64,000 nt of DNA from Thermobrachium celere DSM 8682 (GTDB lineage Bacteria; Bacillota; Clostridia; Clostridiales; Caloramatoraceae), in NCBI RefSeq assembly GCF_000430995.1, contig NZ_HF952018.1, positions 806,386 through 870,385 of the forward strand. The letters are read 5' to 3'. Positions 1 to 64,000 of this stretch are shown piece after piece. The notes beneath the pieces were generated by a model. The model was given only the letters and a program-made list of their open reading frames with translations, did not search any database and was not told the origin of the DNA. Position 1 is the stretch's first letter; each line of letters starts with the position of its first letter. A program made the position numbers and the translations under genes.

Positions 1-107
1 GTTTTTATGCAGTTTTTTATTTAGAGGGAATTACTCTAATATAATGTTTATATGCTATAGAGACATAAATACTTTACGTGTCTTTTACATTAAACTATCC
101 TATTTTA

Positions 108-137
108 TTGATTAAATATAAAAAATAAGGATATAAT
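108..137 (+). promoter_or_regulatory. Predicted sigma-A promoter for comM
   Basis: TTGATT at 108-113 and TATAAT at 132-137 are separated by 18 bases. The pair lies 35 bases before the comM start. The rest of 1-171 holds only a short TTAGAG/CTCTAA inverted repeat (about 21-39), and I see no gene in it. Confidence 0.5.
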
Positions 138-171
138 TAACAATAAATTATTTATGTATAGGGGGAAAACT

Positions 172-1692
172 ATGATAAGTAGAGTTAACTCTATTTGTTT
201 AATGGGAATGGATGGATATGTAATTGATATTGAAGTGGATATACAAACAGGGTTACCTACGTTTAATATGGTTGGACTTCCGGATGCGGTTATAAAGGAG
301 TCAAAGGAAAGAGTTAAAAGTGCAATAAAAAATTCATATTTAGAGTTTCCAAGAGGAAAGGTTTTAGTTAATTTTGCACCAGCAGCGCTAAAAAAAGAAG
401 GTAATCATTTAGATTTGCCTATAGCTGTCTCCATTTTAAAGGCAAATGATCAAATAAAAGCAGATTTAAATGGAGATATTTTTATTGGTGAGTTGGCTTT
501 AAATGGTGAAATACGTAGTGTAAAAGGTATACTTCCTATGATAATTGAAGCTAGATCAAAAGGTTTTAAGAGGGCGTTTATCCCAATAGATAATGTTAAT
601 GAAATAAAAATGATAGATGGCATTGACATATATGCAGTAAATGATTTAAAGGAATTGATCCATTTTTTAAATTCAGAAATACAAATTGATAAGGTTGAAA
701 ATATAAAATATGATGTAAAGAGTGCAAAACATAATGTTGATTTTAATGAAGTTAAAGGACATAGTTTTGCAAAAAGAGCTGTTGAAATTGCAGCAGCAGG
801 CTTTCATAACATTTTAATGTATGGTCCTCCTGGTTCAGGGAAAACTATGATAGCTCAAAGAATACCTACAATACTTCCATATTTAACATATGAAGAAAGT
901 CTTGAAGTATCAAAGGTTTACAGTATAGTAGGTGGGCTTAAGGATACAGACATGATATTTTTACCTCCCTTTAGGAATCCACATGTCAATGTTTCGACAA
1001 ACTCACTCATTGGAGGAGGTACTGTTCCAATACCTGGTGAAGTTTCCTTGGCACATAATGGCGTTTTATTTTTAGATGAATTTACTGAATTTAAAAAGGA
1101 AAGCTTGGAGGCATTAAGGCAACCACTTGAGGATGGCGTTGTTACCATTTCAAGAGTTAAGGCAAAATATACATTTCCAGCTAGATTTATGCTTGTTGCT
1201 GCAATGAATCCATGTCCATGTGGTTATTATGGTTCAAATATAAAGGAATGTAAGTGTACAGAAATACAGATTAAAAATTATTTATCGAGAATTTCAGGTC
1301 CTATTTTAGATAGAATAGATATACATATAGAGCTTAATCCAGTAAAATTTGAAGAGTTAAATAGTGATGATAAAGAGATAAGCTCTGCAGAAATTTTAGA
1401 GAGAGTTATCAAGGCAAGGTATATTCAAAAAGAGAGGTTTAAAGGCGAAGGAATTTTGTACAATTCTCATATGAAATCAAAACATATTAAAAAGTATTGT
1501 AAGTTAGATAAAGATGCAGAGTCTATTTTAGAAAGTGCATATAAAAAATACAATATGACAACAAGATCATATACTAAAATTTTAAAGATTTCACGTACTA
1601 TTGCTGATTTGGATAATAGTGAAATAATTGGACTTAAGCATATTGCAGAGGCACTCCAATATAGAAAATTAGATGGAACTTTAATTAAATAG
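172..1692 (+). CDS. comM: YifB/ComM-family Mg-chelatase-like AAA+ ATPase
   Basis: This 506-residue protein belongs to the YifB/ComM family. ComM proteins act as hexameric branch-migration helicases that help integrate single-stranded DNA during natural transformation, a role shown in proteobacteria and inferred here. The N-terminal third is the Lon-protease-like ChlI domain. A Mg-chelatase AAA+ domain follows, with Walker A GPPGSGKT near residue 218 and Walker B LFLDEF near residue 300. CPCGYYG and a CKC downstream of it look like a cysteine cluster. An ATG at 154 is also in frame, but the one at 172 has GGGGGAAA 3-10 bases upstream and gives the usual MISRVNS start. It precedes dprA, a second transformation-linked gene, with only a few bases between them. 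Confidence 0.92.
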   Translation: MISRVNSICLMGMDGYVIDIEVDIQTGLPTFNMVGLPDAVIKESKERVKSAIKNSYLEFPRGKVLVNFAPAALKKEGNHLDLPIAVSILKANDQIKADLNGDIFIGELALNGEIRSVKGILPMIIEARSKGFKRAFIPIDNVNEIKMIDGIDIYAVNDLKELIHFLNSEIQIDKVENIKYDVKSAKHNVDFNEVKGHSFAKRAVEIAAAGFHNILMYGPPGSGKTMIAQRIPTILPYLTYEESLEVSKVYSIVGGLKDTDMIFLPPFRNPHVNVSTNSLIGGGTVPIPGEVSLAHNGVLFLDEFTEFKKESLEALRQPLEDGVVTISRVKAKYTFPARFMLVAAMNPCPCGYYGSNIKECKCTEIQIKNYLSRISGPILDRIDIHIELNPVKFEELNSDDKEISSAEILERVIKARYIQKERFKGEGILYNSHMKSKHIKKYCKLDKDAESILESAYKKYNMTTRSYTKILKISRTIADLDNSEIIGLKHIAEALQYRKLDGTLIK

Positions 1693-1701
1693 GTGATTAA
1701 T

Positions 1702-2763
1702 ATGAATAACGTGTATGAGTTGTGGTTTTTTATGCTCAAAATTAATAGAAAAAAGAAGCTGGATATACTTAAAATAGTAAATCCAGAGGAATTATATAAA
1801 ATGAAAATAGATGAGACAATCAATATGGGTATAGATTTTATAACTGCTGAATATATTTCAAAAAATAAGAGTCTAGAAGAGGTTCAAAATTTACAAAAAT
1901 ATTTAAAGAGTAAAAATATAAATTTTTTATTTTACAATAGTGAATTTTATCCACAAACATTGAAATATATTGAAGATGCACCAATAGGACTATTTTATAT
2001 GGGTAATATTAATTTCCCTAATAATTTATTAGCAATTGTAGGATCAAGAAAGGCCACAAGTTATGGTAAAACTACAGCATATAAAATGAGCTATGAATTA
2101 TCAAAATATGAAATTGGAATAGTAAGTGGAATGGCAAGAGGAATTGATACAGAAGCACATTTGGGGTCATTAGATGCAGGTGGATATACAATTGCTGTTT
2201 TGGGGTCAGGGTTTGATAATATATATCCTAAGGAAAATATAAAATTATTAAATAGGATTATAGATAACGGATGTGTTTTAACAGAGTATTTACCAAATAT
2301 TAAACCGTATGGTTATAATTTCCCAGAAAGAAATAGAATAATAAGTGGGTTATCAAAGGCTGTTTTGGTTGTAGAAGCAAGTATTAACAGTGGTTCAATG
2401 ATTACAGTTAACTGTGCTTTAGAACAAGGAAAAGATGTATATGCAATCCCAGGTGATATCTATAAGGAGACAAGTAGAGGATGTAATAAATTAATTAAAG
2501 AAGGGGCAAAGTTAATTGATTCAGTTGATGATATTTTGTATGAATTCGGAATAAGAGCAGAAAATAGTCAATATAATATAGAATTAGATGAGTGTGAGCA
2601 AAGGATATTGGAGTGTATCAGTGAGGGAAAAATTACATTTGAACAGATAAAAAATAAGTGCAAAATGGAAACAAGTTTTCTATTGACTAAATTGACTTTG
2701 TTAGAATGTAGAGGAATTATTAAAAGATTATATGGGGGAAATTATGTTCTTTTAAAATCTTGA
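1702..2763 (+). CDS. dprA: DNA-processing protein DprA (Smf)
   Basis: This 353-residue protein loads RecA on incoming single-stranded DNA in transformable bacteria and is widely conserved even where competence is unknown. An N-terminal helical region precedes the Rossmann-like DprA domain, which has GSRKATSYG, SGMARGIDTEAH and AVLGSGFDNIYP motifs between about residues 110 and 195. A winged-helix C-terminus follows from about 290. The start is the ATG at 1702, because AGGTG at 1691-1695 is its ribosome-binding site and overlaps the comM stop. The GTG at 1693 lies inside that site. Probably cotranscribed with comM. Confidence 0.94.
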   Translation: MNNVYELWFFMLKINRKKKLDILKIVNPEELYKMKIDETINMGIDFITAEYISKNKSLEEVQNLQKYLKSKNINFLFYNSEFYPQTLKYIEDAPIGLFYMGNINFPNNLLAIVGSRKATSYGKTTAYKMSYELSKYEIGIVSGMARGIDTEAHLGSLDAGGYTIAVLGSGFDNIYPKENIKLLNRIIDNGCVLTEYLPNIKPYGYNFPERNRIISGLSKAVLVVEASINSGSMITVNCALEQGKDVYAIPGDIYKETSRGCNKLIKEGAKLIDSVDDILYEFGIRAENSQYNIELDECEQRILECISEGKITFEQIKNKCKMETSFLLTKLTLLECRGIIKRLYGGNYVLLKS

Positions 2764-2787
2764 TTTTATTAAATTTTCTGTTATAAT
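2760..2787 (+). promoter_or_regulatory. Predicted promoter for topA
   Basis: TTGATT (2760-2765) and TATAAT (2782-2787) are 16 bases apart and overlap the end of dprA. Transcription would begin about 30 bases before the topA start codon. Confidence 0.5.
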
Positions 2788-2822
2788 ACATTTATTGCTA
2801 AATAGTTACTGGAGGTGTTAGA

Positions 2823-4874
2823 ATGGCTCAATCTTTGGTAATAGTTGAGTCACCTGCAAAAGCAAAAACAATAGGGAAGTTTTTAGGTAAAGGATATAAA
2901 ATTGCAGCTTCAATGGGTCATGTTAGAGATTTGCCTAAAAGTCAATTAGGCGTTGATATAGATAATAATTATGAACCTAAATATATAACTATAAGAGGAA
3001 AAGGTAAGCTTCTTGAGGAGTTAAAAAAAGAAGCAAAAAAATGTGACAAAGTATTTCTTGCAACAGACCCAGATAGGGAGGGAGAGGCTATATCTTGGCA
3101 CCTTGCCACCATTCTGGGCCTTAATTTTGATGAAGAGTGCAGGATTGAGTTCCATGAAATAACTAAGAAGGCTTTAAGTGAAGCGATAAAGCATCCAAGA
3201 AGGATTAATATGAATCTTGTGAATGCACAGCAAGCTAGAAGAGTTTTAGATAGACTAGTTGGTTACGAAATCAGCCCAATTCTTTGGAAAAAAATAAAAT
3301 GGGGTTTATCTGCAGGTAGAGTACAATCTGTGGCTGTTAAACTTATATGTGAAAGAGAACAGGAAATTAAAAACTTTATTCCTGAAGAGTATTGGTCAAT
3401 TACAGCAAAGCTTAAAAATAAAAATAAGCAATTTGAAGCAAAATTTTATGGCAAGGGAAAAGAAAAAATTGAGCTTAAGAACAAGGAACAAGTGGATGAA
3501 ATATTACATAATCTAAAGGATTCAAGATTTATTGTTTCAAATATAAAAAAGCAGGAAAAGAAAAAGAGCCCTATGCCACCATTTACAACTAGTACATTGC
3601 AACAAGAAGCATTTAAAAAATTAAATTTTACAACTAAAAAGACAATGTCAGTTGCACAACAATTGTATGAAGGTATCGACATTTCAGGCGAAGGTACAGT
3701 GGGTTTAATTACATATATGAGAACAGATTCAGTAAGAGTGTCAGAAGAAGCACAAAAAGAGGCTAGGGAATATATTACAACGAATTTTGGATTAGAATAT
3801 GTTCCTAAGACAATAAAGAGCTATAAAACAAAAGGAAATGCACAGGATGCACATGAGGCAATAAGGCCTACATCGGTTTTTAGACATCCTGATGCAATTA
3901 AGGATTCTTTAACTAATGATCAATATAAACTTTACAGTTTAATTTGGAATAGATTCATAGCAAGCCAAATGTCTGATGCTGTATATGATACAACATCAGT
4001 TGACATAACAGCAGGTGACTATTTATTTAAAGTTAGCGGAAGTATATTGAAATTTAATGGATATTTATCAGTATATCAAACAGATGATGAAGAACAAGAA
4101 ACAAAACTTCCTGAACTTCAATTAAATGATATATTAACACTTGTAAATATTGATAGTAAACAACATTTTACACAACCACCATCAAGATATACTGAAGCTA
4201 CATTAGTTAAAGTTTTAGAAGAAAAAGGTATTGGAAGACCTAGTACATATGCACCTATTATTAGCACAATTTTAGAACGTGGGTATGTCGAAAAAGATAA
4301 AAAATTTTTAGTACCAACTGATTTAGGAATAATTGTAACTGAGTTATTAAATGAAAACTTTAAAGATATAGTAGATGTTGAGTTTACTGCTGAAATGGAA
4401 AAAAAATTAGACCAAATAGAAGAAGGCGTTGAAAACTGGGTTGAAGTAGTTGATTCATTCTTTAAGCCTTTAAAAAGGCAGATTGAACTAGCAGAGCAAA
4501 ATATTTCAAAAATAACACTTGAGGAAAAGGTTGAGGTTACAGATGTTATTTGTGAAAAATGTGGTAGAAACATGGTTGTAAAGAAGAGTAAGTATGGTAA
4601 ATTTTTAGCGTGTCCTGGTTATCCAGAATGTAAAAACACAAAACCCATTGTTGACGAAATAGATGTTAATTGTCCATTATGTGGAGGTAAAGTGGTTATA
4701 AAGAAGAGTAAAAAAGGTAAAGTTTTTTATGGATGTAGTAACTTCCCAGAATGTAATTTTGTAAGCTGGGATAAACCAACAAACGAAAAATGTCCAAAAT
4801 GTGGTCAAATTTTATATGAAAAAAATGTTAAAGGCGAAAAAAAGCTAGTATGCATAAACAAAAATTGCAAATAA
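2823..4874 (+). CDS. topA: DNA topoisomerase I
   Basis: This 683-residue type IA topoisomerase relaxes negatively supercoiled DNA. The N-terminal Toprim domain starts SLVIVESPAKAKTIGKFLG and contains the acidic TDPDREGEA motif. The catalytic tyrosine is Tyr298 in TYMRTDS. The C-terminus (about residues 578-683) carries three Cys4 zinc ribbons of the CxxCG type. Length matches Firmicute TopA. GGAGGTG sits 7-13 bases before the ATG. In B. subtilis trmFO and xerC lie between topA and hslV; neither is present here. Confidence 0.97.
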   Translation: MAQSLVIVESPAKAKTIGKFLGKGYKIAASMGHVRDLPKSQLGVDIDNNYEPKYITIRGKGKLLEELKKEAKKCDKVFLATDPDREGEAISWHLATILGLNFDEECRIEFHEITKKALSEAIKHPRRINMNLVNAQQARRVLDRLVGYEISPILWKKIKWGLSAGRVQSVAVKLICEREQEIKNFIPEEYWSITAKLKNKNKQFEAKFYGKGKEKIELKNKEQVDEILHNLKDSRFIVSNIKKQEKKKSPMPPFTTSTLQQEAFKKLNFTTKKTMSVAQQLYEGIDISGEGTVGLITYMRTDSVRVSEEAQKEAREYITTNFGLEYVPKTIKSYKTKGNAQDAHEAIRPTSVFRHPDAIKDSLTNDQYKLYSLIWNRFIASQMSDAVYDTTSVDITAGDYLFKVSGSILKFNGYLSVYQTDDEEQETKLPELQLNDILTLVNIDSKQHFTQPPSRYTEATLVKVLEEKGIGRPSTYAPIISTILERGYVEKDKKFLVPTDLGIIVTELLNENFKDIVDVEFTAEMEKKLDQIEEGVENWVEVVDSFFKPLKRQIELAEQNISKITLEEKVEVTDVICEKCGRNMVVKKSKYGKFLACPGYPECKNTKPIVDEIDVNCPLCGGKVVIKKSKKGKVFYGCSNFPECNFVSWDKPTNEKCPKCGQILYEKNVKGEKKLVCINKNCK

Positions 4875-4944
4875 TAAAATCAGAAAAATTGTACAAATTT
4901 AATTGTCAATTTTAAAAAATATGTCGAAAAATATAAAAAAATTG

Positions 4945-4973
4945 TTGCATTATGTTTTTTAGTATGTTATATT
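4945..4973 (+). promoter_or_regulatory. Predicted promoter for hslVU-codY
   Basis: TTGCAT (4945-4950) and TATATT (4968-4973) are separated by 17 bases, 75 bases before the hslV start. The remaining 4875-5048 intergenic DNA is AT-rich; I see no convincing terminator or CodY box in it. Confidence 0.5.
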
Positions 4974-5048
4974 TATATTGCAGATGGGAAATAAACAATT
5001 CAAAAAATTAAAAAAATTGTTTTAAGCTTTGTATTGGGGGTTATTTGT

Positions 5049-5579
5049 ATGTTTAGAGCAACGACTATTGTTGCTGTTAAAAAGGGAAATTGTGTAGCAA
5101 TTGCAGGTGATGGACAAGTAACTTTTGGTGAAAGTACTATCATTAAATCAACTGCAAACAAAATAAGAAAGATTTATAACGATAAAGTATTAATTGGATT
5201 TGCAGGTTCTGTAGCAGATGCATTTTCACTGGCAGAGAAATTTGAAGATAAGCTAGTTGAGTTTAATGGAAACTTAAGAAAGGCAGCAGTAGAACTGGCT
5301 AATTTTTGGAGAAGCGATAAAGCCCTAAGAAAGTTAGAGGCTTTGATGATAGCAGCAGATAAAGAAACGCTCCTTATTATATCTGGTGGTGGAGAAGTTA
5401 TAGAGCCTGATGATGGAATTGCTGCAGTTGGATCAGGTGGAATGTATGCTTTAGCTGCGGCAAGGGCATTGATGCATAATACGGATTTAACTCCAAAGGA
5501 GATAGCTTATAAATCACTTGTAATTGCTTCTGAGATATGTGTTTATACAAATAGCAATATTAATGTGTTGGAATTATAA
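5049..5579 (+). CDS. hslV: ATP-dependent protease peptidase subunit HslV (ClpQ)
   Basis: This 176-residue N-terminal-nucleophile peptidase forms the proteolytic core that HslU unfoldase docks on. The sequence begins [10 protein letters not shown] and continues with AGDGQVTFG. By family precedent the peptide before the Thr-Thr pair is removed to expose a threonine nucleophile, unlike the serine used by B. subtilis CodW. The ATG at 5049 is preferred over an upstream in-frame TTG (5034) because GGGGGTT at about 5036-5042 is its ribosome-binding site. hslU follows 19 bases later. Confidence 0.94.
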
Positions 5580-5598
5580 GCTGAGGGGGATAAGGTAT

Positions 5599-6987
5599 AT
5601 GAAACAGCTTACTCCTAAAAAGATTGTTGAAGAATTAGATAAGTATATAATTGGACAAGAAGAAGCTAAAAAAATGGTTGCCGTGGCTTTAAGAAATAGA
5701 TATAGAAGAAGGCTAGCACCAGAATATATAAAAGAAGACATAATACCTAAAAACATATTAATGATAGGACCAACTGGAGTTGGTAAGACAGAGATTGCAA
5801 GAAGACTGGCTAAATTGGTTAATGCCCCTTTTGTAAAAGTAGAGGCCACTAAATTTACTGAAGTAGGTTACGTTGGTAGGGATGTGGATTCAATCATTAG
5901 GGATTTAGTAGAAAACTCAATAAGGCTAGTGAAGGAAGAAAAATTTAAGGAAGTAGAGGAGAAGGCATTAGAATTAGCAAAACAAAGAATTGTAGATGTT
6001 ATTGCGCCACTTCCAAATAGAAAAAACAACAAAAACCCATTTGATTATATTTTCGGATTTCAAAACGATAATAAACATGTAACATATCATGAAAGTGACG
6101 AGGAGATTAATTTAAAACGTCAACAGATTATGCAACAGCTTGAACAAGGATTACTTGATAATATGGAAATAGAAATTGAATTAGAAGATAATGCGGCATT
6201 GCCTTTTGAGGTAATTGCAGGTGGCAATGTAAGCGATCTAAACATTAATTTTGAAGATATATTAGGGGGAATTTTCCCTAAAAAGAAAAAGAATAAAAAG
6301 GTTAAAGTAAAAGAAGCTATAAATATATTTAAAAATGAAGAGGCCAATAAACTTCTTGATATAGATGAAATAAATAAAATTGCTGTAAAAAGAGCAGAAG
6401 AAGATGGAATAGTGTTTATAGATGAAATTGATAAAATTGCAGGTAGAAATAATACCCATGGCCCAGACGTCTCAAGGGAAGGAGTACAGAGAGATATACT
6501 TCCAATAGTTGAAGGCAGTACAGTAAATACAAAATATGGGCCAGTAAAAACTGATCATATTTTATTTATAGCAGCTGGTGCCTTTCATGTTTCTAAAGTA
6601 TCAGATTTAATACCTGAACTTCAGGGAAGATTTCCTGTAAGGGTTAAACTAAATGATTTAACTAAACAGGACTTTATAAAAATCTTAAAAGAGCCAAAGA
6701 ATGCTTTAATTAAACAGTATATTGAGCTTTTAAAGGTTGAAGGTATAGAACTTGTATTTACAGATGACGGAATAGAAGAAATTGCTGAGATCTCTTATAA
6801 GATGAATTTGACTAATGAAAATATTGGAGCTAGAAGGCTTCATACTGTTATTGAACAGGTATTACTAGATATATCTTTTGAAGCTCCAGACGTTGAAGAT
6901 AAGACTATTATAATAGATAGAGAATATGTTAGAGAAAGAACAAAAGATCTAATAAAAAATACTCAAGAAAAAAACTATATAATATAG
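5599..6987 (+). CDS. hslU: ATP-dependent protease ATPase subunit HslU (ClpY)
   Basis: This 462-residue AAA+ unfoldase feeds substrates to HslV. Walker A GPTGVGKT lies near residues 56-63 and Walker [10 protein letters not shown] near 272-280. Between them is the family I-domain with a lysine-rich stretch ([12 protein letters not shown]). The open frame extends upstream into hslV, but GAGGGGGA at 5583-5590 places the start at the ATG at 5599, giving the normal [14 protein letters not shown] beginning. Operon with hslV and codY. Confidence 0.96.
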
Positions 6988-7003
6988 AAAGGAGAAGGTG
7001 ATT

Positions 7004-7783
7004 ATGTATAGTTTACTAGAGAAGACAAGAATTTTAAATAAAATACTACAAAAGTCAGCTACTGAGCCTGTTGTGTTTAACGATATCTGCAAAACTTTAA
7101 GTGATGTTATGAACTGTAATGTATATGTTGTAAGTAGAAAAGGAAAAATACTAGGATATCAAATAAGAGATGAGTTTGAGTGTGAAATTGTTAAGAATAC
7201 TATTATTAAAGAACAAAAGTTCCCAGAAGAATACAATAATAGCCTATTACAAATTAATGAAACTAAGCCAAATGTTAAGTCCAAGGGAATATGTGTATTT
7301 GAAAATGATGTTAAGTGTCTTTTCGAAAACAAGATAACAACAATTGTACCAATTATAGGTAACAGAGAAAGATTAGGAACATTACTTATAGCAAGATTTG
7401 GTGAAGAATTTACAGATGAAGACCTAGTACTAGCAGAATATAGTGCTGCAATTGTAGGTATGGAAATTATAAGATCAAAACAAGATGAAATTGAAGAAGA
7501 AGCTAGAAAGAAGGCAGTAGTTCAATTAGCAATAGGTACACTTTCATATTCTGAACTTGAAGCGGTTGAACATATCTTTAATGAGTTAGATGGTAATGAG
7601 GGACTACTTGTAGCAAGTAAGATTGCAGATAAAGTAGGCATAACAAGATCAGTTATAGTTAATGCACTAAGAAAATTTGAAAGTGCTGGAGTAATAGAAT
7701 CAAGATCATTAGGTATGAAGGGTACTCATATAAAAATATTAAATGACAAATTATTAGAAGAATTAAAGAAGCTAAGAAGCTAA
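7004..7783 (+). CDS. codY: GTP-sensing global transcriptional repressor CodY
   Basis: This 259-residue regulator senses GTP and branched-chain amino acids and controls nutrient-limitation genes. The N-terminal GAF domain (about 1-155) has the CodY-typical [13 protein letters not shown] segment. The C-terminal winged helix (about 195-255) includes [20 protein letters not shown]. The start is the ATG at 7004 with GGAGAAGG upstream; the in-frame GTG at 6998 overlaps that site. It ends the hslVU-codY operon, the same order as B. subtilis clpQY-codY. Confidence 0.96.
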
Positions 7784-7803
7784 TTTTTAGCTTCTTTATT
7801 TTG
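7775..7803 (+). terminator. Rho-independent terminator of hslVU-codY
   Basis: AGAAGCTA and TAGCTTCT form an 8-bp stem around a 5-base loop, followed by TTATTTTG. The left arm overlaps the codY stop codon. Confidence 0.7.
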
Positions 7804-7845
7804 ACTAAAAATGAATAATTTTTTCTTTATTTGTTAAAATAATTA

Positions 7846-7874
7846 TTGATATTATTAAAAAGGTGTGTTATACT
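7846..7874 (+). promoter_or_regulatory. Predicted strong sigma-A promoter for rpsB
   Basis: TTGATA (7846-7851) and TATACT (7869-7874) with an exact 17-base spacer. Predicted transcription start is near 7881, leaving a leader of about 100 nt before rpsB. Confidence 0.75.
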
Positions 7875-7894
7875 ACTAATCGTGAAAAAACACA

Positions 7895-7954
7895 CACTCT
7901 ACAATTTTTAAAAGGGTGCCTGTAATAAGGCCTTTTAAAAAAATGAGTAGAGTG
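7895..7954 (+). promoter_or_regulatory. Structured 5' leader of rpsB (candidate S2 autoregulatory RNA)
   Basis: Two nested helices are visible. The outer one pairs CACTCTAC (7895-7902) with GTAGAGTG (7947-7954). The inner one is a perfect 11-bp helix between 7905-7915 (TTTTTAAAAGG) and 7931-7941. The loop is 15 nt, and unpaired bases at 7942-7946 separate the inner and outer right arms. The AGGAGGTG ribosome-binding site at 7968-7975 is just downstream. Structured rpsB leaders are known in Firmicutes; S2 binding here is inferred. Confidence 0.65.
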
Positions 7955-7980
7955 GAGGAATAAAACCAGGAGGTGCCTTT

Positions 7981-8679
7981 ATGTCAGTTATTCAAATGAA
8001 ACAACTATTAGAAGCTGGTGTTCATTTTGGACATCAAACAAGAAGATGGAACCCAAAAATGGCTGAGTACATCTTCACTGAAAGAAATGGAATCTACATC
8101 ATCGACCTTCAAAAGACAGTAAAGAAGTTAGAAGAAGCTTATGAATTCGTTAAGAATGCAGCAGCAGAAGGAAAGGAAATACTATTTGTAGGAACTAAGA
8201 AGCAAGCTCAAGATTCAGTTAAGGAAGAAGCCATCAGATGTAATATGCACTATGTAAATGAAAGATGGCTTGGAGGTATGTTAACAAACTTTAAGACTAT
8301 AAAGACAAGAATAGCTAGACTTGCTGAACTTGAAAGAATGGCTGAAGATGGAACATTTGATCTACTTCCAAAGAAGGAAGTTATCAAGTTAAAGCATGAA
8401 ATGGAAAAACTTCAAAAGAACTTAGGTGGTATAAAGAACCTTAAGAAGCTACCAGACGTTCTATTTGTAGTTGATCCAAGAAAGGAAAAGAATGCTGTTG
8501 CAGAAGCTAAGATACTTGGTATTCCAGTAGTTGGTATAGTTGATACTAACTGCGATCCAGATGATGTAGACTATGTAATTCCAGGTAACGATGATGCAAT
8601 AAGAGCAGTTAAGCTAATTACTTCAAAGATAGCTGATGCTGTTCTTGAAGGAAGACAAGGCGAACAATTTGCAGAATAA
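7981..8679 (+). CDS. rpsB: 30S ribosomal protein S2
   Basis: This 232-residue S2 protein binds the head/body junction of the 30S subunit. The N-terminus [20 protein letters not shown] and the internal [15 protein letters not shown] are diagnostic. The ribosome-binding site AGGAGGTG is near-perfect. Codons are biased toward AAG and AGA, consistent with high expression. tsf follows after a 65-base gap containing a stem-loop. Confidence 0.98.
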
Positions 8680-8684
8680 TATTA

Positions 8685-8721
8685 AAAGGTAAGGGTAAAG
8701 GGTATCTTAACCCTTACCTTT
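8685..8721 (+). repeat. Stem-loop between rpsB and tsf
   Basis: A perfect 12-bp stem pairs 8685-8696 with 8710-8721 around a 13-base loop (right arm ACCCTTACCTTT). It is followed by AATAACATAAGG rather than a T-run, so it is not a classical terminator. It may adjust the S2 to EF-Ts ratio by partial termination or RNA processing (inference). Confidence 0.6.
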
Positions 8722-8744
8722 AATAACATAAGGAGGAATCGGGT

Positions 8745-9662
8745 ATGCAAATTACAGCTAAGATGGTAAGTGAACTTAGAGAAAGAACAGGCGCAGGAAT
8801 GATGGATTGTAAAAAGGCTCTTGTTCAAGCTGAAGGTGATATGGAAAAAGCTATTGAAATTTTAAGAGAAAAGGGATTAGCAGCTGCTGCTAAGAAGGCA
8901 GGAAGAGTAGCTGCTGAAGGTGTTGTTGAAACATACATAACTGAAGATGGTAAAGTAGGTGCAGTTGTAGAAGTTAACTGTGAAACAGACTTTGTTGGAA
9001 AGAATGAAGACTTTGTTAACCTTGCTAAGAATTTAGCAAAGCAAGCTGCTTTATCATCAGCTAAAACAGTAGAGGAAATATTAGAAGAAAAGTACATAGC
9101 AGATGAAAACATGACAGTGAGAGAAGCTATAACATCACTAATAGCTAAGCTTGGCGAAAATATGACATTTAGAAGATTTGAAAGATTCAACGTTGAAAAT
9201 GGTGTAATCATGGACTACATCCATGGCGGTGGAAGAATTGCAGTTATGGTTCAAGTTGAAGGAGCTAACAATGAAGTTGCTAAGGAAGTTGCTAAGGAAT
9301 TAGCATTACAAATAGCTGCAGCAAATCCATTATATCTTGTAAAAGAAGAAGTACCACAAGATGTAATTGAAAAGGAAAAGGAAATATACAGACAACAAGC
9401 TCTAAATGAAGGTAAGCCAGAAAAAGTTGTTGAAAAGATGGTAGAAGGAAGACTACAAAAGTATTTCAAAGAAGTATGTCTATTAGAACAATTATGGATA
9501 AGAGATCAAGACAAGACAATAAGAAAGTTTGTTGAAGAAAAATCAAAAGAAGCAAATGCCGAACTTGTTGTTAAGAAGTTCGTAAGATTTGAAAAGGGTG
9601 AAGGTATAGAAAAGAAGGAAGAAAACTTTGCAGAAGAAGTTATGAAGCAAGCAAAAGCGTGA
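8745..9662 (+). CDS. tsf: Translation elongation factor Ts
   Basis: This 305-residue protein is the guanine-nucleotide exchange factor for EF-Tu. An N-terminal UBA-like domain carries [17 protein letters not shown]. The core has [16 protein letters not shown], and a long charged C-terminus follows. AGGAGGAA lies upstream of the ATG. Cotranscribed with rpsB, as in most bacteria. Confidence 0.98.
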
Positions 9663-9669
9663 ATCTAAA

Positions 9670-9697
9670 AGAGAACACACCTGTGTTCTCTTTTTTT
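9670..9697 (+). terminator. Rho-independent terminator of rpsB-tsf
   Basis: AGAGAACACA and TGTGTTCTCT pair perfectly (10 bp) around a 2-base CC gap (the actual loop needs opening of the top pair), then seven T residues. A strong intrinsic terminator 7 bases after tsf. Confidence 0.9.
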
Positions 9698-9749
9698 AAG
9701 AAGGATATTTTTATATTTTGTTGAATTTAATTATTGGAGGTAGTAAAGA

Positions 9750-10460
9750 ATGACAGCTCCAAAATATAAAAGAATTATGATAAAATTAAGTGGAGAAGCC
9801 CTTGCTGGTGAAAAGGGTTATGGATTTGATTTTGAGGTTATCAAGAGAATTGCTCAAGAAATCAAGGAAATTGTTGAAATGGGTGTTGAAGTTGGTTGCG
9901 TAGTTGGTGGAGGCAACATTTGGAGAGGTAGAAATGGTATAGACATGGATAGAACAACAGCAGACTATATGGGGATGCTTGCAACCTGTATAAATGCTAT
10001 GGCACTTCAAGACTCATTAGAATCAATTGGCGTTAAGACTAGAGTTCAGACAGCTATTGAAATGAGAGAAATTGCAGAACCATTTGTTAGAAGAAGGGCA
10101 GTTAGACATTTAGAAAAAGGAAGAGTTGTTATATTTGCTGCTGGTACAGGAAATCCTTACTTTTCAACAGATACAGCAGCTGCATTAAGAGCTGCAGAAA
10201 TTGAAGCTGAAGCTATTTTATTAGCTAAAAACGTTGATGGTGTTTATGACTCAGACCCAAATGTAAATAAAGATGCTAAGAAATTTGATAGGTTAACATT
10301 CATGCAAGTTTTAGAAAAAGAATTAAAGGTAATGGATTCAACAGCTACATCATTATGTAAGGACAACAATATACCTATAATAGTATTTGCATTAGATCAA
10401 CCAGGAAATATTAAGAGAGCGGTTTTAGGTGAAAATATTGGGACTGTTGTTGAAAATTAA
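9750..10460 (+). CDS. pyrH: Uridylate kinase (UMP kinase)
   Basis: This 236-residue amino-acid-kinase-fold enzyme phosphorylates UMP to UDP in pyrimidine nucleotide synthesis. Typical motifs are [16 protein letters not shown] at the N-terminus, [10 protein letters not shown], and [18 protein letters not shown]. Length is standard for bacterial PyrH. GGAGGT precedes the ATG. It starts the pyrH-frr block, which in most Firmicutes follows rpsB-tsf. Confidence 0.97.
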
Positions 10461-10478
10461 TTATAAGGAGGTTAATTT

Positions 10479-11036
10479 ATGATTAAAGAAGTAATAGTTG
10501 CTTCAGAAGAAAAAATGAAAAAATCAATTGAGCTACTTAAAAAAGAACTTCAAGGTCTTAAGGCAGGAAGAGCAAATGCGGCAATGCTTGATAAAATAAC
10601 TGTTGATTATTATGGAACACCAACTCATATTGCACAACTTGCTTCCATATCAATTCCTGAACCAAGGGTTTTAGTTATTCAACCATGGGATAAAAGTGTA
10701 ATAAAAGAAATAGAAAAGGCAATCCAAAAGTCAGATCTTGGTATTAACCCAACAAATGATGGTCAAGTTATAAGACTTGTTATTCCAGAACTTACTGAGG
10801 AGACAAGAAAGAATTTAGTAAAGGTTGTAAAAAAACATGGCGAAGATACAAAAGTTGCAGTTAGATCAATTAGAAGAGATGCTAATGATAAGCTAAAGGC
10901 ATTAAAGAAAGAAGGAAATTATTCAGAAGATGAAATTAAGAGAACTGAAGAAGAAGTACAAAAATTAACAGATAACTTTATAAAGGAAATAGATAAGTTG
11001 GTTGAAGCTAAGGAAAAGGAGATAATGACTGTATAA
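10479..11036 (+). CDS. frr: Ribosome recycling factor
   Basis: This 185-residue protein works with EF-G to split post-termination ribosomes. The internal [20 protein letters not shown] and the C-terminal [12 protein letters not shown] helix segment are diagnostic. Start ATG has TAAGGAGG upstream. It is 18 bases after pyrH and 2 bases before a small conserved-looking ORF. Confidence 0.97.
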
Positions 11037-11038
11037 TT

Positions 11039-11224
11039 ATGGAAGTAAAGAGGTTTTTAGGGTATAGATTAGATAAAGTTGAAGAGGTATTGAAAGAAAA
11101 GGGGATTAAATACGAGTTGGTATTTACAAATAATCCCAAGAATGTACTTATTGGAGAAGAAAAAAGAGTAATTAAAATCAAAGATTTGAATGATAAAATA
11201 ATCATTTATTATTCATACTTTTAA
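11039..11224 (+). CDS. Small uncharacterised protein (61 aa), orphan PASTA-like sequence
   Basis: I do not recognise a named family. The 61-residue sequence MEVKRFLGYRLDKVEEVLKE continues into a short beta-rich half ending IIIYYSYF. The pattern (G-x-x-L-x-x-A/V-x-x-x-L-x-x-x-G-I-x-Y-x-x, then R-V-I-x-I) resembles a single PASTA domain, which is an inference from spacing only. It starts 2 bases after the frr stop. The nearest purine-rich site (AAGGAG inside frr) is 16 bases upstream, so translation is probably coupled to frr. Cytosolic: no signal or membrane segment. Confidence 0.65.
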   Translation: MEVKRFLGYRLDKVEEVLKEKGIKYELVFTNNPKNVLIGEEKRVIKIKDLNDKIIIYYSYF

Positions 11225-11238
11225 GTAAGAATTAAATA

Positions 11239-11284
11239 AAATTTTTATGCCAAAGCTAATAATAAGGCTTTGGCATAAAAATTT
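11239..11284 (+). repeat. Perfect 18-bp inverted repeat between orf61 and uppS
   Basis: Arms at 11239-11256 and 11267-11284 (core ATGCCAAAGC/GCTTTGGCAT) surround a 10-base loop. The right arm ends in ATTT, followed by ATTAATGGG, so no clear T-run follows on the plus strand. It could be a weak terminator or an RNA processing/stability hairpin. Confidence 0.7.
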
Positions 11285-11301
11285 ATTAATGGGAGGTAGC
11301 A

Positions 11302-12066
11302 ATGTTTCAATTTGGTAAAAAAAAGACTCAGACTACACAGAATTACTATGAATTAATTGATAAAAATAATATACCAAAACATATTGCAATAATAATGGAT
11401 GGTAATGGTAGATGGGCTAAAAAAAGAAACATGCCAAGAACTTTTGGACATAGGGCAGGAGTAGAAACAATAAGAGAAGTTGTAAAGGCTTGTTCGGAAT
11501 TAGGGGTAAAATATTTGACTTTATATGCATTTTCAACAGAAAATTGGAAAAGGCCATCTGAGGAAGTTGGCGCACTGATGAATTTATTAGTTGAATACTT
11601 AAGGGCAGAGGTAGAAGAACTACATAAAAACAATGTTATTGTAAATTCAATAGGGGATATTTCTAAATTGCCACAAATTTGTCAAGATGAATTAAAGAAT
11701 GCTTATGAAAAAACAAAAAATAACACAGGTCTAACGCTTAATCTAGCGTTAAACTATGGAGGAAGAGATGAGATAAAAAATGTTGTTAAAAAAATAGCTC
11801 AGTTAATCGAAAAAGGTGAATTAAATTCAGATCAAATAGATGAAGAGTTAATTTCAAAATATTTATATACAGCAAATATGCCAGATCCAGATTTATTAAT
11901 AAGACCAAGTGGTGAATATAGGCTAAGTAACTTTTTATTATGGCAAGTTGCATATACTGAATTCTGGTTTTCAAATATTTTTTGGCCAGATTTTAAGAGA
12001 GAACACTTATACCAAGCCATATACGATTATCAAAACCGTGATAGAAGATTTGGAGGTATAAAATAA
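11302..12066 (+). CDS. uppS: Undecaprenyl diphosphate synthase (isoprenyl transferase)
   Basis: This 254-residue cis-prenyltransferase makes the C55 lipid carrier for peptidoglycan by adding isopentenyl units to farnesyl diphosphate. [16 protein letters not shown] holds the catalytic Asp and the diphosphate-binding Arg. [14 protein letters not shown] and [18 protein letters not shown] complete the family signature. GGGAGGTAGC is the ribosome-binding site. dxr and ispG, which supply its substrate, lie downstream in the same run. Confidence 0.97.
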
Positions 12067-12079
12067 AGAAGGTGAATAT

Positions 12080-12868
12080 ATGAAGACAAGAATCATTAGT
12101 GCTATAGTTGCTATTCCATTACTACTTTTTTTTGTTATTTCTGGGGGGACAATATTAAAGTTAGGAGTTGGTATTGTAACAGCAATTGCTTTATATGAAT
12201 ATATCAACGCATATAAATCAAAATTTCCTATAATATCTTTTCTTTTAATTGCTTTTTTTATAATTAACCAATTAATTATGTTTACTTCTGATATATCACA
12301 ATATAATTTGATCTTAATATATCTTTTATTTTTACTTTCAATGGCTTATCCAATATTTAGTAAAAAATACACAGTAATTTCTTCAGCACTAACAGTAATA
12401 GGATACATATACATCGTTAGTTTCTTTAATTTATTAGTTAAAATAGATCAATTTAATAATGGACATAGGTTAATCTGGATAGTATTTATTATAGCATGGT
12501 GCTGTGATACGTTTGCTTATTTTACAGGAATGGCATTTGGTAAAAGAAAGTTATGTCCAGAAGTAAGTCCTAAGAAAACTATAGAAGGATCCATAGGGGG
12601 AATTTTAGGAAGTATAATAGGCTTATTTATATGGAAATATTTTAATAGGACTATTGATGTTACATATATTGAGCTTATTATTTTAGGTGCATTTGGTGCA
12701 ATAGTTTCACAAATTGGTGATTTGTCAGCATCGCTTATAAAAAGATATGTTGGAATTAAAGATTATGGTAATATTATGCCGGGACATGGTGGTATTTTAG
12801 ATAGATTTGATAGCATACTATATGTTATACCAATCGTATATTATTATATAGCATTCTTTTTAGGTTGA
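12080..12868 (+). CDS. cdsA: Phosphatidate cytidylyltransferase (CDP-diglyceride synthase)
   Basis: This 262-residue integral membrane enzyme converts phosphatidate and CTP to CDP-diacylglycerol, the precursor used by PgsA encoded at 40.2 kb. Hydrophobic segments fill the sequence. The C-terminal signature is IKDYGNIMPGHGGILDRFDS, matching the CTP_transf_1 family. GAAGGTG precedes the ATG. It begins 13 bases after uppS. Confidence 0.96.
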   Translation: MKTRIISAIVAIPLLLFFVISGGTILKLGVGIVTAIALYEYINAYKSKFPIISFLLIAFFIINQLIMFTSDISQYNLILIYLLFLLSMAYPIFSKKYTVISSALTVIGYIYIVSFFNLLVKIDQFNNGHRLIWIVFIIAWCCDTFAYFTGMAFGKRKLCPEVSPKKTIEGSIGGILGSIIGLFIWKYFNRTIDVTYIELIILGAFGAIVSQIGDLSASLIKRYVGIKDYGNIMPGHGGILDRFDSILYVIPIVYYYIAFFLG

Positions 12869-12872
12869 TTAT

Positions 12873-13808
12873 ATGAAGAGTAATTTAAGGGCAATACTTA
12901 AGATAATAATAATTGATATAATAGTTATTATTATTCTTAAGTTATGCCTTGTTTTTTTATGGCCCTTTTTAATAGCACTATTAATATCATTATTATTGGA
13001 GCCAATGATAAAAAAATTAATACAAATAAAATTTAGTAGAAATATTGCAGTGACAATATCTTATGCAAGTATAATAGTGACTATTTTTATACTATCATTT
13101 GTTTTTATTAAATACATTTTGGGTGAGATAAATATATTGTATAATTCTCTATCAAGTAAATTTGAGATAGTTAATTTAAACTCAATTGCAAAAAGTATAC
13201 CTAATTTTCAAAATTATACTGGTTTATTATTAAATAGAACATTTGTTACTATTAATAATTTATTTGATGTGTTTATTGTCCTTTTAATAAGTATAATTTT
13301 AAGTTTAGATTTTGATAAGCTGGTAAGCAATTTTATTACGAGTTTTGAAAGTAAATATACTATTTGTTTAATTAACGCATTTATAAAGCTTACTAGCATA
13401 ACTTTAATAGAGTTTAAATTAGCTTTTGTATCAACTATACTAACCATAGTTGGTTTTTATATATTACGTATAGAAAATGCATTAACTATAGGATTGATTT
13501 GTGGTATACTAGATTTGCTACCTGTTTTAGGACCAGCGTTAGTATTTATACCATGGAGTGTAATTGCTTTTATAAATAAAAATTACTTTTTATCCGTTGG
13601 ATTAATTAGCTTATACATACTTTTACAAATAATAAGAGAAGTTTTGCAGGTTAAAATGGTTGGAAATACATTAAAAATACATCCAATAATTTCGCTGTTT
13701 TCTTTATATGCAGGAGTTTTGATTTTTAAACTATGGGGAATTATTTTTGGACCGTTTATGGTTATATTTACAAAAGAATTGATAGATATAGAAAGGAGAA
13801 TTCTATGA
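12873..13808 (+). CDS. AI-2E family (PF01594-like) membrane protein
   Basis: This 311-residue protein has about seven to eight hydrophobic segments, a pair of them at the N-terminus and the others after residue 130. The LDLLPVLGPALVFIPW segment and the closing GIIFGPFMVIFTKELI resemble the AI-2E/YtvI permease family, which includes sporulation protein YtvI and Na+/H+ antiporter-like members. Substrate is unknown. It starts 4 bases after cdsA with only a weak ribosome-binding site, so it is likely coupled. Its stop overlaps the dxr start (ATGA). Placement inside a lipid/isoprenoid operon is unusual. Confidence 0.8.
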   Translation: MKSNLRAILKIIIIDIIVIIILKLCLVFLWPFLIALLISLLLEPMIKKLIQIKFSRNIAVTISYASIIVTIFILSFVFIKYILGEINILYNSLSSKFEIVNLNSIAKSIPNFQNYTGLLLNRTFVTINNLFDVFIVLLISIILSLDFDKLVSNFITSFESKYTICLINAFIKLTSITLIEFKLAFVSTILTIVGFYILRIENALTIGLICGILDLLPVLGPALVFIPWSVIAFINKNYFLSVGLISLYILLQIIREVLQVKMVGNTLKIHPIISLFSLYAGVLIFKLWGIIFGPFMVIFTKELIDIERRIL

Positions 13809-14950
13809 AAAGACTAACAATATTAGGTTCAACCGGTTCAATTGGTACTCAGGCATTGGATGTTATTAGAAATAAAAAGGATGAATTTAAAGTTGTTGCA
13901 ATTTCAGCTAATTCAAGTGTAGACAAATTAATTAAACAGATAGAGGAATTTCAACCTGAATATGCAGTTATAATGAATAAGGATCTCCTTCAAACAGTAA
14001 AAGATAAGGCCGAAAAATATGGAACTAAGGTACTAACAGGAATAGAAGGATTAGAATACATTAGTACTTTAGATAATGTTGATATGGTTTTAACTTCTGT
14101 TGTTGGAATGATTGGATTAAGACCTACTATAGCTGCAATTAGAGCCGGAAAGGACATTGCACTTGCAAATAAAGAAACATTAGTTGTTGGTGGGAGATTA
14201 ATAAAAGAGGAGTTATTAAAATCAAAATCAAGAATTATACCCGTTGATAGTGAACACAGTGCTCTTTTTCAATGTTTAAATGGAGAAAATAAGGAAAATA
14301 TAAATAATCTAATATTAACTGCATCAGGAGGACCATTTAGGGGAAAGAAGAAAAGTGAACTAGATGATGTTTCGCCAGAGATGGCTTTAAAGCACCCAAG
14401 GTGGAACATGGGAAGAAAAATATCAATAGATTCAGCAACACTTATGAATAAAGGATTAGAAGTTATTGAGGCCCATTATTTATTTGATGTAGATTATGAT
14501 AACATAAAAGTTATAATACATCCTCAAAGCATTATACATTCCATGGTTGAATTTAAAGATGGATCAATTTTAGCACAGTTATCAAATACAGATATGAGAC
14601 ATCCAATTCAATATGCATTAGAATATCCAAATAGAACAGAATCACTAATAGGATATCTTGATTTAATAAAGAATAATACATTAACATTTGAGCAACCGGA
14701 TCTAGAAACATTTGAATGTTTAGAGTTAGCATACAAGGCTGGTAAAACTGGAGGCACAATGCCAGCAGTTTGTAATATAGCTAATGAAGAAGCAGTAGAA
14801 TTATTCTTAAATAATAAAATTAAATTTTTAGATATACCAAAAGTAATTAAAGAAGCTATGAATAAATTTGATGTTAAATACGATTTTGATTTAGATTATA
14901 TATTTGATTTAGAAGAGAAAGTAAGAGAATTTGTAAGAACAATTATATAG
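13805..14950 (+). CDS. dxr: 1-deoxy-D-xylulose 5-phosphate reductoisomerase
   Basis: This 381-residue enzyme makes 2-C-methyl-D-erythritol 4-phosphate, the committed step of the MEP isoprenoid pathway. MKRLTILGSTGSIGTQALD is the NADPH-binding start. PVDSEHSALFQCL carries the metal-binding acidic residues, and HPRWNMGRKISIDSATLMNK is the substrate loop. The frame is open upstream, but GAAAGGAGAATTCTATG fixes the ATG at 13805, overlapping the preceding stop by 4 bases. Confidence 0.97.
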   Translation: MKRLTILGSTGSIGTQALDVIRNKKDEFKVVAISANSSVDKLIKQIEEFQPEYAVIMNKDLLQTVKDKAEKYGTKVLTGIEGLEYISTLDNVDMVLTSVVGMIGLRPTIAAIRAGKDIALANKETLVVGGRLIKEELLKSKSRIIPVDSEHSALFQCLNGENKENINNLILTASGGPFRGKKKSELDDVSPEMALKHPRWNMGRKISIDSATLMNKGLEVIEAHYLFDVDYDNIKVIIHPQSIIHSMVEFKDGSILAQLSNTDMRHPIQYALEYPNRTESLIGYLDLIKNNTLTFEQPDLETFECLELAYKAGKTGGTMPAVCNIANEEAVELFLNNKIKFLDIPKVIKEAMNKFDVKYDFDLDYIFDLEEKVREFVRTII

Positions 14951-14962
14951 GGTGGTGTTTTT

Positions 14963-15973
14963 ATGCAAACATTTTTAGCTACAGTATTTGTATTTGGATT
15001 ATTAGTTACAAGCCATGAATTAGGACATTTTATTACTGCTAAATTAGCAGGAATAAAGGTTTTAGAATTTGCCATAGGGATGGGACCAAAGCTGTTTGGA
15101 TTTAAAAAGGGAGAAACTAATTATTCATTAAGAATTTTACCACTCGGTGGATATGTAAAAATGCTTGGAGAAGAAGGAGAATCAAATGATCCAAGGGCAT
15201 TTTGCAATCAAAGTCCATGGATAAGACTTATAGTTATTGTGGCAGGAGCATTTATGAATTTTGTTATTGCAGTAATTCTTTTTGCTATTATTGCAATGAA
15301 TACCGGAATAGTTAAGCCAATAATAAGTGAAGTTGAAAAGGGATATCCAGCATATAATGCTGGTATTAAGGTTAATGATGTGATAATAGCTGTAAATGGA
15401 AAAAAGGTAAAGATGTGGGAAGATTTCGTATTAACTATTTCTGAAAATAAAGATAAACAAATCAATTTAACTATCAAAAGGGATAATGTAATTAAAGAAT
15501 ATAATATTAAGCCAGTATATGACGAATCAAGAGGGAAATATTTAATAGGTATTGTACCAACTGTTACTAAGGGTAATTTGATTGAGGCAATAGGAGACGG
15601 GTTTAATAAAACAATTTTTACAACAAAACAAATGGGATTATTTTTAAAAAGAGCTCTTAGGGGGCAGATTTCATCTGAGGATGTAGGTGGACCTGTTGCA
15701 ATAGTTAAGATGTCAGGTGAGGCTGCAAGGTATGGGTTGTTAAGTCTTTTATCATTTGCAGCTCTTTTGAGTATAAATTTAGGAGTAATTAATCTTATAC
15801 CATTTCCTGCACTAGATGGAGGCTGGGTTATTATATTGTTATTTGAGGGTATAACTGGTAGAAAAATAGATGAAAATAAGATTGGATTGATAAACCTAAT
15901 AGGATTTACTATACTAATATTATTCGCTATATTCATAACATATAAAGACATAATAAGATTTAAACTACTTTAA
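14963..15973 (+). CDS. rseP: Site-2 zinc metalloprotease RseP/RasP
   Basis: This 336-residue membrane protease cuts transmembrane anti-sigma factors and leftover signal peptides. The zinc site HELGH is at residues 18-22 in the first membrane helix. A PDZ domain lies at about 110-190. The second active-site motif is NLIPFPALDGG near residue 280, followed by Trp where Arg is usual. C-terminal membrane helices close the protein. Start ATG has GGGTGG upstream. dxr-rseP-ispG is the standard Clostridia order. Confidence 0.96.
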   Translation: MQTFLATVFVFGLLVTSHELGHFITAKLAGIKVLEFAIGMGPKLFGFKKGETNYSLRILPLGGYVKMLGEEGESNDPRAFCNQSPWIRLIVIVAGAFMNFVIAVILFAIIAMNTGIVKPIISEVEKGYPAYNAGIKVNDVIIAVNGKKVKMWEDFVLTISENKDKQINLTIKRDNVIKEYNIKPVYDESRGKYLIGIVPTVTKGNLIEAIGDGFNKTIFTTKQMGLFLKRALRGQISSEDVGGPVAIVKMSGEAARYGLLSLLSFAALLSINLGVINLIPFPALDGGWVIILLFEGITGRKIDENKIGLINLIGFTILILFAIFITYKDIIRFKLL

Positions 15974-15990
15974 TTGGTAAGGTGAGTATA

Positions 15991-17040
15991 ATGAATAGGA
16001 GAAAAACTAAAAAGATAAAGGTTGGTAATATTTTTGTAGGCGGGGATGCACCAATTACTGTGCAATCAATGACAAATACTGATACAAGAGATGTAAAAAG
16101 TACTGTAAATCAAATAAAACAGCTAGAAAAAGAAGGATGTGAAATAATAAGAGTTGCTGTTCCTGATATGGAAGCTGTTGATGCAATAAAGGAGATAATA
16201 AAGCAAATTAAAATACCTCTAGTTGCTGATATTCATTTTGATTATAGATTGGCAATAAAATCATTAGAAAATGGTGTTAATGCACTTAGAATTAATCCAG
16301 GAAATATTGGCGATGAAAATAAAGTTAAAGAAGTTGTAAACGCTGCAAAATACTATGGGGTACCCATAAGGGTAGGTGTTAATTCAGGTTCTCTTGAAAA
16401 AGAATTGTTAGAAAAATATAAAAGACCGTGTCCACAAGCGTTGGTGGAGAGTGCTCTAAAGAATGTTGAGATATTGGAGAAATATGGATTTTATGATATT
16501 GTTTTATCTGTAAAATCATCAAATGTTGTAGAAATGGTTGAAAGTTACAGATTGCTTTCAAAAAATACTGATTATCCTCTACACGTTGGAGTTACAGAGG
16601 CAGGTACAAAATTTAGTGGAACTGTAAAATCGTCAATAGGTATCGGTGCATTGTTATTAGATGGTATTGGAGATACAATAAGAGTTTCATTAACAGATGA
16701 TCCTGTAGAAGAAGTAAGGTTGGGTAAAGAGATATTGCAGGCATGCGGTGTTCGTAAGTTTGGTGTTGAAATAATATCATGTCCGACTTGTGGAAGAACA
16801 GCTATAGACTTGATAGGACTTGCAAATAAGATTGAAAAAGAATTAAAACATATAAATAAGCCAATTAAAGTTGCGGTAATGGGTTGTGTAGTAAATGGAC
16901 CAGGTGAAGCTAAAGAAGCAGACATAGGTATTGCAGGTGGGAAAAATGAAGCTTTGATATTTAAAAAAGGAGAAATAATCAAAAAGGTTAAAGAAGAAAA
17001 TATAATAGAAGAATTGATAAATGAGATAAATAAATTATAA
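15991..17040 (+). CDS. ispG: 4-hydroxy-3-methylbut-2-en-1-yl diphosphate synthase (flavodoxin type)
   Basis: This 349-residue [4Fe-4S] enzyme catalyses the penultimate MEP-pathway step. The cluster ligands are visible as Cys264 and Cys267 (CPTCGRT) and Cys299 (GCVVNGPGEAKEAD). An N-terminal TIM barrel contains VQSMTNTDTRD and LRINPGNIG. The ATG at 15991 is preferred because AAGGTGAG at about 15979-15986 covers the in-frame GTG at 15982. Confidence 0.97.
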   Translation: MNRRKTKKIKVGNIFVGGDAPITVQSMTNTDTRDVKSTVNQIKQLEKEGCEIIRVAVPDMEAVDAIKEIIKQIKIPLVADIHFDYRLAIKSLENGVNALRINPGNIGDENKVKEVVNAAKYYGVPIRVGVNSGSLEKELLEKYKRPCPQALVESALKNVEILEKYGFYDIVLSVKSSNVVEMVESYRLLSKNTDYPLHVGVTEAGTKFSGTVKSSIGIGALLLDGIGDTIRVSLTDDPVEEVRLGKEILQACGVRKFGVEIISCPTCGRTAIDLIGLANKIEKELKHINKPIKVAVMGCVVNGPGEAKEADIGIAGGKNEALIFKKGEIIKKVKEENIIEELINEINKL

Positions 17041-17058
17041 ATACTAGGGGGAAATAAT

Positions 17059-17685
17059 ATGAAAATTGATTGTATTATTCCTGCTTATAATGAGGAAAGA
17101 ACGGTTGGGGAAGTTATAAATGTTGTAAAAGAAGTTGAAATTATTAGAAATATAATTGTTGTTAATGATGGCTCAACTGATAATACAGCTAACATTGCAA
17201 GAGAAAAAGGTGCAACAGTAATAGAAAATCCCAAAAATCTTGGTAAAGGTGGAGCAATCAAAAATGGCATAGAAAATACTGATGCAGATATTATACTTCT
17301 ATTAGATGCAGATTTAATAGGATTAACCAAAAAACATGTTATTGATTTGTTGACACCTGTAATGAATGATGAGGCTGATATGACAGTAGGCATATTTTCA
17401 AGTGGAAGACTTGCTACAGATTTAGCTCAATTTGTTGCCCCTAATCTTTCAGGCCAAAGGGCACTAAAGCGTTATGTTATAGATACTATGGATAATTTAG
17501 ATATGACAAAATATGGTGTAGAAGTTGCATTAACTAAACATGCTTCTAAGATGAAATATAGAGTAATAAATGTTGAATTAAAAGATATGACACATATAAT
17601 GAAGGAAGAAAAATTGGGATTAAAGAAGGGAATTAAGGCTAGGTTAAAGATGTACTATGATATTTTAAGATGTCTTAGGACATAA
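17059..17685 (+). CDS. Family 2 glycosyltransferase
   Basis: This 208-residue GT-A fold enzyme starts KIDCIIPAYNEERTVGEVI and has the nucleotide-sugar motif VVNDGSTDNTANIA. The metal-binding DxD equivalent is LLLDADLIG near residue 80. NPKNLGKGGAIKNGI is the characteristic mid-domain helix. There is no membrane helix or signal. It resembles short stand-alone GT2 enzymes distantly related to glucosyl-3-phosphoglycerate synthases; donor and acceptor are unknown. It sits between ispG and polC with a GGGGGAAA ribosome-binding site, in the same transcription unit. Confidence 0.85.
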   Translation: MKIDCIIPAYNEERTVGEVINVVKEVEIIRNIIVVNDGSTDNTANIAREKGATVIENPKNLGKGGAIKNGIENTDADIILLLDADLIGLTKKHVIDLLTPVMNDEADMTVGIFSSGRLATDLAQFVAPNLSGQRALKRYVIDTMDNLDMTKYGVEVALTKHASKMKYRVINVELKDMTHIMKEEKLGLKKGIKARLKMYYDILRCLRT

Positions 17686-17700
17686 TTAGGAGGTTTATAT

Positions 17701-20700
17701 ATGTCCAAAGCTTTAAGTGAAGTACTTGCAAATGACATAGAACTTAAAAGATATGATTTTTTAGATAAATTATATATCGAAAAAATTATAATAGATAAAA
17801 AAACTAAAAAATATGAGTTTTTTTTAAAATCCTATATTGATACTGATGATAAAATTAAGAACAATTTAATTGATATATTTAAAAGCAAATTTAAAATAGA
17901 TAATAATTTAGAGTTATATATTGACTACTGTAAAAATTATATTGATATTAATAATATAGATGATAGCAATATAAGATTACTATTGAGGGATATTTTAAAA
18001 CAATATCCCTCAATATGTTCTGTACTTACTTCAAGTAACATAAATGTTAAAGAGAAATTAATTGAGTTTAAAATAGATAATGAATTTACAGTTAATATGC
18101 TTAAAAGTAGACAAATTGATAAATTATTAAAAACTGAGTTATTTAAATTCACAAACGAGCACCTAGAGATCCGTTTTAATTATAGTGAGATAGAATTAGA
18201 AGAATATAATAAGATAAAATACGATGAAGACAATAAAATAATTAATCAGTATATTCAAGAATCTAGAGAAAAAAGTGATTATAAGGCTTTAGATAACAAT
18301 AATAATGTTATTGAAAAAGAGGTAAAAGAAAAAGAAAAAGAGAAAGAAAGCCCATATATATATGGTAAGCCAGTTAAGGCTGATTTTACAAAGATATCAG
18401 CAATAAATGAAACATCAGGTGTTGTAGAAATAGAGGGTGAGGTATTTAAGGTAGATATTAAGGAAACAAAAAATGGAAAATTCATTTTTTCTTTTTATAT
18501 AACTGATTATTCAAGCTCCATAACAGTAAAATTATTCCCTAAAAATGATATTCTAGATAAAGTAAAATCTGAAATATCAGAAGGTAAATATTTAAAAGTA
18601 ATAGGAGAAGCTACCTTTGATAAATTTTCTAACGAAGTTGTAATAATGGCTAAGTTTATAGATAAAAAGGATCCTATTAAAAGAATGGATACTTGTGATC
18701 AGAAAAGGGTAGAGCTTCATCTTCATACTCAAATGAGCGGAATGGATGGAGTAACATCTGCAACAAAGCTAATACAAAGAGCAAAGGAATGGGGACATAA
18801 TGCAATAGCTATTACAGATCATGGAGTTGTTCAAGCATTCCCTGAAGCTATGGATGCTGCAAAAAAGTATGGAATAAAGGTAATCTATGGAGTTGAGGGA
18901 TACTTAGTTGATGATGGAGAACCTATTGTATATAATCCGAAGGATGTTTTACTTGAGGATGAATTTGTAGTATTTGATATAGAAACAACTGGATTTAATC
19001 CTCAAACAGAAGAAATTATAGAAATTGGGGCTGTAAAGATTAAAAATTATCAAATTGTTGATAGGTTCTCTGTTCTTATAAATCCTCAAAAGGAAATTTC
19101 TTTAGAAATAGAAAAACTAACTGGAATTACAAATGAAATGGTTAGTGATAAACAAACAATAGAAGAGGTATTACCAGCTTTTATTGATTTTATTGGTGAA
19201 GCTGTTTTAGTTGCACATAATGCTAAATTTGACACTGGGTTCATTAGGGAAAAGTGTAAGAAATTAAATTTGCCATTTAGTTTTTCAATAGTTGATACAC
19301 TTCCTCTAGCAAGGTGGTTATTGCCAGATTTAAAGAAACACAAACTTAATATAATAGCTGAACACCTAGGAATAAGTTTAGAAAATCATCATAGAGCAGT
19401 AGATGATGCTGAAGCTACAGCCCATATATTTTTAAAATTTTTAGATATGCTAAAGGAAAGAGGGGCTAATAAACTTACAGAAGTAAATGAACTCTATAGT
19501 GGAAATTTTGATATAAGAAAGGCAGACACATATCATATTGTTATTTTAGTTAAGAACTATCAAGGTTTGTACAATTTATATAAACTAGTTTCTATGGCTC
19601 ATTGTAATTACTTTTTCAAAAGACCAAGAATACCTAAAAGCTTACTTGAACAGATGAGAGATGGTTTAATAATTGGAACTGCTTGTGAGGCAGGTCAACT
19701 TTATAGGGCTATATTAAATAATATGCCTGAGAGAGACATTGAGGAAATTGTAAAGTTTTATGACTACCTAGAAATTCAGCCAATAGCAAATAATATGTTT
19801 CTTTATGAAAGTGGTAAAGTAGATAGTGTTGAAAAATTATATGAATATAATAAAAAAATAGTTGAACTAGGAGAAAAATATAACAAACCAGTTGTTGCAA
19901 CTGGTGATGTACATTTTCTTGATCCACATGATGAGTATTTTAGAAGAATATTGATGGCTGGACAAGGATATGATGATGCAGATAATCAAGCCCCATTATA
20001 TTTTAAAACAACAAATGAAATGTTGGAAGAATTTAGTTATTTAGGAGAACAAAAAGCTTTTGAAGTAGTAGTAGAAAATCCTAATAAAATTGCAGATATG
20101 GTTGAAGAAATTAAGCCAATACCTGAAGAAACATTTCCACCTAAAATAGATGGTGCAGACGAAGAAATTAGAAAAATGACAATGGACAATGCACATAGGA
20201 TTTATGGGGAAAAACTTCCAGAGGTTGTTGAAAAAAGACTGGAAAAGGAATTAAATTCAATAATAAACAATGGATATGCTGTTTTATATCTAATTGCACA
20301 TAAATTAGTGGCAAAGTCATTAAGCGATGGGTATCTAGTTGGATCAAGAGGATCAGTAGGATCTTCATTTGTTGCAACAATGTGTGGAATTACTGAAGTA
20401 AATCCATTACCTCCACATTATGTTTGTCCAAACTGTAAAAATTCAGAGTTTTTCTTAGATGGAAGCGTTGGATCAGGAGTAGATTTACCAGATAAAAATT
20501 GTCCTGTATGTAATACCAAATATAAGAAAGATGGCCATGATATACCTTTTGAAGTCTTTCTAGGGTTTGAGGGAGATAAAGAACCAGATATAGACTTAAA
20601 CTTTTCAGGTGAATATCAACCGATTGCTCACAAATATACTGAAGAATTGTTTGGAGAAGGACATGTATTTAGGGCAGGAACTATAGGTACTATTGCAGAA

Positions 20701-22005
20701 AAAACTGCTTATGGATTTGTAAAAAATTATTTAGAAGAAAGAGGTTTAAAGGTTTCTTCTGCTGAGATGGAGAGACTTGTTAGAGGCTGTACTGGTGTTA
20801 AAAGAACCACTGGACAACACCCAGGAGGTATAATGGTTGTTCCCAGAGATAAGGAGATTTATGAATTTACACCTATTCAAAAGCCAGCAGATGATATAAA
20901 TTCAGATGTTACTACTACTCATTTTGATTACCATTCTATAAGTGGTAGATTATTAAAACTAGATATACTAGGACACGACGATCCAACAGTTTTAAGAATG
21001 TTGCAGGATTTAACTGGTATTGATCCAAAAGAAATTCCTCTGGATGATAAAAATGTTATAAAACTATTTACATCAACAGAGCCTTTAGGGATTACACAAG
21101 AAGATATAAATTGTGAGGTTGGAACTTTGGGATTACCAGAGTTTGGAACCAAATTTGTTCGTCAAATGTTGATTGATACACAACCTCAAAATTTTTCTGA
21201 TTTGGTTAGAATTTCTGGTCTATCACATGGTACTGATGTATGGTTAAATAATGCTCAAGATATTATTAGACAAGGTTTAGCTACTCTTAAAGAAGTTATA
21301 TGTACAAGAGACGATATAATGCTTTATTTAATTTATAGTGGTGTACCACCAAAAACTGCTTTTAATATAATGGAAAGAGTAAGAAAAGGTAAAGGCTTAA
21401 GGGATGAGGATATTGAAATAATGAAACAAAATAATGTGCCAGATTGGTATATCCAATCATGTAATAAAATAAAATACATGTTCCCTAAAGGCCATGCAGT
21501 TGCATATGTTATGATGGCAGTTAGAATTGCTTACTTTAAAGTTTATTATCCTGAAGCCTACTATGCTACTTATTTTACAGTAAGAGCAGATGATTTTGAT
21601 GCTGACTTAATTGTAAAGGGTGAACGAGCTATAATTAGTAAAATAAAAGAGATAGAAGCATTGGGTAATAATGTTTCTCAAAAGGATAAAGGATTACTGA
21701 CTATATTGGAAATAGCTCTTGAAATGTATAAGAGAGGATTAAAATTTATACCTGTTGATCTATATAAATCAGATGCAACTAAGTTCTTGATTACTGAGGA
21801 GGGAATACTGCCTCCATTTAGAGCCTTACAAGGTGTAGGTGAGAATGCAGCAAAAAATATAGTTGCTGCAAGAGAACAAGGGCCTTTTGTTTCAAAAGAG
21901 GATTTAAGAATAAGAGCAAAGGTATCAAAAACAGTAATAGAAATATTAGACTCACATGGATGTCTAAAGGGATTACCAGAAACAAATCAACTTTCTTTGT
22001 TTTAA
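17701..22005 (+). CDS. polC: DNA polymerase III alpha subunit, PolC type
   Basis: This 1434-residue Gram-positive replicative polymerase has its own proofreading exonuclease. An OB-fold region lies at about 235-330. A PHP domain begins with [14 protein letters not shown] (about 339) and is split by the exonuclease domain ([10 protein letters not shown] near 424; HNAKFDTGF). Palm motif [13 protein letters not shown] is near 961. A CPNC...CPVC zinc-binding pair precedes it at about 908-935. The fingers and C-terminal duplex-binding region complete the standard length. TTAGGAGG lies upstream of the ATG. It ends the uppS-to-polC run. Confidence 0.98.
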
Positions 22006-22006
22006 C

Positions 22007-22035
22007 TTGAAATAATTTCATTATAATGATATAAT
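22007..22035 (+). promoter_or_regulatory. Predicted promoter for the rimP-nusA-infB operon
   Basis: TTGAAA (22007-22012) and TATAAT (22030-22035) with a 17-base spacer, starting 2 bases after the polC stop. Predicted transcription start is near 22042, leaving a leader of about 110 nt. Confidence 0.72.
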
Positions 22036-22061
22036 AACTTTAGACTAAATACTTGGTTTTC

Positions 22062-22133
22062 AGAGTGGGCAAAACCCACTCTATATTTATGTTTTTTGTA
22101 TACTGTGAATTATTTTTTGATGTATACAAAAAA
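22062..22133 (+). promoter_or_regulatory. Two-hairpin leader of rimP operon (attenuator candidate)
   Basis: Hairpin 1 pairs AGAGTGGG (22062-22069) with CCCACTCT (22075-22082) and is followed by an interrupted T-rich stretch. Hairpin 2 pairs TTTTTTGTATAC (22092-22103) with its perfect complement at 22122-22133. An AGAGTGGG hairpin in this position recurs upstream of Firmicute rimP genes from my recollection of B. subtilis. Attenuation control, perhaps through NusA, is an inference. Confidence 0.6.
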
Positions 22134-22154
22134 TAGAAACAAAGGAGGGATAAA

Positions 22155-22610
22155 ATGATTAATAAAATTGAGCAACAAGTAGAAAAAATCGCAAAACCTA
22201 TTGTAGAGTCATACAATTGTGATTTTATAGATGTTGAATTTTTAAAGGAGTCAGGTGAATGGTATCTTAGGGTTTATATAGATAAAGAAGATGGAGTAAC
22301 CTTAGATGATTGTGCAAAAATAAGTAGAGTTTTAAGTGATGAATTAGATAAGGTTGATCCTATTGAATTTAGTTACTTTTTAGAGGTATCATCTCCAGGT
22401 GAAATGAAATTATTAGAAGATGATAAGAGCTTTAAAAAAGCCATAAATAAAATAGTTAAAGTAAGACTAAATGACGAGAATTATACAGCAATCTATGGCA
22501 AATTAATAAACTATAGTGAAAACAATATTGTTATAAACGTTGATGACGAAGAAAAGAATATAAGATTTGATGATATTTATTTCATTAGGTTGAGTGGAAA
22601 GGGGAGATAA
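22155..22610 (+). CDS. rimP: Ribosome maturation factor RimP
   Basis: This 151-residue protein assists 30S subunit maturation. Two-domain structure: the N-terminal alpha/beta domain contains DCAKISRVLSDELDKVDPI and YFLEVSSPGEMKLL, and a C-terminal SH3-like barrel follows. AAAGGAGGG precedes the ATG. First gene of the conserved rimP-nusA-rnpM-ylxQ-infB-rbfA block; nusA follows 2 bases later. Confidence 0.96.
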   Translation: MINKIEQQVEKIAKPIVESYNCDFIDVEFLKESGEWYLRVYIDKEDGVTLDDCAKISRVLSDELDKVDPIEFSYFLEVSSPGEMKLLEDDKSFKKAINKIVKVRLNDENYTAIYGKLINYSENNIVINVDDEEKNIRFDDIYFIRLSGKGR

Positions 22611-22612
22611 AA

Positions 22613-23671
22613 ATGAATTCTGTTGAATTAATCGAAGCTCTAAAGGCAATAGTACAAGAAAAAGGTATTGATGAAGACATAATATTTAATGCATTAGAAT
22701 CTGCTCTAGTAGCTGCCTACAAAAAGAATTATGGAACATCACAAAATGTTAAGGTAACAATTAATAGAGAAACAGGAGAAATACATGTTTATGCTCAGAA
22801 AAAGGTTGTGGAAGATGTATATGACAATCTATTAGAAATAAGCCTTGAGGATGCTAGAAAAATAGATGTAAGATACAACCTTGATGATGTAGTTGATATT
22901 GAAATAACTCCAAAGGATTTCTTAAGAGCTTCGGCGCAAGTAGCAAAACAACGTGTAATACAAGAGATCAGGGAGCAAGAGAGAAAAATTTTATATGAAG
23001 AATTTATACAAAAAGAAAATGACATTATAACAGGTATTGTTCAGAAAAAGGAAAATGATAAAGTTTTAGTAGACATCGGCAAAACAGAAACTCTTCTAAA
23101 TGCTAGTGAGCAAATGCCAAATGATACATATAGCCACGGTGAAAGATTAAAGTTCTATGTTGTGGAAGTTAAAAAGACAACTAAAGGACCAAATATAATT
23201 ATATCAAGAACGCACCCAGGCTTAGTAAAAAGATTGTTTGAGCTAGAAGTACCAGAGATATACGAAGGTATTGTGGAAATAAAGAGTATTGCAAGAGAAG
23301 CAGGTTCAAGAACAAAAATTGCAGTTCATTCCAGAGATGAAAATGTAGATGCGACAGGTGCTTGTGTTGGACCAAAAGGAGTAAGAGTTCAAAATGTTGT
23401 TAATGAGTTAAGAGGAGAAAAAATTGATATAGTTAAATGGAGTAAAGATCCTGTTGAATTCATTCAAAATGCATTGAGTCCAGCTAAGGTTGTTAGTGTA
23501 GAAATAATAGATGAAAAAGAAAGAATCGCAAGAGTTATTGTTCCAGATTATCAATTATCATTAGCAATAGGTAAAGAAGGTCAAAATGCTAGACTTGCTG
23601 CTAAATTGACTGGTTGGAAGATAGATATAAAAAGTGAGTCCCAAGTCCAAGAATTGAATAAGGAGGAATGA
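22613..23671 (+). CDS. nusA: Transcription termination/antitermination factor NusA
   Basis: This 352-residue RNA polymerase-binding factor controls pausing and termination. N-terminal domain about 1-125, then an S1 domain (about 135-200, GIVQKKENDKVLVDIGKTE), then two KH domains. The first has RTKIAVHSRD and GACVGPKGVRVQNVV; the second has LAIGKEGQNARLAAKLTGW. The short form without acidic C-terminal repeats is normal for Firmicutes. Confidence 0.97.
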   Translation: MNSVELIEALKAIVQEKGIDEDIIFNALESALVAAYKKNYGTSQNVKVTINRETGEIHVYAQKKVVEDVYDNLLEISLEDARKIDVRYNLDDVVDIEITPKDFLRASAQVAKQRVIQEIREQERKILYEEFIQKENDIITGIVQKKENDKVLVDIGKTETLLNASEQMPNDTYSHGERLKFYVVEVKKTTKGPNIIISRTHPGLVKRLFELEVPEIYEGIVEIKSIAREAGSRTKIAVHSRDENVDATGACVGPKGVRVQNVVNELRGEKIDIVKWSKDPVEFIQNALSPAKVVSVEIIDEKERIARVIVPDYQLSLAIGKEGQNARLAAKLTGWKIDIKSESQVQELNKEE

Positions 23672-23674
23672 TTA

Positions 23675-23941
23675 ATGAAAGTAAAAAAAATTCCTCAAAG
23701 AATGTGTCTTGGATGTATGGAGATGAAGCCTAAGAAGGAACTTATAAGGGTAGTTAGAAATAAAGAAGGCGAAGTAAAATTAGATTTAACTGGTAAAGCA
23801 CCTGGTAGAGGAGCATATATTTGTAGAAGTGTTGAATGTTTTGAAAAGGCTTATAAGGGCAAAAAATTTGAAAAAGCGTTGGAAGTAAACATTTCTCCTG
23901 AAGTTTATGAAAAACTAAAGGAGGAGTTGCAACGTGGATAG
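23675..23941 (+). CDS. rnpM: RNase P modulator RnpM (YlxR family)
   Basis: This 88-residue RNA-binding protein has the YlxR signature RMCLGCMEMKPKKEL and GKAPGRGAYIC. Members bind the RNase P RNA and modulate its activity in B. subtilis. Two CxxC-like cysteine pairs are visible (CLGC; C...C around residue 50). ylxQ overlaps its end by 8 bases. Confidence 0.93.
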   Translation: MKVKKIPQRMCLGCMEMKPKKELIRVVRNKEGEVKLDLTGKAPGRGAYICRSVECFEKAYKGKKFEKALEVNISPEVYEKLKEELQRG

Positions 23942-24269
23942 TAAGCTTTATAACTTTTTAGGGCTTATACAAAAATCAGGTAATTTAACCTCAGGTGATG
24001 ATGGAGTTGAAATAGATATAAAAAAGGGTAAATGTAAGCTCTTGATTATATCAGAAGATGCCAGTGAAAATACTAGAAAGAAGTTTCAAAATATGGCAAA
24101 TAACTATGGTGTTCCATATGTTATATTTGGAACTAAAGATGACATAGGACATTTTATAGGGAAATCAATGAGATCGGTTTTATCTATAAAAGACAAAAAC
24201 TTAGCAGATGCATTTATTAAGAAGTTAAGAGAAAATACCAGTGGGGGTGACAATATTGTCAAAGATTAG
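23934..24269 (+). CDS. ylxQ: YlxQ, L7Ae-family RNA-binding protein
   Basis: This 111-residue L7Ae/L30e-fold protein is predicted to bind kink-turn RNA. The N-terminus [26 protein letters not shown] is typical of YlxQ. The start is a GTG at 23934 with AAGGAGGAG 7-15 bases upstream, inside rnpM. Its end overlaps the infB start by 14 bases, implying coupled translation. Confidence 0.9.
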
Positions 24270-26382
24270 AGTTTATGAGTTAGCTAAACAAATCAATAAA
24301 ACTAGTAAAGAAGTTATTGAGCTTTTAAGTAAAGAGTTTGGTATAGAAGTAAAAAATCACATGAGTGTGATAGAGGGAGAAGATGCAAATATAATAAAGG
24401 AATATATAGAAGAACTAAATAAAAAGAAAGATGAAGATAATTCAAGTCTTCAGGAGCAACAACAAGACCAAAGTGCTCATAAAGATGAACATGCTGATGA
24501 CCATGAATATGATGACTTAGGTTTGATGGATGATAATTATACGAAAAATGAAAAGATTAGAAAGAAACAAAGAAACGAGAATATAAAGCACAAACAAATT
24601 AAAGAAAAAAATAAGGTAGTTGAAGAAGAAATAGGAATTGTTGTTATTCCACCAACTATTAAAGTAGGAGATTTTGCTCAAAAGATAAAGAAGCCAGTAG
24701 CCGAAATAATTAAAAAGTTAATTTTAAAAGGTATAATGGCCTCAATAAATCATGAAATAGATTTTGAAGTAGCTGAAAAAATAGCAGAAGAATATAACAT
24801 ATTATTAGAAAAGGAAGAAGTAAAGGAAAAGGAAGAAGTTCTAATTAATGATTTTGAAGATCGTCCAGAGGATATGGTTCCAAGACCACCAGTTGTAACT
24901 GTAATGGGACACGTTGACCACGGTAAAACATCACTTCTAGATGCTATAAGAAATTCTAGAGTAGCTGCACAGGAAGCTGGTGGAATTACACAACATATAG
25001 GGGCTTATAGTGTTGATGTAAATGGTAATAAAATTGTTTTCCTAGATACACCAGGACACGAAGCATTTACTGCAATGAGAGCTAGAGGAGCAAAAGTTAC
25101 AGATATTGCTGTACTTGTTGTTGCTGCAGATGATGGTGTTATGCCACAAACTGTTGAAGCTATAAACCATGCTAAGGCAGCAAATGTACCTATTATAGTT
25201 GCAATAAATAAAATAGATAAATCAGGTGCTAATCCTGATAGAGTAAAACAAGAATTAACTGAATATGGTTTAATTGCTGAAGATTGGGGTGGAGACACAA
25301 TATGTGTCCCTGTATCAGCACATACTCATCAAGGAATTGATACATTACTTGAAATGATATTACTAGTTGCAGAAATGCAAGAGCTTAAAGCTAATCCAAA
25401 TAGAGCAGCAAAGGGTACAATAATTGAATCAAAACTAGATAAAGGTAGAGGACCTGTGGCAACAGCATTAATTCAAGCAGGAACTTTAAAGGTTGGAGAC
25501 GCAGTAGTAGCTGGAACTGCTTATGGTAGAGTAAGAGCAATGATGGATGATAAAGGTAGAAAAGTGAATAAAGTAGGTCCATCAATGCCAGTTGAGATTT
25601 TAGGTTTATCAGAAGTGCCAAATGCAGGTGAAAAATTTTACGTTGTTGCAGATGAAAAAACAGCACGTGAAATTGCAGAAATAAGAAAAGAGAAACAAAG
25701 ACAAGAGATGTTTGCATCAAGTGCAAAAGTATCATTACAAGATTTATTCTCACAAATTAAAGAAGGTAAAGTGAAAGTTTTAAATATAATTGTAAAGGCT
25801 GATGTTCAAGGATCAGTTGAGGCAATTAGACAATCATTAGAAAAGCTTTCAAATGATGAGGTTAAGGTAAAAGTTATCCATGGTGCAGTAGGAGCTATAA
25901 CTGAAACTGACGTTACACTAGCATCAGCTTCAAATGCTATAATAATAGGTTTTAATGTAAGACCTGATAGTATGGCTAGGCAGTTAGCAGAAAAGGAAAA
26001 TGTTGAAATTAAGACATACAGAATAATTTATGAAGCTATAGATGATATAACAGCAGCTATGAAGGGTATGTTAGATCCTGAATATACTGAAGTAGTAACT
26101 GCAAGATTACAAGTAAGACAAACATTTAAAGTATCATCAATTGGTACAATTGCTGGATGTTATGTTGAAGAAGGAAAAGTTAATAGACATGATAATATAA
26201 GAGTTATTAGAAATGGTATAGTAATATATGAAGGAAAAATATCATCATTAAAGAGATTTAAAGATGATGTTAGAGAAGTTGCTGCTGGATATGAATGTGG
26301 TCTTACAATTGAAAAGTACAATGATATAAAAGAGGGAGATATTTTTGAAACATATACAATGAAGGAAGTAGAGCGCAAGTAA
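24256..26382 (+). CDS. infB: Translation initiation factor IF-2
   Basis: This 708-residue GTPase positions fMet-tRNA on the ribosome. N-terminal IF2N repeat ([20 protein letters not shown]), a short charged linker (about 60-130), a second IF2N repeat, then the G domain with GHVDHGKTS (about 217), DTPGHEAFT and NKID. Two beta-barrels and domain C follow. The start is chosen as TTG at 24256, because GGGGGTGA at 24243-24250 is correctly spaced and the protein then begins with the canonical [13 protein letters not shown] at 24241 lies in the same frame but has no site. Confidence 0.96.
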
Positions 26383-26398
26383 AAGAGGTGTATAAATT

Positions 26399-26749
26399 AT
26401 GGCGTTTGAAAGAAATAGTAGGCTTTCTGAGGAAGTAAAAAAGGTATTAAGTAATATAATTCAGTATGAGTTAAAGGATCCAAGAATTCCACCTTTAACA
26501 TCAGTAACTCGTGTTGATGTTACAAAAGATTTAAGATATGCAAAAGTTTATATTAGTGTTTTTGGAAATGAAGAGATGAAAAATAGTTGTATTGATGGAT
26601 TAAAGAGTGCAGCAGGTTTTTTAAGGAGAGAGCTTGGAAGCAGAATTAAGATGCGCTATACTCCTGAATTAATATTTGAACTTGACCATTCAATAGAATA
26701 CAGCATGAAGATAAATGATCTTCTAAGGGAGATAAACAAAAATGATTGA
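26399..26749 (+). CDS. rbfA: 30S ribosome-binding factor RbfA
   Basis: This 116-residue KH-fold protein matures the 5' end of 16S rRNA. Diagnostic segments are RLSEEVKKVLSNIIQYELKDPR and LRYAKVYISVFG, ending RYTPELIFELDHSIEYSMKI. AGAGGTG precedes the ATG. Overlaps the next gene by 8 bases. Confidence 0.96.
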   Translation: MAFERNSRLSEEVKKVLSNIIQYELKDPRIPPLTSVTRVDVTKDLRYAKVYISVFGNEEMKNSCIDGLKSAAGFLRRELGSRIKMRYTPELIFELDHSIEYSMKINDLLREINKND

Positions 26750-27716
26750 TATAGAAAGATTAAAACTAGTTATAGAAACTAAAAATACTTTTGCAGTTGT
26801 ATCCCATACATCACCTGATGGTGATAGTATGGGTTCTATTCTAAGTTTTTATAATTTTTTAATTGAAAAAGGAAAAAGAGTGGATGTATTCGTTGAAGGT
26901 CAAGTTCCTAGAAAGTACTTATATCTAAATGGTGCAAATGAGATTAAAAATGTTGATTTGGCGCAGGAATCATATGATTGTCTTATAGTGTTGGATTGTG
27001 GTGATTTAGATAGATTAGGTGAATGTATGCCCCTAACAGAAAAATGCGATTTAATAATTAACATAGATCATCATATTACAAACACTAGGTTTGGTAATAT
27101 AAATATCGTAGACAGTAATGCTTCTAGTGTTGGAGAAATGCTATATGATATTTATTTACAATTAGGACATAATATATCAAAAAATATTGCTGAGTGTTTG
27201 TATACATCAATAGTTTCGGACACAGGTGGATTTAAATTTTCCAATACAACATCAAAAACTATGAACATTGTATCTAAGTTATTAGAAAAGGATATTGATT
27301 TTACTTCAATTTATTATAGATTGTTCGATCAAAAAACATTAAATGGAATTAAATTAACATCTTTAGTTGTGTCAACTTTAAGAACCTACTTAAATGGTAA
27401 AGTAGCTATAATGAATTTAACAAAAGAAATGCTTGAATTATCCGGTGCTACCGAGGATGAAGCTGGTGAGCTTGTTAATATAGCTAGAGATATTGAGAAT
27501 GTTGAGGTTGGAGTACTTATTAAAGAAATTGATAAAAATGTATATAAAATAAGCCTGAGATCAAAAGATTATGTAGATGTAAAAGATATAGCTCTAAAAT
27601 ATGGTGGTGGAGGGCATGTTAAAGCCGCAGGATGCACTATTAAAGATAAGACTATAGAACAGATTGAGACTATATTATTAAAGGATATTGAAAAGAGTTT
27701 GGGTGAAGTAATATGA
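26742..27716 (+). CDS. nrnA: DHH/DHHA1 phosphoesterase, NrnA-like oligoribonuclease/pAp phosphatase
   Basis: This 324-residue Mn-dependent enzyme degrades nanoRNA, c-di-nucleotide breakdown products and/or 3'-phosphoadenosine 5'-phosphate. SHTSPDGDSMGS and NIDHHITNTRFGN are DHH-domain metal motifs. The C-terminal DHHA1 domain has YGGGGHVKAAGCTI. Its place between rbfA and truB is the usual Firmicute one. Starts within rbfA and overlaps truB by 4 bases. Confidence 0.93.
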   Translation: MIDIERLKLVIETKNTFAVVSHTSPDGDSMGSILSFYNFLIEKGKRVDVFVEGQVPRKYLYLNGANEIKNVDLAQESYDCLIVLDCGDLDRLGECMPLTEKCDLIINIDHHITNTRFGNINIVDSNASSVGEMLYDIYLQLGHNISKNIAECLYTSIVSDTGGFKFSNTTSKTMNIVSKLLEKDIDFTSIYYRLFDQKTLNGIKLTSLVVSTLRTYLNGKVAIMNLTKEMLELSGATEDEAGELVNIARDIENVEVGVLIKEIDKNVYKISLRSKDYVDVKDIALKYGGGGHVKAAGCTIKDKTIEQIETILLKDIEKSLGEVI

Positions 27717-28570
27717 ATGGAGTTATAAATATATTAAAACCACCAGGTATGACCTCATTTGATGTTGTAGCATACTTAAGGAAGAAATTGAATGTAAAAA
27801 AAATAGGGCATACAGGCACACTTGATCCAGGAGCAGCAGGAGTTTTACCAATATGTATTGGAAAGGCAACAAAGATTGTAGACTACTTAACTGCACAAGA
27901 CAAGAAGTATATATGCGAAATATGCTTTGGTGAAACAACAGATACATATGATAAATATGGAAATGTAGTTAGAAGATATGAGAAGGATTTTACACTTGAT
28001 TATCAAAAATTAAATCAAATAATAAAGAGTAAATTTATAGGAGAGATTGAACAGGTACCTCCTGCGTATTCTGCAATAAAAATTAATGGAATGAGAGCAT
28101 ATGATTTAGCAAGAAAGGGTCATGAATTTGAAATTCCTAAGAGAAAAGTGATTATATATAACATAGATATTATAGATGTTTATAGCAAAAGAGCATTATT
28201 AGAAGTTCATTGCTCAAAAGGAACATATATAAGAAGTTTATGTTATGATCTAGGGGAATGTTTAGGATATGGTGCATATATGGGTTTTCTTCTTAGAACA
28301 CAAACAGGAAAATTTAAATTAGATGATTCATATGTTTTAGAGGAAATAAATAAAGAAAACATAAATAATATTATGTTAACTGTAGATAAACTTTTAGATT
28401 ATGATTCTTTAAAATTAGATATTGATGAATCTAAAAAGTTTTGTAATGGAGTTATTTTAAGTAAAAGACACAAAGATGGTATGTATAAAATATATAATTA
28501 CAAAAGTGAATTTTTAGGTATTGGAAATATTAATAATAATAAATTAAAGCCAGAAAAAATTTTTGTATAA
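27713..28570 (+). CDS. truB: tRNA pseudouridine(55) synthase TruB
   Basis: This 285-residue enzyme makes pseudouridine 55 in the T-loop of tRNAs. The catalytic Asp is in GHTGTLDPGAAGVLPICIG. Other family segments are QVPPAYSAIKINGMRAYDLAR (21 residues, split here as QVPPAYSAIK and INGMRAYDLAR) and CSKGTYIRSLCYDLGE. ATG overlaps the nrnA stop (ATGA). Confidence 0.96.
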   Translation: MNGVINILKPPGMTSFDVVAYLRKKLNVKKIGHTGTLDPGAAGVLPICIGKATKIVDYLTAQDKKYICEICFGETTDTYDKYGNVVRRYEKDFTLDYQKLNQIIKSKFIGEIEQVPPAYSAIKINGMRAYDLARKGHEFEIPKRKVIIYNIDIIDVYSKRALLEVHCSKGTYIRSLCYDLGECLGYGAYMGFLLRTQTGKFKLDDSYVLEEINKENINNIMLTVDKLLDYDSLKLDIDESKKFCNGVILSKRHKDGMYKIYNYKSEFLGIGNINNNKLKPEKIFV

Positions 28571-28580
28571 GGTGTTAAAA

Positions 28581-29489
28581 ATGATAGTGATAAATGATGA
28601 CATAAAAAACATTGAATTAGGTTATGAAACAAGTATTGCATTAGGAATGTTTGATGGGCTTCATATTGCCCATCAAAAAATTATAAAAAAAGCAGTAGAA
28701 TGGGCAAATAAAAATAATACAAAAAGTGTTGTATTAACATTTGACAAGCATCCAGAAGAGATTTTATTTAATTTAAATCAAAAGATAATTATGGATAACT
28801 ATACAAAAGCACGTTTAATTCAAAATTTAGGTGTAGATAACTTGATATTACTAAAAACTGATTTAGATCTATTAAATTTAGATTATAAATATTTTATAAA
28901 GTTTATTTGTGAAAAGTTAAAGGCAAAGTTTATCGTTTGTGGTTTTGATTATAGATTTGGTAAAAAAGCACAAGGAACTGCTTCAAAATTAATTGAATTA
29001 AGTAAGATATATAATTATGATATTGATGTTATAGATGAAGTTAAAATAGATAATTATAAAGTATCAAGTTCAATAATTAGAGAAAAGCTAAGTTGTGGAT
29101 TAATAGATGAGGTGAATAATTTATTAGGTTATAACTTTTGTATTTATGGAAAAGTTGAAGGTGGAAATAGAATAGCAAGGGAATTTGGATATCCAACAGC
29201 TAATGTATACATTGATGACAATCTAGCTATTAAAAATGGTGTATATATTACCACAACAATAGTTGATGATAAAGAATATAAATCAATTACTAATATAGGA
29301 TATAAACCAACTTTTAATCATAGAGGAAGGGTATTAGAAACCCATATATTTGACTTTAATAAAGATCTGTATAATAAAGATATATGTGTTAAATTTAAAA
29401 AGTTTATTAGGGATGAACAGAAGTTCAATAGTGTTAGCGAATTAAAAAACAGAATAGAAAAAGATGTTTTATTAGCAAAAAATATGTGA
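28581..29489 (+). CDS. ribF: Bifunctional riboflavin kinase / FAD synthetase
   Basis: This 302-residue enzyme phosphorylates riboflavin and adenylates FMN. N-terminal nucleotidyltransferase domain: ALGMFDGLHIAHQKII and CGFDYRFGKKA. C-terminal flavokinase domain: GKVEGGNRIAREFGYPTANV. The ATG at 28581 has AAGGTG 7-12 bases upstream. An in-frame TTG at 28563 lies inside truB and has no site. Last gene of the rimP operon before a new promoter. Confidence 0.95.
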   Translation: MIVINDDIKNIELGYETSIALGMFDGLHIAHQKIIKKAVEWANKNNTKSVVLTFDKHPEEILFNLNQKIIMDNYTKARLIQNLGVDNLILLKTDLDLLNLDYKYFIKFICEKLKAKFIVCGFDYRFGKKAQGTASKLIELSKIYNYDIDVIDEVKIDNYKVSSSIIREKLSCGLIDEVNNLLGYNFCIYGKVEGGNRIAREFGYPTANVYIDDNLAIKNGVYITTTIVDDKEYKSITNIGYKPTFNHRGRVLETHIFDFNKDLYNKDICVKFKKFIRDEQKFNSVSELKNRIEKDVLLAKNM

Positions 29490-29495
29490 AACATA

Positions 29496-29524
29496 TTTAC
29501 AACAATAGATTGTTTTGATATAAT
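29496..29524 (+). promoter_or_regulatory. Predicted promoter for rpsO
   Basis: TTTACA (29496-29501) and TATAAT (29519-29524) with a 17-base spacer, just after the ribF stop. Transcription would start near 29531. Confidence 0.65.
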
Positions 29525-29530
29525 CTGTCT

Positions 29531-29600
29531 GTAACCTGTGCAAAGTTATCGTAGCACCGGCGTTAACCTTGCACTAGGGGTTAATAAATTAGGAGGTGTA
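29531..29600 (+). promoter_or_regulatory. S15-type autoregulatory leader of rpsO
   Basis: TAACC (29532-29536) pairs with GGTTA (29579-29583), and GTGCAA (29538-29543) with TTGCAC (29569-29574). GTAGCACCGGCG lies between them as the GC-richest segment of the region. The nested layout beside the ribosome-binding site fits the multi-helix S15-binding leader known from Geobacillus and other bacteria. Binding here is inferred. Confidence 0.65.
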
Positions 29601-29604
29601 ACAA

Positions 29605-29868
29605 ATGGATAAGGTTAAGAAGCAAGAGATTATCAACAAGTACCAAAGACATGAAGGCGACACTGGATCACCAGAAGTTCAAATCGCATTATTAACAGAA
29701 AGAATCAACCATTTAACTGAACACTTAAAGGTTCATAAACATGACCATCATTCAAGAAGAGGTCTTTTAAAGATGGTTGGTAAGAGAAGAGGACTTCTAA
29801 ACTATCTAATGAAGACTGATCTTGAAAAGTATCGTCAAATAATTGCTGATCTAGAAATCAGAAAATAA
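29605..29868 (+). CDS. rpsO: 30S ribosomal protein S15
   Basis: This 87-residue primary 16S rRNA-binding protein is standard length. [24 protein letters not shown] (split as [13 protein letters not shown] and [11 protein letters not shown]) and [17 protein letters not shown] are diagnostic. AGGAGGTG precedes the ATG. It has its own promoter, leader and terminator, and is followed by pnp as in B. subtilis and E. coli. Confidence 0.98.
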
Positions 29869-29876
29869 TTCCTTAA

Positions 29877-29906
29877 AAATAGAGCGGTTTATCCGCTCTA
29901 TTTTTT
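29877..29906 (+). terminator. Rho-independent terminator of rpsO
   Basis: AAATAGAGCGG pairs with CCGCTCTATTT around a 5-base loop, with a run of six T residues at the end. Confidence 0.88.
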
Positions 29907-29967
29907 AAACTTGTAAAAAATCATTAAATTTTTAATTTTAAAAGATTATATCAATATGTACAATATA

Positions 29968-29976
29968 TGGTATAAT
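29968..29976 (+). promoter_or_regulatory. Extended -10 promoter candidate for pnp
   Basis: TGG directly precedes TATAAT (29971-29976), a TGn extended -10 element. No good -35 is visible 16-18 bases upstream. It lies 78 bases before pnp and after the rpsO terminator. Confidence 0.45.
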
Positions 29977-30053
29977 AAAGTTGTGAAAAAATGTTTTAAA
30001 TTATATTTTTTATGAAATAATAAATAAAGAGGATAATGAAGGGAGGCTATTTG

Positions 30054-32162
30054 ATGCATAATGTTTTTACAACAACATTTGCGGGAAGAGAAGTAAAAGC
30101 TGACATAGGAAAATATGCATTGCTTTCTAATGGTGCTGTTTTATTAAGTTATGGTGAAACAGTTGTATTAGTAACAGCAAATGCATCTGAGGAACCAAAA
30201 GAAGGAGTAGATTTTTTCCCGTTAAGTGTTGATTATGAAGAAAGGTTATATGCAGTAGGAAAGATTCCAGGAGGTTTTATAAAGAGGGAAGGAAAACCAA
30301 CAGAAAAGGCTATATTGTCTGCTAGAGCTATAGACAGACCGATTAGACCTTTATTCCCAAAAGGTTATAGAAATGATGTTCAAGTTATATGTACAGTTCT
30401 TTCTGTTGATCCAGATAATCCACCTGAAATTGTTGCAATGAATGGTGCTTCATTAGCTTTATGTATATCAGATATACCATTTGAGGGACCTTGTGCAGCA
30501 GTTTTAGTTGGTAGAATTGATGGTCAATTTATTGTTAATCCAACTGCAAAAGAGAGAGAACAAAGTGATCTACATCTAGTTGTATCAGCAACAAAAGAAA
30601 AGGTAATGATGATTGAAGCAGGTGGAAAAGAAATACCAGAAGATGTAATGATTGATGCTATAATGTTTGGATTTAAAGCATGTCAAGATTTAATAAAATT
30701 TCAAGAGGATATAACTAAACAATGTGGAAAAGAAAAGAAAGTTCCTGAACTATACAAAGTTCCAGAGGAAATAGAAACAGCAGTTAGAGAATATGCAACT
30801 GATAAATTATGGGAAGCACTTCAATATACAGATAGACAAGAAAGACAAGAAAAAGTTGATCAAGTTAAAGAGGAAGTGTTTGCTCATTTTGCAGAAATAT
30901 TTGAAGAAGCAGAAAAAGATATAGATGATGTTATGTATAGAATAATGAAGGAACATGTTAGAAGAATGATATTAGAAGAAAAGAGAAGACCTGATGGAAG
31001 AAAATTTGATGAAATAAGACCATTATATTGTGAAGTTGGAATTTTACCAAGAACACATGGTTCAGGTTTATTCCAACGCGGACAAACTCAAGTTTTAACT
31101 GCAGCAACTTTAGGAGCTTTAGGAGATGTACAAATACTAGATGGGCTAGGAGATGAAGAATTTAAGAGATATATGCATCACTATAATTTCCCACCATATT
31201 CTACTGGGGAAGTTAAGTTCTTAAGAGGACCTGGTAGAAGAGAAATAGGTCATGGTGCATTAGCAGAAAGAGCACTAGAGCCTGTTATTCCACCAGAAGA
31301 AGAATTTCCTTATACTATAAGATTAGTTTCAGAAGTATTAAGTTCTAATGGTTCAACATCTCAAGCCAGTGTTTGTGCAAGTACTTTAGCTTTAATGGAT
31401 GCTGGTGTACCAATTAAACGACCAGTTGCAGGTATCGCTATGGGATTAGTTACTGATGAAGAATTAACAAGAGCAGAAATTTTAACAGATATTCAAGGCA
31501 TTGAAGATTTCTTTGGAGATATGGATTTTAAAGTAGCTGGTACAGAAAAGGGAATTACTGCAATTCAAGTTGATACAAAACTAAAAGGATTAACAGAAGA
31601 TATTATAAGAAGAGCAATTAAACAAGCAAGAGAAGCAAGAATGAAGATACTTGATACGATGTTAAAAGTAATACCAGAACCAAGAAAAGAACTTTCAAAA
31701 TATGCGCCTAGAATAGTTCCAATGATAATTGATCCTGATAAAATAAGAGATGTTATAGGTCCAGGTGGAAAGACAATTAATAAAATAATTGCTGAAACAG
31801 GTGTAAAGATCGACATTGAAGATGATGGAAGACTATACATATGTGCGCCAAGTATAGAAGCTGGAGAGAGAGCAAAGAAAATTATTGAAGGAATAACAAA
31901 AGATGTACAAGTAGGTGAAATATATTTAGGTAGGGTAAACAGAATTACACAATTTGGTGCATTTGTTGAAATACTACCTGGAAAAGAAGGATTGGTACAT
32001 ATTTCAAAATTGGCTCATGAAAGGGTAAATAAAGTTGAAGATGTAGTTAATGTTGGAGATGAAATATTAGTTAAGGTTACAGAAATAGATAGCCAAGGTA
32101 GAATAAATTTATCAAGAAAAGATGCAATTAAAAAGGAAAAAACTGAAGATAACAAAGAATAA
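30054..32162 (+). CDS. pnp: Polyribonucleotide nucleotidyltransferase (PNPase)
   Basis: This 702-residue 3'-5' phosphorolytic exoribonuclease is a trimeric component of RNA decay. Two RNase PH domains (about 10-220 and 310-545) flank a helical domain. A KH domain ([20 protein letters not shown]) and an S1 domain ([21 protein letters not shown]) end the protein. The ATG at 30054 has GGGAGG 9-14 bases upstream; the in-frame ATG at 30036 precedes that site. RNase Y, its partner in mRNA turnover, is encoded at 46 kb. Confidence 0.97.
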
Positions 32163-32184
32163 GGCTTTTTATAAGCCTTTTTTT
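32160..32184 (+). terminator. Rho-independent terminator of pnp
   Basis: AAGGCTT and AAGCCTT form a 7-bp stem with a TTTAT-type loop, followed by TTTTT. The left arm begins in the pnp stop codon. Confidence 0.8.
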
Positions 32185-32245
32185 GAAATTTATAAAAGTT
32201 TTTGACCTCTAATTTTAAACTATAAATTATTTTCAGGAGGTTTTT

Positions 32246-33505
32246 ATGTATAAAATAATAAATTTAAAAAGTGGAATTCGTTTGGTTACTGAGTATATAC
32301 CTTATGTTAACTCTGTTAGTGTAGGAATCTGGGTAAAAAGTGGTTCACGTTATGAAAATCAGGAAATTAACGGAATATCACATTTTATTGAGCATATGAT
32401 GTTCAAAGGAACAAAAAATAGAACAGCAAAGCAGATAGCAGAGGATATTGAATCTTTAGGTGGTCAGATCAATGCATTTACTGCTAAGGAAGCAACCTGT
32501 TATTATGTTAAGATGATTGATCAGCATATTGATGTTGCAATGGATGTATTATTAGATATGGTTTTTAATTCAAATATGAATTTAGAGGATATAGAAAAAG
32601 AAAAAGGAGTAATAAAAGAAGAGATAAATATGTATGAAGATTCACCTGAAGATTTGGTAGGAGATTTATTATCTAAAGCTGCTTGGGATGGAGATACACT
32701 TTCATATTCAATATTAGGTAGTCATGATACAATAGACAAAATGTCTAGAGAAAAAATCATAAATTATATGAATGATACATATACGGCAGACAATATTGTA
32801 ATTGCAATAACAGGAAATTTTAATGAAGAAAATGTCATAAATAAATTAGAATCATTTTTACAAAATATAAATGTAAAAGAAAGAGGAAAAGTTAATATAA
32901 CAAATCCATCTATTAAAAGTAATATATTGTTTAAACAAAAGGATATTGAACAAGTTCATATTGGATTATGTATGGATGGAATTGAATTAGGGAATGAAGA
33001 AATATATACATTATCAGCTATAAACAATTATTTTGGTGGAGGAACTAGTTCAAGATTATTTCAAAGGTTAAGAGAAGAAAATGGATTAGTTTATACTATT
33101 TATTCATTTCCGTCATCCTATATTAATTGTGGTTCCTTTAATATCTATTTTGCTTTAAATGAAGCTCAGGTTGAAAAAGCTATTATGTTTATTAGAGAAG
33201 AGATAGAAAAGTTATATAAAAATGGTATTGATAAAGAAAGTATAAGAAAAGCAAAGGAACAACTAAAGGGAAATTATATTCTTGGTCTAGAGAGTGTTGC
33301 TAATAGAATGTTCAGTATGGGTAAGTCATTAATTTTACAAAATAAAGTTTACGAGCCTAAAGAAGTTTTAAATAGGATTGATGCTATAACAGAAGATGAT
33401 GTAGAAAAAATAATAAATAAAGTATTTACTAAAGGAATTAAAGCAGCTGCGATTGTTGGCAAGAATATAAATGAAGATAAATATAAAAAAATAATTTGGG
33501 GGTAA
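32246..33505 (+). CDS. mlpA: M16-family zinc peptidase (MlpA/YmxG-like)
   Basis: This 419-residue inverzincin-family peptidase has the inverted zinc motif HFIEH at residues 46-50. The third zinc ligand is a Glu in EKEKGVIKEEINMYEDSPED (about 115-135). The C-terminal homologous half contains FGGGTSSRLFQRLREENGLVY, the substrate-side R/Y motif. Cytosolic, no signal. Its position after pnp matches B. subtilis mlpA (ymxG), which has been linked to extracellular protease regulation; the substrate here is unknown. CAGGAGG precedes the ATG. Confidence 0.9.
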   Translation: MYKIINLKSGIRLVTEYIPYVNSVSVGIWVKSGSRYENQEINGISHFIEHMMFKGTKNRTAKQIAEDIESLGGQINAFTAKEATCYYVKMIDQHIDVAMDVLLDMVFNSNMNLEDIEKEKGVIKEEINMYEDSPEDLVGDLLSKAAWDGDTLSYSILGSHDTIDKMSREKIINYMNDTYTADNIVIAITGNFNEENVINKLESFLQNINVKERGKVNITNPSIKSNILFKQKDIEQVHIGLCMDGIELGNEEIYTLSAINNYFGGGTSSRLFQRLREENGLVYTIYSFPSSYINCGSFNIYFALNEAQVEKAIMFIREEIEKLYKNGIDKESIRKAKEQLKGNYILGLESVANRMFSMGKSLILQNKVYEPKEVLNRIDAITEDDVEKIINKVFTKGIKAAAIVGKNINEDKYKKIIWG

Positions 33506-33508
33506 AAA

Positions 33509-33949
33509 ATGAAGTTACAAATAAAAAGGCTAGAAAATGCTAAGGATTTACCACTACCAAAGTTTATGACTGAGGGTTCATGTGGAATGGATCTTTATGC
33601 AAATGTTGAAGGCGAAGTTGTTGTAAATCCTATGGAAATTAAATTAATACCAACAGGTATTTCAATTAGTTTACCTATAGGTTATGAAGCACAAATAAGG
33701 CCAAGAAGTGGTTTAGCTTTAAAAAATGGGATTGCCCTAGTTAATTCACCAGGTACAATTGACAGCGATTATAGAGGAGAAATAGGTGTTATTTTAATTA
33801 ATCTTGGAAAGGAACCTTTTATTATAAGACGTGGTGATAGAATAGCACAAATGGTAATAAACAAAGTTGTAATACCTGAAATTATTGAGGCAGAAAATTT
33901 AGATGAAACTATAAGGGGAAAAGATGGTTTTGGATCTACAGGTCTATAA
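33509..33949 (+). CDS. dut: Deoxyuridine 5'-triphosphate nucleotidohydrolase (dUTPase)
   Basis: This 146-residue trimeric enzyme hydrolyses dUTP to dUMP, keeping uracil out of DNA. All five motifs are present: [38 protein letters not shown] and GKDGFGSTG. It starts 4 bases after the peptidase gene, with GGGGG at that gene's end as the ribosome-binding site. Confidence 0.96.
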
Positions 33950-33961
33950 ACCATCTTTTTT
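33921..33961 (+). terminator. Terminator overlapping the end of dut
   Basis: AAGATGGTTT (33921-33930) pairs with AAACCATCTT (33948-33957), then further T residues. The left arm lies within the last dut codons. Confidence 0.7.
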
Positions 33962-33996
33962 CATATAATAGTATTATAAGGGGAGGGGGATCTATT

Positions 33997-34245
33997 ATGA
34001 GTAAAAGGTTATCCGAACTTATGGAATTAGAAATAATAGATGTTTCAGAGGGTAGTAAATTTGGTACTATAGCAGATTGTGATATAGTTTTTAATAGACT
34101 TTCAGGAGAAATTGAAAGTTTAATAACTACCCCGAATTTTTCATTCTTTTCATTTAAAAATAAAGATTACATAGAGTTGCCGTGGAATAAAAGAATAAAT
34201 GTTTTTAAAAAGACAATACTTTTTGATTTAAAAACTAAATTTTAA
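33997..34245 (+). CDS. ymxH: YlmC/YmxH-family PRC-barrel protein
   Basis: This 82-residue PRC-barrel protein belongs to the YlmC/YmxH family annotated as sporulation-associated in Bacillus and Clostridia; the molecular role is not known. The conserved segments are RLSELMELEIIDVSEGSKFG and the terminal W-(x)n-I-(x)n-TILFDL pattern. AGGGGAGGGGG precedes the ATG. Its place between the M16 peptidase and an aspartokinase gene matches the B. subtilis mlpA-ymxH-dapG order. Confidence 0.9.
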   Translation: MSKRLSELMELEIIDVSEGSKFGTIADCDIVFNRLSGEIESLITTPNFSFFSFKNKDYIELPWNKRINVFKKTILFDLKTKF

Positions 34246-34311
34246 TAGCAGAATTTGATGTAAAGTAGTATAATATAGTAGTGTTAGCATATGACTTGAG
34301 GAGGCCAAGAT

Positions 34312-35499
34312 ATGAAAATAATAGTACAAAAGTTTGGAGGAACATCTGTTTCAACTCAACAGAGAAGGGAAATGGTTGCAGATAAAGTAATTGATGCTAT
34401 AAAAAAAGGGTACAAACCGGTTGTAGTAGTTTCTGCAATAGGACGAAAAGGGGATCCATATGCTACTGATACACTACTATCTTTAATTGATAATGAGAAG
34501 GCATATTTAGAAAAAAGGGAATATGATATTTTAATGTCATGTGGAGAAATAATTTCATGTGTTGTTATGGCAGAGGTATTATCAAAAAGAGGTTTAAAGC
34601 CCAGAGTATTAACTGGAGGCCAAGCAGGAATTATAACTAATGACAATTTTGGTAATGCTGATATATTAAGAATTGATACAACAAAGCTCATAAATTATAT
34701 TAACGAAGGATATGTACCTGTTGTGGCAGGTTTTCAAGGTATGACTCAAAGCGGTGAAATTACCACATTAGGTAGAGGTGGTAGTGATATTACAGGTACT
34801 GCATTGGGAGCTGCTTTAAAGGCAGAATTTGTAGAAATTTATACAGATGTTGATGGAATAATGACAGCCGATCCAAGAATAGTTGATGATGCTCATTTAA
34901 TTGAGACAATGAGTTATAATGAAGTATTTCAATTTGCTGATCAAGGTGCAAAGGTAATACATCCAAGAGCTGTAGAATATGCAATGAAGGTAAATATACC
35001 AGTCTACATTAAGAATACAATGTCAAATTCAAAAGGAACATTAATAACAGCATCTCGTGAAAGCATTGGCAGAATAATTACAGGAATAACACATATGTCA
35101 TCAAGAACTCAAATAAGTGTTGAGTATGGCGAAGAAAATCAATATGTTGATGATGTATTTGATATATTAGCTGCGAATAAGATAAGTATAGATTTAATAA
35201 ATGTTTTTCCAAACTATAGAGTATTTACTGTTGATTCAAAACAAGAAGAGAATGTAAAGAAAATTTTAGATGAATTAAAATTAAAATATACAGTTGTTTC
35301 AAATTGTAGTAAGATTGCAGTAATAGGAAATGGTATGAGAGGAATACCAGGTGTCATGGCTAAAATACTAAAGGCACTAAAGGAAAAGAATATTAAAGTG
35401 TTACAAACTGCAGATTCACATACTACAATATGGTGTTTAGTAAAGGAAGAAGATACAACAAATGCAATAAAAGCATTACATGAAGCTTTTGAGTTATAA
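34312..35499 (+). CDS. lysC: Aspartokinase (monofunctional, two ACT domains)
   Basis: This 395-residue enzyme phosphorylates aspartate, the first step to lysine, diaminopimelate, threonine and methionine. QKFGGTSVS is the kinase start; GRGGSDITGTALGAALKA and TDVDGIMTADPR are substrate/ATP segments. Two ACT domains fill about 265-395. Gene order suggests it corresponds to B. subtilis dapG (aspartokinase I), which supplies cell-wall and spore diaminopimelate. dapA and spoVFAB are absent beside it. I saw no lysine riboswitch upstream. Confidence 0.94.
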   Translation: MKIIVQKFGGTSVSTQQRREMVADKVIDAIKKGYKPVVVVSAIGRKGDPYATDTLLSLIDNEKAYLEKREYDILMSCGEIISCVVMAEVLSKRGLKPRVLTGGQAGIITNDNFGNADILRIDTTKLINYINEGYVPVVAGFQGMTQSGEITTLGRGGSDITGTALGAALKAEFVEIYTDVDGIMTADPRIVDDAHLIETMSYNEVFQFADQGAKVIHPRAVEYAMKVNIPVYIKNTMSNSKGTLITASRESIGRIITGITHMSSRTQISVEYGEENQYVDDVFDILAANKISIDLINVFPNYRVFTVDSKQEENVKKILDELKLKYTVVSNCSKIAVIGNGMRGIPGVMAKILKALKEKNIKVLQTADSHTTIWCLVKEEDTTNAIKALHEAFEL

Positions 35500-35500
35500 T

Positions 35501-35540
35501 AAAAAAATCCTATCAAGTAGTTTCTTGATAGGATTTTTTT
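35501..35540. terminator. Bidirectional-looking terminator after lysC
   Basis: A perfect 17-bp stem (35501-35517 with 35524-35540; core ATCCTATCAAG) has A residues on its left flank and T residues on its right. It could stop transcription from either side, although no leftward gene is seen here. Confidence 0.88.
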
Positions 35541-35642
35541 ATTTGTAAATTGCTTTATTACAACGTAATTAAAATAAATTTTATGTATAATTTTATAAAT
35601 TGGTTATATATTGGTTAGAATAAATAACGAGGTGATAAAGTT

Positions 35643-36347
35643 ATGGATTTCTTATTTAATGAAGAAAAACCTGATAAAGAAGTTCAAAAAAATATAGATG
35701 TTTCAGAAAATATAAAGGAACTGGGTAATTTTCCTAGTAGTCCCTTTATATCAGATATTTTTACAATGACAATAATAGGCCAAATTGAAGGGCATACAGT
35801 TTTACCACCACAGACTAAATCGACTAAATATGAACATGTTTTTCCTCAGTTAGTTAATGTAGAAGAAAATCCTAATATAAAAGGTCTACTTGTTATTTTA
35901 AATACTGTTGGAGGAGATGTTGAGGCAGGATTAGCAATTGCGGAAATGGTAAATAGTATAACAAAGCCTACAGTATCACTAGTTGTAGGTGGAGGACATA
36001 GTATAGGAGTACCACTAGCTGTATCTACAAAATATTCTTTTATATCCCCTACAGCAACTATGATTATACATCCTATACGTATGAATGGTTTAGTAATTGG
36101 TGTACCGCAAACATTTACTTATTTCCAAAAAATGCAAGATAGAATATTAAATTTTATTACTCGAAATAGTAGGGTTTCAAAAGAAAAATTACGTGAACTT
36201 ATGTTGGAAACAGATGAATTGTTAAATGATATGGGTACTATATTGATAGGTCAGCAGGCAGTAGAACTAGGGTTAATTAATGAAGTTGGTGGTATTGGAG
36301 ATGCAATAAGAAAATTAAGAGAATTAATTGATAAAGCAAATGCATAA
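35643..36347 (+). CDS. tepA: ClpP-fold serine protease TepA (translocation-enhancing protein)
   Basis: This 234-residue ClpP/crotonase-fold protein contains GGDVEAGLAIAEMV and GGGHSIGVPLA with the likely nucleophile Ser. IIHPIRM holds the likely catalytic His. In B. subtilis TepA (YmfB) has been linked to protein export and spore small acid-soluble protein degradation. It sits just before ftsK/spoIIIE exactly as in B. subtilis. GAGGTG precedes the ATG. No signal peptide. Confidence 0.88.
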   Translation: MDFLFNEEKPDKEVQKNIDVSENIKELGNFPSSPFISDIFTMTIIGQIEGHTVLPPQTKSTKYEHVFPQLVNVEENPNIKGLLVILNTVGGDVEAGLAIAEMVNSITKPTVSLVVGGGHSIGVPLAVSTKYSFISPTATMIIHPIRMNGLVIGVPQTFTYFQKMQDRILNFITRNSRVSKEKLRELMLETDELLNDMGTILIGQQAVELGLINEVGGIGDAIRKLRELIDKANA

Positions 36348-36368
36348 AAATTGCATTTGCTTTTTTTT
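36334..36368 (+). terminator. Rho-independent terminator of tepA
   Basis: AAGCAAATGCA pairs with TGCATTTGCTT around a 7-base loop, inside a run ending in eight to nine T residues. The left arm overlaps the end of tepA. Confidence 0.85.
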
Positions 36369-36415
36369 GCTAATATGTTATATTTTCATATAGAAGACTT
36401 TTGTGAGGTGATAGG

Positions 36416-38653
36416 ATGGCTAAAAGTACAAAACGAAATAATAGTGACTTCAATTCAAGTTTAAAAAAAGAAATATATGGAATAATCATTTTTGGTATAT
36501 CACTAATAATTGCACTTAGTATTTATATTAGACCAACGGGTATTGCAGGTGTATTTATAAGAGATTTTACAATGGGGATGTTTGGAATTAGTGCTTATAT
36601 TTTTCCAATTTATTTTTTGATTATAGGGGCATTTTTTATAATAAAGAGAGGAAAAGCAAAGTTTAATAGAAAATTTTATTATGTTACAACATTGTTATAC
36701 ATAATAAATGTTATGTTAACCATATCATATTCTTCAAAATTGAATAATTTAAAATTCATTGAGAAGTTAAAGGAAGCATATTTAAATGGAATCTCCCTTA
36801 AAGGTGGAGGAGTAATTGGTGAACTGCTTGCATCACCAATGATTTATATATTTGGAAGTTTAGGAACATATATTATATTAATTTGTACAATAATTATTTT
36901 AGTAATTTTAATAACAGAAAGATCATTATTGTTTTCTACTTTGAATTTTATTGAAGGTCTAAAGAATAAAAATAAATTGAGAAAACAAATAATAAAAGAT
37001 AGCAAAAATGATAGTGAAAAGATTGAAGACGAAAACAATGAAGCAGAAGTTAACGAACTAAAAGAAAATATAGAAAAAATAGATAAAAAAATTAAAATAG
37101 TTGATTTTCTAAAGGAAACAAAAGAGAAGGAAATAAAAGATGATTTTAAGGTAGATAAAATTGAGGATAAAGAAACAGCTGTAGATGAACTAAATGATCA
37201 AATAAGTAGTAGAAATAGTAATTTGATTGAATATAAATTTCCTCCTATTGACCTATTAAGTGAGAATAAATTTAAGGGAGGGATACAAGATAAGAAGGAG
37301 TTACTTCAAAACGCTAAACTACTTGAGGATACATTAAACAGTTTTGGAGTTGAAGCAAAAGTTATACAAGTAAATCGTGGACCGTCAGTAACAAGATATG
37401 AGGTGCAACCAAGTGCAGGTGTGAAAGTAAGTAGAATTGTTAATTTGTCAGATGATATTGCATTAAATTTAGCAGCACCTTCTGTAAGAATTGAAGCACC
37501 AATTCCAGGTAAATCAGCTATAGGAATAGAAGTTCCTAATAAAGAAGTAGTTCCAGTTACATTAAGGGAAGTTATTGAATCAAAAGAATTTAACGATTTT
37601 AAATCTAATCTTGCATTTGCTTTAGGTAAAGATATAACAGGAAAATGCATAGTTGCTGATTTAGCCAAAATGCCACATCTTCTTATTGCGGGTGCAACAG
37701 GTTCGGGTAAAAGTGTTTGTATAAATACTTTGATAACAAGTATTATTTATAAATCTTCACCTAATGAAGTAAAAATGCTGTTAGTAGATCCAAAAGTTGT
37801 TGAATTATCTATCTACAATGGTATTCCTCACTTATTAATACCGGTTGTAACAGAACCTAAAAAAGCGGCTTCAGCTTTATATTGGGCAGTAAATGAAATG
37901 ACAAATAGATATAAAGCTTTTGCAGAAAATAATGTAAGAAATATAGAAGGCTATAATGAACTTATGAATAAAATAGATCCTTCTAAAAAAATGCCAAAGA
38001 TAGTAATAGTAATAGATGAGTTAGCTGATTTAATGATGGTTGCTCCAAATGATGTTGAAGATGCAATATGCAGACTTGCACAAATGGCAAGAGCAGCAGG
38101 TATGCACCTTGTTATAGCAACTCAAAGACCATCTGTTGATGTAATTACTGGGGTTATTAAAGCAAATATTCCATCTAGGATTGCTTTTGCAGTATCAAGC
38201 CAAGTGGATTCTAGAACTATTTTAGATATGTCAGGAGCAGAAAGATTATTGGGTAGGGGAGACATGTTATTTATGCCAATAGGTGAGAGTAAACCTATTA
38301 GAATTCAAGGAGCATTTATTTCAGATAAAGAAGTAGAAGATGTTGTAAATTATTTAAAAAATAACAGTAACACAGAATATAAAGAAGATATTATTGATGA
38401 TATTGAGAATAACATTGGAAATATTAATAACACAAATGATGATTATGAAGATGAACTATTTAGTGAAGCTGTAAATATTGCTATAGAAAGTGGACAAATA
38501 TCAGCATCAATGTTGCAAAGAAGATTAAGAATTGGATTTAATAGAGCAGCAAGGTTGATAGAAGAGATGGAATCAAGGGGAATTGTAGGTAAACAAGAAG
38601 GAAGCAAACCAAGGCAAGTATTAATTTCTAAGCAAGATGTAGAAAAATATTAA
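36416..38653 (+). CDS. ftsK: FtsK/SpoIIIE-family DNA translocase
   Basis: This 745-residue septal DNA pump moves chromosomes through closing division or sporulation septa. Four N-terminal membrane helices (about 20-180) are followed by a highly charged Lys/Glu linker (about 185-270). The motor has Walker A GATGSGKSVC near residue 425 and Walker B VIVIDELADLMM. The C-terminal gamma winged helix (ISASMLQRRLRIGFNRAARL) reads polar DNA sequences. AGGTGATAGG precedes the ATG. Confidence 0.95.
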   Translation: MAKSTKRNNSDFNSSLKKEIYGIIIFGISLIIALSIYIRPTGIAGVFIRDFTMGMFGISAYIFPIYFLIIGAFFIIKRGKAKFNRKFYYVTTLLYIINVMLTISYSSKLNNLKFIEKLKEAYLNGISLKGGGVIGELLASPMIYIFGSLGTYIILICTIIILVILITERSLLFSTLNFIEGLKNKNKLRKQIIKDSKNDSEKIEDENNEAEVNELKENIEKIDKKIKIVDFLKETKEKEIKDDFKVDKIEDKETAVDELNDQISSRNSNLIEYKFPPIDLLSENKFKGGIQDKKELLQNAKLLEDTLNSFGVEAKVIQVNRGPSVTRYEVQPSAGVKVSRIVNLSDDIALNLAAPSVRIEAPIPGKSAIGIEVPNKEVVPVTLREVIESKEFNDFKSNLAFALGKDITGKCIVADLAKMPHLLIAGATGSGKSVCINTLITSIIYKSSPNEVKMLLVDPKVVELSIYNGIPHLLIPVVTEPKKAASALYWAVNEMTNRYKAFAENNVRNIEGYNELMNKIDPSKKMPKIVIVIDELADLMMVAPNDVEDAICRLAQMARAAGMHLVIATQRPSVDVITGVIKANIPSRIAFAVSSQVDSRTILDMSGAERLLGRGDMLFMPIGESKPIRIQGAFISDKEVEDVVNYLKNNSNTEYKEDIIDDIENNIGNINNTNDDYEDELFSEAVNIAIESGQISASMLQRRLRIGFNRAARLIEEMESRGIVGKQEGSKPRQVLISKQDVEKY

Positions 38654-38663
38654 TATATATTGT

Positions 38664-38706
38664 AAATCAACCTCGTATATTATAAAATATATGAGGTTGA
38701 TTTTTG
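38664..38706 (+). terminator. Rho-independent terminator of ftsK
   Basis: AAATCAACCTC pairs with GAGGTTGATTT, extended by an AT helix to a total of about 17 bp around TATAAA. Several T residues follow. The rest of the 38707-38835 gap is A-rich and shows no clear promoter. Confidence 0.85.
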
Positions 38707-38835
38707 TCGCAAAACAAAAAAATATAATTAATGATGTAAGAATGAGAAGTAATAAGTAAAATAAAGAAAAATAAAGCAAAATAGAAATAATCAAAGATAA
38801 TTGCCCAGGAAATAAGATTAAAGGAGTTGATAAGA

Positions 38836-40176
38836 TTGAAATATAAAGTAGGTTTAATTTCATTAGGTTGTGATAAAAACAGAATTGATGCTGAGGTTAT
38901 GCTATCAGAATTAAAAAAGAATGGATTTGAAATTGTAAATGACGAAACAAAGGCAGATATAATCATAGTAAACACCTGTGGATTTATTGAATCAGCAAAG
39001 AGAGAATCAATAGAAACTATACTTGAAATGGCACAAAATAAAATAGAAGGTTCATGTAAAGCTATAATTGCTACTGGTTGTATGGCAGAAAGATATAAAC
39101 AGGAGTTAATAGAGGAAATGCCTGAGCTTGATGCAGTTGTTGGAACAGGCAATTATACTAATATTGTAGAAATTGTTAATAATATTTTAAATGGAAATAA
39201 TAAGATTGTAAAAGTAGGAAATATAAATTATAATTTAGAATATAAAGAAAGAGTTTTAACAACACCAAGACATTATGCTTATATTAAAATAGCTGAAGGA
39301 TGTAACAATAATTGTAGCTATTGTATTATCCCACAGCTAAGAGGTAGGTTCCGAAGCAGAAAGATGGAGGATATCATTAAAGAGGCCAATCAACTTGCAA
39401 AACAAGGTGTTAAAGAATTAATTTTAGTTGCACAGGATACAACTATGTATGGTATAGATATATATGGGAAGAAGATGCTATGCAAGTTGTTAACTGAACT
39501 TGAAACCATAGAAGGTATAGAGTGGATTAGGATAATGTATTCTTATCCAGAAGAAATTGATGATGAATTGATTGATACGATAAAAAATAGTAAAAAAATT
39601 TGTAACTATTTTGATATTCCAATACAACATATAAGCAATAATATATTAAAATTGATGAATAGAAGAACAACTAAAGAAAGAATCATTGATGTTATTACTA
39701 AAATAAGAACAAAAATTAACAATGCAGTTATAAGAACATCATTAATAGTAGGCTTTCCTGGCGAACAGGAAGAGGATTTTAATGAATTAGTTGAGTTTAT
39801 AAAAAATTATAAATTAGATAGAGTTGGAGTTTTTGAATATTCACAGGAAGAAGGTACAAGAGCAGCACTGATGGAAAACCAAATACCAGAGTATATAAAA
39901 GTAAAAAGAAAAGATAGGTTGATGAAAATACAAAGAAAAATTTCATTAGAAAAAAATAAAAGTTTAATAGGAAGTGTATTAGAGGTAATAATTGATGGTA
40001 TAACAAGTGATGGAGTTTATTATGGTAGAACATATGGAGATGCACCAGAAATTGATCAAATTGTATATATAAATACAAAAAATAAATATAATAATGGTGA
40101 TATTATTAAAATTAAAATTGTTAATGCGTTTGAATATGATTTAATAGGAGATGATTTAAATGAATTTGGCAAATAA
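38836..40176 (+). CDS. rimO: Ribosomal protein S12 methylthiotransferase RimO
   Basis: This 446-residue radical SAM enzyme methylthiolates an Asp of ribosomal protein S12. N-terminal UPF0004 domain cysteines: SLGCDKN, NTCGFIESAK and ATGCMAERY. The radical SAM cluster motif is CNNNCSYCIIPQLRG. A C-terminal TRAM domain follows. The start is a TTG at 38836, because AAGGAG at 38821-38826 is 9 bases away and the protein then begins MKYKVGLISLGC. Another TTG at 38827 is too close to that site. It overlaps pgsA by 17 bases. Confidence 0.94.
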   Translation: MKYKVGLISLGCDKNRIDAEVMLSELKKNGFEIVNDETKADIIIVNTCGFIESAKRESIETILEMAQNKIEGSCKAIIATGCMAERYKQELIEEMPELDAVVGTGNYTNIVEIVNNILNGNNKIVKVGNINYNLEYKERVLTTPRHYAYIKIAEGCNNNCSYCIIPQLRGRFRSRKMEDIIKEANQLAKQGVKELILVAQDTTMYGIDIYGKKMLCKLLTELETIEGIEWIRIMYSYPEEIDDELIDTIKNSKKICNYFDIPIQHISNNILKLMNRRTTKERIIDVITKIRTKINNAVIRTSLIVGFPGEQEEDFNELVEFIKNYKLDRVGVFEYSQEEGTRAALMENQIPEYIKVKRKDRLMKIQRKISLEKNKSLIGSVLEVIIDGITSDGVYYGRTYGDAPEIDQIVYINTKNKYNNGDIIKIKIVNAFEYDLIGDDLNEFGK

Positions 40177-40678
40177 AATTACAATTACGAGAATTTTCTT
40201 AGTTCCTGTATTTTTGTTTTTTCTATTAGTCAAAATGCCATATGGTAATTTAACAGCTACATCTATATTTATTATTGCAGCATTAACGGATACTTTAGAT
40301 GGATATATTGCTCGTAGCAGAAATCAGATTACAAAATTCGGAAAATTCTTAGACCCGTTAGCTGACAAATTGATCGTGACTGCAGCCTTAGTTGCTCTTG
40401 TTGAACTAAAGAAAATACCATCATGGCTTGTAATTATTATATTGGCTCGTGAATTTGCAATAACAGGCTTAAGAGCAGTTGCAGCATCTGAAGGAAATGT
40501 AATTGCAGCTAGCAATTGGGGTAAATTAAAAACGATAACTCAAATAATAGCAATAATAGCAGCATTAATTGAAATGAAATTTAACATATATTTAATGTAT
40601 ATAGCTACTATAATAACAATTATATCTGGTATTGATTATATTTATAAGAATAGAAAATTTATAAACTCAAAAGATTGA
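40160..40678 (+). CDS. pgsA: CDP-diacylglycerol-glycerol-3-phosphate 3-phosphatidyltransferase
   Basis: This 172-residue membrane enzyme makes phosphatidylglycerol phosphate from the CDP-diacylglycerol produced by CdsA (12.1 kb). The CDP-alcohol phosphotransferase motif D-G-x2-A-R-x8-G-x3-D-x3-D is intact in LDGYIARSRN and TKFGKFLDPLADKL. Four to five hydrophobic helices. The ATG has AGGAGATG upstream, inside rimO. In B. subtilis cinA separates pgsA from recA; it is absent here. Confidence 0.95.
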   Translation: MNLANKITITRIFLVPVFLFFLLVKMPYGNLTATSIFIIAALTDTLDGYIARSRNQITKFGKFLDPLADKLIVTAALVALVELKKIPSWLVIIILAREFAITGLRAVAASEGNVIAASNWGKLKTITQIIAIIAALIEMKFNIYLMYIATIITIISGIDYIYKNRKFINSKD

Positions 40679-40712
40679 AATAGGACAAACGATTTGTTTG
40701 TCCTATTTATAT
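40678..40712 (+). terminator. Rho-independent terminator of rimO-pgsA
   Basis: AAATAGGACAAAC pairs with GTTTGTCCTATTT (13 bp) around GATTT. The left arm begins at the pgsA stop codon. Confidence 0.82.
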
Positions 40713-40752
40713 TATTCTCAAAATATTACTAAAATGATATTATCAAAAATGA

Positions 40753-40790
40753 TAAAGGTCAACAATAATAAATATTATTGTTGACCTTTA
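40753..40790. repeat. Perfect 17-bp inverted repeat overlapping the recA promoter
   Basis: Arms at 40753-40769 and 40774-40790 (AAAGGTCAACAATAAT with ATTATTGTTGACCTTT at the core) flank a 4-base loop AAAT. The right arm contains the predicted recA -35 element TTGACC. No T-run follows. It could be a second terminator for readthrough from pgsA or an operator. Confidence 0.75.
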
Positions 40791-40809
40791 TAAAATTTTA
40801 TTATATAAT
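40781..40809 (+). promoter_or_regulatory. recA promoter
   Basis: TTGACC (40781-40786) and TATAAT (40804-40809) with an exact 17-base spacer. The LexA box begins 2 bases after the -10, so repressor would cover the transcription start. Confidence 0.82.
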
Positions 40810-40810
40810 A

Positions 40811-40824
40811 AGAACAGATGTTCG
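40811..40824. promoter_or_regulatory. LexA (SOS) box of recA
   Basis: AGAACAGATGTTCG contains GAAC-N4-GTTC, the core of the Gram-positive LexA operator (CGAACNNNNGTTCG), with a single deviation in the outer positions. Confidence 0.85.
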
Positions 40825-40842
40825 GGGAAAGGAAGGATTAAA

Positions 40843-41871
40843 ATGAACGAAAAACAAAAAGCACTAGAATTAGCATTAAGTCAAATAGAAAAACAGTTTG
40901 GTAAAGGTTCAATCATGAAGTTAGGCGAAAATTCTAAATTGAATGTTGAAGCAATATCAACAGGTTCATTAGATTTAGATATAGCATTAGGTATAGGAGG
41001 AGTACCTAGAGGTAGAATAGTTGAAATTTATGGACCTGAGTCTTCAGGTAAGACTACTGTTGCTTTGCATATAATAGCAGAAGCTCAAAAAAATGGGGGT
41101 ACAGCTGCCTTCATAGATGCAGAACATGCACTTGATCCTACATATGCTGCAAAACTAGGTGTAGATGTATCAAATTTAGTTGTATCACAACCAGATACAG
41201 GAGAACAAGCATTAGAAATTGCTGAAGCATTAGTTAGGTCTGGTGCAATTGATGTCATTGTTGTAGATTCAGTCGCTGCACTTGTTCCTAAAGCAGAGAT
41301 TGAAGGTGAAATGGGAGATGCTTTTGTAGGATTACAAGCAAGATTAATGTCACAGGCTTTAAGAAAATTAGCAGGTGCTATAAATAAATCTAAATGTGTG
41401 GCTGTATTTATTAACCAGTTAAGAGAAAAAGTTGGTGTTATGTTTGGTAGTCCTGAAACAACTCCAGGTGGTAGAGCACTTAAATTCTATGCTTCAGTTA
41501 GATTAGATGTAAGAAAGGTTGATTCAATAAAGCAAGGTGAAGATGTTATAGGAAGCAGAACAAGGGTAAAAGTAGTAAAGAATAAAGTTGCTCCACCTTT
41601 TAAACAGGCAGAATTCGATATAATGTATGGCGAAGGAATTTCAAGAGAAGGTAATATACTAGATGTTGCAGTAAATAATAACATTGTTCAAAAGAGTGGT
41701 GCGTGGTTTTCATATAAGGATATAAAATTAGGACAAGGTAGAGAAAATGCTAAAAGTTATTTAAAAGAAAATCCTAATTTAGCATTAGAAATAGAGAATG
41801 CAATAAGACAAAAATATAATTTACCTTTAAATTTACCAGCAAGTTCACAGGATAATAAAAAAGAAGAATAA
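40843..41871 (+). CDS. recA: Recombinase RecA
   Basis: This 342-residue protein forms filaments on single-stranded DNA for strand exchange and stimulates LexA self-cleavage. Walker [10 protein letters not shown] is near residues 65-73. Walker [11 protein letters not shown], the L2 region [19 protein letters not shown] and the C-terminal KYNLPLN are standard. AAAGGAAGG precedes the ATG. LexA-controlled; terminated separately from the recX cluster, though readthrough is plausible. Confidence 0.99.
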
Positions 41872-41878
41872 ATGAATT

Positions 41879-41909
41879 AAATAAACATCCCAGATGGGAT
41901 GTTTATTTT
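41879..41909 (+). terminator. Terminator between recA and recX
   Basis: AAATAAACATCCC pairs with GGGATGTTTATTT (13 bp) around a 4-base loop; TTCAATTTTT follows. Any recX-cluster expression from the recA promoter would need readthrough. Confidence 0.82.
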
Positions 41910-41929
41910 CAATTTTTAGAGGTGATTAG

Positions 41930-42553
41930 ATGAAAATTACATATATAGAGAAACAAAAAAATAACAGTAATAGATATAATATTTTTGTAGATGGTAACTA
42001 TTGTTTTTCAGCAGAATTAGAGGATATTATAAAATATCAAATTGATATAGATAGAATATTTTCTAAGGAAGAGTTAGAGAAAATAATTGAGAAATGTGAA
42101 ATAAGTAAAGGTTTTAAATATGGATTAAATCTTTTAAGTAATAAAGATTATACAAAAAGTGAAATGTTTGATAAATTAAAAGAGAAGGGATATAGTGATA
42201 ATAGTATAGAAGTTATATTAGATAAATTATGTGAATATGGATTTGTGGATGATATGAAATATGCAGAAAAATTTGCGTACAGAAAAGTAAAATTAAATAA
42301 AATAGGAAAAAAAAGAATTATAAACGATTTAAAAAATAAAGGTATTGAAGCTGAAATATTAGATAAGATACAATTTGATGAAGAAGAAATTTTAAACAAT
42401 GCATATGCTTTACTTATCAAAAAGTTAAAAGGAAATAAAAAAGATAAAGAAAGTCTTCAGAAAGCGATAAGATATTTATATAATAAAGGGTATACTTTTG
42501 AAGAAATAAAAAAGGCTGTATTTAAAATAAATAATGAAATAGATTGGGAGTAG
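41930..42553 (+). CDS. recX: RecA regulator RecX
   Basis: This 207-residue helical-repeat protein modulates RecA filaments. It has the three-helix repeats typical of RecX: LLSNKDYTKSEMFDKLKEKG, CEYGFVDDMKYAEKFAYRKV and IKKLKGN-type motifs. AGAGGTGA precedes the ATG. The next gene starts 5 bases after its stop, so it heads a tight five-gene unit (recX, phosphoesterase, split SbcC). Confidence 0.9.
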   Translation: MKITYIEKQKNNSNRYNIFVDGNYCFSAELEDIIKYQIDIDRIFSKEELEKIIEKCEISKGFKYGLNLLSNKDYTKSEMFDKLKEKGYSDNSIEVILDKLCEYGFVDDMKYAEKFAYRKVKLNKIGKKRIINDLKNKGIEAEILDKIQFDEEEILNNAYALLIKKLKGNKKDKESLQKAIRYLYNKGYTFEEIKKAVFKINNEIDWE

Positions 42554-42558
42554 GTATT

Positions 42559-43548
42559 ATGAAGGTTTTATTTTTTACAGATACACATATAAGAGGAACA
42601 AATCCTAGATCGCGACTAGATGTATTTCAGGATACCTTATATAATAAATTAAATGAAATACTTAACTTTATAAAAGAAAATAAAGTCAATTATGTTATAT
42701 TTGGAGGAGACTTATTAGATAGGCCAGATGTATCGTTATCGGTTATGCAAAGGTTTATCTATCTATTAAATCAATTTCCAAAGCCTATATATATGGTTTT
42801 AGGTAATCATGATATTTATGGACAGAATCCCAATACTGTAAACAGAACAATTATTGGTATTTTAGAAACATTAGGTATAGTTCATATATTAGATAATAAT
42901 CATGTAATTTTAGAAGATGAAGAAATGAAAATTAAAGTAACAGGTGCCAACTATTATTATGATATTGATGTTGATATAAATAAGGAGAAATATATATCCA
43001 AAAACAAAGATGGATGTGATTATTTAATTCATGTTGTACATGGTATGTTAATGGAAAAATCGTTTATTAAGGAGGTACCTCATACTTTAATTGATGACAT
43101 TTTTAGTATGACTGAGGCAGATATTACATTATGTGGACATTATCATACTGGTTATGGAGCTTTAAAAATTAACGATAAATATTTTGTAAATCCTGGAGCG
43201 CTTGTTAGAATTAATAATAGTCTTTCGGAAATAAAAAGAAGTCCTTCTTTTGCTGTTATTAATTTAGAAAAAAATAATATAGAGATAAGTATTGAAAAAT
43301 TAAAGACAGCTCCAGAGGGAGAATTAGTTATAGATAGAAGTTTTGTCAAAGAACAGGCACAAAGAGAAGTAATATTAAATAAAATAATTCAATCGGTAAA
43401 TAGTTACGGAGAATTCGAGATGTTAAGTATAAATCAAATTGTAGAAGAAATAGCAAGAAAAGAAGCAATACCTGATGAAATAAAAAAAGAGGCACTTGAT
43501 AGGTTATCGAGAGCACACTTACTTTTATCAAATGAGGTGGTAGATTGA
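42559..43548 (+). CDS. SbcD/Mre11-like metallophosphoesterase
   Basis: This 329-residue calcineurin-like phosphoesterase has the complete metal set: FTDTHIRG (Asp8, His10), GGDLLDRP (Asp51), GNHD (83-85 region) and GHYHTGYG. A C-terminal region after about 215 has helices rich in charged residues where Mre11 binds Rad50. RGTNPRSR after the first motif recalls SbcD-like proteins of phages (from memory, not searched). The ATG at 42559 is favoured by GGGAGTAGG upstream; the in-frame TTG at 42544 lies inside recX. Its TGA overlaps the next gene's TTG start. Predicted nuclease partner of the downstream ATPase halves. Confidence 0.85.
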   Translation: MKVLFFTDTHIRGTNPRSRLDVFQDTLYNKLNEILNFIKENKVNYVIFGGDLLDRPDVSLSVMQRFIYLLNQFPKPIYMVLGNHDIYGQNPNTVNRTIIGILETLGIVHILDNNHVILEDEEMKIKVTGANYYYDIDVDINKEKYISKNKDGCDYLIHVVHGMLMEKSFIKEVPHTLIDDIFSMTEADITLCGHYHTGYGALKINDKYFVNPGALVRINNSLSEIKRSPSFAVINLEKNNIEISIEKLKTAPEGELVIDRSFVKEQAQREVILNKIIQSVNSYGEFEMLSINQIVEEIARKEAIPDEIKKEALDRLSRAHLLLSNEVVD

Positions 43549-44975
43549 TATATATAAAATCAATTGAAATAGAAAATTTTCAATCCCATGAGTTTACTAA
43601 AATTGATTTTAGTAGTAATTTGAATGTTATTGTAGGACCATCGGACAATGGCAAATCAGCTATAATAAGAGCTTTAAAATGGGTATTGTTTAATGAACCC
43701 AAAGGAACAGAATTTATTCGTTTTGGGGCTTCTTATTGCAGAGTTTCAATTGTTTTGTCTAATGGTATAAAAATAATTAGGGAAAGGACAAAATCTAAAA
43801 ATCTTTATAAATTAATAGAAGGCGAAAATGAGACAATATATGAGGGTTTTGGAAATGATATACCTTTAGAAATACTTGAAGCACATAAAATAAAGAAAAT
43901 ACAAATAGATAAAGATACTAATATTTGTTTAAATATCTCTGAGCAATTGGAAGGACCTTTTTTGTTAAGCCAGCCAAATTCATATAAGTCAAAAGCTATA
44001 GGAAGGATTGTTGGACTTCACATAATTGATGAGGCAATAAAGGAGATCAATAGAGAAATTAGCTCAATACAGTTTGAAAAAAGAAATTTAAAAGATGACT
44101 TAGATAAACTAGATAAACAAATAAAAGATTTAGAATATATTTATGATCTAGAAGATTTAATATTAAAAAAAGAAACATTAATTAAAAAAATTCAAGATAA
44201 GCTTGATTTGTTAGACAAACTAAAATATTATAAAGAACTAATAAATCAAATTGATCGAGAAATTGATTATGAAGAGAGTTTGGTTAGTGAATTAAGAAAA
44301 ATAGAGAAAATAGACTTGGAATTATTAGAAGTAAAAGTTTATAATTATACTAATTCTACAAAGCTTTTAAAAAATATGAAATTATTAGCAAAAGAAATTA
44401 AGAATCAAAAAGATATATTAAACAATACAAGTAATTTAGAACATATAGAAATAAAGCTTAAGATCCTTGAAAATTATTTAAAAAAGTATATAGACATCAT
44501 AGATTATTATAAAAAATATAAGCTAATTGAAAATGAAATAGAGAATAATAGAATAATAGAAATTGAAACTAAAAATGTACAAGAAATAAATAATATATTG
44601 GTTAGATTAGAAAAAGTAATAAGCAAATATAGTGCATTAAGTGATAAATATCAACAATTAAATCTATGTATTAATTCAATAAATAAAGGTAATGAATATA
44701 TGAAAAAATTCCGTTATCAAGAAGAATGCCAGAATAAAATAGTTAATATAGAAAAACTCTATAATGTATTAATTAATATTATTACACTTAAAAAAGATTT
44801 TGATATGATAGAAAAGGAATTTAAAGCTGTAGAACAGAATTACAAAGATTGTTCTCAAAACATATATAATCTAACAGAAGAATATAAGAATATTTTAAAA
44901 AATATTTCTGTGTGTCCTTTGTGTGGAAGTGATATTGATGAATTAAAAATAGATAAGATACTAGAATCAATTTAA
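43545..44975 (+). CDS. SbcC/Rad50-like ATPase, N-terminal half ending in a zinc-hook-like motif
   Basis: This 476-residue protein starts IKSIEIENFQSHEFTKIDFS, the classic SbcC/RecF N-lobe. Walker A GPSDNGKSA is at residues 31-38, and a Q-loop LLSQP lies near 142. Residues about 165-450 are charged, heptad-like helical sequence. The protein ends with CPLCG at 457-461, matching the Rad50/SbcC CxxC zinc hook, only 16 residues from the C-terminus. It has no signature motif, Walker B or H-loop; these are in the separate protein at 45251-45907. The TTG start has GAGGTGG upstream and overlaps the previous stop (TTGA). Confidence 0.85.
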   Translation: MIYIKSIEIENFQSHEFTKIDFSSNLNVIVGPSDNGKSAIIRALKWVLFNEPKGTEFIRFGASYCRVSIVLSNGIKIIRERTKSKNLYKLIEGENETIYEGFGNDIPLEILEAHKIKKIQIDKDTNICLNISEQLEGPFLLSQPNSYKSKAIGRIVGLHIIDEAIKEINREISSIQFEKRNLKDDLDKLDKQIKDLEYIYDLEDLILKKETLIKKIQDKLDLLDKLKYYKELINQIDREIDYEESLVSELRKIEKIDLELLEVKVYNYTNSTKLLKNMKLLAKEIKNQKDILNNTSNLEHIEIKLKILENYLKKYIDIIDYYKKYKLIENEIENNRIIEIETKNVQEINNILVRLEKVISKYSALSDKYQQLNLCINSINKGNEYMKKFRYQEECQNKIVNIEKLYNVLINIITLKKDFDMIEKEFKAVEQNYKDCSQNIYNLTEEYKNILKNISVCPLCGSDIDELKIDKILESI

Positions 44976-44998
44976 TTATAGTGAGGAGGAATATAAAA

Positions 44999-45238
44999 AT
45001 GATAAACTATGAAGATAAATTAAATGAGCTAAAGAAAAAATTAGAATATGCTAAAAATAAAAGAATTAAAGCAGAAACAAGATTGGAACAATTGCAATTA
45101 CAAAAAAACGAAATTATGAACGAAATAAAAAAGTTAGGTTTTGAACCTGATAACTTAGAAAATGAAATTAAAAGCTTAGAAGATGAAATTGTAAAACTTA
45201 TAAATGAAGCAGAATCCTTAATGCCAAGGGATATATAA
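44999..45238 (+). CDS. Small charged coiled-coil protein between the SbcC halves (79 aa)
   Basis: The protein is not recognised as a named family. It begins MINYEDKLNELKKKLEYAKN and is almost entirely predicted helix with heptad spacing, ending ESLMPRDI. GAGGAGGA at 44983-44990 places the start at the ATG at 44999. An in-frame GTG at 44981 is just upstream of that site. It lies 23 bases after the N-half gene and 12 before the C-half gene, so it may pair with their coiled coils (inference). There is no Cys and no membrane segment. Confidence 0.8.
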   Translation: MINYEDKLNELKKKLEYAKNKRIKAETRLEQLQLQKNEIMNEIKKLGFEPDNLENEIKSLEDEIVKLINEAESLMPRDI

Positions 45239-45250
45239 TAAGGTGATTTT

Positions 45251-45907
45251 ATGTGGAGAGAAAAAATACAGAACTTAAATAAAAGTTTAAATCAAGAGAA
45301 AGAAATTTATTATCAACTCAAAGGTAAATTAGATACATTAAATAATGAAAAAATAAAATTAAATGAAAAGATGGAAATTTTAGATAAAAAAGAATTGACG
45401 TTATTAGAAACTAGAAGGTTGTTACAGAGTGTATCTGAATATGCAAGAAATCAATCAAAGCAACAAATAGAATATATAGTAACCAATTGCTTACAATATA
45501 TATTTAACTCTAATATTGAATTTAAAATAGAGTTAAATGAAAAAGCAAATCGTAATGAAGCTGATTTTTATGTTATTACTCCTCTTGATAATGGACAAAA
45601 TGTGGTAACAAGACCAGAGGTTTCAAGAGGAGGGGGAGTTGTTGATATTGTATCCTTAGCGTTAAGAATTGCCCTTTTAGAAGCTCATAATCCAAAGATT
45701 AATGGTCCTTTGATCTTAGATGAACCTGCTAAACATGTAAGTGATGATTTTATAATAAATGTTGCAGAGTTTTTGAAACAGGTATCTAATATGTTTAAAA
45801 GACAGATAATTATGGTTACACATAATACCCATTTACTTGAATCAGCTGATAAAAAGTATAAGGTTGAATTGATTGACAATGTAAGTACTGTTACCCCTCT
45901 AACTTGA
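45251..45907 (+). CDS. SbcC/Rad50-like ATPase, C-terminal half
   Basis: This 218-residue protein supplies the ABC-ATPase parts missing from 43545-44975. The signature-like EVSRGGGVVDIVSLALRI is at about 123-140. Walker B PLILDEP is at 153-159 and the H-loop VTHNTH at 189-194. The first ~70 residues are helical and charged (only about 60 residues of coil). AAGGTGA precedes the ATG. With the N-half it would make one SbcC-type ATPase head. It is the last gene before the rny promoter, whose TTGACA overlaps its stop codon. Confidence 0.85.
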   Translation: MWREKIQNLNKSLNQEKEIYYQLKGKLDTLNNEKIKLNEKMEILDKKELTLLETRRLLQSVSEYARNQSKQQIEYIVTNCLQYIFNSNIEFKIELNEKANRNEADFYVITPLDNGQNVVTRPEVSRGGGVVDIVSLALRIALLEAHNPKINGPLILDEPAKHVSDDFIINVAEFLKQVSNMFKRQIIMVTHNTHLLESADKKYKVELIDNVSTVTPLT

Positions 45908-45932
45908 CATAAAATTAAAACTATAATAAAAT
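45904..45932 (+). promoter_or_regulatory. Predicted promoter for rny
   Basis: TTGACA (45904-45909) and TAAAAT (45927-45932) with a 17-base spacer. The -35 overlaps the stop codon of the preceding gene. It implies a leader of about 125 nt. Confidence 0.55.
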
Positions 45933-45936
45933 AAAG

Positions 45937-45998
45937 ACAAATAATGGTTTCAATTTGCTTTGTTTCTTGCTTCTATTTGTTAGAGTCTCTAAATTGAA
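45937..45998 (+). repeat. Interleaved complementary segments in the rny leader
   Basis: ACAAATA (45937-45943) can pair with TATTTGT (45974-45980), and TTCAATTT (45949-45956) with AAATTGAA (45991-45998). The order A-B-A'-B' would form a pseudoknot or two mutually exclusive folds. The helices are short and AT-rich. Confidence 0.3.
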
Positions 45999-46065
45999 TT
46001 TTACTTAAAAAATAACAAATATATGATAAATTAAGTTTAATTTTTTTGACGTTTTGAGGGAGGTG

Positions 46066-47613
46066 TTGTGTATTAGTACTCTTGTATGGCTATTATTAAT
46101 TGGAGCAACAGGTATTATAGCCTTTATGCTAGGCTATTTTATTAGAAAAAATATATCTGAAAAGAAGATTCAATCTGCTGAAGAATTAGCTAAAAAAATA
46201 GTTTCTGATGCAGAAAAAGAAGCTGAATCAAAAAAGAAGGAAGCAATAATTGAAGCTAGAGAAGAAGTTCATAAGCTTAGAAATGAGTTTGACAAGGAAG
46301 TAAGAGAAAGAAGAAATGAACTTCAAAGAATGGAAAGAAGATTAATATTAAGAGAGGAGACTCTCGATAAAAAGGTTGAAGCATTAGAAGCAAGAGAGGA
46401 AAATTTAACTAAAAAACAACAGGAAATACAAGAATTACAGGAACAATTAAATGAGGTTTACAAGAAACAAATTCAAGAGCTTGAAAGAATAGCAAATTTA
46501 ACAACAGAGGAAGCAAAAGAAATTATTTTAAGCAATGTTAGAGAAGAAGTTAAACATGATGCAGCAATGCTTATAAAAGAAATTGAAACAAAAGCAAAGG
46601 AAGAAGCCGATAAAAAAGCGAGAGAGATAATTGCTTGTGCTATTCAAAGATGTGCTGCAGATCATGTTGCTGAGACAACAGTTTCAGTTGTAAACCTACC
46701 TAACGATGAAATGAAAGGTAGGATAATAGGAAGAGAAGGTAGAAATATTCGAACATTAGAAACATTAACAGGAATTGATCTTATAATTGATGATACTCCT
46801 GAAGCTGTTATTTTATCAGGTTTTGATCCAATTAGAAGGGAAGTTGCTCGTTTAGCGTTAGAAAAGCTTATTGCAGATGGTAGAATACATCCTGCAAGAA
46901 TTGAAGAGATGGTGGAAAAGGCAAAGAAAGAAGTTGAAAATGATATTCGAGAACAAGGTGAACAAGCTACTTTTGAAACAGGTGTACATGGTTTACATAG
47001 CGAACTAATAAAGTTGCTAGGTAGATTAAAGTATAGAACAAGTTATGGACAAAATGTTTTAAAGCATTCAATTGAGGTTGCATATTTAGCAGGATTAATG
47101 GCTGCAGAATTAGGTGCAGATGTTGCTTTAGCAAAGAGAGCAGGTTTATTACATGATATAGGTAAAGCATTAGATCATGAAATAGAAGGACCTCATGCTA
47201 TGATAGGTGGAGATATACTAAAGAAATATAATGAATCTCCAGCAGTTATACATGCGGTTTCAGCACACCATGGTGATATAGAGCCTCAAACAATTGAAGC
47301 TATTCTTGTTCAGGCTGCAGATGCAATTTCAGCTGCTAGACCTGGAGCAAGAAGAGAAACACTTGAGGCATATATAAAGAGATTAGAAAAATTAGAAGAA
47401 ATAGCTGATTCTTTTGATGGTGTTGAAAAATCATATGCTATTCAAGCAGGTAGAGAGATTAGAATAATGGTAAAACCAGAACAAATTTCTGATGCTGATG
47501 CTATACAAATGGCAAGGGATATAGTAAAAAGAATTGAAAGTGAGTTAGAATATCCAGGTCAAATTAAAGTTAATGTAATAAGAGAAGTTAGAGCTATAGA
47601 ATATGCAAAATAA
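46066..47613 (+). CDS. rny: Ribonuclease Y
   Basis: This roughly 515-residue membrane-anchored endoribonuclease starts bulk mRNA decay. An N-terminal membrane helix ([19 protein letters not shown]) is followed by a long coiled coil (about 30-195). A KH domain ([17 protein letters not shown]) and an HD domain ([28 protein letters not shown]) follow. The start is uncertain: GAGGGAGGTG at 46056-46065 leaves only 2 bases between GGAGG and TTG at 46066. The best-spaced in-frame codon is ATT at 46072. No in-frame ATG precedes the membrane helix. Confidence 0.95.
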
Positions 47614-47645
47614 TAGGACAGTTTATTACTGTCCTATTTTTAGTT
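47612..47645 (+). terminator. Rho-independent terminator of rny
   Basis: AATAGGACAG and CTGTCCTATT form a 10-bp stem around a 7-base loop, followed by TTTAGTTTTTTG. It overlaps the rny stop codon. Confidence 0.85.
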
Positions 47646-47692
47646 TTTTGTCTTAGATTTTTGGAATTATTAAATTATTTAACAATTTTAAG

Positions 47693-47718
47693 AAGGATTT
47701 TTTTAATTTATGTAGAAT
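47693..47718 (+). promoter_or_regulatory. Candidate sigma-H promoter for spoVS
   Basis: AAGGATTT (47693-47700), 14 bases, then GAAT (47715-47718). This element pair and spacing resemble the B. subtilis spoVG sigma-H promoter as I remember it. spoVS is a known sigma-H target in B. subtilis. Confidence 0.5.
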
Positions 47719-47765
47719 ATAGAATTATGAGAAAATAATAAGCAACTTTAAGGAGGTACTAAAAC

Positions 47766-48026
47766 ATGGAAGTATTAAAGGTTTCAGCAAAATCAAATCC
47801 AAATTCTGTAGCAGGTGCTTTAGCAGGTGTTGTAAGGGAAAAAGGTGTTGCAGAGATGCAGGCTATAGGTGCAGGTGCTATTAATCAAGCTATAAAGGCT
47901 GTTGCAATTGCAAGAGGATATGTAGCACCAAGTGGAATTGATTTAATATGCATCCCTGCATTTACTGATGTTAATATTGATGGTGAAGAAAGAACAGCAA
48001 TAAAGTTTATTGTTCAGCCAAGATAA
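47766..48026 (+). CDS. spoVS: Stage V sporulation protein S
   Basis: This 86-residue Alba-fold-like protein is needed for normal spore coat assembly and septation timing in B. subtilis. It is highly conserved: EVLKVSAKSNPNSVAGALAG, and IDLICIPAFTDVNIDGEERTA (split here as IDLICIPAFT and DVNIDGEERTA). AAGGAGGT precedes the ATG. It follows rny as in B. subtilis but without ymdB in between. Its presence supports a spore-forming host. Confidence 0.96.
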   Translation: MEVLKVSAKSNPNSVAGALAGVVREKGVAEMQAIGAGAINQAIKAVAIARGYVAPSGIDLICIPAFTDVNIDGEERTAIKFIVQPR

Positions 48027-48037
48027 TAAATAAAATT

Positions 48038-48066
48038 AAAATGGAGAGAAAACTCTCCATTTTTTA
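48038..48066 (+). terminator. Rho-independent terminator of spoVS
   Basis: AAAATGGAGAG and CTCTCCATTTT form an 11-bp stem with a 4-base AAAA loop, followed by T residues. Confidence 0.88.
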
Positions 48067-48177
48067 TTTATTTTAAAAAAATGAAAGAAAAGTTGCAAAC
48101 TGTATAGACATATAATTGTTTTAATGATATATTTTAAGTATATTAAGTGTATATTTAAAATTGAAGAGGTGGATGAA

Positions 48178-48552
48178 ATGGTATCTACAGGTGGGCAGAG
48201 GAATAGACAGCTACCTAGTAAGTTTAATACAACAACTGTTGTAAAACTATTTATATTACATTTTTTAAATCAGAAGAATTGTTATGGAAATGAATTGATA
48301 GATTTAATAGAAAAAAGTTTAAATTACATATGGCGCCCTAGTCCGGGAATGATTTATCCACTTTTAAGGGATATGGAGGATAATTTGTTAATTGAAGGTT
48401 GGTGGGAGGAACCAGATAAAAAAACAAAAAGAATATATAGAATAACTGAAGATGGGAAGAAGCATTTTGAAGTTATTAAAAATATAAATAAACCATTAAT
48501 AGAAGAATCAATGTATATTTTAAAATATACATTAAATACAATATATGATTAA
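48178..48552 (+). CDS. PadR-family transcriptional regulator
   Basis: This 124-residue winged-helix regulator has the PadR pattern: LFILHFLNQKNCYGNELIDLI, split as LFILHFLNQKNC and YGNELIDLI; then PSPGMIYPLLRDMEDNLLI and KRIYRITEDGKKHFEVI. A C-terminal dimerisation helix follows. Ligand unknown. The ATG at 48178 has AAGAGGTGGA upstream; the frame is open further 5' without a site. It is 17 bases upstream of an aminotransferase gene. A perfect 22-bp palindrome in its own 3' end (48511-48532) could be its operator. Confidence 0.9.
   Translation: MVSTGGQRNRQLPSKFNTTTVVKLFILHFLNQKNCYGNELIDLIEKSLNYIWRPSPGMIYPLLRDMEDNLLIEGWWEEPDKKTKRIYRITEDGKKHFEVIKNINKPLIEESMYILKYTLNTIYD
48511..48532. promoter_or_regulatory. 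Perfect 22-bp palindrome, PadR operator candidate
   Basis: The half-site ATGTATATTTT is followed directly by its exact complement. It lies in the last codons of padR, 38 bases before the aminotransferase start. A near-copy of the half-site (GTGTATATTTAAAA, 48147-48160) lies in the padR leader. PadR proteins bind ATGT/ACAT dyads, usually with a shorter spacer than the 14 bases here. Confidence 0.4.
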
Positions 48553-48569
48553 TTCGGGGAGGGTAAAAT

Positions 48570-49763
48570 ATGGAGTTATCAAGAAAAGCAAAGGCAATTA
48601 CACCATCTACAACACTAGCAATAACTGCAAAAGCTAAAAAGATGAAAAGTGAAGGAATTAATGTAATAAGTTTTGGTGCAGGAGAACCTGATTTTGATAC
48701 TCCTCAATTTGTAAAAGATGCAGCATTTGATGCAATAAACAAGGGGTTAACTAGGTACACTCCTGCATCAGGTATAATCGAATTAAAGGAAGCTATTTGT
48801 ATGAAGCTAAAGGAAGAAAACAATTTAGAATATTCTCCAGCAGAAATAGTTATATCGAATGGCGCAAAGCATTCAATTTATAATGCGCTAATGGCAATTT
48901 GTAATCCAGGTGATGAAGTTATTATTCCTGTACCATATTGGGTGAGCTATCCTGAATTAGTTAAATTGGTTGATGCAGTGCCTGTTTATATTAATACATC
49001 AGAAGACAATCAGTTTAAAATAAAAATTCATGAATTAGAAGAAAAAATAACATCAAAAACAAAAGCTATTATATTAAATAGTCCAAGTAATCCAACTGGT
49101 GCAGTTTATACAAAAGAAGAATTAGAGAAAATAGCTGAAATTGCTGTAAAGCATGATTTGATAGTTATATCAGATGAAATATATGAAAAGTTAATATATG
49201 ATGAATACAAACATATAAGTATAGCTTCATTAAATGATGAAATTAAAAATAGAACAATTGTAATAAATGGTATGTCTAAGGCATATGCTATGACTGGTTG
49301 GAGAATAGGTTATACAGCTTCTAATAAAGAGATAGCATCACTAATGGCTAATATACAAAGTCACGCTACATCAAATCCTAATACAATTGCTCAATATGCA
49401 AGTGTGGCAGCATTGAAAGGCGATCAAGAAGTAATAGAAAAAATGAGAAAAGAATTTGAATTAAGAAGAAACTATATGGTAGACAAGATAAATAGTATTG
49501 AAGGTTTAAGTTGTGTTAAACCTATAGGTGCATTTTATGTAATGATTAATATATCTAAACTAATAGGAAAATCATTTAATGGAAATATAATAAACTCATC
49601 ATTAGAATTTGCAAATGTTCTATTGGATGAAGAAAAGGTAGCTGTAATTCCAGGAGACGCTTTTGGAGATGATAATTATATTAGATTGTCATTTGCAACT
49701 TCTTTGGAACAAATAAAAGAAGGGTTGAATAGAATTGAAGCTTTTATAAAAAAATTAAAGTAG
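48570..49763 (+). CDS. Class I pyridoxal-phosphate aminotransferase (aspartate aminotransferase-like)
   Basis: This 397-residue fold-type I enzyme resembles AspB/AspC of Gram-positive bacteria. Motifs: NSPSNPTGAVY, VISDEIYEKLIYD, the PLP-lysine segment NGMSKAYAMTGWRIGY, and the C-terminal YIRLSFATS with substrate-binding Arg. It probably transaminates aspartate, though related subfamilies act on aromatic or branched amino acids. GGGGAGGG precedes the ATG. Likely cotranscribed with the PadR gene. Confidence 0.9.
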   Translation: MELSRKAKAITPSTTLAITAKAKKMKSEGINVISFGAGEPDFDTPQFVKDAAFDAINKGLTRYTPASGIIELKEAICMKLKEENNLEYSPAEIVISNGAKHSIYNALMAICNPGDEVIIPVPYWVSYPELVKLVDAVPVYINTSEDNQFKIKIHELEEKITSKTKAIILNSPSNPTGAVYTKEELEKIAEIAVKHDLIVISDEIYEKLIYDEYKHISIASLNDEIKNRTIVINGMSKAYAMTGWRIGYTASNKEIASLMANIQSHATSNPNTIAQYASVAALKGDQEVIEKMRKEFELRRNYMVDKINSIEGLSCVKPIGAFYVMINISKLIGKSFNGNIINSSLEFANVLLDEEKVAVIPGDAFGDDNYIRLSFATSLEQIKEGLNRIEAFIKKLK

Positions 49764-49786
49764 GGGTGTAATCTCCTACTTTTTAT
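49757..49786 (+). terminator. Terminator after the aminotransferase gene
   Basis: AAAGTAGG pairs with CCTACTTT (plus a wobble pair), with TTATATT following. It overlaps the stop codon. Confidence 0.7.
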
Positions 49787-49799
49787 ATTGTAAAAGTTG

Positions 49800-49808
49800 T
49801 GTTATAAT
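49800..49808 (+). promoter_or_regulatory. Extended -10 promoter candidate for purB
   Basis: TGT immediately precedes TATAAT (49803-49808). No clear -35 was found. It lies 57 bases before the purB start. Confidence 0.4.
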
Positions 49809-49865
49809 AAAACTACGAAATAAAATCATTTAAATAAAAAGAATTTACGTTAGGAGGCGAATGAA

Positions 49866-51302
49866 TTGACTGATAGAGAATTATATATTAGTCCATTAAC
49901 AAAAAGATATGCAAGTAGAGAAATGTCATATTTATTTTCAGATGATAAAAAGTTTAAAACATGGAGAAAACTATGGATAGCACTTGCTGAGTCGGAAAAA
50001 GAATTGGGGTTAAATATTACTGATGAACAAATTGATGAGCTTAAGAAATATGCTGAAGATATTAATTATGAGGTGGCTGAGAACAAAGAGAGAGAAACAA
50101 GGCATGATGTTATGTCTCATGTATATGCTTATGGAATGCAATGTCCTACAGCAAAACCTATAATTCATTTAGGAGCAACAAGTTGTTATGTTGGTGACAA
50201 TACAGATGTTATTATAATGAAAGAGGCCTTAGAACTAATTAAAGCTAAACTATTAGTATGTATTAAAAATTTAAGAGAGTTTGCTTTAAAATATAAAGGT
50301 TTGCCAACATTATCATATACTCATTTACAGCCAGCTCAGTTAACGACTGTAGGTAAAAGAGCATGTTTGTGGATACAAGATTTAATTATGGATTTTGAAC
50401 AACTAGAATATTGTATTGAAAATTTAAAACTTTTGGGAGTAAAGGGTACTACTGGTACACAGGCAAGTTTTTTAAAATTATTTAATGGAGACCATAATAA
50501 GGTAAAGAAATTAGATGAAATGATTTGTGAAAAAATGGGATTTAAAGATAAATATTTTAAAGTTACTGGGCAAACTTATCCTAGAAAACAAGATTCTATA
50601 GTATTAAACGTATTATCTAATATTGCTCAAAGTGCTTATAAATTTAGTAACGATTTAAGAATTCTTCAAAGCTTTAAAGAAATAGAGGAACCTTTTGAAA
50701 AAAATCAAATTGGTTCTTCGGCTATGCCATATAAAAGAAACCCTATGAGATCTGAAAGAATTTCAGCATTGGCTAGATATGTAATTGTTAATTCCACAAA
50801 CGCAGATATAACAGCATCAACCCAATGGTTTGAAAGAACATTAGATGATTCAGCTAATAGAAGAATAGTGATTGCAGAATCTTTTTTAGCTGTTGATGGC
50901 ATATTAAATTTATACATAAATATAAGCTCTAATATGGTTGTTAATGATAAGGTAATTTTAAGAAGAGTTAGAGATGAATTGCCTTTTATGGCAACAGAAA
51001 ATATCTTGATGGAATGTGTAAAACGAGGCGGAGATAGGCAAGAATTACATGAAAGGATAAGAGTTCATTCTATGGAAGCAGCTAAAAATGTAAAACAATT
51101 AGGAGGAAATAATGATTTGTTAGATAGGATAATGAATGATCCGATGTTTGGATTAAATAAAGAAGATATTAGTGATATAATGGATGAAAGTAAATATATC
51201 GGGCGATCACTAGAACAAGTAGAAGAATTTATTAGTGGTGTTGTTGATCCGTTACTAGATAAATATTCTATTGAAAATATTGATGTAGATATTTTTGTAT
51301 AA
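49866..51302 (+). CDS. purB: Adenylosuccinate lyase
   Basis: This 478-residue fumarase-superfamily enzyme acts twice in purine synthesis, releasing fumarate from SAICAR and adenylosuccinate. GATSCYVGDNTD and TLSYTHLQPAQLTTVGKR are catalytic segments, and GSSAMPYKRNPMRSERI is the superfamily signature. It is the longer clostridial/eukaryotic-like form compared with about 430 residues in B. subtilis. The start is a TTG with TTAGGAGG about 8 bases upstream; an ATG at 49861 is out of frame and hits a stop at once. Confidence 0.95.
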   Translation: MTDRELYISPLTKRYASREMSYLFSDDKKFKTWRKLWIALAESEKELGLNITDEQIDELKKYAEDINYEVAENKERETRHDVMSHVYAYGMQCPTAKPIIHLGATSCYVGDNTDVIIMKEALELIKAKLLVCIKNLREFALKYKGLPTLSYTHLQPAQLTTVGKRACLWIQDLIMDFEQLEYCIENLKLLGVKGTTGTQASFLKLFNGDHNKVKKLDEMICEKMGFKDKYFKVTGQTYPRKQDSIVLNVLSNIAQSAYKFSNDLRILQSFKEIEEPFEKNQIGSSAMPYKRNPMRSERISALARYVIVNSTNADITASTQWFERTLDDSANRRIVIAESFLAVDGILNLYINISSNMVVNDKVILRRVRDELPFMATENILMECVKRGGDRQELHERIRVHSMEAAKNVKQLGGNNDLLDRIMNDPMFGLNKEDISDIMDESKYIGRSLEQVEEFISGVVDPLLDKYSIENIDVDIFV

Positions 51303-51326
51303 GCGACTTATTGGTCGCTTATTTTT
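51299..51326 (+). terminator. Rho-independent terminator of purB
   Basis: ATAAGCGAC and GTCGCTTAT form a 9-bp stem around a 6-base loop, followed by TTTTATT. It overlaps the purB stop. Confidence 0.85.
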
Positions 51327-51358
51327 ATTGTTAAAAAACAGTTTTATAATTTGAACCT

Positions 51359-51387
51359 TTGATTTTTTAATGATATTTTATTATAAT
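51359..51387 (+). promoter_or_regulatory. Predicted promoter for proC
   Basis: TTGATT (51359-51364) and TATAAT (51382-51387) with a 17-base spacer, 42 bases before the proC start. Confidence 0.6.
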
Positions 51388-51429
51388 AAACTTAATAGCT
51401 TGTACTTTATTGTATTTAGGGGGTATAAT

Positions 51430-52218
51430 ATGATAGGTTTCATTGGTTTTGGTAATATGGCAAATGCAATAGTTAATGGTTTGATTAATAACAATGTTAT
51501 TGCAGCGAATGATATATATATTTTTGATATTGATAATGAAAAATGTTATAATGCAAAACAAAAATTTGGAATAAACATATGTAGGGATTATGATGAAGTT
51601 TTTAAGAATGCAAAGTACATAATTTTGGCTATAAAGCCAAATGTTTATAAAGATATTTATGGAATTATTAAAAGTAATTATTGTGATGATAAGGTATTAA
51701 TATCATTGGCAGCAGGAATAACAATAGATGAAATTGTGAAAAACACTGGTTGGAACAAGATTGTAAGGTTAATGCCTAATGTACCAGCACTAATAAATTC
51801 TGGTGTAATTGCAGCAACAATTGTAAAATTAGATAATGAAGAACGAGAGTTTGTAACAAAAATGTTATCAAGTATAGGAAGAGTTTTTATAACAAGTGAA
51901 GAAAATATAAATAAATTTTCTGCTTTAAGTGGAAGTGGCCCTGCATTTGTTGCTATGTTTATTGAAGCTTTAGTTGATGCAGCTATATATTTAGGTATGC
52001 CTTATAAAGAGGCATTAGATATTGTTTTAGAAACGATAATAGGTACATCTGAACTGTTAAAACAAAAAAATATTTCAACGAGCGAATTAAAATATATGGT
52101 ATGTTCTCCAGGTGGAACTACTATAGAAGGTATACGAACTATGGAAGAAAAAGGTTTTAAGACTGCAGTTATAGAAACGATAATTAATACATATAAAAAG
52201 AATTTAAATATAAGGTGA
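51430..52218 (+). CDS. proC: Pyrroline-5-carboxylate reductase
   Basis: This 262-residue NAD(P)H enzyme makes proline from pyrroline-5-carboxylate. MIGFIGFGNMANAIVNGL is the Rossmann start, LAIKPNVYKDI the cofactor-side motif, and FSALSGSGPAFVAMFIEAL with SPGGTTIEGIRTMEEKGFK are C-terminal signatures. The frame opens 60 bases earlier, but TAGGGGG at about 51418 and the Rossmann start fix the ATG at 51430. Confidence 0.95.
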   Translation: MIGFIGFGNMANAIVNGLINNNVIAANDIYIFDIDNEKCYNAKQKFGINICRDYDEVFKNAKYIILAIKPNVYKDIYGIIKSNYCDDKVLISLAAGITIDEIVKNTGWNKIVRLMPNVPALINSGVIAATIVKLDNEEREFVTKMLSSIGRVFITSEENINKFSALSGSGPAFVAMFIEALVDAAIYLGMPYKEALDIVLETIIGTSELLKQKNISTSELKYMVCSPGGTTIEGIRTMEEKGFKTAVIETIINTYKKNLNIR

Positions 52219-52222
52219 TTAT

Positions 52223-52339
52223 ATGTTTAGGTTTATAATATTTTTGGTGTTTTTATTTATTTTTTTAATAATACAAAAAGAGTTGTTTATATCAATAGGA
52301 AATAAAAGAAAAATAAAAAGCAATAGAAAAAACAAATAA
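52223..52339 (+). CDS. 38-residue single-pass membrane peptide
   Basis: I do not recognise a family. The peptide starts MFRFIIFLVFLFIFLIIQKE and ends in a strongly basic tail (eight or more Lys/Arg among the last 13 residues). This gives one predicted membrane helix with an inside-positive C-terminus, unless the short N-terminus is inside. AAGGTGATT overlapping the proC stop is a good ribosome-binding site 5-8 bases from the ATG, supporting translation coupled to proC. Confidence 0.55.
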   Translation: MFRFIIFLVFLFIFLIIQKELFISIGNKRKIKSNRKNK

Positions 52340-52367
52340 TTTTGCTTTTTATTTTTCCCTTTATATA

Positions 52368-52395
52368 ATTTCGCTAAATACTAATTTAGCGAAAT
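52368..52395. repeat. 12-bp inverted repeat upstream of the recombinase gene
   Basis: ATTTCGCTAAAT (52368-52379) and ATTTAGCGAAAT (52384-52395) flank a 4-base loop. No T-run follows on either strand. It may end proC transcription weakly or act in the recombinase 5' region. Confidence 0.6.
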
Positions 52396-52422
52396 ACAAT
52401 ATAAAAAAGAGGGGGGTCTAAT

Positions 52423-53421
52423 GTGAATTTTTCGCAAATTTATGATAAGAATTGTCCAATATTATTAAATGATTTTTTAGCATATATGATCAATGTAAAA
52501 GCAAAATCAATTAATACTGTTTTAGGCTATAAAGTTGATTTAAAATTATTTTTAAAATATATTAAGTATATAAAGCAAGGGATTTATAATAATGATATTA
52601 ATATAGATGAAATTGAAATTAATGATATTAATATTGATTTTATAAAAAATATAACACTATATGATATCTACTCTTTTGTAAATTACGTAACTGTTGAAAG
52701 ACAAAATTCAAGTTATGCTAGAGCAAGAAAAATAGCGGCAATAAGGTCGTTTTTCAATTATTTAGAAAAGAAAGTTAAACTAATAAACGATAATCCTGCT
52801 AAAGATTTGGAAAGTCCTAAAATATCAAAAAGGCATCCAGTCTATTTAACGTTAGAACAAAGCAAAAAATTGATTGAAGCAATAGACGGTAAACATAAAG
52901 AACGAGATTATGCAATAATTATGTTATTTTTAAATTGTGGTTTAAGATTATCTGAGTTGGTTGGTATAGATATAGATAGAATTAAGGGTGATACATTAAC
53001 AGTTATAGGAAAAGGTAATAAAGAAAGGACTGTTTATCTTAATAATGCTTGTATAGATGCTATTAATAGATATTTAGAAGTTAGACCTAAAGATGCGGTA
53101 GATGAAAAAGCTTTGTTTTTGAGTGAAAGGAAAAAGAGGATAAACAAAAGAACAGTAGAGATAATAGTTAAAAAATATATTAAAAAAGCTGGCCTATATG
53201 ACGAAAAATATACACCCCACAAATTAAGGCATACTGCAGCCACTCTAATGTATAAATATGGTAATGTTGATATAAGGGCATTGCAACAAATATTAGGCCA
53301 TGAAAGTGTGTCAACAACACAAATTTATACACATATTGATGATGATAAGCTTAGAAAAGCCGTAAATGCAAATCCATTATCAAGTGTGATGTTTACAAAA
53401 CAAGAGGAAAGTGAAGAATAA
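52423..53421 (+). CDS. xerC: Tyrosine recombinase, XerC type
   Basis: This 332-residue site-specific recombinase has an N-terminal SAM-like core-binding domain (about 10-150). The catalytic domain has Arg in CGLRLSELVG, Lys in GKGNKERTVY, HKLRHTAATL, LGHESVSTT, and the nucleophile Tyr in TQIYTHI. It probably resolves chromosome dimers with a second Xer protein. The start is the GTG at 52423 after GAGGGGGG; the ATG at 52421 runs directly into a stop. It is not beside hslV, where B. subtilis has it, but next to the SOS divergon. Confidence 0.9.
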   Translation: MNFSQIYDKNCPILLNDFLAYMINVKAKSINTVLGYKVDLKLFLKYIKYIKQGIYNNDINIDEIEINDINIDFIKNITLYDIYSFVNYVTVERQNSSYARARKIAAIRSFFNYLEKKVKLINDNPAKDLESPKISKRHPVYLTLEQSKKLIEAIDGKHKERDYAIIMLFLNCGLRLSELVGIDIDRIKGDTLTVIGKGNKERTVYLNNACIDAINRYLEVRPKDAVDEKALFLSERKKRINKRTVEIIVKKYIKKAGLYDEKYTPHKLRHTAATLMYKYGNVDIRALQQILGHESVSTTQIYTHIDDDKLRKAVNANPLSSVMFTKQEESEE

Positions 53422-53442
53422 ATTTATTCTTCACTTTCCTCT
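53403..53442. repeat. 40-bp perfect palindrome centred between two convergent stop codons
   Basis: The 20-base arms 53403-53422 and 53423-53442 are exact reverse complements with no spacer. The recombinase stop (53419-53421) and the leftward Cys-rich gene's stop (53424-53426) are symmetric about the centre. Both proteins therefore end with Glu-Glu-Ser-Glu-Glu. It would form a hairpin in either transcript, but neither side has a T-run. Confidence 0.9.
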
Positions 53443-53699
53443 ACTTCGCTTAAATATATACTATCTTTAAATAAAATTTCATCATCTTCTTGTATTAGAG
53501 TTTCTTCTTCGTATATGTAATCATCGTATTCATCTTCATTAATTATTCCATCAATTGAAATTTCTTTGTAATCATATTTATCTATGTTAAGGCACTTCAT
53601 ACAATTGTCGCATATTTTATTGTGGTCTAGATCGCATATGTTACATTCATTACAATTTGTACAATTTTTTTGATTGTCAATTATACATTTTTTTATCAT
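53424..53699 (-). CDS. Cys-rich acidic small protein (91 aa), SOS-operon candidate
   Basis: I do not recognise a named family. Eight cysteines lie in the first 36 residues: Cys5, then 13, 16, 19, 22 (CxxCxxCxxC) and 30, 33, 36 (CxxCxxC). This suggests a zinc or iron-sulfur site. Residues 40-91 are very acidic with no Cys. AAAGGAGC precedes the ATG. It lies 67 bases downstream of the YneA-like gene on the same strand with no visible terminator between them, so it may be induced with it by DNA damage. Confidence 0.75.
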   Translation of the reverse strand: MIKKCIIDNQKNCTNCNECNICDLDHNKICDNCMKCLNIDKYDYKEISIDGIINEDEYDDYIYEEETLIQEDDEILFKDSIYLSEVEESEE

Positions 53700-53766
53700 A
53701 AAGTCTTTTGCTCCTTTTCTAATTTTTTATTCTATCGCTCACCATATTATTTTTATATATTTAGTA

Positions 53767-54036
53767 TTAATTGTCAATAGGAACCTTTAATATTTGTCCT
53801 GGTTGTATTATAGAATTATTTATATTATTAATTTTTTTTATTTCATAAACAGTTTTTCTTATATCTTTGCTTTTAGGTGTATATTTCATAGATATATTCC
53901 ATAATGTGTCGCCTTTTTGCACTACAACCTCAGTGTAATTAACTATATTATTATCTGTATTCATTATTTTAAATAAAGAAACAAAAATTAAAATAAAGCT
54001 AAATAATGTTAAAATTAAATGTTTCCTTTTGATCAT
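53767..54036 (-). CDS. yneA: LysM-domain membrane protein, YneA-like SOS cell-division inhibitor
   Basis: This 89-residue protein has an N-terminal membrane anchor (about residues 6-25) and a single extracytoplasmic LysM domain from VVVQKGDTLWNISMKY to IIQPGQILKVP. Architecture, size and divergent position beside lexA match B. subtilis YneA, which delays septation during the SOS response. The ATG at 54036 has GGAGGTG upstream; an in-frame GTG at 54045 lies inside that site. Two LexA boxes sit in its promoter and leader. Confidence 0.85.
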   Translation of the reverse strand: MIKRKHLILTLFSFILIFVSLFKIMNTDNNIVNYTEVVVQKGDTLWNISMKYTPKSKDIRKTVYEIKKINNINNSIIQPGQILKVPIDN

Positions 54037-54048
54037 TTTGCACACCTC

Positions 54049-54062
54049 CGAACAAATGTTCT
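54049..54062. promoter_or_regulatory. LexA box 1 (yneA leader)
   Basis: CGAACAAATGTTCT matches CGAAC-N4-GTTCG with one outer change. It lies between the yneA -10 and its ribosome-binding site. Confidence 0.85.
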
Positions 54063-54068
54063 AAATCT

Positions 54069-54098
54069 ATTATAAACAAAACATATGTTCGGTGTCAA
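54069..54098 (-). promoter_or_regulatory. Predicted yneA promoter (leftward)
   Basis: On the minus strand, TTGACA (54098-54093) and TATAAT (54074-54069) are separated by 18 bases. LexA box 2 fills the spacer. Confidence 0.75.
54078..54091. promoter_or_regulatory. LexA box 2 (yneA promoter spacer)
   Basis: AAAACATATGTTCG has a perfect right half and centre (ACATATGT) and two changes on the left (AAAAC for CGAAC). Confidence 0.7.
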
Positions 54099-54106
54099 TA
54101 TGATAT

Positions 54107-54120
54107 CGAACATTCGTTTG
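54107..54120. promoter_or_regulatory. LexA box 3 (lexA operator)
   Basis: CGAACATTCGTTTG has a perfect left half and one change on the right. It overlaps the lexA -35 element, giving autorepression. Confidence 0.75.
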
Positions 54121-54146
54121 AATATTTTTTGTATTAATGGTATAAT
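54118..54146 (+). promoter_or_regulatory. Predicted lexA promoter
   Basis: TTGAAT (54118-54123) and TATAAT (54141-54146) with a 17-base spacer. TGG directly before the -10 adds an extended element. Confidence 0.78.
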
Positions 54147-54180
54147 TAAATAAAGATAATATTTAAGGGGTGTAGAATAA

Positions 54181-54819
54181 ATGTTAATAAACGAATTAAC
54201 AGACAAGCAACAGATGATTTTAGAATTTATTAAGCAAGAATTGGCTACAAAAGGTTATCCCCCTTCAGTTAGAGAAATAGGATTAGCTGTTGGATTAAAA
54301 TCAACTTCAACAGTTCATGCGCATTTAGAAAAATTAGAAAAGAAAGGATATATTAGAAGGGATCCAACTAAGCCAAGAGCAATTGAAATATTAGATAATA
54401 ATTCATACACATATAATAATTATAATAATATAGATATTGATATTTTAAAGGCTCCTATTGTTGGTAATGTATCAGCTGGTAACCCTATTTTAGCATTTGA
54501 AGATATTCAGGATTATTTTCCTTTACCATTAAGCTATTTCAATGCTAATAACGAGGTCTTCTTGTTAAAAATCGAAGGGGAAAGTATGATTGAAGCAGGT
54601 ATATTAGATGGTGATTATGTTGTAGTTGAAAAACGCTCAATTGCTAATAATGGAGATATAGTTGTTGCTTTAATCGATGATTCAGCTACCGTAAAAAGAT
54701 TTTATAGAGAAGATAATTTTATAAGATTACAACCTGAAAACAGCTCAATGGAACCAATAATTGTAAAAGATTGCAAAATAATTGGAAAAGTTATTGGAGT
54801 TATAAGAAGATATAAATAA
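54181..54819 (+). CDS. lexA: SOS repressor LexA
   Basis: This 212-residue repressor self-cleaves when RecA filaments form. The winged helix (about 1-65) has [20 protein letters not shown]. The cleavage site is Ala99-Gly100 in NVSAGNP. The catalytic dyad is Ser135 (GESM) and Lys172 (TVKRFY). AGGGGTG precedes the ATG. Divergent from yneA, with three LexA boxes between them. Confidence 0.97.
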
Positions 54820-54850
54820 AGGCCAACTTTTAAAGTTGGCCTTTATTTAT
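54814..54850. terminator. Bidirectional terminator between lexA and ynbB
   Basis: A near-complete palindrome (core AAAGGCCAACTT / AAGTTGGCCTTT) has A-rich left and T-rich right flanks. It serves the convergent genes on both sides. Confidence 0.85.
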
Positions 54851-56112
54851 AAAATGTTTGATAATGCTTTCATTATACCTATTTTAGCATGTTCATAAGT
54901 TAATCCACCTTGTACATAAGCAATATAAGGAGGTCTAATTGGGGCATCAGCACTAAGTTCAATTGATGAACCTTGTATAAATGCACCTGCAGCCATTATA
55001 ACTGGATCAGAATAACCTGGCATATCCCAAGGTTCGCATTCAACAAATGAATCGACTGGTGAACCTTTTTGTATACCCTTACAAAATTTAATTAGTAGTT
55101 CTTTGTTATTAAATTTTATTGCTTGTATTATATCGCTTCTTTTATCGTTATATTTTGGTGATACTTCAAATCCTGCAAGTTCCATTATTTTAGAGCAAAA
55201 TATTGCACCCTTCAAAGCTTCGATTGTAATATGAGGGGCCAAAAATAAACCTTGTAATATTTGTCTAATAACACCAAATGTTGAACCACAATCTTTACCT
55301 AATCCTGGTGCTGTCAATCTATATGAAACTAGCTCGATTAAGTCTTTTTTGCCGACTATATACCCGCCAGTTGGTGCTATACCTCCCCCTATGTTCTTAA
55401 TTAAGGATCCTGCAATAAGATCAGCACCTACATCTGTAGGCTCTTTTATATCTAAAAATTCACCATAGCAGTTATCTACAAAAATTATTATATTACTGTT
55501 TACAGATTTTATTTTATTTATTGCTAATTCAATATCTTCAATTGTTAATGAAGGTCTCCAGCTATATCCTGTTGAACGTTGAATAGTTATAACTTTTATT
55601 GAACTATTATTTTTTATTTCATTGATTACACTATCGATATCAATTTTATATTCTTTATTTAACTCAATTTGCTTATAATTTACTCCAAACTCTTTTAATG
55701 ACCCCATTCCACTACCCTTAAGCCCAATTACTTTTAATAATGTATCATAAGGGGTTCCAGTTATAGATAGCAATGTATCACCAGGTCGCAAAACTGCTTG
55801 TAGTGCTGCAGCTATAGCATGTGTACCTGAAACTATATGAGGTCTTACTATAGCATCCTCGGCATTAAAAATTCTAGCATAAATTTTATCTACCACATTG
55901 CGACCAATGTCGCCATAACCATATCCTGTACTAAATGTAAAGTGAGCATCACTAAGTTTTTCTTGCTGCATAGCATTTAATACCTTAAGTTGATTATACA
56001 TTTTTATATAATCAAGATCTTTAAAAACAGGAGATATCATTTCTTCTGCTTTTTCAGCAAGTTTTATTACTTCTTTTTTAATACCATTTTCTATGTATAA
56101 ATTATCTAACAT
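54847..56112 (-). CDS. ynbB: YnbB-type PLP-dependent protein (aluminum-resistance / methionine gamma-lyase-like family)
   Basis: This 421-residue fold-type I PLP protein is often annotated as aluminum-resistance or methionine gamma-lyase family (PF06838-like). Visible segments include FSTGYGYGDIGRNVVDKIYA, HIVSGTHAIAAAL, FVDNCYGEF and the PLP-lysine region AGSLIKNIGGG. The true substrate is not established. AAAGGAGGAA precedes the ATG. It follows hfq on the same strand, as B. subtilis ynbB lies near hfq, but a hairpin after hfq probably separates transcripts. Confidence 0.88.
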   Translation of the reverse strand: MLDNLYIENGIKKEVIKLAEKAEEMISPVFKDLDYIKMYNQLKVLNAMQQEKLSDAHFTFSTGYGYGDIGRNVVDKIYARIFNAEDAIVRPHIVSGTHAIAAALQAVLRPGDTLLSITGTPYDTLLKVIGLKGSGMGSLKEFGVNYKQIELNKEYKIDIDSVINEIKNNSSIKVITIQRSTGYSWRPSLTIEDIELAINKIKSVNSNIIIFVDNCYGEFLDIKEPTDVGADLIAGSLIKNIGGGIAPTGGYIVGKKDLIELVSYRLTAPGLGKDCGSTFGVIRQILQGLFLAPHITIEALKGAIFCSKIMELAGFEVSPKYNDKRSDIIQAIKFNNKELLIKFCKGIQKGSPVDSFVECEPWDMPGYSDPVIMAAGAFIQGSSIELSADAPIRPPYIAYVQGGLTYEHAKIGIMKALSNIL

Positions 56113-56204
56113 TTATACTTTCCTCCTTTCAATCAAACATAGATATTCTAACACTAAATAAATAAAATTTCAAATAAACAACATAAAATATATTATGTAA
56201 ACAT

Positions 56205-56250
56205 AAATAAAATCAAAATAACAAAGCTTAAAAAGCTTTGTTATTTTGAT
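56205..56250 (-). terminator. Terminator of the miaB-mutSL-miaA-hfq run
   Basis: A perfect 18-bp inverted repeat (56212-56229 with 56233-56250; core AACAAAGCTT/AAGCTTTGTT) overlaps the hfq stop. On the minus strand it is followed by TTTTATTTATG. Confidence 0.85.
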
Positions 56251-56495
56251 GATGTATTATTTTGTTCTTCTTGTTGGTTGTATAGAACTGGTTTTGCAGG
56301 AGTTACTGTTGTTACTGAGTGTTTGTAAACTAAAATTTGTTTTCCTTCTGATTCAAGTATAATTGTAAAACTATCGAAACCTTTTACTAATCCTTTTAAT
56401 TGGAATCCATTAACTAAATGAATTGATACAGGAGTTTTTCCTTTTCTTGCGTTATTTAAAAATACATCTTGCAAATTATTAATACTTTTTCCCAT
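56241..56495 (-). CDS. hfq: RNA chaperone Hfq
   Basis: This 84-residue Sm-like hexameric protein pairs small RNAs with mRNAs. The Sm1 motif [21 protein letters not shown] (split as [13 protein letters not shown] and LVKGFDSF) and the Sm2 motif [10 protein letters not shown] are intact. An Asn/Gln/Glu-rich tail follows. The ATG at 56495 has GGAGGATG upstream; the in-frame TTG at 56510 is at the edge of that site. It follows miaA, the common bacterial order. Confidence 0.95.
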
Positions 56496-56534
56496 AGTAT
56501 CATCCTCCAAAATAATATTGATAATTTAATAATT

Positions 56535-57482
56535 CTATTTTAATTTTAATTTTCCTTCTATATATCCTAATATATTTGATAGTATCTCTTCAAGAGATTT
56601 ATTATAAACATCTACCCAATAAATTCTCTTATCCTTTCTAAACCATGTTAATTGGCGTTTTGCATAGCGTCGAGTATTTTGTTTTATTAATTCAATTGTA
56701 TCTTCTAATGATAACTTTCCTTCGAGAAAATCAAAAACTTCTTTATATCCTATAGCTTGCATTGACTGTAAGTTTTTATTATAACCCATTTTAATAAGTG
56801 TTTTAACTTCTTCTAGTAGTCCCTTTTTAAACATTAAATCAACTCTTTTATTTATTCTATCATATAAAACATCTCTTGGCATATCAAGTGCTATATATGC
56901 GAAGTTATAATCAGGCTCGTTAAATTTTGTTTCAGCTTGATATTCAGATATTTTTTTTCCAGTGTTTTTGTAAACTTCAAGTGCGCGTATAACTCTTTTT
57001 ACGTTGTTTGGGTGAATGTTTTTAGCAGCTTCTATATCTATTTCTTTAAGCATATCATGTAAATAATTAGGACCATATTTTTGAGCTAAATTTGTTAAGT
57101 ATTCTCTATATTCTTTATCAGGTGGGCTCTCAGTAAAGTTTAAACTATAAGTTAATGAATTTATATATAAACCTGTTCCACCAACAATAATTGGTACTTT
57201 ACCTTTATTTATTATTTCATTTATTGCATAGTCAGCATATTTTCTAAAAAGTGCTACACTAAATTCTTCATCAGGGTTAACTATATCAATTAAATGATGT
57301 TTAATCCCTTCCATTTCTTCTAATGATGGTTTAGCGGTACCTATATCCATGTATCTATATATTTGCATAGAGTCGGCCGAAACTACTTCACCATTTAATA
57401 CTTTTGCTAACTCTATTCCTATTTTAGTTTTACCTGATGCTGTAGGCCCAGCAATTATTATTATATTAGGCTTATTTTTCAT
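56535..57482 (-). CDS. miaA: tRNA dimethylallyltransferase MiaA
   Basis: This 315-residue enzyme adds the dimethylallyl group to A37 of tRNAs reading UNN codons. Walker-like AGPTASGKTKIGIELAK, SADSMQIYRYMDIGTAK, GGTGLYINSL and the C-terminal TRRYAKRQLTWFRKD are diagnostic. MiaB, encoded 4.6 kb upstream in the same run, methylthiolates its product. Confidence 0.97.
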   Translation of the reverse strand: MKNKPNIIIIAGPTASGKTKIGIELAKVLNGEVVSADSMQIYRYMDIGTAKPSLEEMEGIKHHLIDIVNPDEEFSVALFRKYADYAINEIINKGKVPIIVGGTGLYINSLTYSLNFTESPPDKEYREYLTNLAQKYGPNYLHDMLKEIDIEAAKNIHPNNVKRVIRALEVYKNTGKKISEYQAETKFNEPDYNFAYIALDMPRDVLYDRINKRVDLMFKKGLLEEVKTLIKMGYNKNLQSMQAIGYKEVFDFLEGKLSLEDTIELIKQNTRRYAKRQLTWFRKDKRIYWVDVYNKSLEEILSNILGYIEGKLKLK

Positions 57483-57490
57483 TATATCAC

Positions 57491-59401
57491 CTACATAATT
57501 CTTTTGAATTTTTTCTCAATGTCAATATAATCAAATTTAATCATTGTTGGTCTTCCATGAGGACATGTATAAGGATTTTTACATTTATCAAGTTCTTTAA
57601 TTAAATTTTCAATTTCTTTAAAATTAAGTTTATCTCCTGCTTTTATTGCATTTTTACAAGCCATTGTATATATAAGTTTATCAATAGAGTTTGATTTTAT
57701 GTCAAGATCATTTTCGATGTTTTGCAGTATTTCTTCAAGAAGCTGTTTGTAGTTTTTATAAGTATAATTATTTGGTACAGATCTTAATGATATTGAGTTT
57801 CCGCCAAAATCTTCAAATTCGAATCCTAATTTATATAGGAGTTCTTTATGTTGGAATAGCTTTTCTTTAGTACTTAAAGAGAATTCTAGGATAATAGGTG
57901 TTAATAATATTTGTTTTAGTATTTTTCCATTTGTAAATTCATTTAAATATTTTTCATATAAAATCCTTTCATGAGCTGCATGTTGATCTATTAGATAAAA
58001 ACCATCTGATGTTTCTGTGATAATATAAGTAAAATGTATTTGCCCTACAATAGTCATTATAGGTAAATTATTTGGTATAACATTTGTTTCTTCTAATAAA
58101 TAAGTATCATTATAGTTAATTTTTTGTGTGTTTTCTTGATCTACATATTGTTTTTTTAATATATTTTTATCATCTAAATGAATTTTAGTTTGTTCAATTT
58201 CACTTTCTCTGTTTAAATTATTTAGTAAAGAATTTTCTTCAAAATATGCGACATTATAATTATTGTCAATATTCTCATAAAATATACTATTGTTTTCTTC
58301 AGTTGTAGATTTATAGTAAAATTGTTCAAATGATAATTCTTTTTTTGTGTCTTCATTATCATTTATATTTTTTATTATTTGATAATTATCTAGTTTAAAA
58401 GATGGTATATAGTCTTTATTGATAATACATTCTTTTATGCATGTATAAACCTCTTTAAATACCTTTTGTTCATCAGAAAATTTTATTTCTGCTTTTGTTG
58501 GATGAACGTTAACGTCTATTAGTTCTGGATTTATAAACAAATTTATAATAAAAAAAGGAAATTTGTTTATGCTTAACATTGATTTATAAGCATTTTCTAT
58601 TGCTGCAGTTATAGTTTTATTTTTTATATATCTACCATTAACAAAAATAGATTGATAATTTCTATTGTTTTTTTCAATTTTGCTATTACCTATGAATCCT
58701 TTTAACGTTATTGTTTCCTTTGAACAATTTACTTCTATTAAATTCTCATAAATATTTTTACCATATATAACGTATATAACATTTTTTAAGTTTCCATCAC
58801 CTTTTGTCACAAATACAAGCTTTTTATTAGTTATATATTTGAATGAAATTTGAGGATTTGATAGTGCTAAGTTTTCAACTATTTCAGTAATATATGACTG
58901 TTCTCTAGAGGGTGATTTTAAAAACTTTAATCTTGCTGGAACATTATAAAAAATGTCTCTTACTGTTATTGAAGTTCCTGTAGTTGCTCCAGAATAACTT
59001 TTATTTTTTATTGTTCCATTTTCTATATTTACTTTAACACCATATTCTACATCTTTTGTTTTTGTTGTTAATTCAACTTTTGAAATTGCTGCAATACTAG
59101 CTAGAGCTTCACCTCTAAAGCCTAGTGAAGTTATTTTAAATAAATCTTGTTCATTTTTTATTTTACTGGTTGCATGACGCATAAAAGCTTTTTCAATATC
59201 ATCCTCGTGTATACCTTTTCCATTATCGGAAACTTTAATATATGTTATTCCACCATTTTCAATTTCTATAGTTATTTCAGTTGCTCCAGCATCTATTGAG
59301 TTTTCAACTAATTCTTTTACTATTGAGGAAGGTCTTTCTATAACTTCTCCTGCTGCTATTTTATTTATTAAATCATTACTTAAAACATTAATTTCACCCA
59401 T
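57491..59401 (-). CDS. mutL: DNA mismatch repair protein MutL (endonuclease type)
   Basis: This 636-residue protein has the GHKL ATPase N-terminus: VIERPSSIVKELVENSIDAG, then DNGKGIHEDD and GFRGEALASI. A non-conserved linker spans about 345-440. The C-terminal nicking domain has DQHAAHERILYEKY, ACKNAIKAGDKL and CPHGRPTMIKF, the metal-binding set found in hosts without MutH. It starts 4 bases after mutS. Confidence 0.97.
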   Translation of the reverse strand: MGEINVLSNDLINKIAAGEVIERPSSIVKELVENSIDAGATEITIEIENGGITYIKVSDNGKGIHEDDIEKAFMRHATSKIKNEQDLFKITSLGFRGEALASIAAISKVELTTKTKDVEYGVKVNIENGTIKNKSYSGATTGTSITVRDIFYNVPARLKFLKSPSREQSYITEIVENLALSNPQISFKYITNKKLVFVTKGDGNLKNVIYVIYGKNIYENLIEVNCSKETITLKGFIGNSKIEKNNRNYQSIFVNGRYIKNKTITAAIENAYKSMLSINKFPFFIINLFINPELIDVNVHPTKAEIKFSDEQKVFKEVYTCIKECIINKDYIPSFKLDNYQIIKNINDNEDTKKELSFEQFYYKSTTEENNSIFYENIDNNYNVAYFEENSLLNNLNRESEIEQTKIHLDDKNILKKQYVDQENTQKINYNDTYLLEETNVIPNNLPIMTIVGQIHFTYIITETSDGFYLIDQHAAHERILYEKYLNEFTNGKILKQILLTPIILEFSLSTKEKLFQHKELLYKLGFEFEDFGGNSISLRSVPNNYTYKNYKQLLEEILQNIENDLDIKSNSIDKLIYTMACKNAIKAGDKLNFKEIENLIKELDKCKNPYTCPHGRPTMIKFDYIDIEKKFKRIM

Positions 59402-59405
59402 TTAA

Positions 59406-62009
59406 TCAGCTCCTAATTTTTTTAACTCTATTGACTAAGGAATATACATAATTAAACGCTTGCATAGGAGTCATATTAAGAATATCTAAGTTGCTTATTT
59501 CATTTATAATTTCATTTTCTTTGTAGTTAAATAAATTTATTTCATTATTATAATCTATAGCTACTTCTCTTATTGAATTATCAATTTTTATATTTTTAGT
59601 TGCCTTTTTAGATTTAAGTTCTGATTCTTTATTTCCTTCAAGAGATTGTAAGATCTCTTTGGCTTTTTCTATTACTTCAGATGGCAGGCCAGCTAATTTA
59701 GCAACTTCAATTCCATAGCTTTGGTCTACCTTACCCCTTTTGATCTTGTGTAGAAATATTATTGAATCATTAAATTCCTTTACTTCTATTGAATAGTTTT
59801 TAATACAATGATATGTGTTTTCTAGTTCTGTTAACTCATGATAATGTGTGGCAAACAGTGTTTTAGCCTTTATCTTATTTGCTATATATTCTACAACAGA
59901 CCAAGCTATACTAAGTCCGTCAAAAGTACTAGTTCCTCTACCTACTTCATCAAATATTAGTAAACTCTTCTCGGTAGCATTTTTTAATATATAAGAAACT
60001 TCGCTCATTTCTACCATAAAAGTACTTTTTCCTGAAGATATATCATCTGATGCCCCTATTCTTGTAAATATCTTATCTACTATTGAAATATTAGCATCTT
60101 TTGCAGGTACAAAACACCCTATTTGTGCCATTAAACATATTAAAGCTACTTGTCTCATAAAAGTTGACTTTCCAGCCATATTAGGTCCAGTAATTAATAA
60201 AATTAAATTTTCACTATTATCTAGATAGCAATCATTTGGAACAAATGATTCTTCAATCATCTTTTCTATTACTGGATGTCTACCCTCTTTTATATCTATT
60301 ATACCATTTTGGTTTATTTTTGGTTTGCAATAATTGTTTTCTAATGATACTTTAGCAAATGACTGTAAAGTATCTAGAATGGATAGCTGTTTTGCCACTT
60401 TTTGTATTCTATACACTTCATCTGCAACTTTTTTTCTTATTTCAACAAACAATTCATATTCTAATTTTAATAAGTTATCTTCTGCATTTAAAATTGTATT
60501 TTCTATTTCTTTTAATTCAGGCGTTATAAATCTTTCTGCATTTGCAAGTGTTTGTTTTCTTATATATCTATCTTCAGGTATATTAGAAAGATTTGCCTTT
60601 GTAACTTCTATATAATAACCAAATACTTTGTTATAACCTACTTTTAACGATTTAATACCAGTTAATTCTTTTTCCTTTTGTTCTAAATTAGCTATCCAAT
60701 TTTTACCTTCTATAGAGGCAACCCTATATTTATCAACCTCAGAATTAAAACCCTTTTTAATTATATTACCATCTTTAATGCTAACTGGAGGATTATCGTC
60801 AATAGATTTATCTATTAAATCATAGATATCATCAAGAGTATCAAAACTATTATAGATATCACTTAATAATTTACTATTAAAATTAGACAAAATATCTTTA
60901 ATATGAGGTAATTCATAAATTGAGTTTTTTAGTGAAATTAAATCTCTTGCATTAGCTGAACCATAGACTATTTTAGAAATTAATCTTTCCATATCATATA
61001 TTTTTTTTAAAGATTCTCTTAAATTATCTAGTTGATATATATTATTTATTAATTCTTCTACAGCTTCAAGTCTGTTTTCTATTTCATATTTATTAATTAA
61101 AGGAGCTTCTATCCATCGTCTTAGATTTCTAGCTCCCATAGAAGTTTGTGTTTTATCAAGGACCCAAAATAGAGAACCTTTTTTTGATTTGTTTATTATT
61201 GTTTCAGTTAGTTCAAGATTTCTTCTTGTATTAGAATCTATAATCATGTAATTATCTATGTTATATCTTATTAAATTATTAATATTACCTAATGAAGTTT
61301 TTTGAGTTTCCATTAAATATTTGAATAATGTTGCTGCTGAAGAAATTTCTATATCATTTAATTTAATTGTATCGTTACCAAAGTGAGTGTTAAATTCATT
61401 AGAAATATCTTCATCAACAAACTCTATTAAAGTGTTAAATTTCTCCTTTAATTTATTTAATAACATATTTGCATTATCATTTTTTATAATAAGTATTTCT
61501 GAAGGGTTATATTTAGAGAGTTCATCAATTAGTGTATAAAAATTACTGTTTGTAGAAGTAACATAAAAGTCCCCTGTTGAAACATCACAGATCGATAAGC
61601 TAAAACCTGTTGATAAGTAATTTACACAACTAATATAATTGTTTCTATCATCTTCTAATAGATTGCCCTCCATCAATGTACCAGGGGTTATTATTTTTAC
61701 AATTTCCCTTCGTACAATACCTTTAGCTTCACTAGGATCTTCAACCTGTTCACAAATAGCAACTTTATATCCTTTTTCGATCAATTTTGATATATATGTT
61801 TCTGAAGAATGAAAGGGTACACCACACATTGGGGCACGTTCCTCAAGTCCGCAATCTCTACCCGTTAATGTTAAGTCTAGTTCCTTTGAAACAATTTTAG
61901 CATCTTCAAAAAACATTTCATAAAAATCGCCTAGTCTGAAAAATAAAATGCAATCCTTACAGTTTTGCTTTATTTGAAGATATTGCTGCATCATTGGAGT
62001 TAAACCCAA
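59406..62009 (-). CDS. mutS: DNA mismatch repair protein MutS
   Basis: This 867-residue protein recognises mismatches through the Phe-x-Glu motif at residues 29-31 (GDFYEMF). The ATPase has Walker A TGPNMAGKSTFMRQ near residue 607, and LIFDEVGRGTSTFDG and FATHYHEL further on. The start is a TTG at 62009 with AAGGAGGT 8-15 bases upstream, giving MGLTPMMQQYLQIK. The nearby ATG on that strand is out of frame. Operon with mutL and probably miaB. Confidence 0.97.
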   Translation of the reverse strand: MGLTPMMQQYLQIKQNCKDCILFFRLGDFYEMFFEDAKIVSKELDLTLTGRDCGLEERAPMCGVPFHSSETYISKLIEKGYKVAICEQVEDPSEAKGIVRREIVKIITPGTLMEGNLLEDDRNNYISCVNYLSTGFSLSICDVSTGDFYVTSTNSNFYTLIDELSKYNPSEILIIKNDNANMLLNKLKEKFNTLIEFVDEDISNEFNTHFGNDTIKLNDIEISSAATLFKYLMETQKTSLGNINNLIRYNIDNYMIIDSNTRRNLELTETIINKSKKGSLFWVLDKTQTSMGARNLRRWIEAPLINKYEIENRLEAVEELINNIYQLDNLRESLKKIYDMERLISKIVYGSANARDLISLKNSIYELPHIKDILSNFNSKLLSDIYNSFDTLDDIYDLIDKSIDDNPPVSIKDGNIIKKGFNSEVDKYRVASIEGKNWIANLEQKEKELTGIKSLKVGYNKVFGYYIEVTKANLSNIPEDRYIRKQTLANAERFITPELKEIENTILNAEDNLLKLEYELFVEIRKKVADEVYRIQKVAKQLSILDTLQSFAKVSLENNYCKPKINQNGIIDIKEGRHPVIEKMIEESFVPNDCYLDNSENLILLITGPNMAGKSTFMRQVALICLMAQIGCFVPAKDANISIVDKIFTRIGASDDISSGKSTFMVEMSEVSYILKNATEKSLLIFDEVGRGTSTFDGLSIAWSVVEYIANKIKAKTLFATHYHELTELENTYHCIKNYSIEVKEFNDSIIFLHKIKRGKVDQSYGIEVAKLAGLPSEVIEKAKEILQSLEGNKESELKSKKATKNIKIDNSIREVAIDYNNEINLFNYKENEIINEISNLDILNMTPMQAFNYVYSLVNRVKKIRS

Positions 62010-62060
62010 AATACATACCTCCTTAAAAAATATGGCATATAGCCAAAGACTAATATGCCA

Positions 62061-63395
62061 TTATCTAATTATTTCTTGTAATTCTCCAATAAGTATAAAA
62101 TTCCTTGGTTCAGTAATTTTTACTTTTGCTAGTTTACCAATCAAATCCATATTGTCCGAACTAAAATGTACTAATTTTCCTGTTCTAGTTCTTCCTGTTA
62201 ATTTTGTCTCATCTGTTTTACTTACTTCTTCAATCAATACTTCAACTACTTTATCTTTGTAAGTTGCGTTCTTCTCTTCTATTATTCTATTTACAACTTC
62301 TATAAGTCTATTAAATCTTTCATGTTTTATATCTTCTGGTACTTGATCTTCATATTCAGCAGCTGGAGTACCTTTTCTTTTTGAATAAATAAATGTAAAG
62401 GCAGAATCATATCTTACCTTTTCAACTAAGTCTAGTGTTTCTAAAAAGTCTTCTTCTGTTTCACCAGGGAAACCAACTATTATATCAGTAGTTATGGCAA
62501 CATCAGGTATATGCTTTCTAATTAGATTCACTAAATCAAGGTACTGTTCTTTTGTATATTTTCTATTCATTTTGTTAAGTATTCTTGTACTTCCAGATTG
62601 TACAGGAAGATGTATATGTTCGCATAGTTTATCACATTCTTTAATTGCTAAAATTACATCCTCAGTTAAATCTTTAGGGTGTGATGTAGTAAATCTAATT
62701 CTTTCTATACCGTCAATTTTATTTACCATTCTTAGTAGTTTTGCAAAACTCATATTTTCTAAATCTTTGCCATATGAATTTACATTTTGACCAAGAAGAG
62801 TAATTTCTTTATAACCTTTTTTAGCCAAATCCTTTATTTCATTTATAATATCCTCTGGTTTTCTACTTCTTTCTCTGCCTCTTGTATAAGGAACTATACA
62901 ATAAGTGCAAAAATTATTACATCCATGCATTATTGTTACAAATGCTTTTATATCACTTTTTCTTTCTATAGGTAGACCTTCAACTATTTCTCCCTCTTGT
63001 TCCCATACTTCTATAACTGTAGAATTTGCTTGTTTTACATTATTGATAAGTTCTGGAAGCCTATGTATATTATGTGTTCCAAATATCATGTCAACATAAG
63101 GATATTTTTTCTTTATTTCTTCTGGCATACCCTTTTGCTGCATCATACATCCACAAATACCTATTATTAAATCAGGTTTTTGCATTTTTAAAGTTTTTAA
63201 ATGTCCAAGATTACCGAACACTTTAAGTTCAGCATTTTCTCTTACAGCACATGTATTAAATATTATTATATCAGCTTCCTCGCGTCTTGTAGCTGATTCA
63301 TATCCCATAGATTTTAAAATTCCAGCCATTTTTTCTGAGTCTTCTTCGTTCATTTGACATCCCCATGTCTCTATTAAATATTTCTTTGCTACCAT
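62061..63395 (-). CDS. miaB: tRNA-2-methylthio-N6-dimethylallyladenosine synthase MiaB
   Basis: This 444-residue radical SAM methylthiotransferase completes ms2i6A37 in tRNA. Auxiliary-cluster cysteines lie in [24 protein letters not shown] and GICGCMMQ. The radical SAM motif is [19 protein letters not shown]-terminal TRAM domain follows. AGGAAGG precedes the ATG. First gene of the leftward run; a minus-strand TATAAT lies at 63446-63441 without a clear -35. Confidence 0.96.
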
Positions 63396-63526
63396 TTACA
63401 TCAACCTTCCTCTATTAATGATAATAGTTAACAGTTATATATTATACTACAAAATTCGATAAATTAACATATAAACATTAATAAATTGATTAAATTTATG
63501 AAAAAATAATCTTAGAGGTGATATAA

Positions 63527-63673
63527 ATGTATAATGCCAAAGATTCAGATGAAATAAAAGGTAAAATACCTTTTATGGTAGAAGACAGAAAATACTTTAA
63601 ACATGAAACAGTTCATAATAATGGAGTCGGATATTATTCTAATGTACACAATAATATTTTTAAAAAATATTAA
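63527..63673 (+). CDS. 48-residue hypothetical protein
   Basis: I do not recognise a family. The peptide starts MYNAKDSDEIKGKIPFMVED and ends NVHNNIFKKY: polar, no Cys, no membrane helix. AGAGGTGAT sits 5-13 bases before the ATG, a convincing ribosome-binding site. It diverges from miaB and is followed by a hairpin. A sporulation role is possible for small polar peptides of this kind but nothing here shows it. Confidence 0.5.
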   Translation: MYNAKDSDEIKGKIPFMVEDRKYFKHETVHNNGVGYYSNVHNNIFKKY

Positions 63674-63708
63674 TAGTGAAATTAATTATATTAGAGTATA
63701 AAATTATA

Positions 63709-63744
63709 AAAGCATATAGAGAAACATAACTCTCTATATGCTTT
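63709..63744. terminator. Terminator-like hairpin between convergent genes
   Basis: A perfect 14-bp stem pairs 63709-63722 with 63731-63744 (core GCATATAGAGA) around an 8-base loop. It lies between the 48-residue ORF and the leftward acetyltransferase, overlapping the latter's stop. Confidence 0.75.
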
Positions 63745-64000
63745 ATAGTTTTAATTCTATATTATTACAAACTTCAATAAAACCTAATTTTTTATATAAA
63801 TTTATAGCAGGTATATTATCATTATCTACGTTTAGATATAATGTTTTTATTTGCTTTTTTAAAATTATGTTGTCAATTATTTTGCATAGGAATATATATC
63901 CAAAACCCATGTGTCTATATTCTTCTATTATACCGAAATTGACCAAATAGTATTTTTTATTATCCATAATAATCTGTCCATATCCTATGGGTTTTTCATC
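63743..64000 (-). CDS. GNAT-family N-acetyltransferase, cut by the window edge
   Basis: Only the C-terminal 85 residues are in the window; the reading frame stays open to base 64000 (leading residues DEKPIGYGQIIMDNKKYY). The acetyl-CoA-binding R-x-x-G-x-G motif is RHMGFG, and NIPAINLYKKLGFIEV is the typical last GNAT segment. Substrate unknown. An internal ATG at 63967 is unlikely to be the true start, because the upstream residues already fit the GNAT core strands. Confidence 0.8.
   Translation of the reverse strand, partial: DEKPIGYGQIIMDNKKYYLVNFGIIEEYRHMGFGYIFLCKIIDNIILKKQIKTLYLNVDNDNIPAINLYKKLGFIEVCNNIELKL

Follow-up and report, generated by a model that had tools for sequence, protein, structure and literature searches.

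A split Mre11-Rad50-like gene module beside recA in Thermobrachium celere and other Bacillota

Directly downstream of recA-recX in Thermobrachium celere DSM 8682 we found a module of four genes that very probably encodes a heteromeric Mre11-Rad50 (SbcCD-like) complex, in which Rad50 would be assembled from separate polypeptides and which would process DNA ends for RecA. The analysed window is a stretch of 64,000 nucleotides (contig NZ_HF952018.1, positions 806,386 to 870,385), and all positions given below refer to it. According to the ORFs of the window the module occupies positions 42559-45907 and consists of the phosphoesterase MPE, an N-part, the small protein MID and a C-part. The first-pass annotation had already proposed a split Mre11/Rad50-like module beside recA-recX, and homology, co-conservation and linkage of the genes support this proposal. 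The split of Rad50 is real and old.

Composition of the module

The features of the module and its neighbors are as follows.

40843..41871, + strand: recA, conserved neighbor
41930..42553, + strand: recX (Pfam RecX domains), 5-base gap upstream of MPE
42559..43548, + strand: MPE, Mre11/SbcD-type calcineurin-like phosphoesterase, 329 aa (Pfam Metallophos, 1.2e-16)
43545..44975, + strand: N-part, Rad50 lobe I, helical arm and terminal CxxC, 476 aa
43635..43658, + strand: Walker A GPSDNGKS, N-part residues 31-38 (from the translation)
44913..44924, + strand: CPLC, zinc-hook-like, C-terminal in the N-part (residues C457, P458, C460)
44999..45238, + strand: MID, helical hairpin protein, 79 aa
45251..45907, + strand: C-part, short helix and Rad50 lobe II, 218 aa
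45623..45637, + strand: SRGGG, signature-like motif of the C-part, aligning with SGGE of Rad50
45710..45724, + strand: Walker B LILDE of the C-part
45821..45823, + strand: H-loop histidine H191 (VTHN) of the C-part
46054..47613, + strand: rny, conserved neighbor downstream of the module (gene order)

The spacing reported earlier for recX and the four genes, with gaps of 5, -4, 23 (N-part to MID) and 12 bases (MID to C-part), agrees with the ORF coordinates. The N-part starts with TTG and its overlap with the MPE stop codon reads TTGA. MID is preceded by a Shine-Dalgarno-like GAGGAGG of its own, and MID and C-part lie in the same reading frame in this genome. Canonical SbcC is one long chain of about 900-1200 aa, whereas the parts of the module measure 476, 79 and 218 aa.

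A profile of ten MPE relatives matches the Mre11 structures 1ii7 and 4hd0 in the PDB, and residues D8, H10, D51, N83, H84, H161, H194 and H196 are invariant among 10 relatives. By correspondence with Pyrococcus Mre11 these are the active-site residues. Against TIGR00619 (NCBIfam sbcd) MPE reaches 32 bits at a cut-off of 77.65, and the SbcD C-terminal domain is absent from its Pfam matches. The gene had been described as an SbcD-like phosphoesterase; the Mre11 type stands, but MPE is not a canonical SbcD.

The N-part matches Pfam AAA_23 partially (2.1e-13) and PHROG 16465 over nearly its full length (1.3e-70), and a profile of ten relatives finds N-terminal chains of Rad50 in the PDB, e.g. 1f2t_A. 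Walker A was found in the N-half as annotated, and its residues G31, S33, D34, G36 and K37 are invariant among the aligned relatives, as are C457, P458 and C460. The latter belong to a CPLCG motif about 20 residues from the C-terminus, which the first-pass annotation had overlooked. Since the N-part closes with this motif, the break between the parts falls directly past the hook-like motif. Pfam Rad50_zn_hook matches the N-part below its cut-off (0.0094). Viral contigs were covered by two scans; they gave 6 loci with a C-part as well as 318 candidates for the N-part, and we retained the best 80 of these candidates. All 56 chromosomal N-parts stop at most 45 residues past CxxC and 83 of 84 viral ones at most 30 residues past it, placing the motif close to the C-terminus in 139 of 140 copies overall, the viral set including the best 80 of the 318 candidates. 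Unfused viral N-parts of this same set (best 80 of 318 included) are 285-540 aa long. Apparent viral N arms of up to 640 aa were rejected, the "N" proteins of 707-805 aa being MPE-N fusions.

The 79-residue helical protein described between the halves is present and is predicted to form a two-helix hairpin. MID is 32-81% identical among 10 loci and matches PHROG 18563 over nearly its full length (1.2e-6). Probably it serves the arm as an obligate structural subunit.

For the C-part we obtained a near full-length match to PHROG 15167 (2.4e-55) and a match below the cut-off to Pfam SMC_N, and the profile of ten relatives finds the C-terminal Rad50 chains 3qkr_B, 1ii8_B and 1f2t_B in the PDB. The Asp-Glu of Walker B is invariant in all 126 C-parts. 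The H-loop histidine is found in 57/57 chromosomal and 66/69 viral C-parts, and at the signature position the viral copies mostly carry Ser or Arg (both viral figures include the best 80 of 318 N-part candidates). Chromosomal copies share the GGG of the signature-like motif (57/57), mostly preceded by Arg (54/57), and 52 of the 57 read [AS]RGGG where the corresponding motif of Rad50 is SGGE. The C-part of the module lacks the SGG(E/Q) signature of the Mre11-Rad50 superfamily. Of the motifs previously assigned to the C-half, Walker B and the H-loop were confirmed, but the signature is SRGGG instead of SGGE/Q. Walker A, Walker B and H-loop of the Rad50/SMC type are all present, spread over two proteins. 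Judged from the sequences, ATP chemistry may differ from that of Rad50, given Arg for Ser in the chromosomal signature.

Distribution in chromosomes and phages

The same four genes are found separate and in the same order in Caloramator, Peptoniphilaceae and Halalkalibacter, and as separate genes in dozens of further genomes and viral contigs. Of the 391 Clostridia sampled, 28 gave a strong C-part match, and these 28 all have an N-part as well; among 350 sampled Bacilli the C-part was detected in 44. Weak C-part matches in G080 and G254 (proteins of 564-566 aa) are something else and were left out of the counts. The commonest order in both classes is recA-(recX)-MPE-N-MID-C-rny. Of the chromosomal loci that have both N and C, 49 in number, all 49 contain MPE, 47 MID, 44 recA and 37 rny. 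One of the two loci devoid of MID, L011, lies in an assembly riddled with frameshifts. The first-pass annotation had also called the cluster an insertion into the recA-rny backbone. The module does lie between recA-(recX) and rny, but this is not peculiar to the present genome; the placement is the same in Clostridia and Bacilli, and the "insertion" is not to be taken for a recent local event. The module also occurs on some large plasmids.

A different arrangement was observed in family f54, where N and C are located at separate loci in all 7 sampled genomes: MPE-N-MID precedes rimO-pgsA, and the isolated C is flanked by a folD-like gene and rny. In genomes consisting of a single contig the distance between the two loci ranges from 168 kb to 1.1 Mb.

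In most viral loci N, MPE and C are encoded by separate genes, as is a MID-like protein about 80 aa long. Judged by a rebuilt profile, the MID-like frame adjoins C in 62 of 75 viral loci; in the remaining ones it mostly lies slightly farther upstream of C, some matches being weak (the viral loci include the best 80 of 318 N-part candidates). In Bacillus phage vB_BboS-125 gp32, gp34 and gp35 are homologues of N, MID and C; their annotations include "exonuclease" and "ATPase", and N is separated from MID by an AP2-domain gene. Fusions of MPE and N were found in six viral loci (L101, L103, L104, L110, L118 and L129; best 80 of 318 candidates included) and in one genome of the Bacilli (G591, L223), and among the fusions seen MPE is joined to N only. 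In G019, G433, G547 and G569 the module is accompanied by a 333-357-aa gene and a 610-621-aa gene, identified as NurA and HerA by Pfam in the three genomes tested (G019, G433, G569). In a quick C-part tree with the root left unset, viral and chromosomal copies are nearly fully apart (minimum of 3 changes), and the groups are Bacilli, Clostridia and a NurA-HerA type.

We also compared the occurrence of the module with that of canonical SbcCD. Canonical SbcD scoring over the cut-off is present in 1 of 28 Clostridia with the split module and in 173 of 363 others (p = 1.2e-6); counted by genus the figures are about 1/17 and 117/206 (p = 4e-5). For Bacilli we found 4/44 with the module against 26/36 controls, which are a non-random draw (p = 5e-9). 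SbcC, as judged by PF13558, follows in Clostridia with 2/28 against 190/363, and one of these two matches, in a frame of 1397 aa, may be another SMC-like protein. Canonical SbcD and the module coexist in few genomes (G227 = G394, G391, G432, G574 and G591). These comparisons, corrected for phylogeny only in part, indicate that the module apparently largely replaces SbcCD instead of supplementing it. In the host itself neither SbcC (TIGR00618/PF13558) nor SbcD was found over the cut-off, which answers the question whether a full-length sbcCD exists elsewhere. The genome does carry a gene resembling AddB, which scores 151.9 bits and so stays below the cut-off; the split module would therefore not be the only end-processing enzyme of its host.

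Predicted ATPase head and alternative explanations

In locus L009 N, MID and C lie in one frame, and the read-through single chain was modelled with AlphaFold2 in place of the complex. The alignment contained full-length anchor rows, MID-only rows being dropped; as these anchor rows are in a wrong frame across the MID region, MID is poorly modelled. The model has a mean pLDDT of 76 and a pTM of 0.50, and pLDDT in the head is mostly 80-96, with the proximity of the parts imposed by the read-through. Across N and C, Foldseek aligned the model with whole Rad50 heads (TMt 0.69 for 3qkt, 0.67 for 3av0 and 0.66 for 3qku). The two halves, which had been expected to build one head, thus do resemble a single Rad50 head, in a chain that holds them together. 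A second model of N and MID alone (L010) reached a pTM of 0.31 and left MID unplaced. In this model the pLDDT of lobe I residues 121-160 is 32-47, compared with 61-77 in the model that includes C; as sequence and alignment differ between the two, a dependence of the order of these residues on C is only suggestive. According to the prediction, the N arm comprises six helices, the last one reaching CxxC, and is longer than the return arm, which is made up of MID and about 60 aa of C. The helical residues on the C side are far outnumbered by those of N, which makes the topology of the arm and the placement of the hook uncertain.

From motifs and models it appears well supported that N and C form one ABC-ATPase head. 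In the mechanism we propose, the N-part would provide lobe I with Walker A, the helical arm and the terminal CxxC, and the C-part lobe II with the signature-like motif, Walker B and the H-loop. Each pair would build one head, and two heads would dimerize upon ATP binding. A dimer of the MPE nuclease would sit at the base of the complex, CxxC may pair the arms via zinc, and MID may stabilize the arm, or else the site where the arm meets C. Such a complex would trim blocked or broken DNA ends and thereby allow loading of RecA.

Several other explanations were weighed against this end-processing complex. That N, MID and C jointly resemble one SbcC, and that the frames of MID and C coincide in this genome, would also fit an ordinary sbcC that is broken, mis-sequenced or expressed as a fused product via programmed frameshift or read-through. 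We give this practically no credence: the parts have separate starts, MID its GAGGAGG, and the frames of the parts differ freely among relatives. The strong C-part matches in 72 genomes all lie in frames of at most 284 aa, and a single fused gene, named beforehand as evidence against the split, was found in none of the loci examined. Phages place other genes between the parts, such as the AP2 gene of vB_BboS-125, and the separate loci of family f54 exclude frameshift, read-through and assembly error, so that this explanation is already refuted. The same separation in f54, together with fusions of MPE that involve N only, might be taken to mean that MPE-N-MID act without C and that C, as an independent regulator, belongs to a different machine. 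N has no Walker B and C no Walker A, the two co-occur in 28/28 genomes, and the lower order of lobe I in the model lacking C points, suggestively, in the same direction; we regard different machines as highly improbable.

A defence or mobile-element ATPase-nuclease that settled next to recA is scarcely more credible. Weak PADLOC matches to LmuB, GajA and mad3 and the frequency of the module in viral contigs and its presence on plasmids speak for it, but the core site recA-(recX)-rny is kept across two classes, SbcD is apparently replaced and NurA-HerA occur as partners. A strong match to the Lamassu or Gabija families was not obtained: the PADLOC matches are partial and weak, and the partner is a Mre11-like nuclease in a repair locus. 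Finally, a complex built like Mre11-Rad50 could have its main task in controlling replication forks or recombination with RecA instead of processing break ends. The site beside recA/recX agrees with this, as do RecA-like genes in 50 of 86 viral loci, a count that has no control set and includes the best 80 of 318 N-part candidates. As NurA-HerA neighbors and replacement of SbcD indicate end processing, we consider such a role unlikely, though it deserves more weight than the preceding alternatives.

Comparison with known systems and implications

With bacterial SbcCD and archaeal Mre11-Rad50 the module shares Mre11-type motifs, Rad50 lobes I and II, CxxC and adjoining genes for nuclease and ATPase. 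It differs by a Rad50 of three polypeptides, the C-terminal position of the hook-like motif, MID as an extra subunit, [AS]RGGG in chromosomal copies and an MPE below the SbcD family cut-off. To our knowledge Rad50/SMC ATPases are otherwise single chains folding back on themselves. Two chains also build one head in the Pyrococcus Rad50 crystals 1f2t_A/_B and 1ii8_A/_B, which we take to be a laboratory construct, whereas the division in the module is natural. PHROG 16465 ("exonuclease"), 18563 (unknown) and 15167 ("ATPase") are full-length homologues encoded by separate genes in matching order, annotated singly and unrecognised as one system. Gene linkage of HerA, NurA, Mre11 and Rad50 has been described in archaea (PMC2288612); NurA-HerA likewise stand beside MPE-N-MID-C in a few genomes, but our hosts are bacterial, their Rad50 is split and only a minority has NurA-HerA.

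L104 and L108 are located on a viral contig of 218,948 bases, presumably Bacillus phage 0305phi8-36. Yoshida et al. 2011 (PMC3175470) reported SbcDC fusions, among them one from this phage for which one of the P-loop segments belonging to SbcC "was not observed". The fusions in the six viral loci and G591 resemble them in joining MPE to N and lacking lobe II, but in these loci a C gene of its own encodes lobe II. The "missing" lobe II of the 0305phi8-36 fusion is likely the separate C gene.

Our literature search, which covered mainly open-access papers, turned up no account of a split SbcC or divided Rad50. The module is apparently a naturally divided Mre11-Rad50 system that is widespread and so far unrecognised. 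We see about an even chance that it constitutes a distinct, obligately four-subunit Mre11-Rad50 branch of phages and Bacillota that displaced chromosomal SbcCD, with Arg for Ser in the signature, MID as a dedicated third Rad50 subunit and a head closing only when two proteins meet, which would make head assembly a possible control point.

A natural cut past the hook motif, with parts encoded even at distant loci, shows which links of a Rad50 must be covalent and which need not be. The module offers a compact system for probing how DNA-end processing is governed by lobe pairing, arm zipping and the hook, and may explain the lobe-less "SbcDC fusion" reported from a phage. For the many Clostridia and Bacilli that appear SbcCD-negative it represents a candidate end-processing enzyme.

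Gene order around the module and its relatives

In the window, the interval between pgsA and recA (40678-40843) is without the gene of about 413 aa that many relatives have there, probably cinA, and that between rny and spoVS (47613-47766) is without a 260-290-aa gene likewise carried by many relatives, probably ymdB; both names are based mainly on position and length. Numerous frameshifts over the module region in the complete genome of Caloramator sp. mosi_1 (L011) look like sequencing error, because they are spread across the region and affect even recA. Proteins of 564-566 aa at two loci (L082, L083; genomes G080, G254) show weak similarity to the C-part (E about 1e-12) and apparently represent a different ATPase family.

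Signature, fusions and viral loci

The C-part deviates from Rad50 in its ATPase signature:

Window 45623-45637: C-part signature, Arg where Rad50 has Ser

This replacement is found in 54 of the 57 chromosomal C-parts, and most viral copies carry Ser or Arg at this position. Two further loci differ in gene arrangement:

L223:7008-9821 (Bacilli genome G591): MPE-N fusion protein
L023:5011-5583 (Bacillus phage vB_BboS-125): N and MID separated by a gene with an AP2 domain that resembles homing endonucleases

MPE is also fused to N at six viral loci (L101, L103, L104, L110, L118, L129), and a 721,710-base Aneurinibacillus plasmid matches the G591 locus. Similar-sized intervening frames occur in some viral relatives of the phage locus. 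A RecA-like gene was present in 50 of 86 viral contigs (L101-L186; raw count within the fetched stretch).

NurA-HerA neighbours

NurA-HerA genes adjoin MPE-N-MID-C in four genomes:

L221:854-4720: NurA-HerA and module (Pfam)
L224:461-4693: NurA-HerA and module (Pfam)
L075:3308-9358: NurA-HerA and module (Pfam)
L225:8478-12402: NurA-HerA and module (assigned from gene size and position)

Immediately behind the split module, L221 carries a further phosphoesterase and AAA_27 pair (7532-11871; 436 and 1012 aa), similar in size and domains to YhaO/YhaN. The NurA-HerA/MPE-N-MID-C loci of the four genomes resemble the archaeal HerA-NurA-Mre11-Rad50 clusters.
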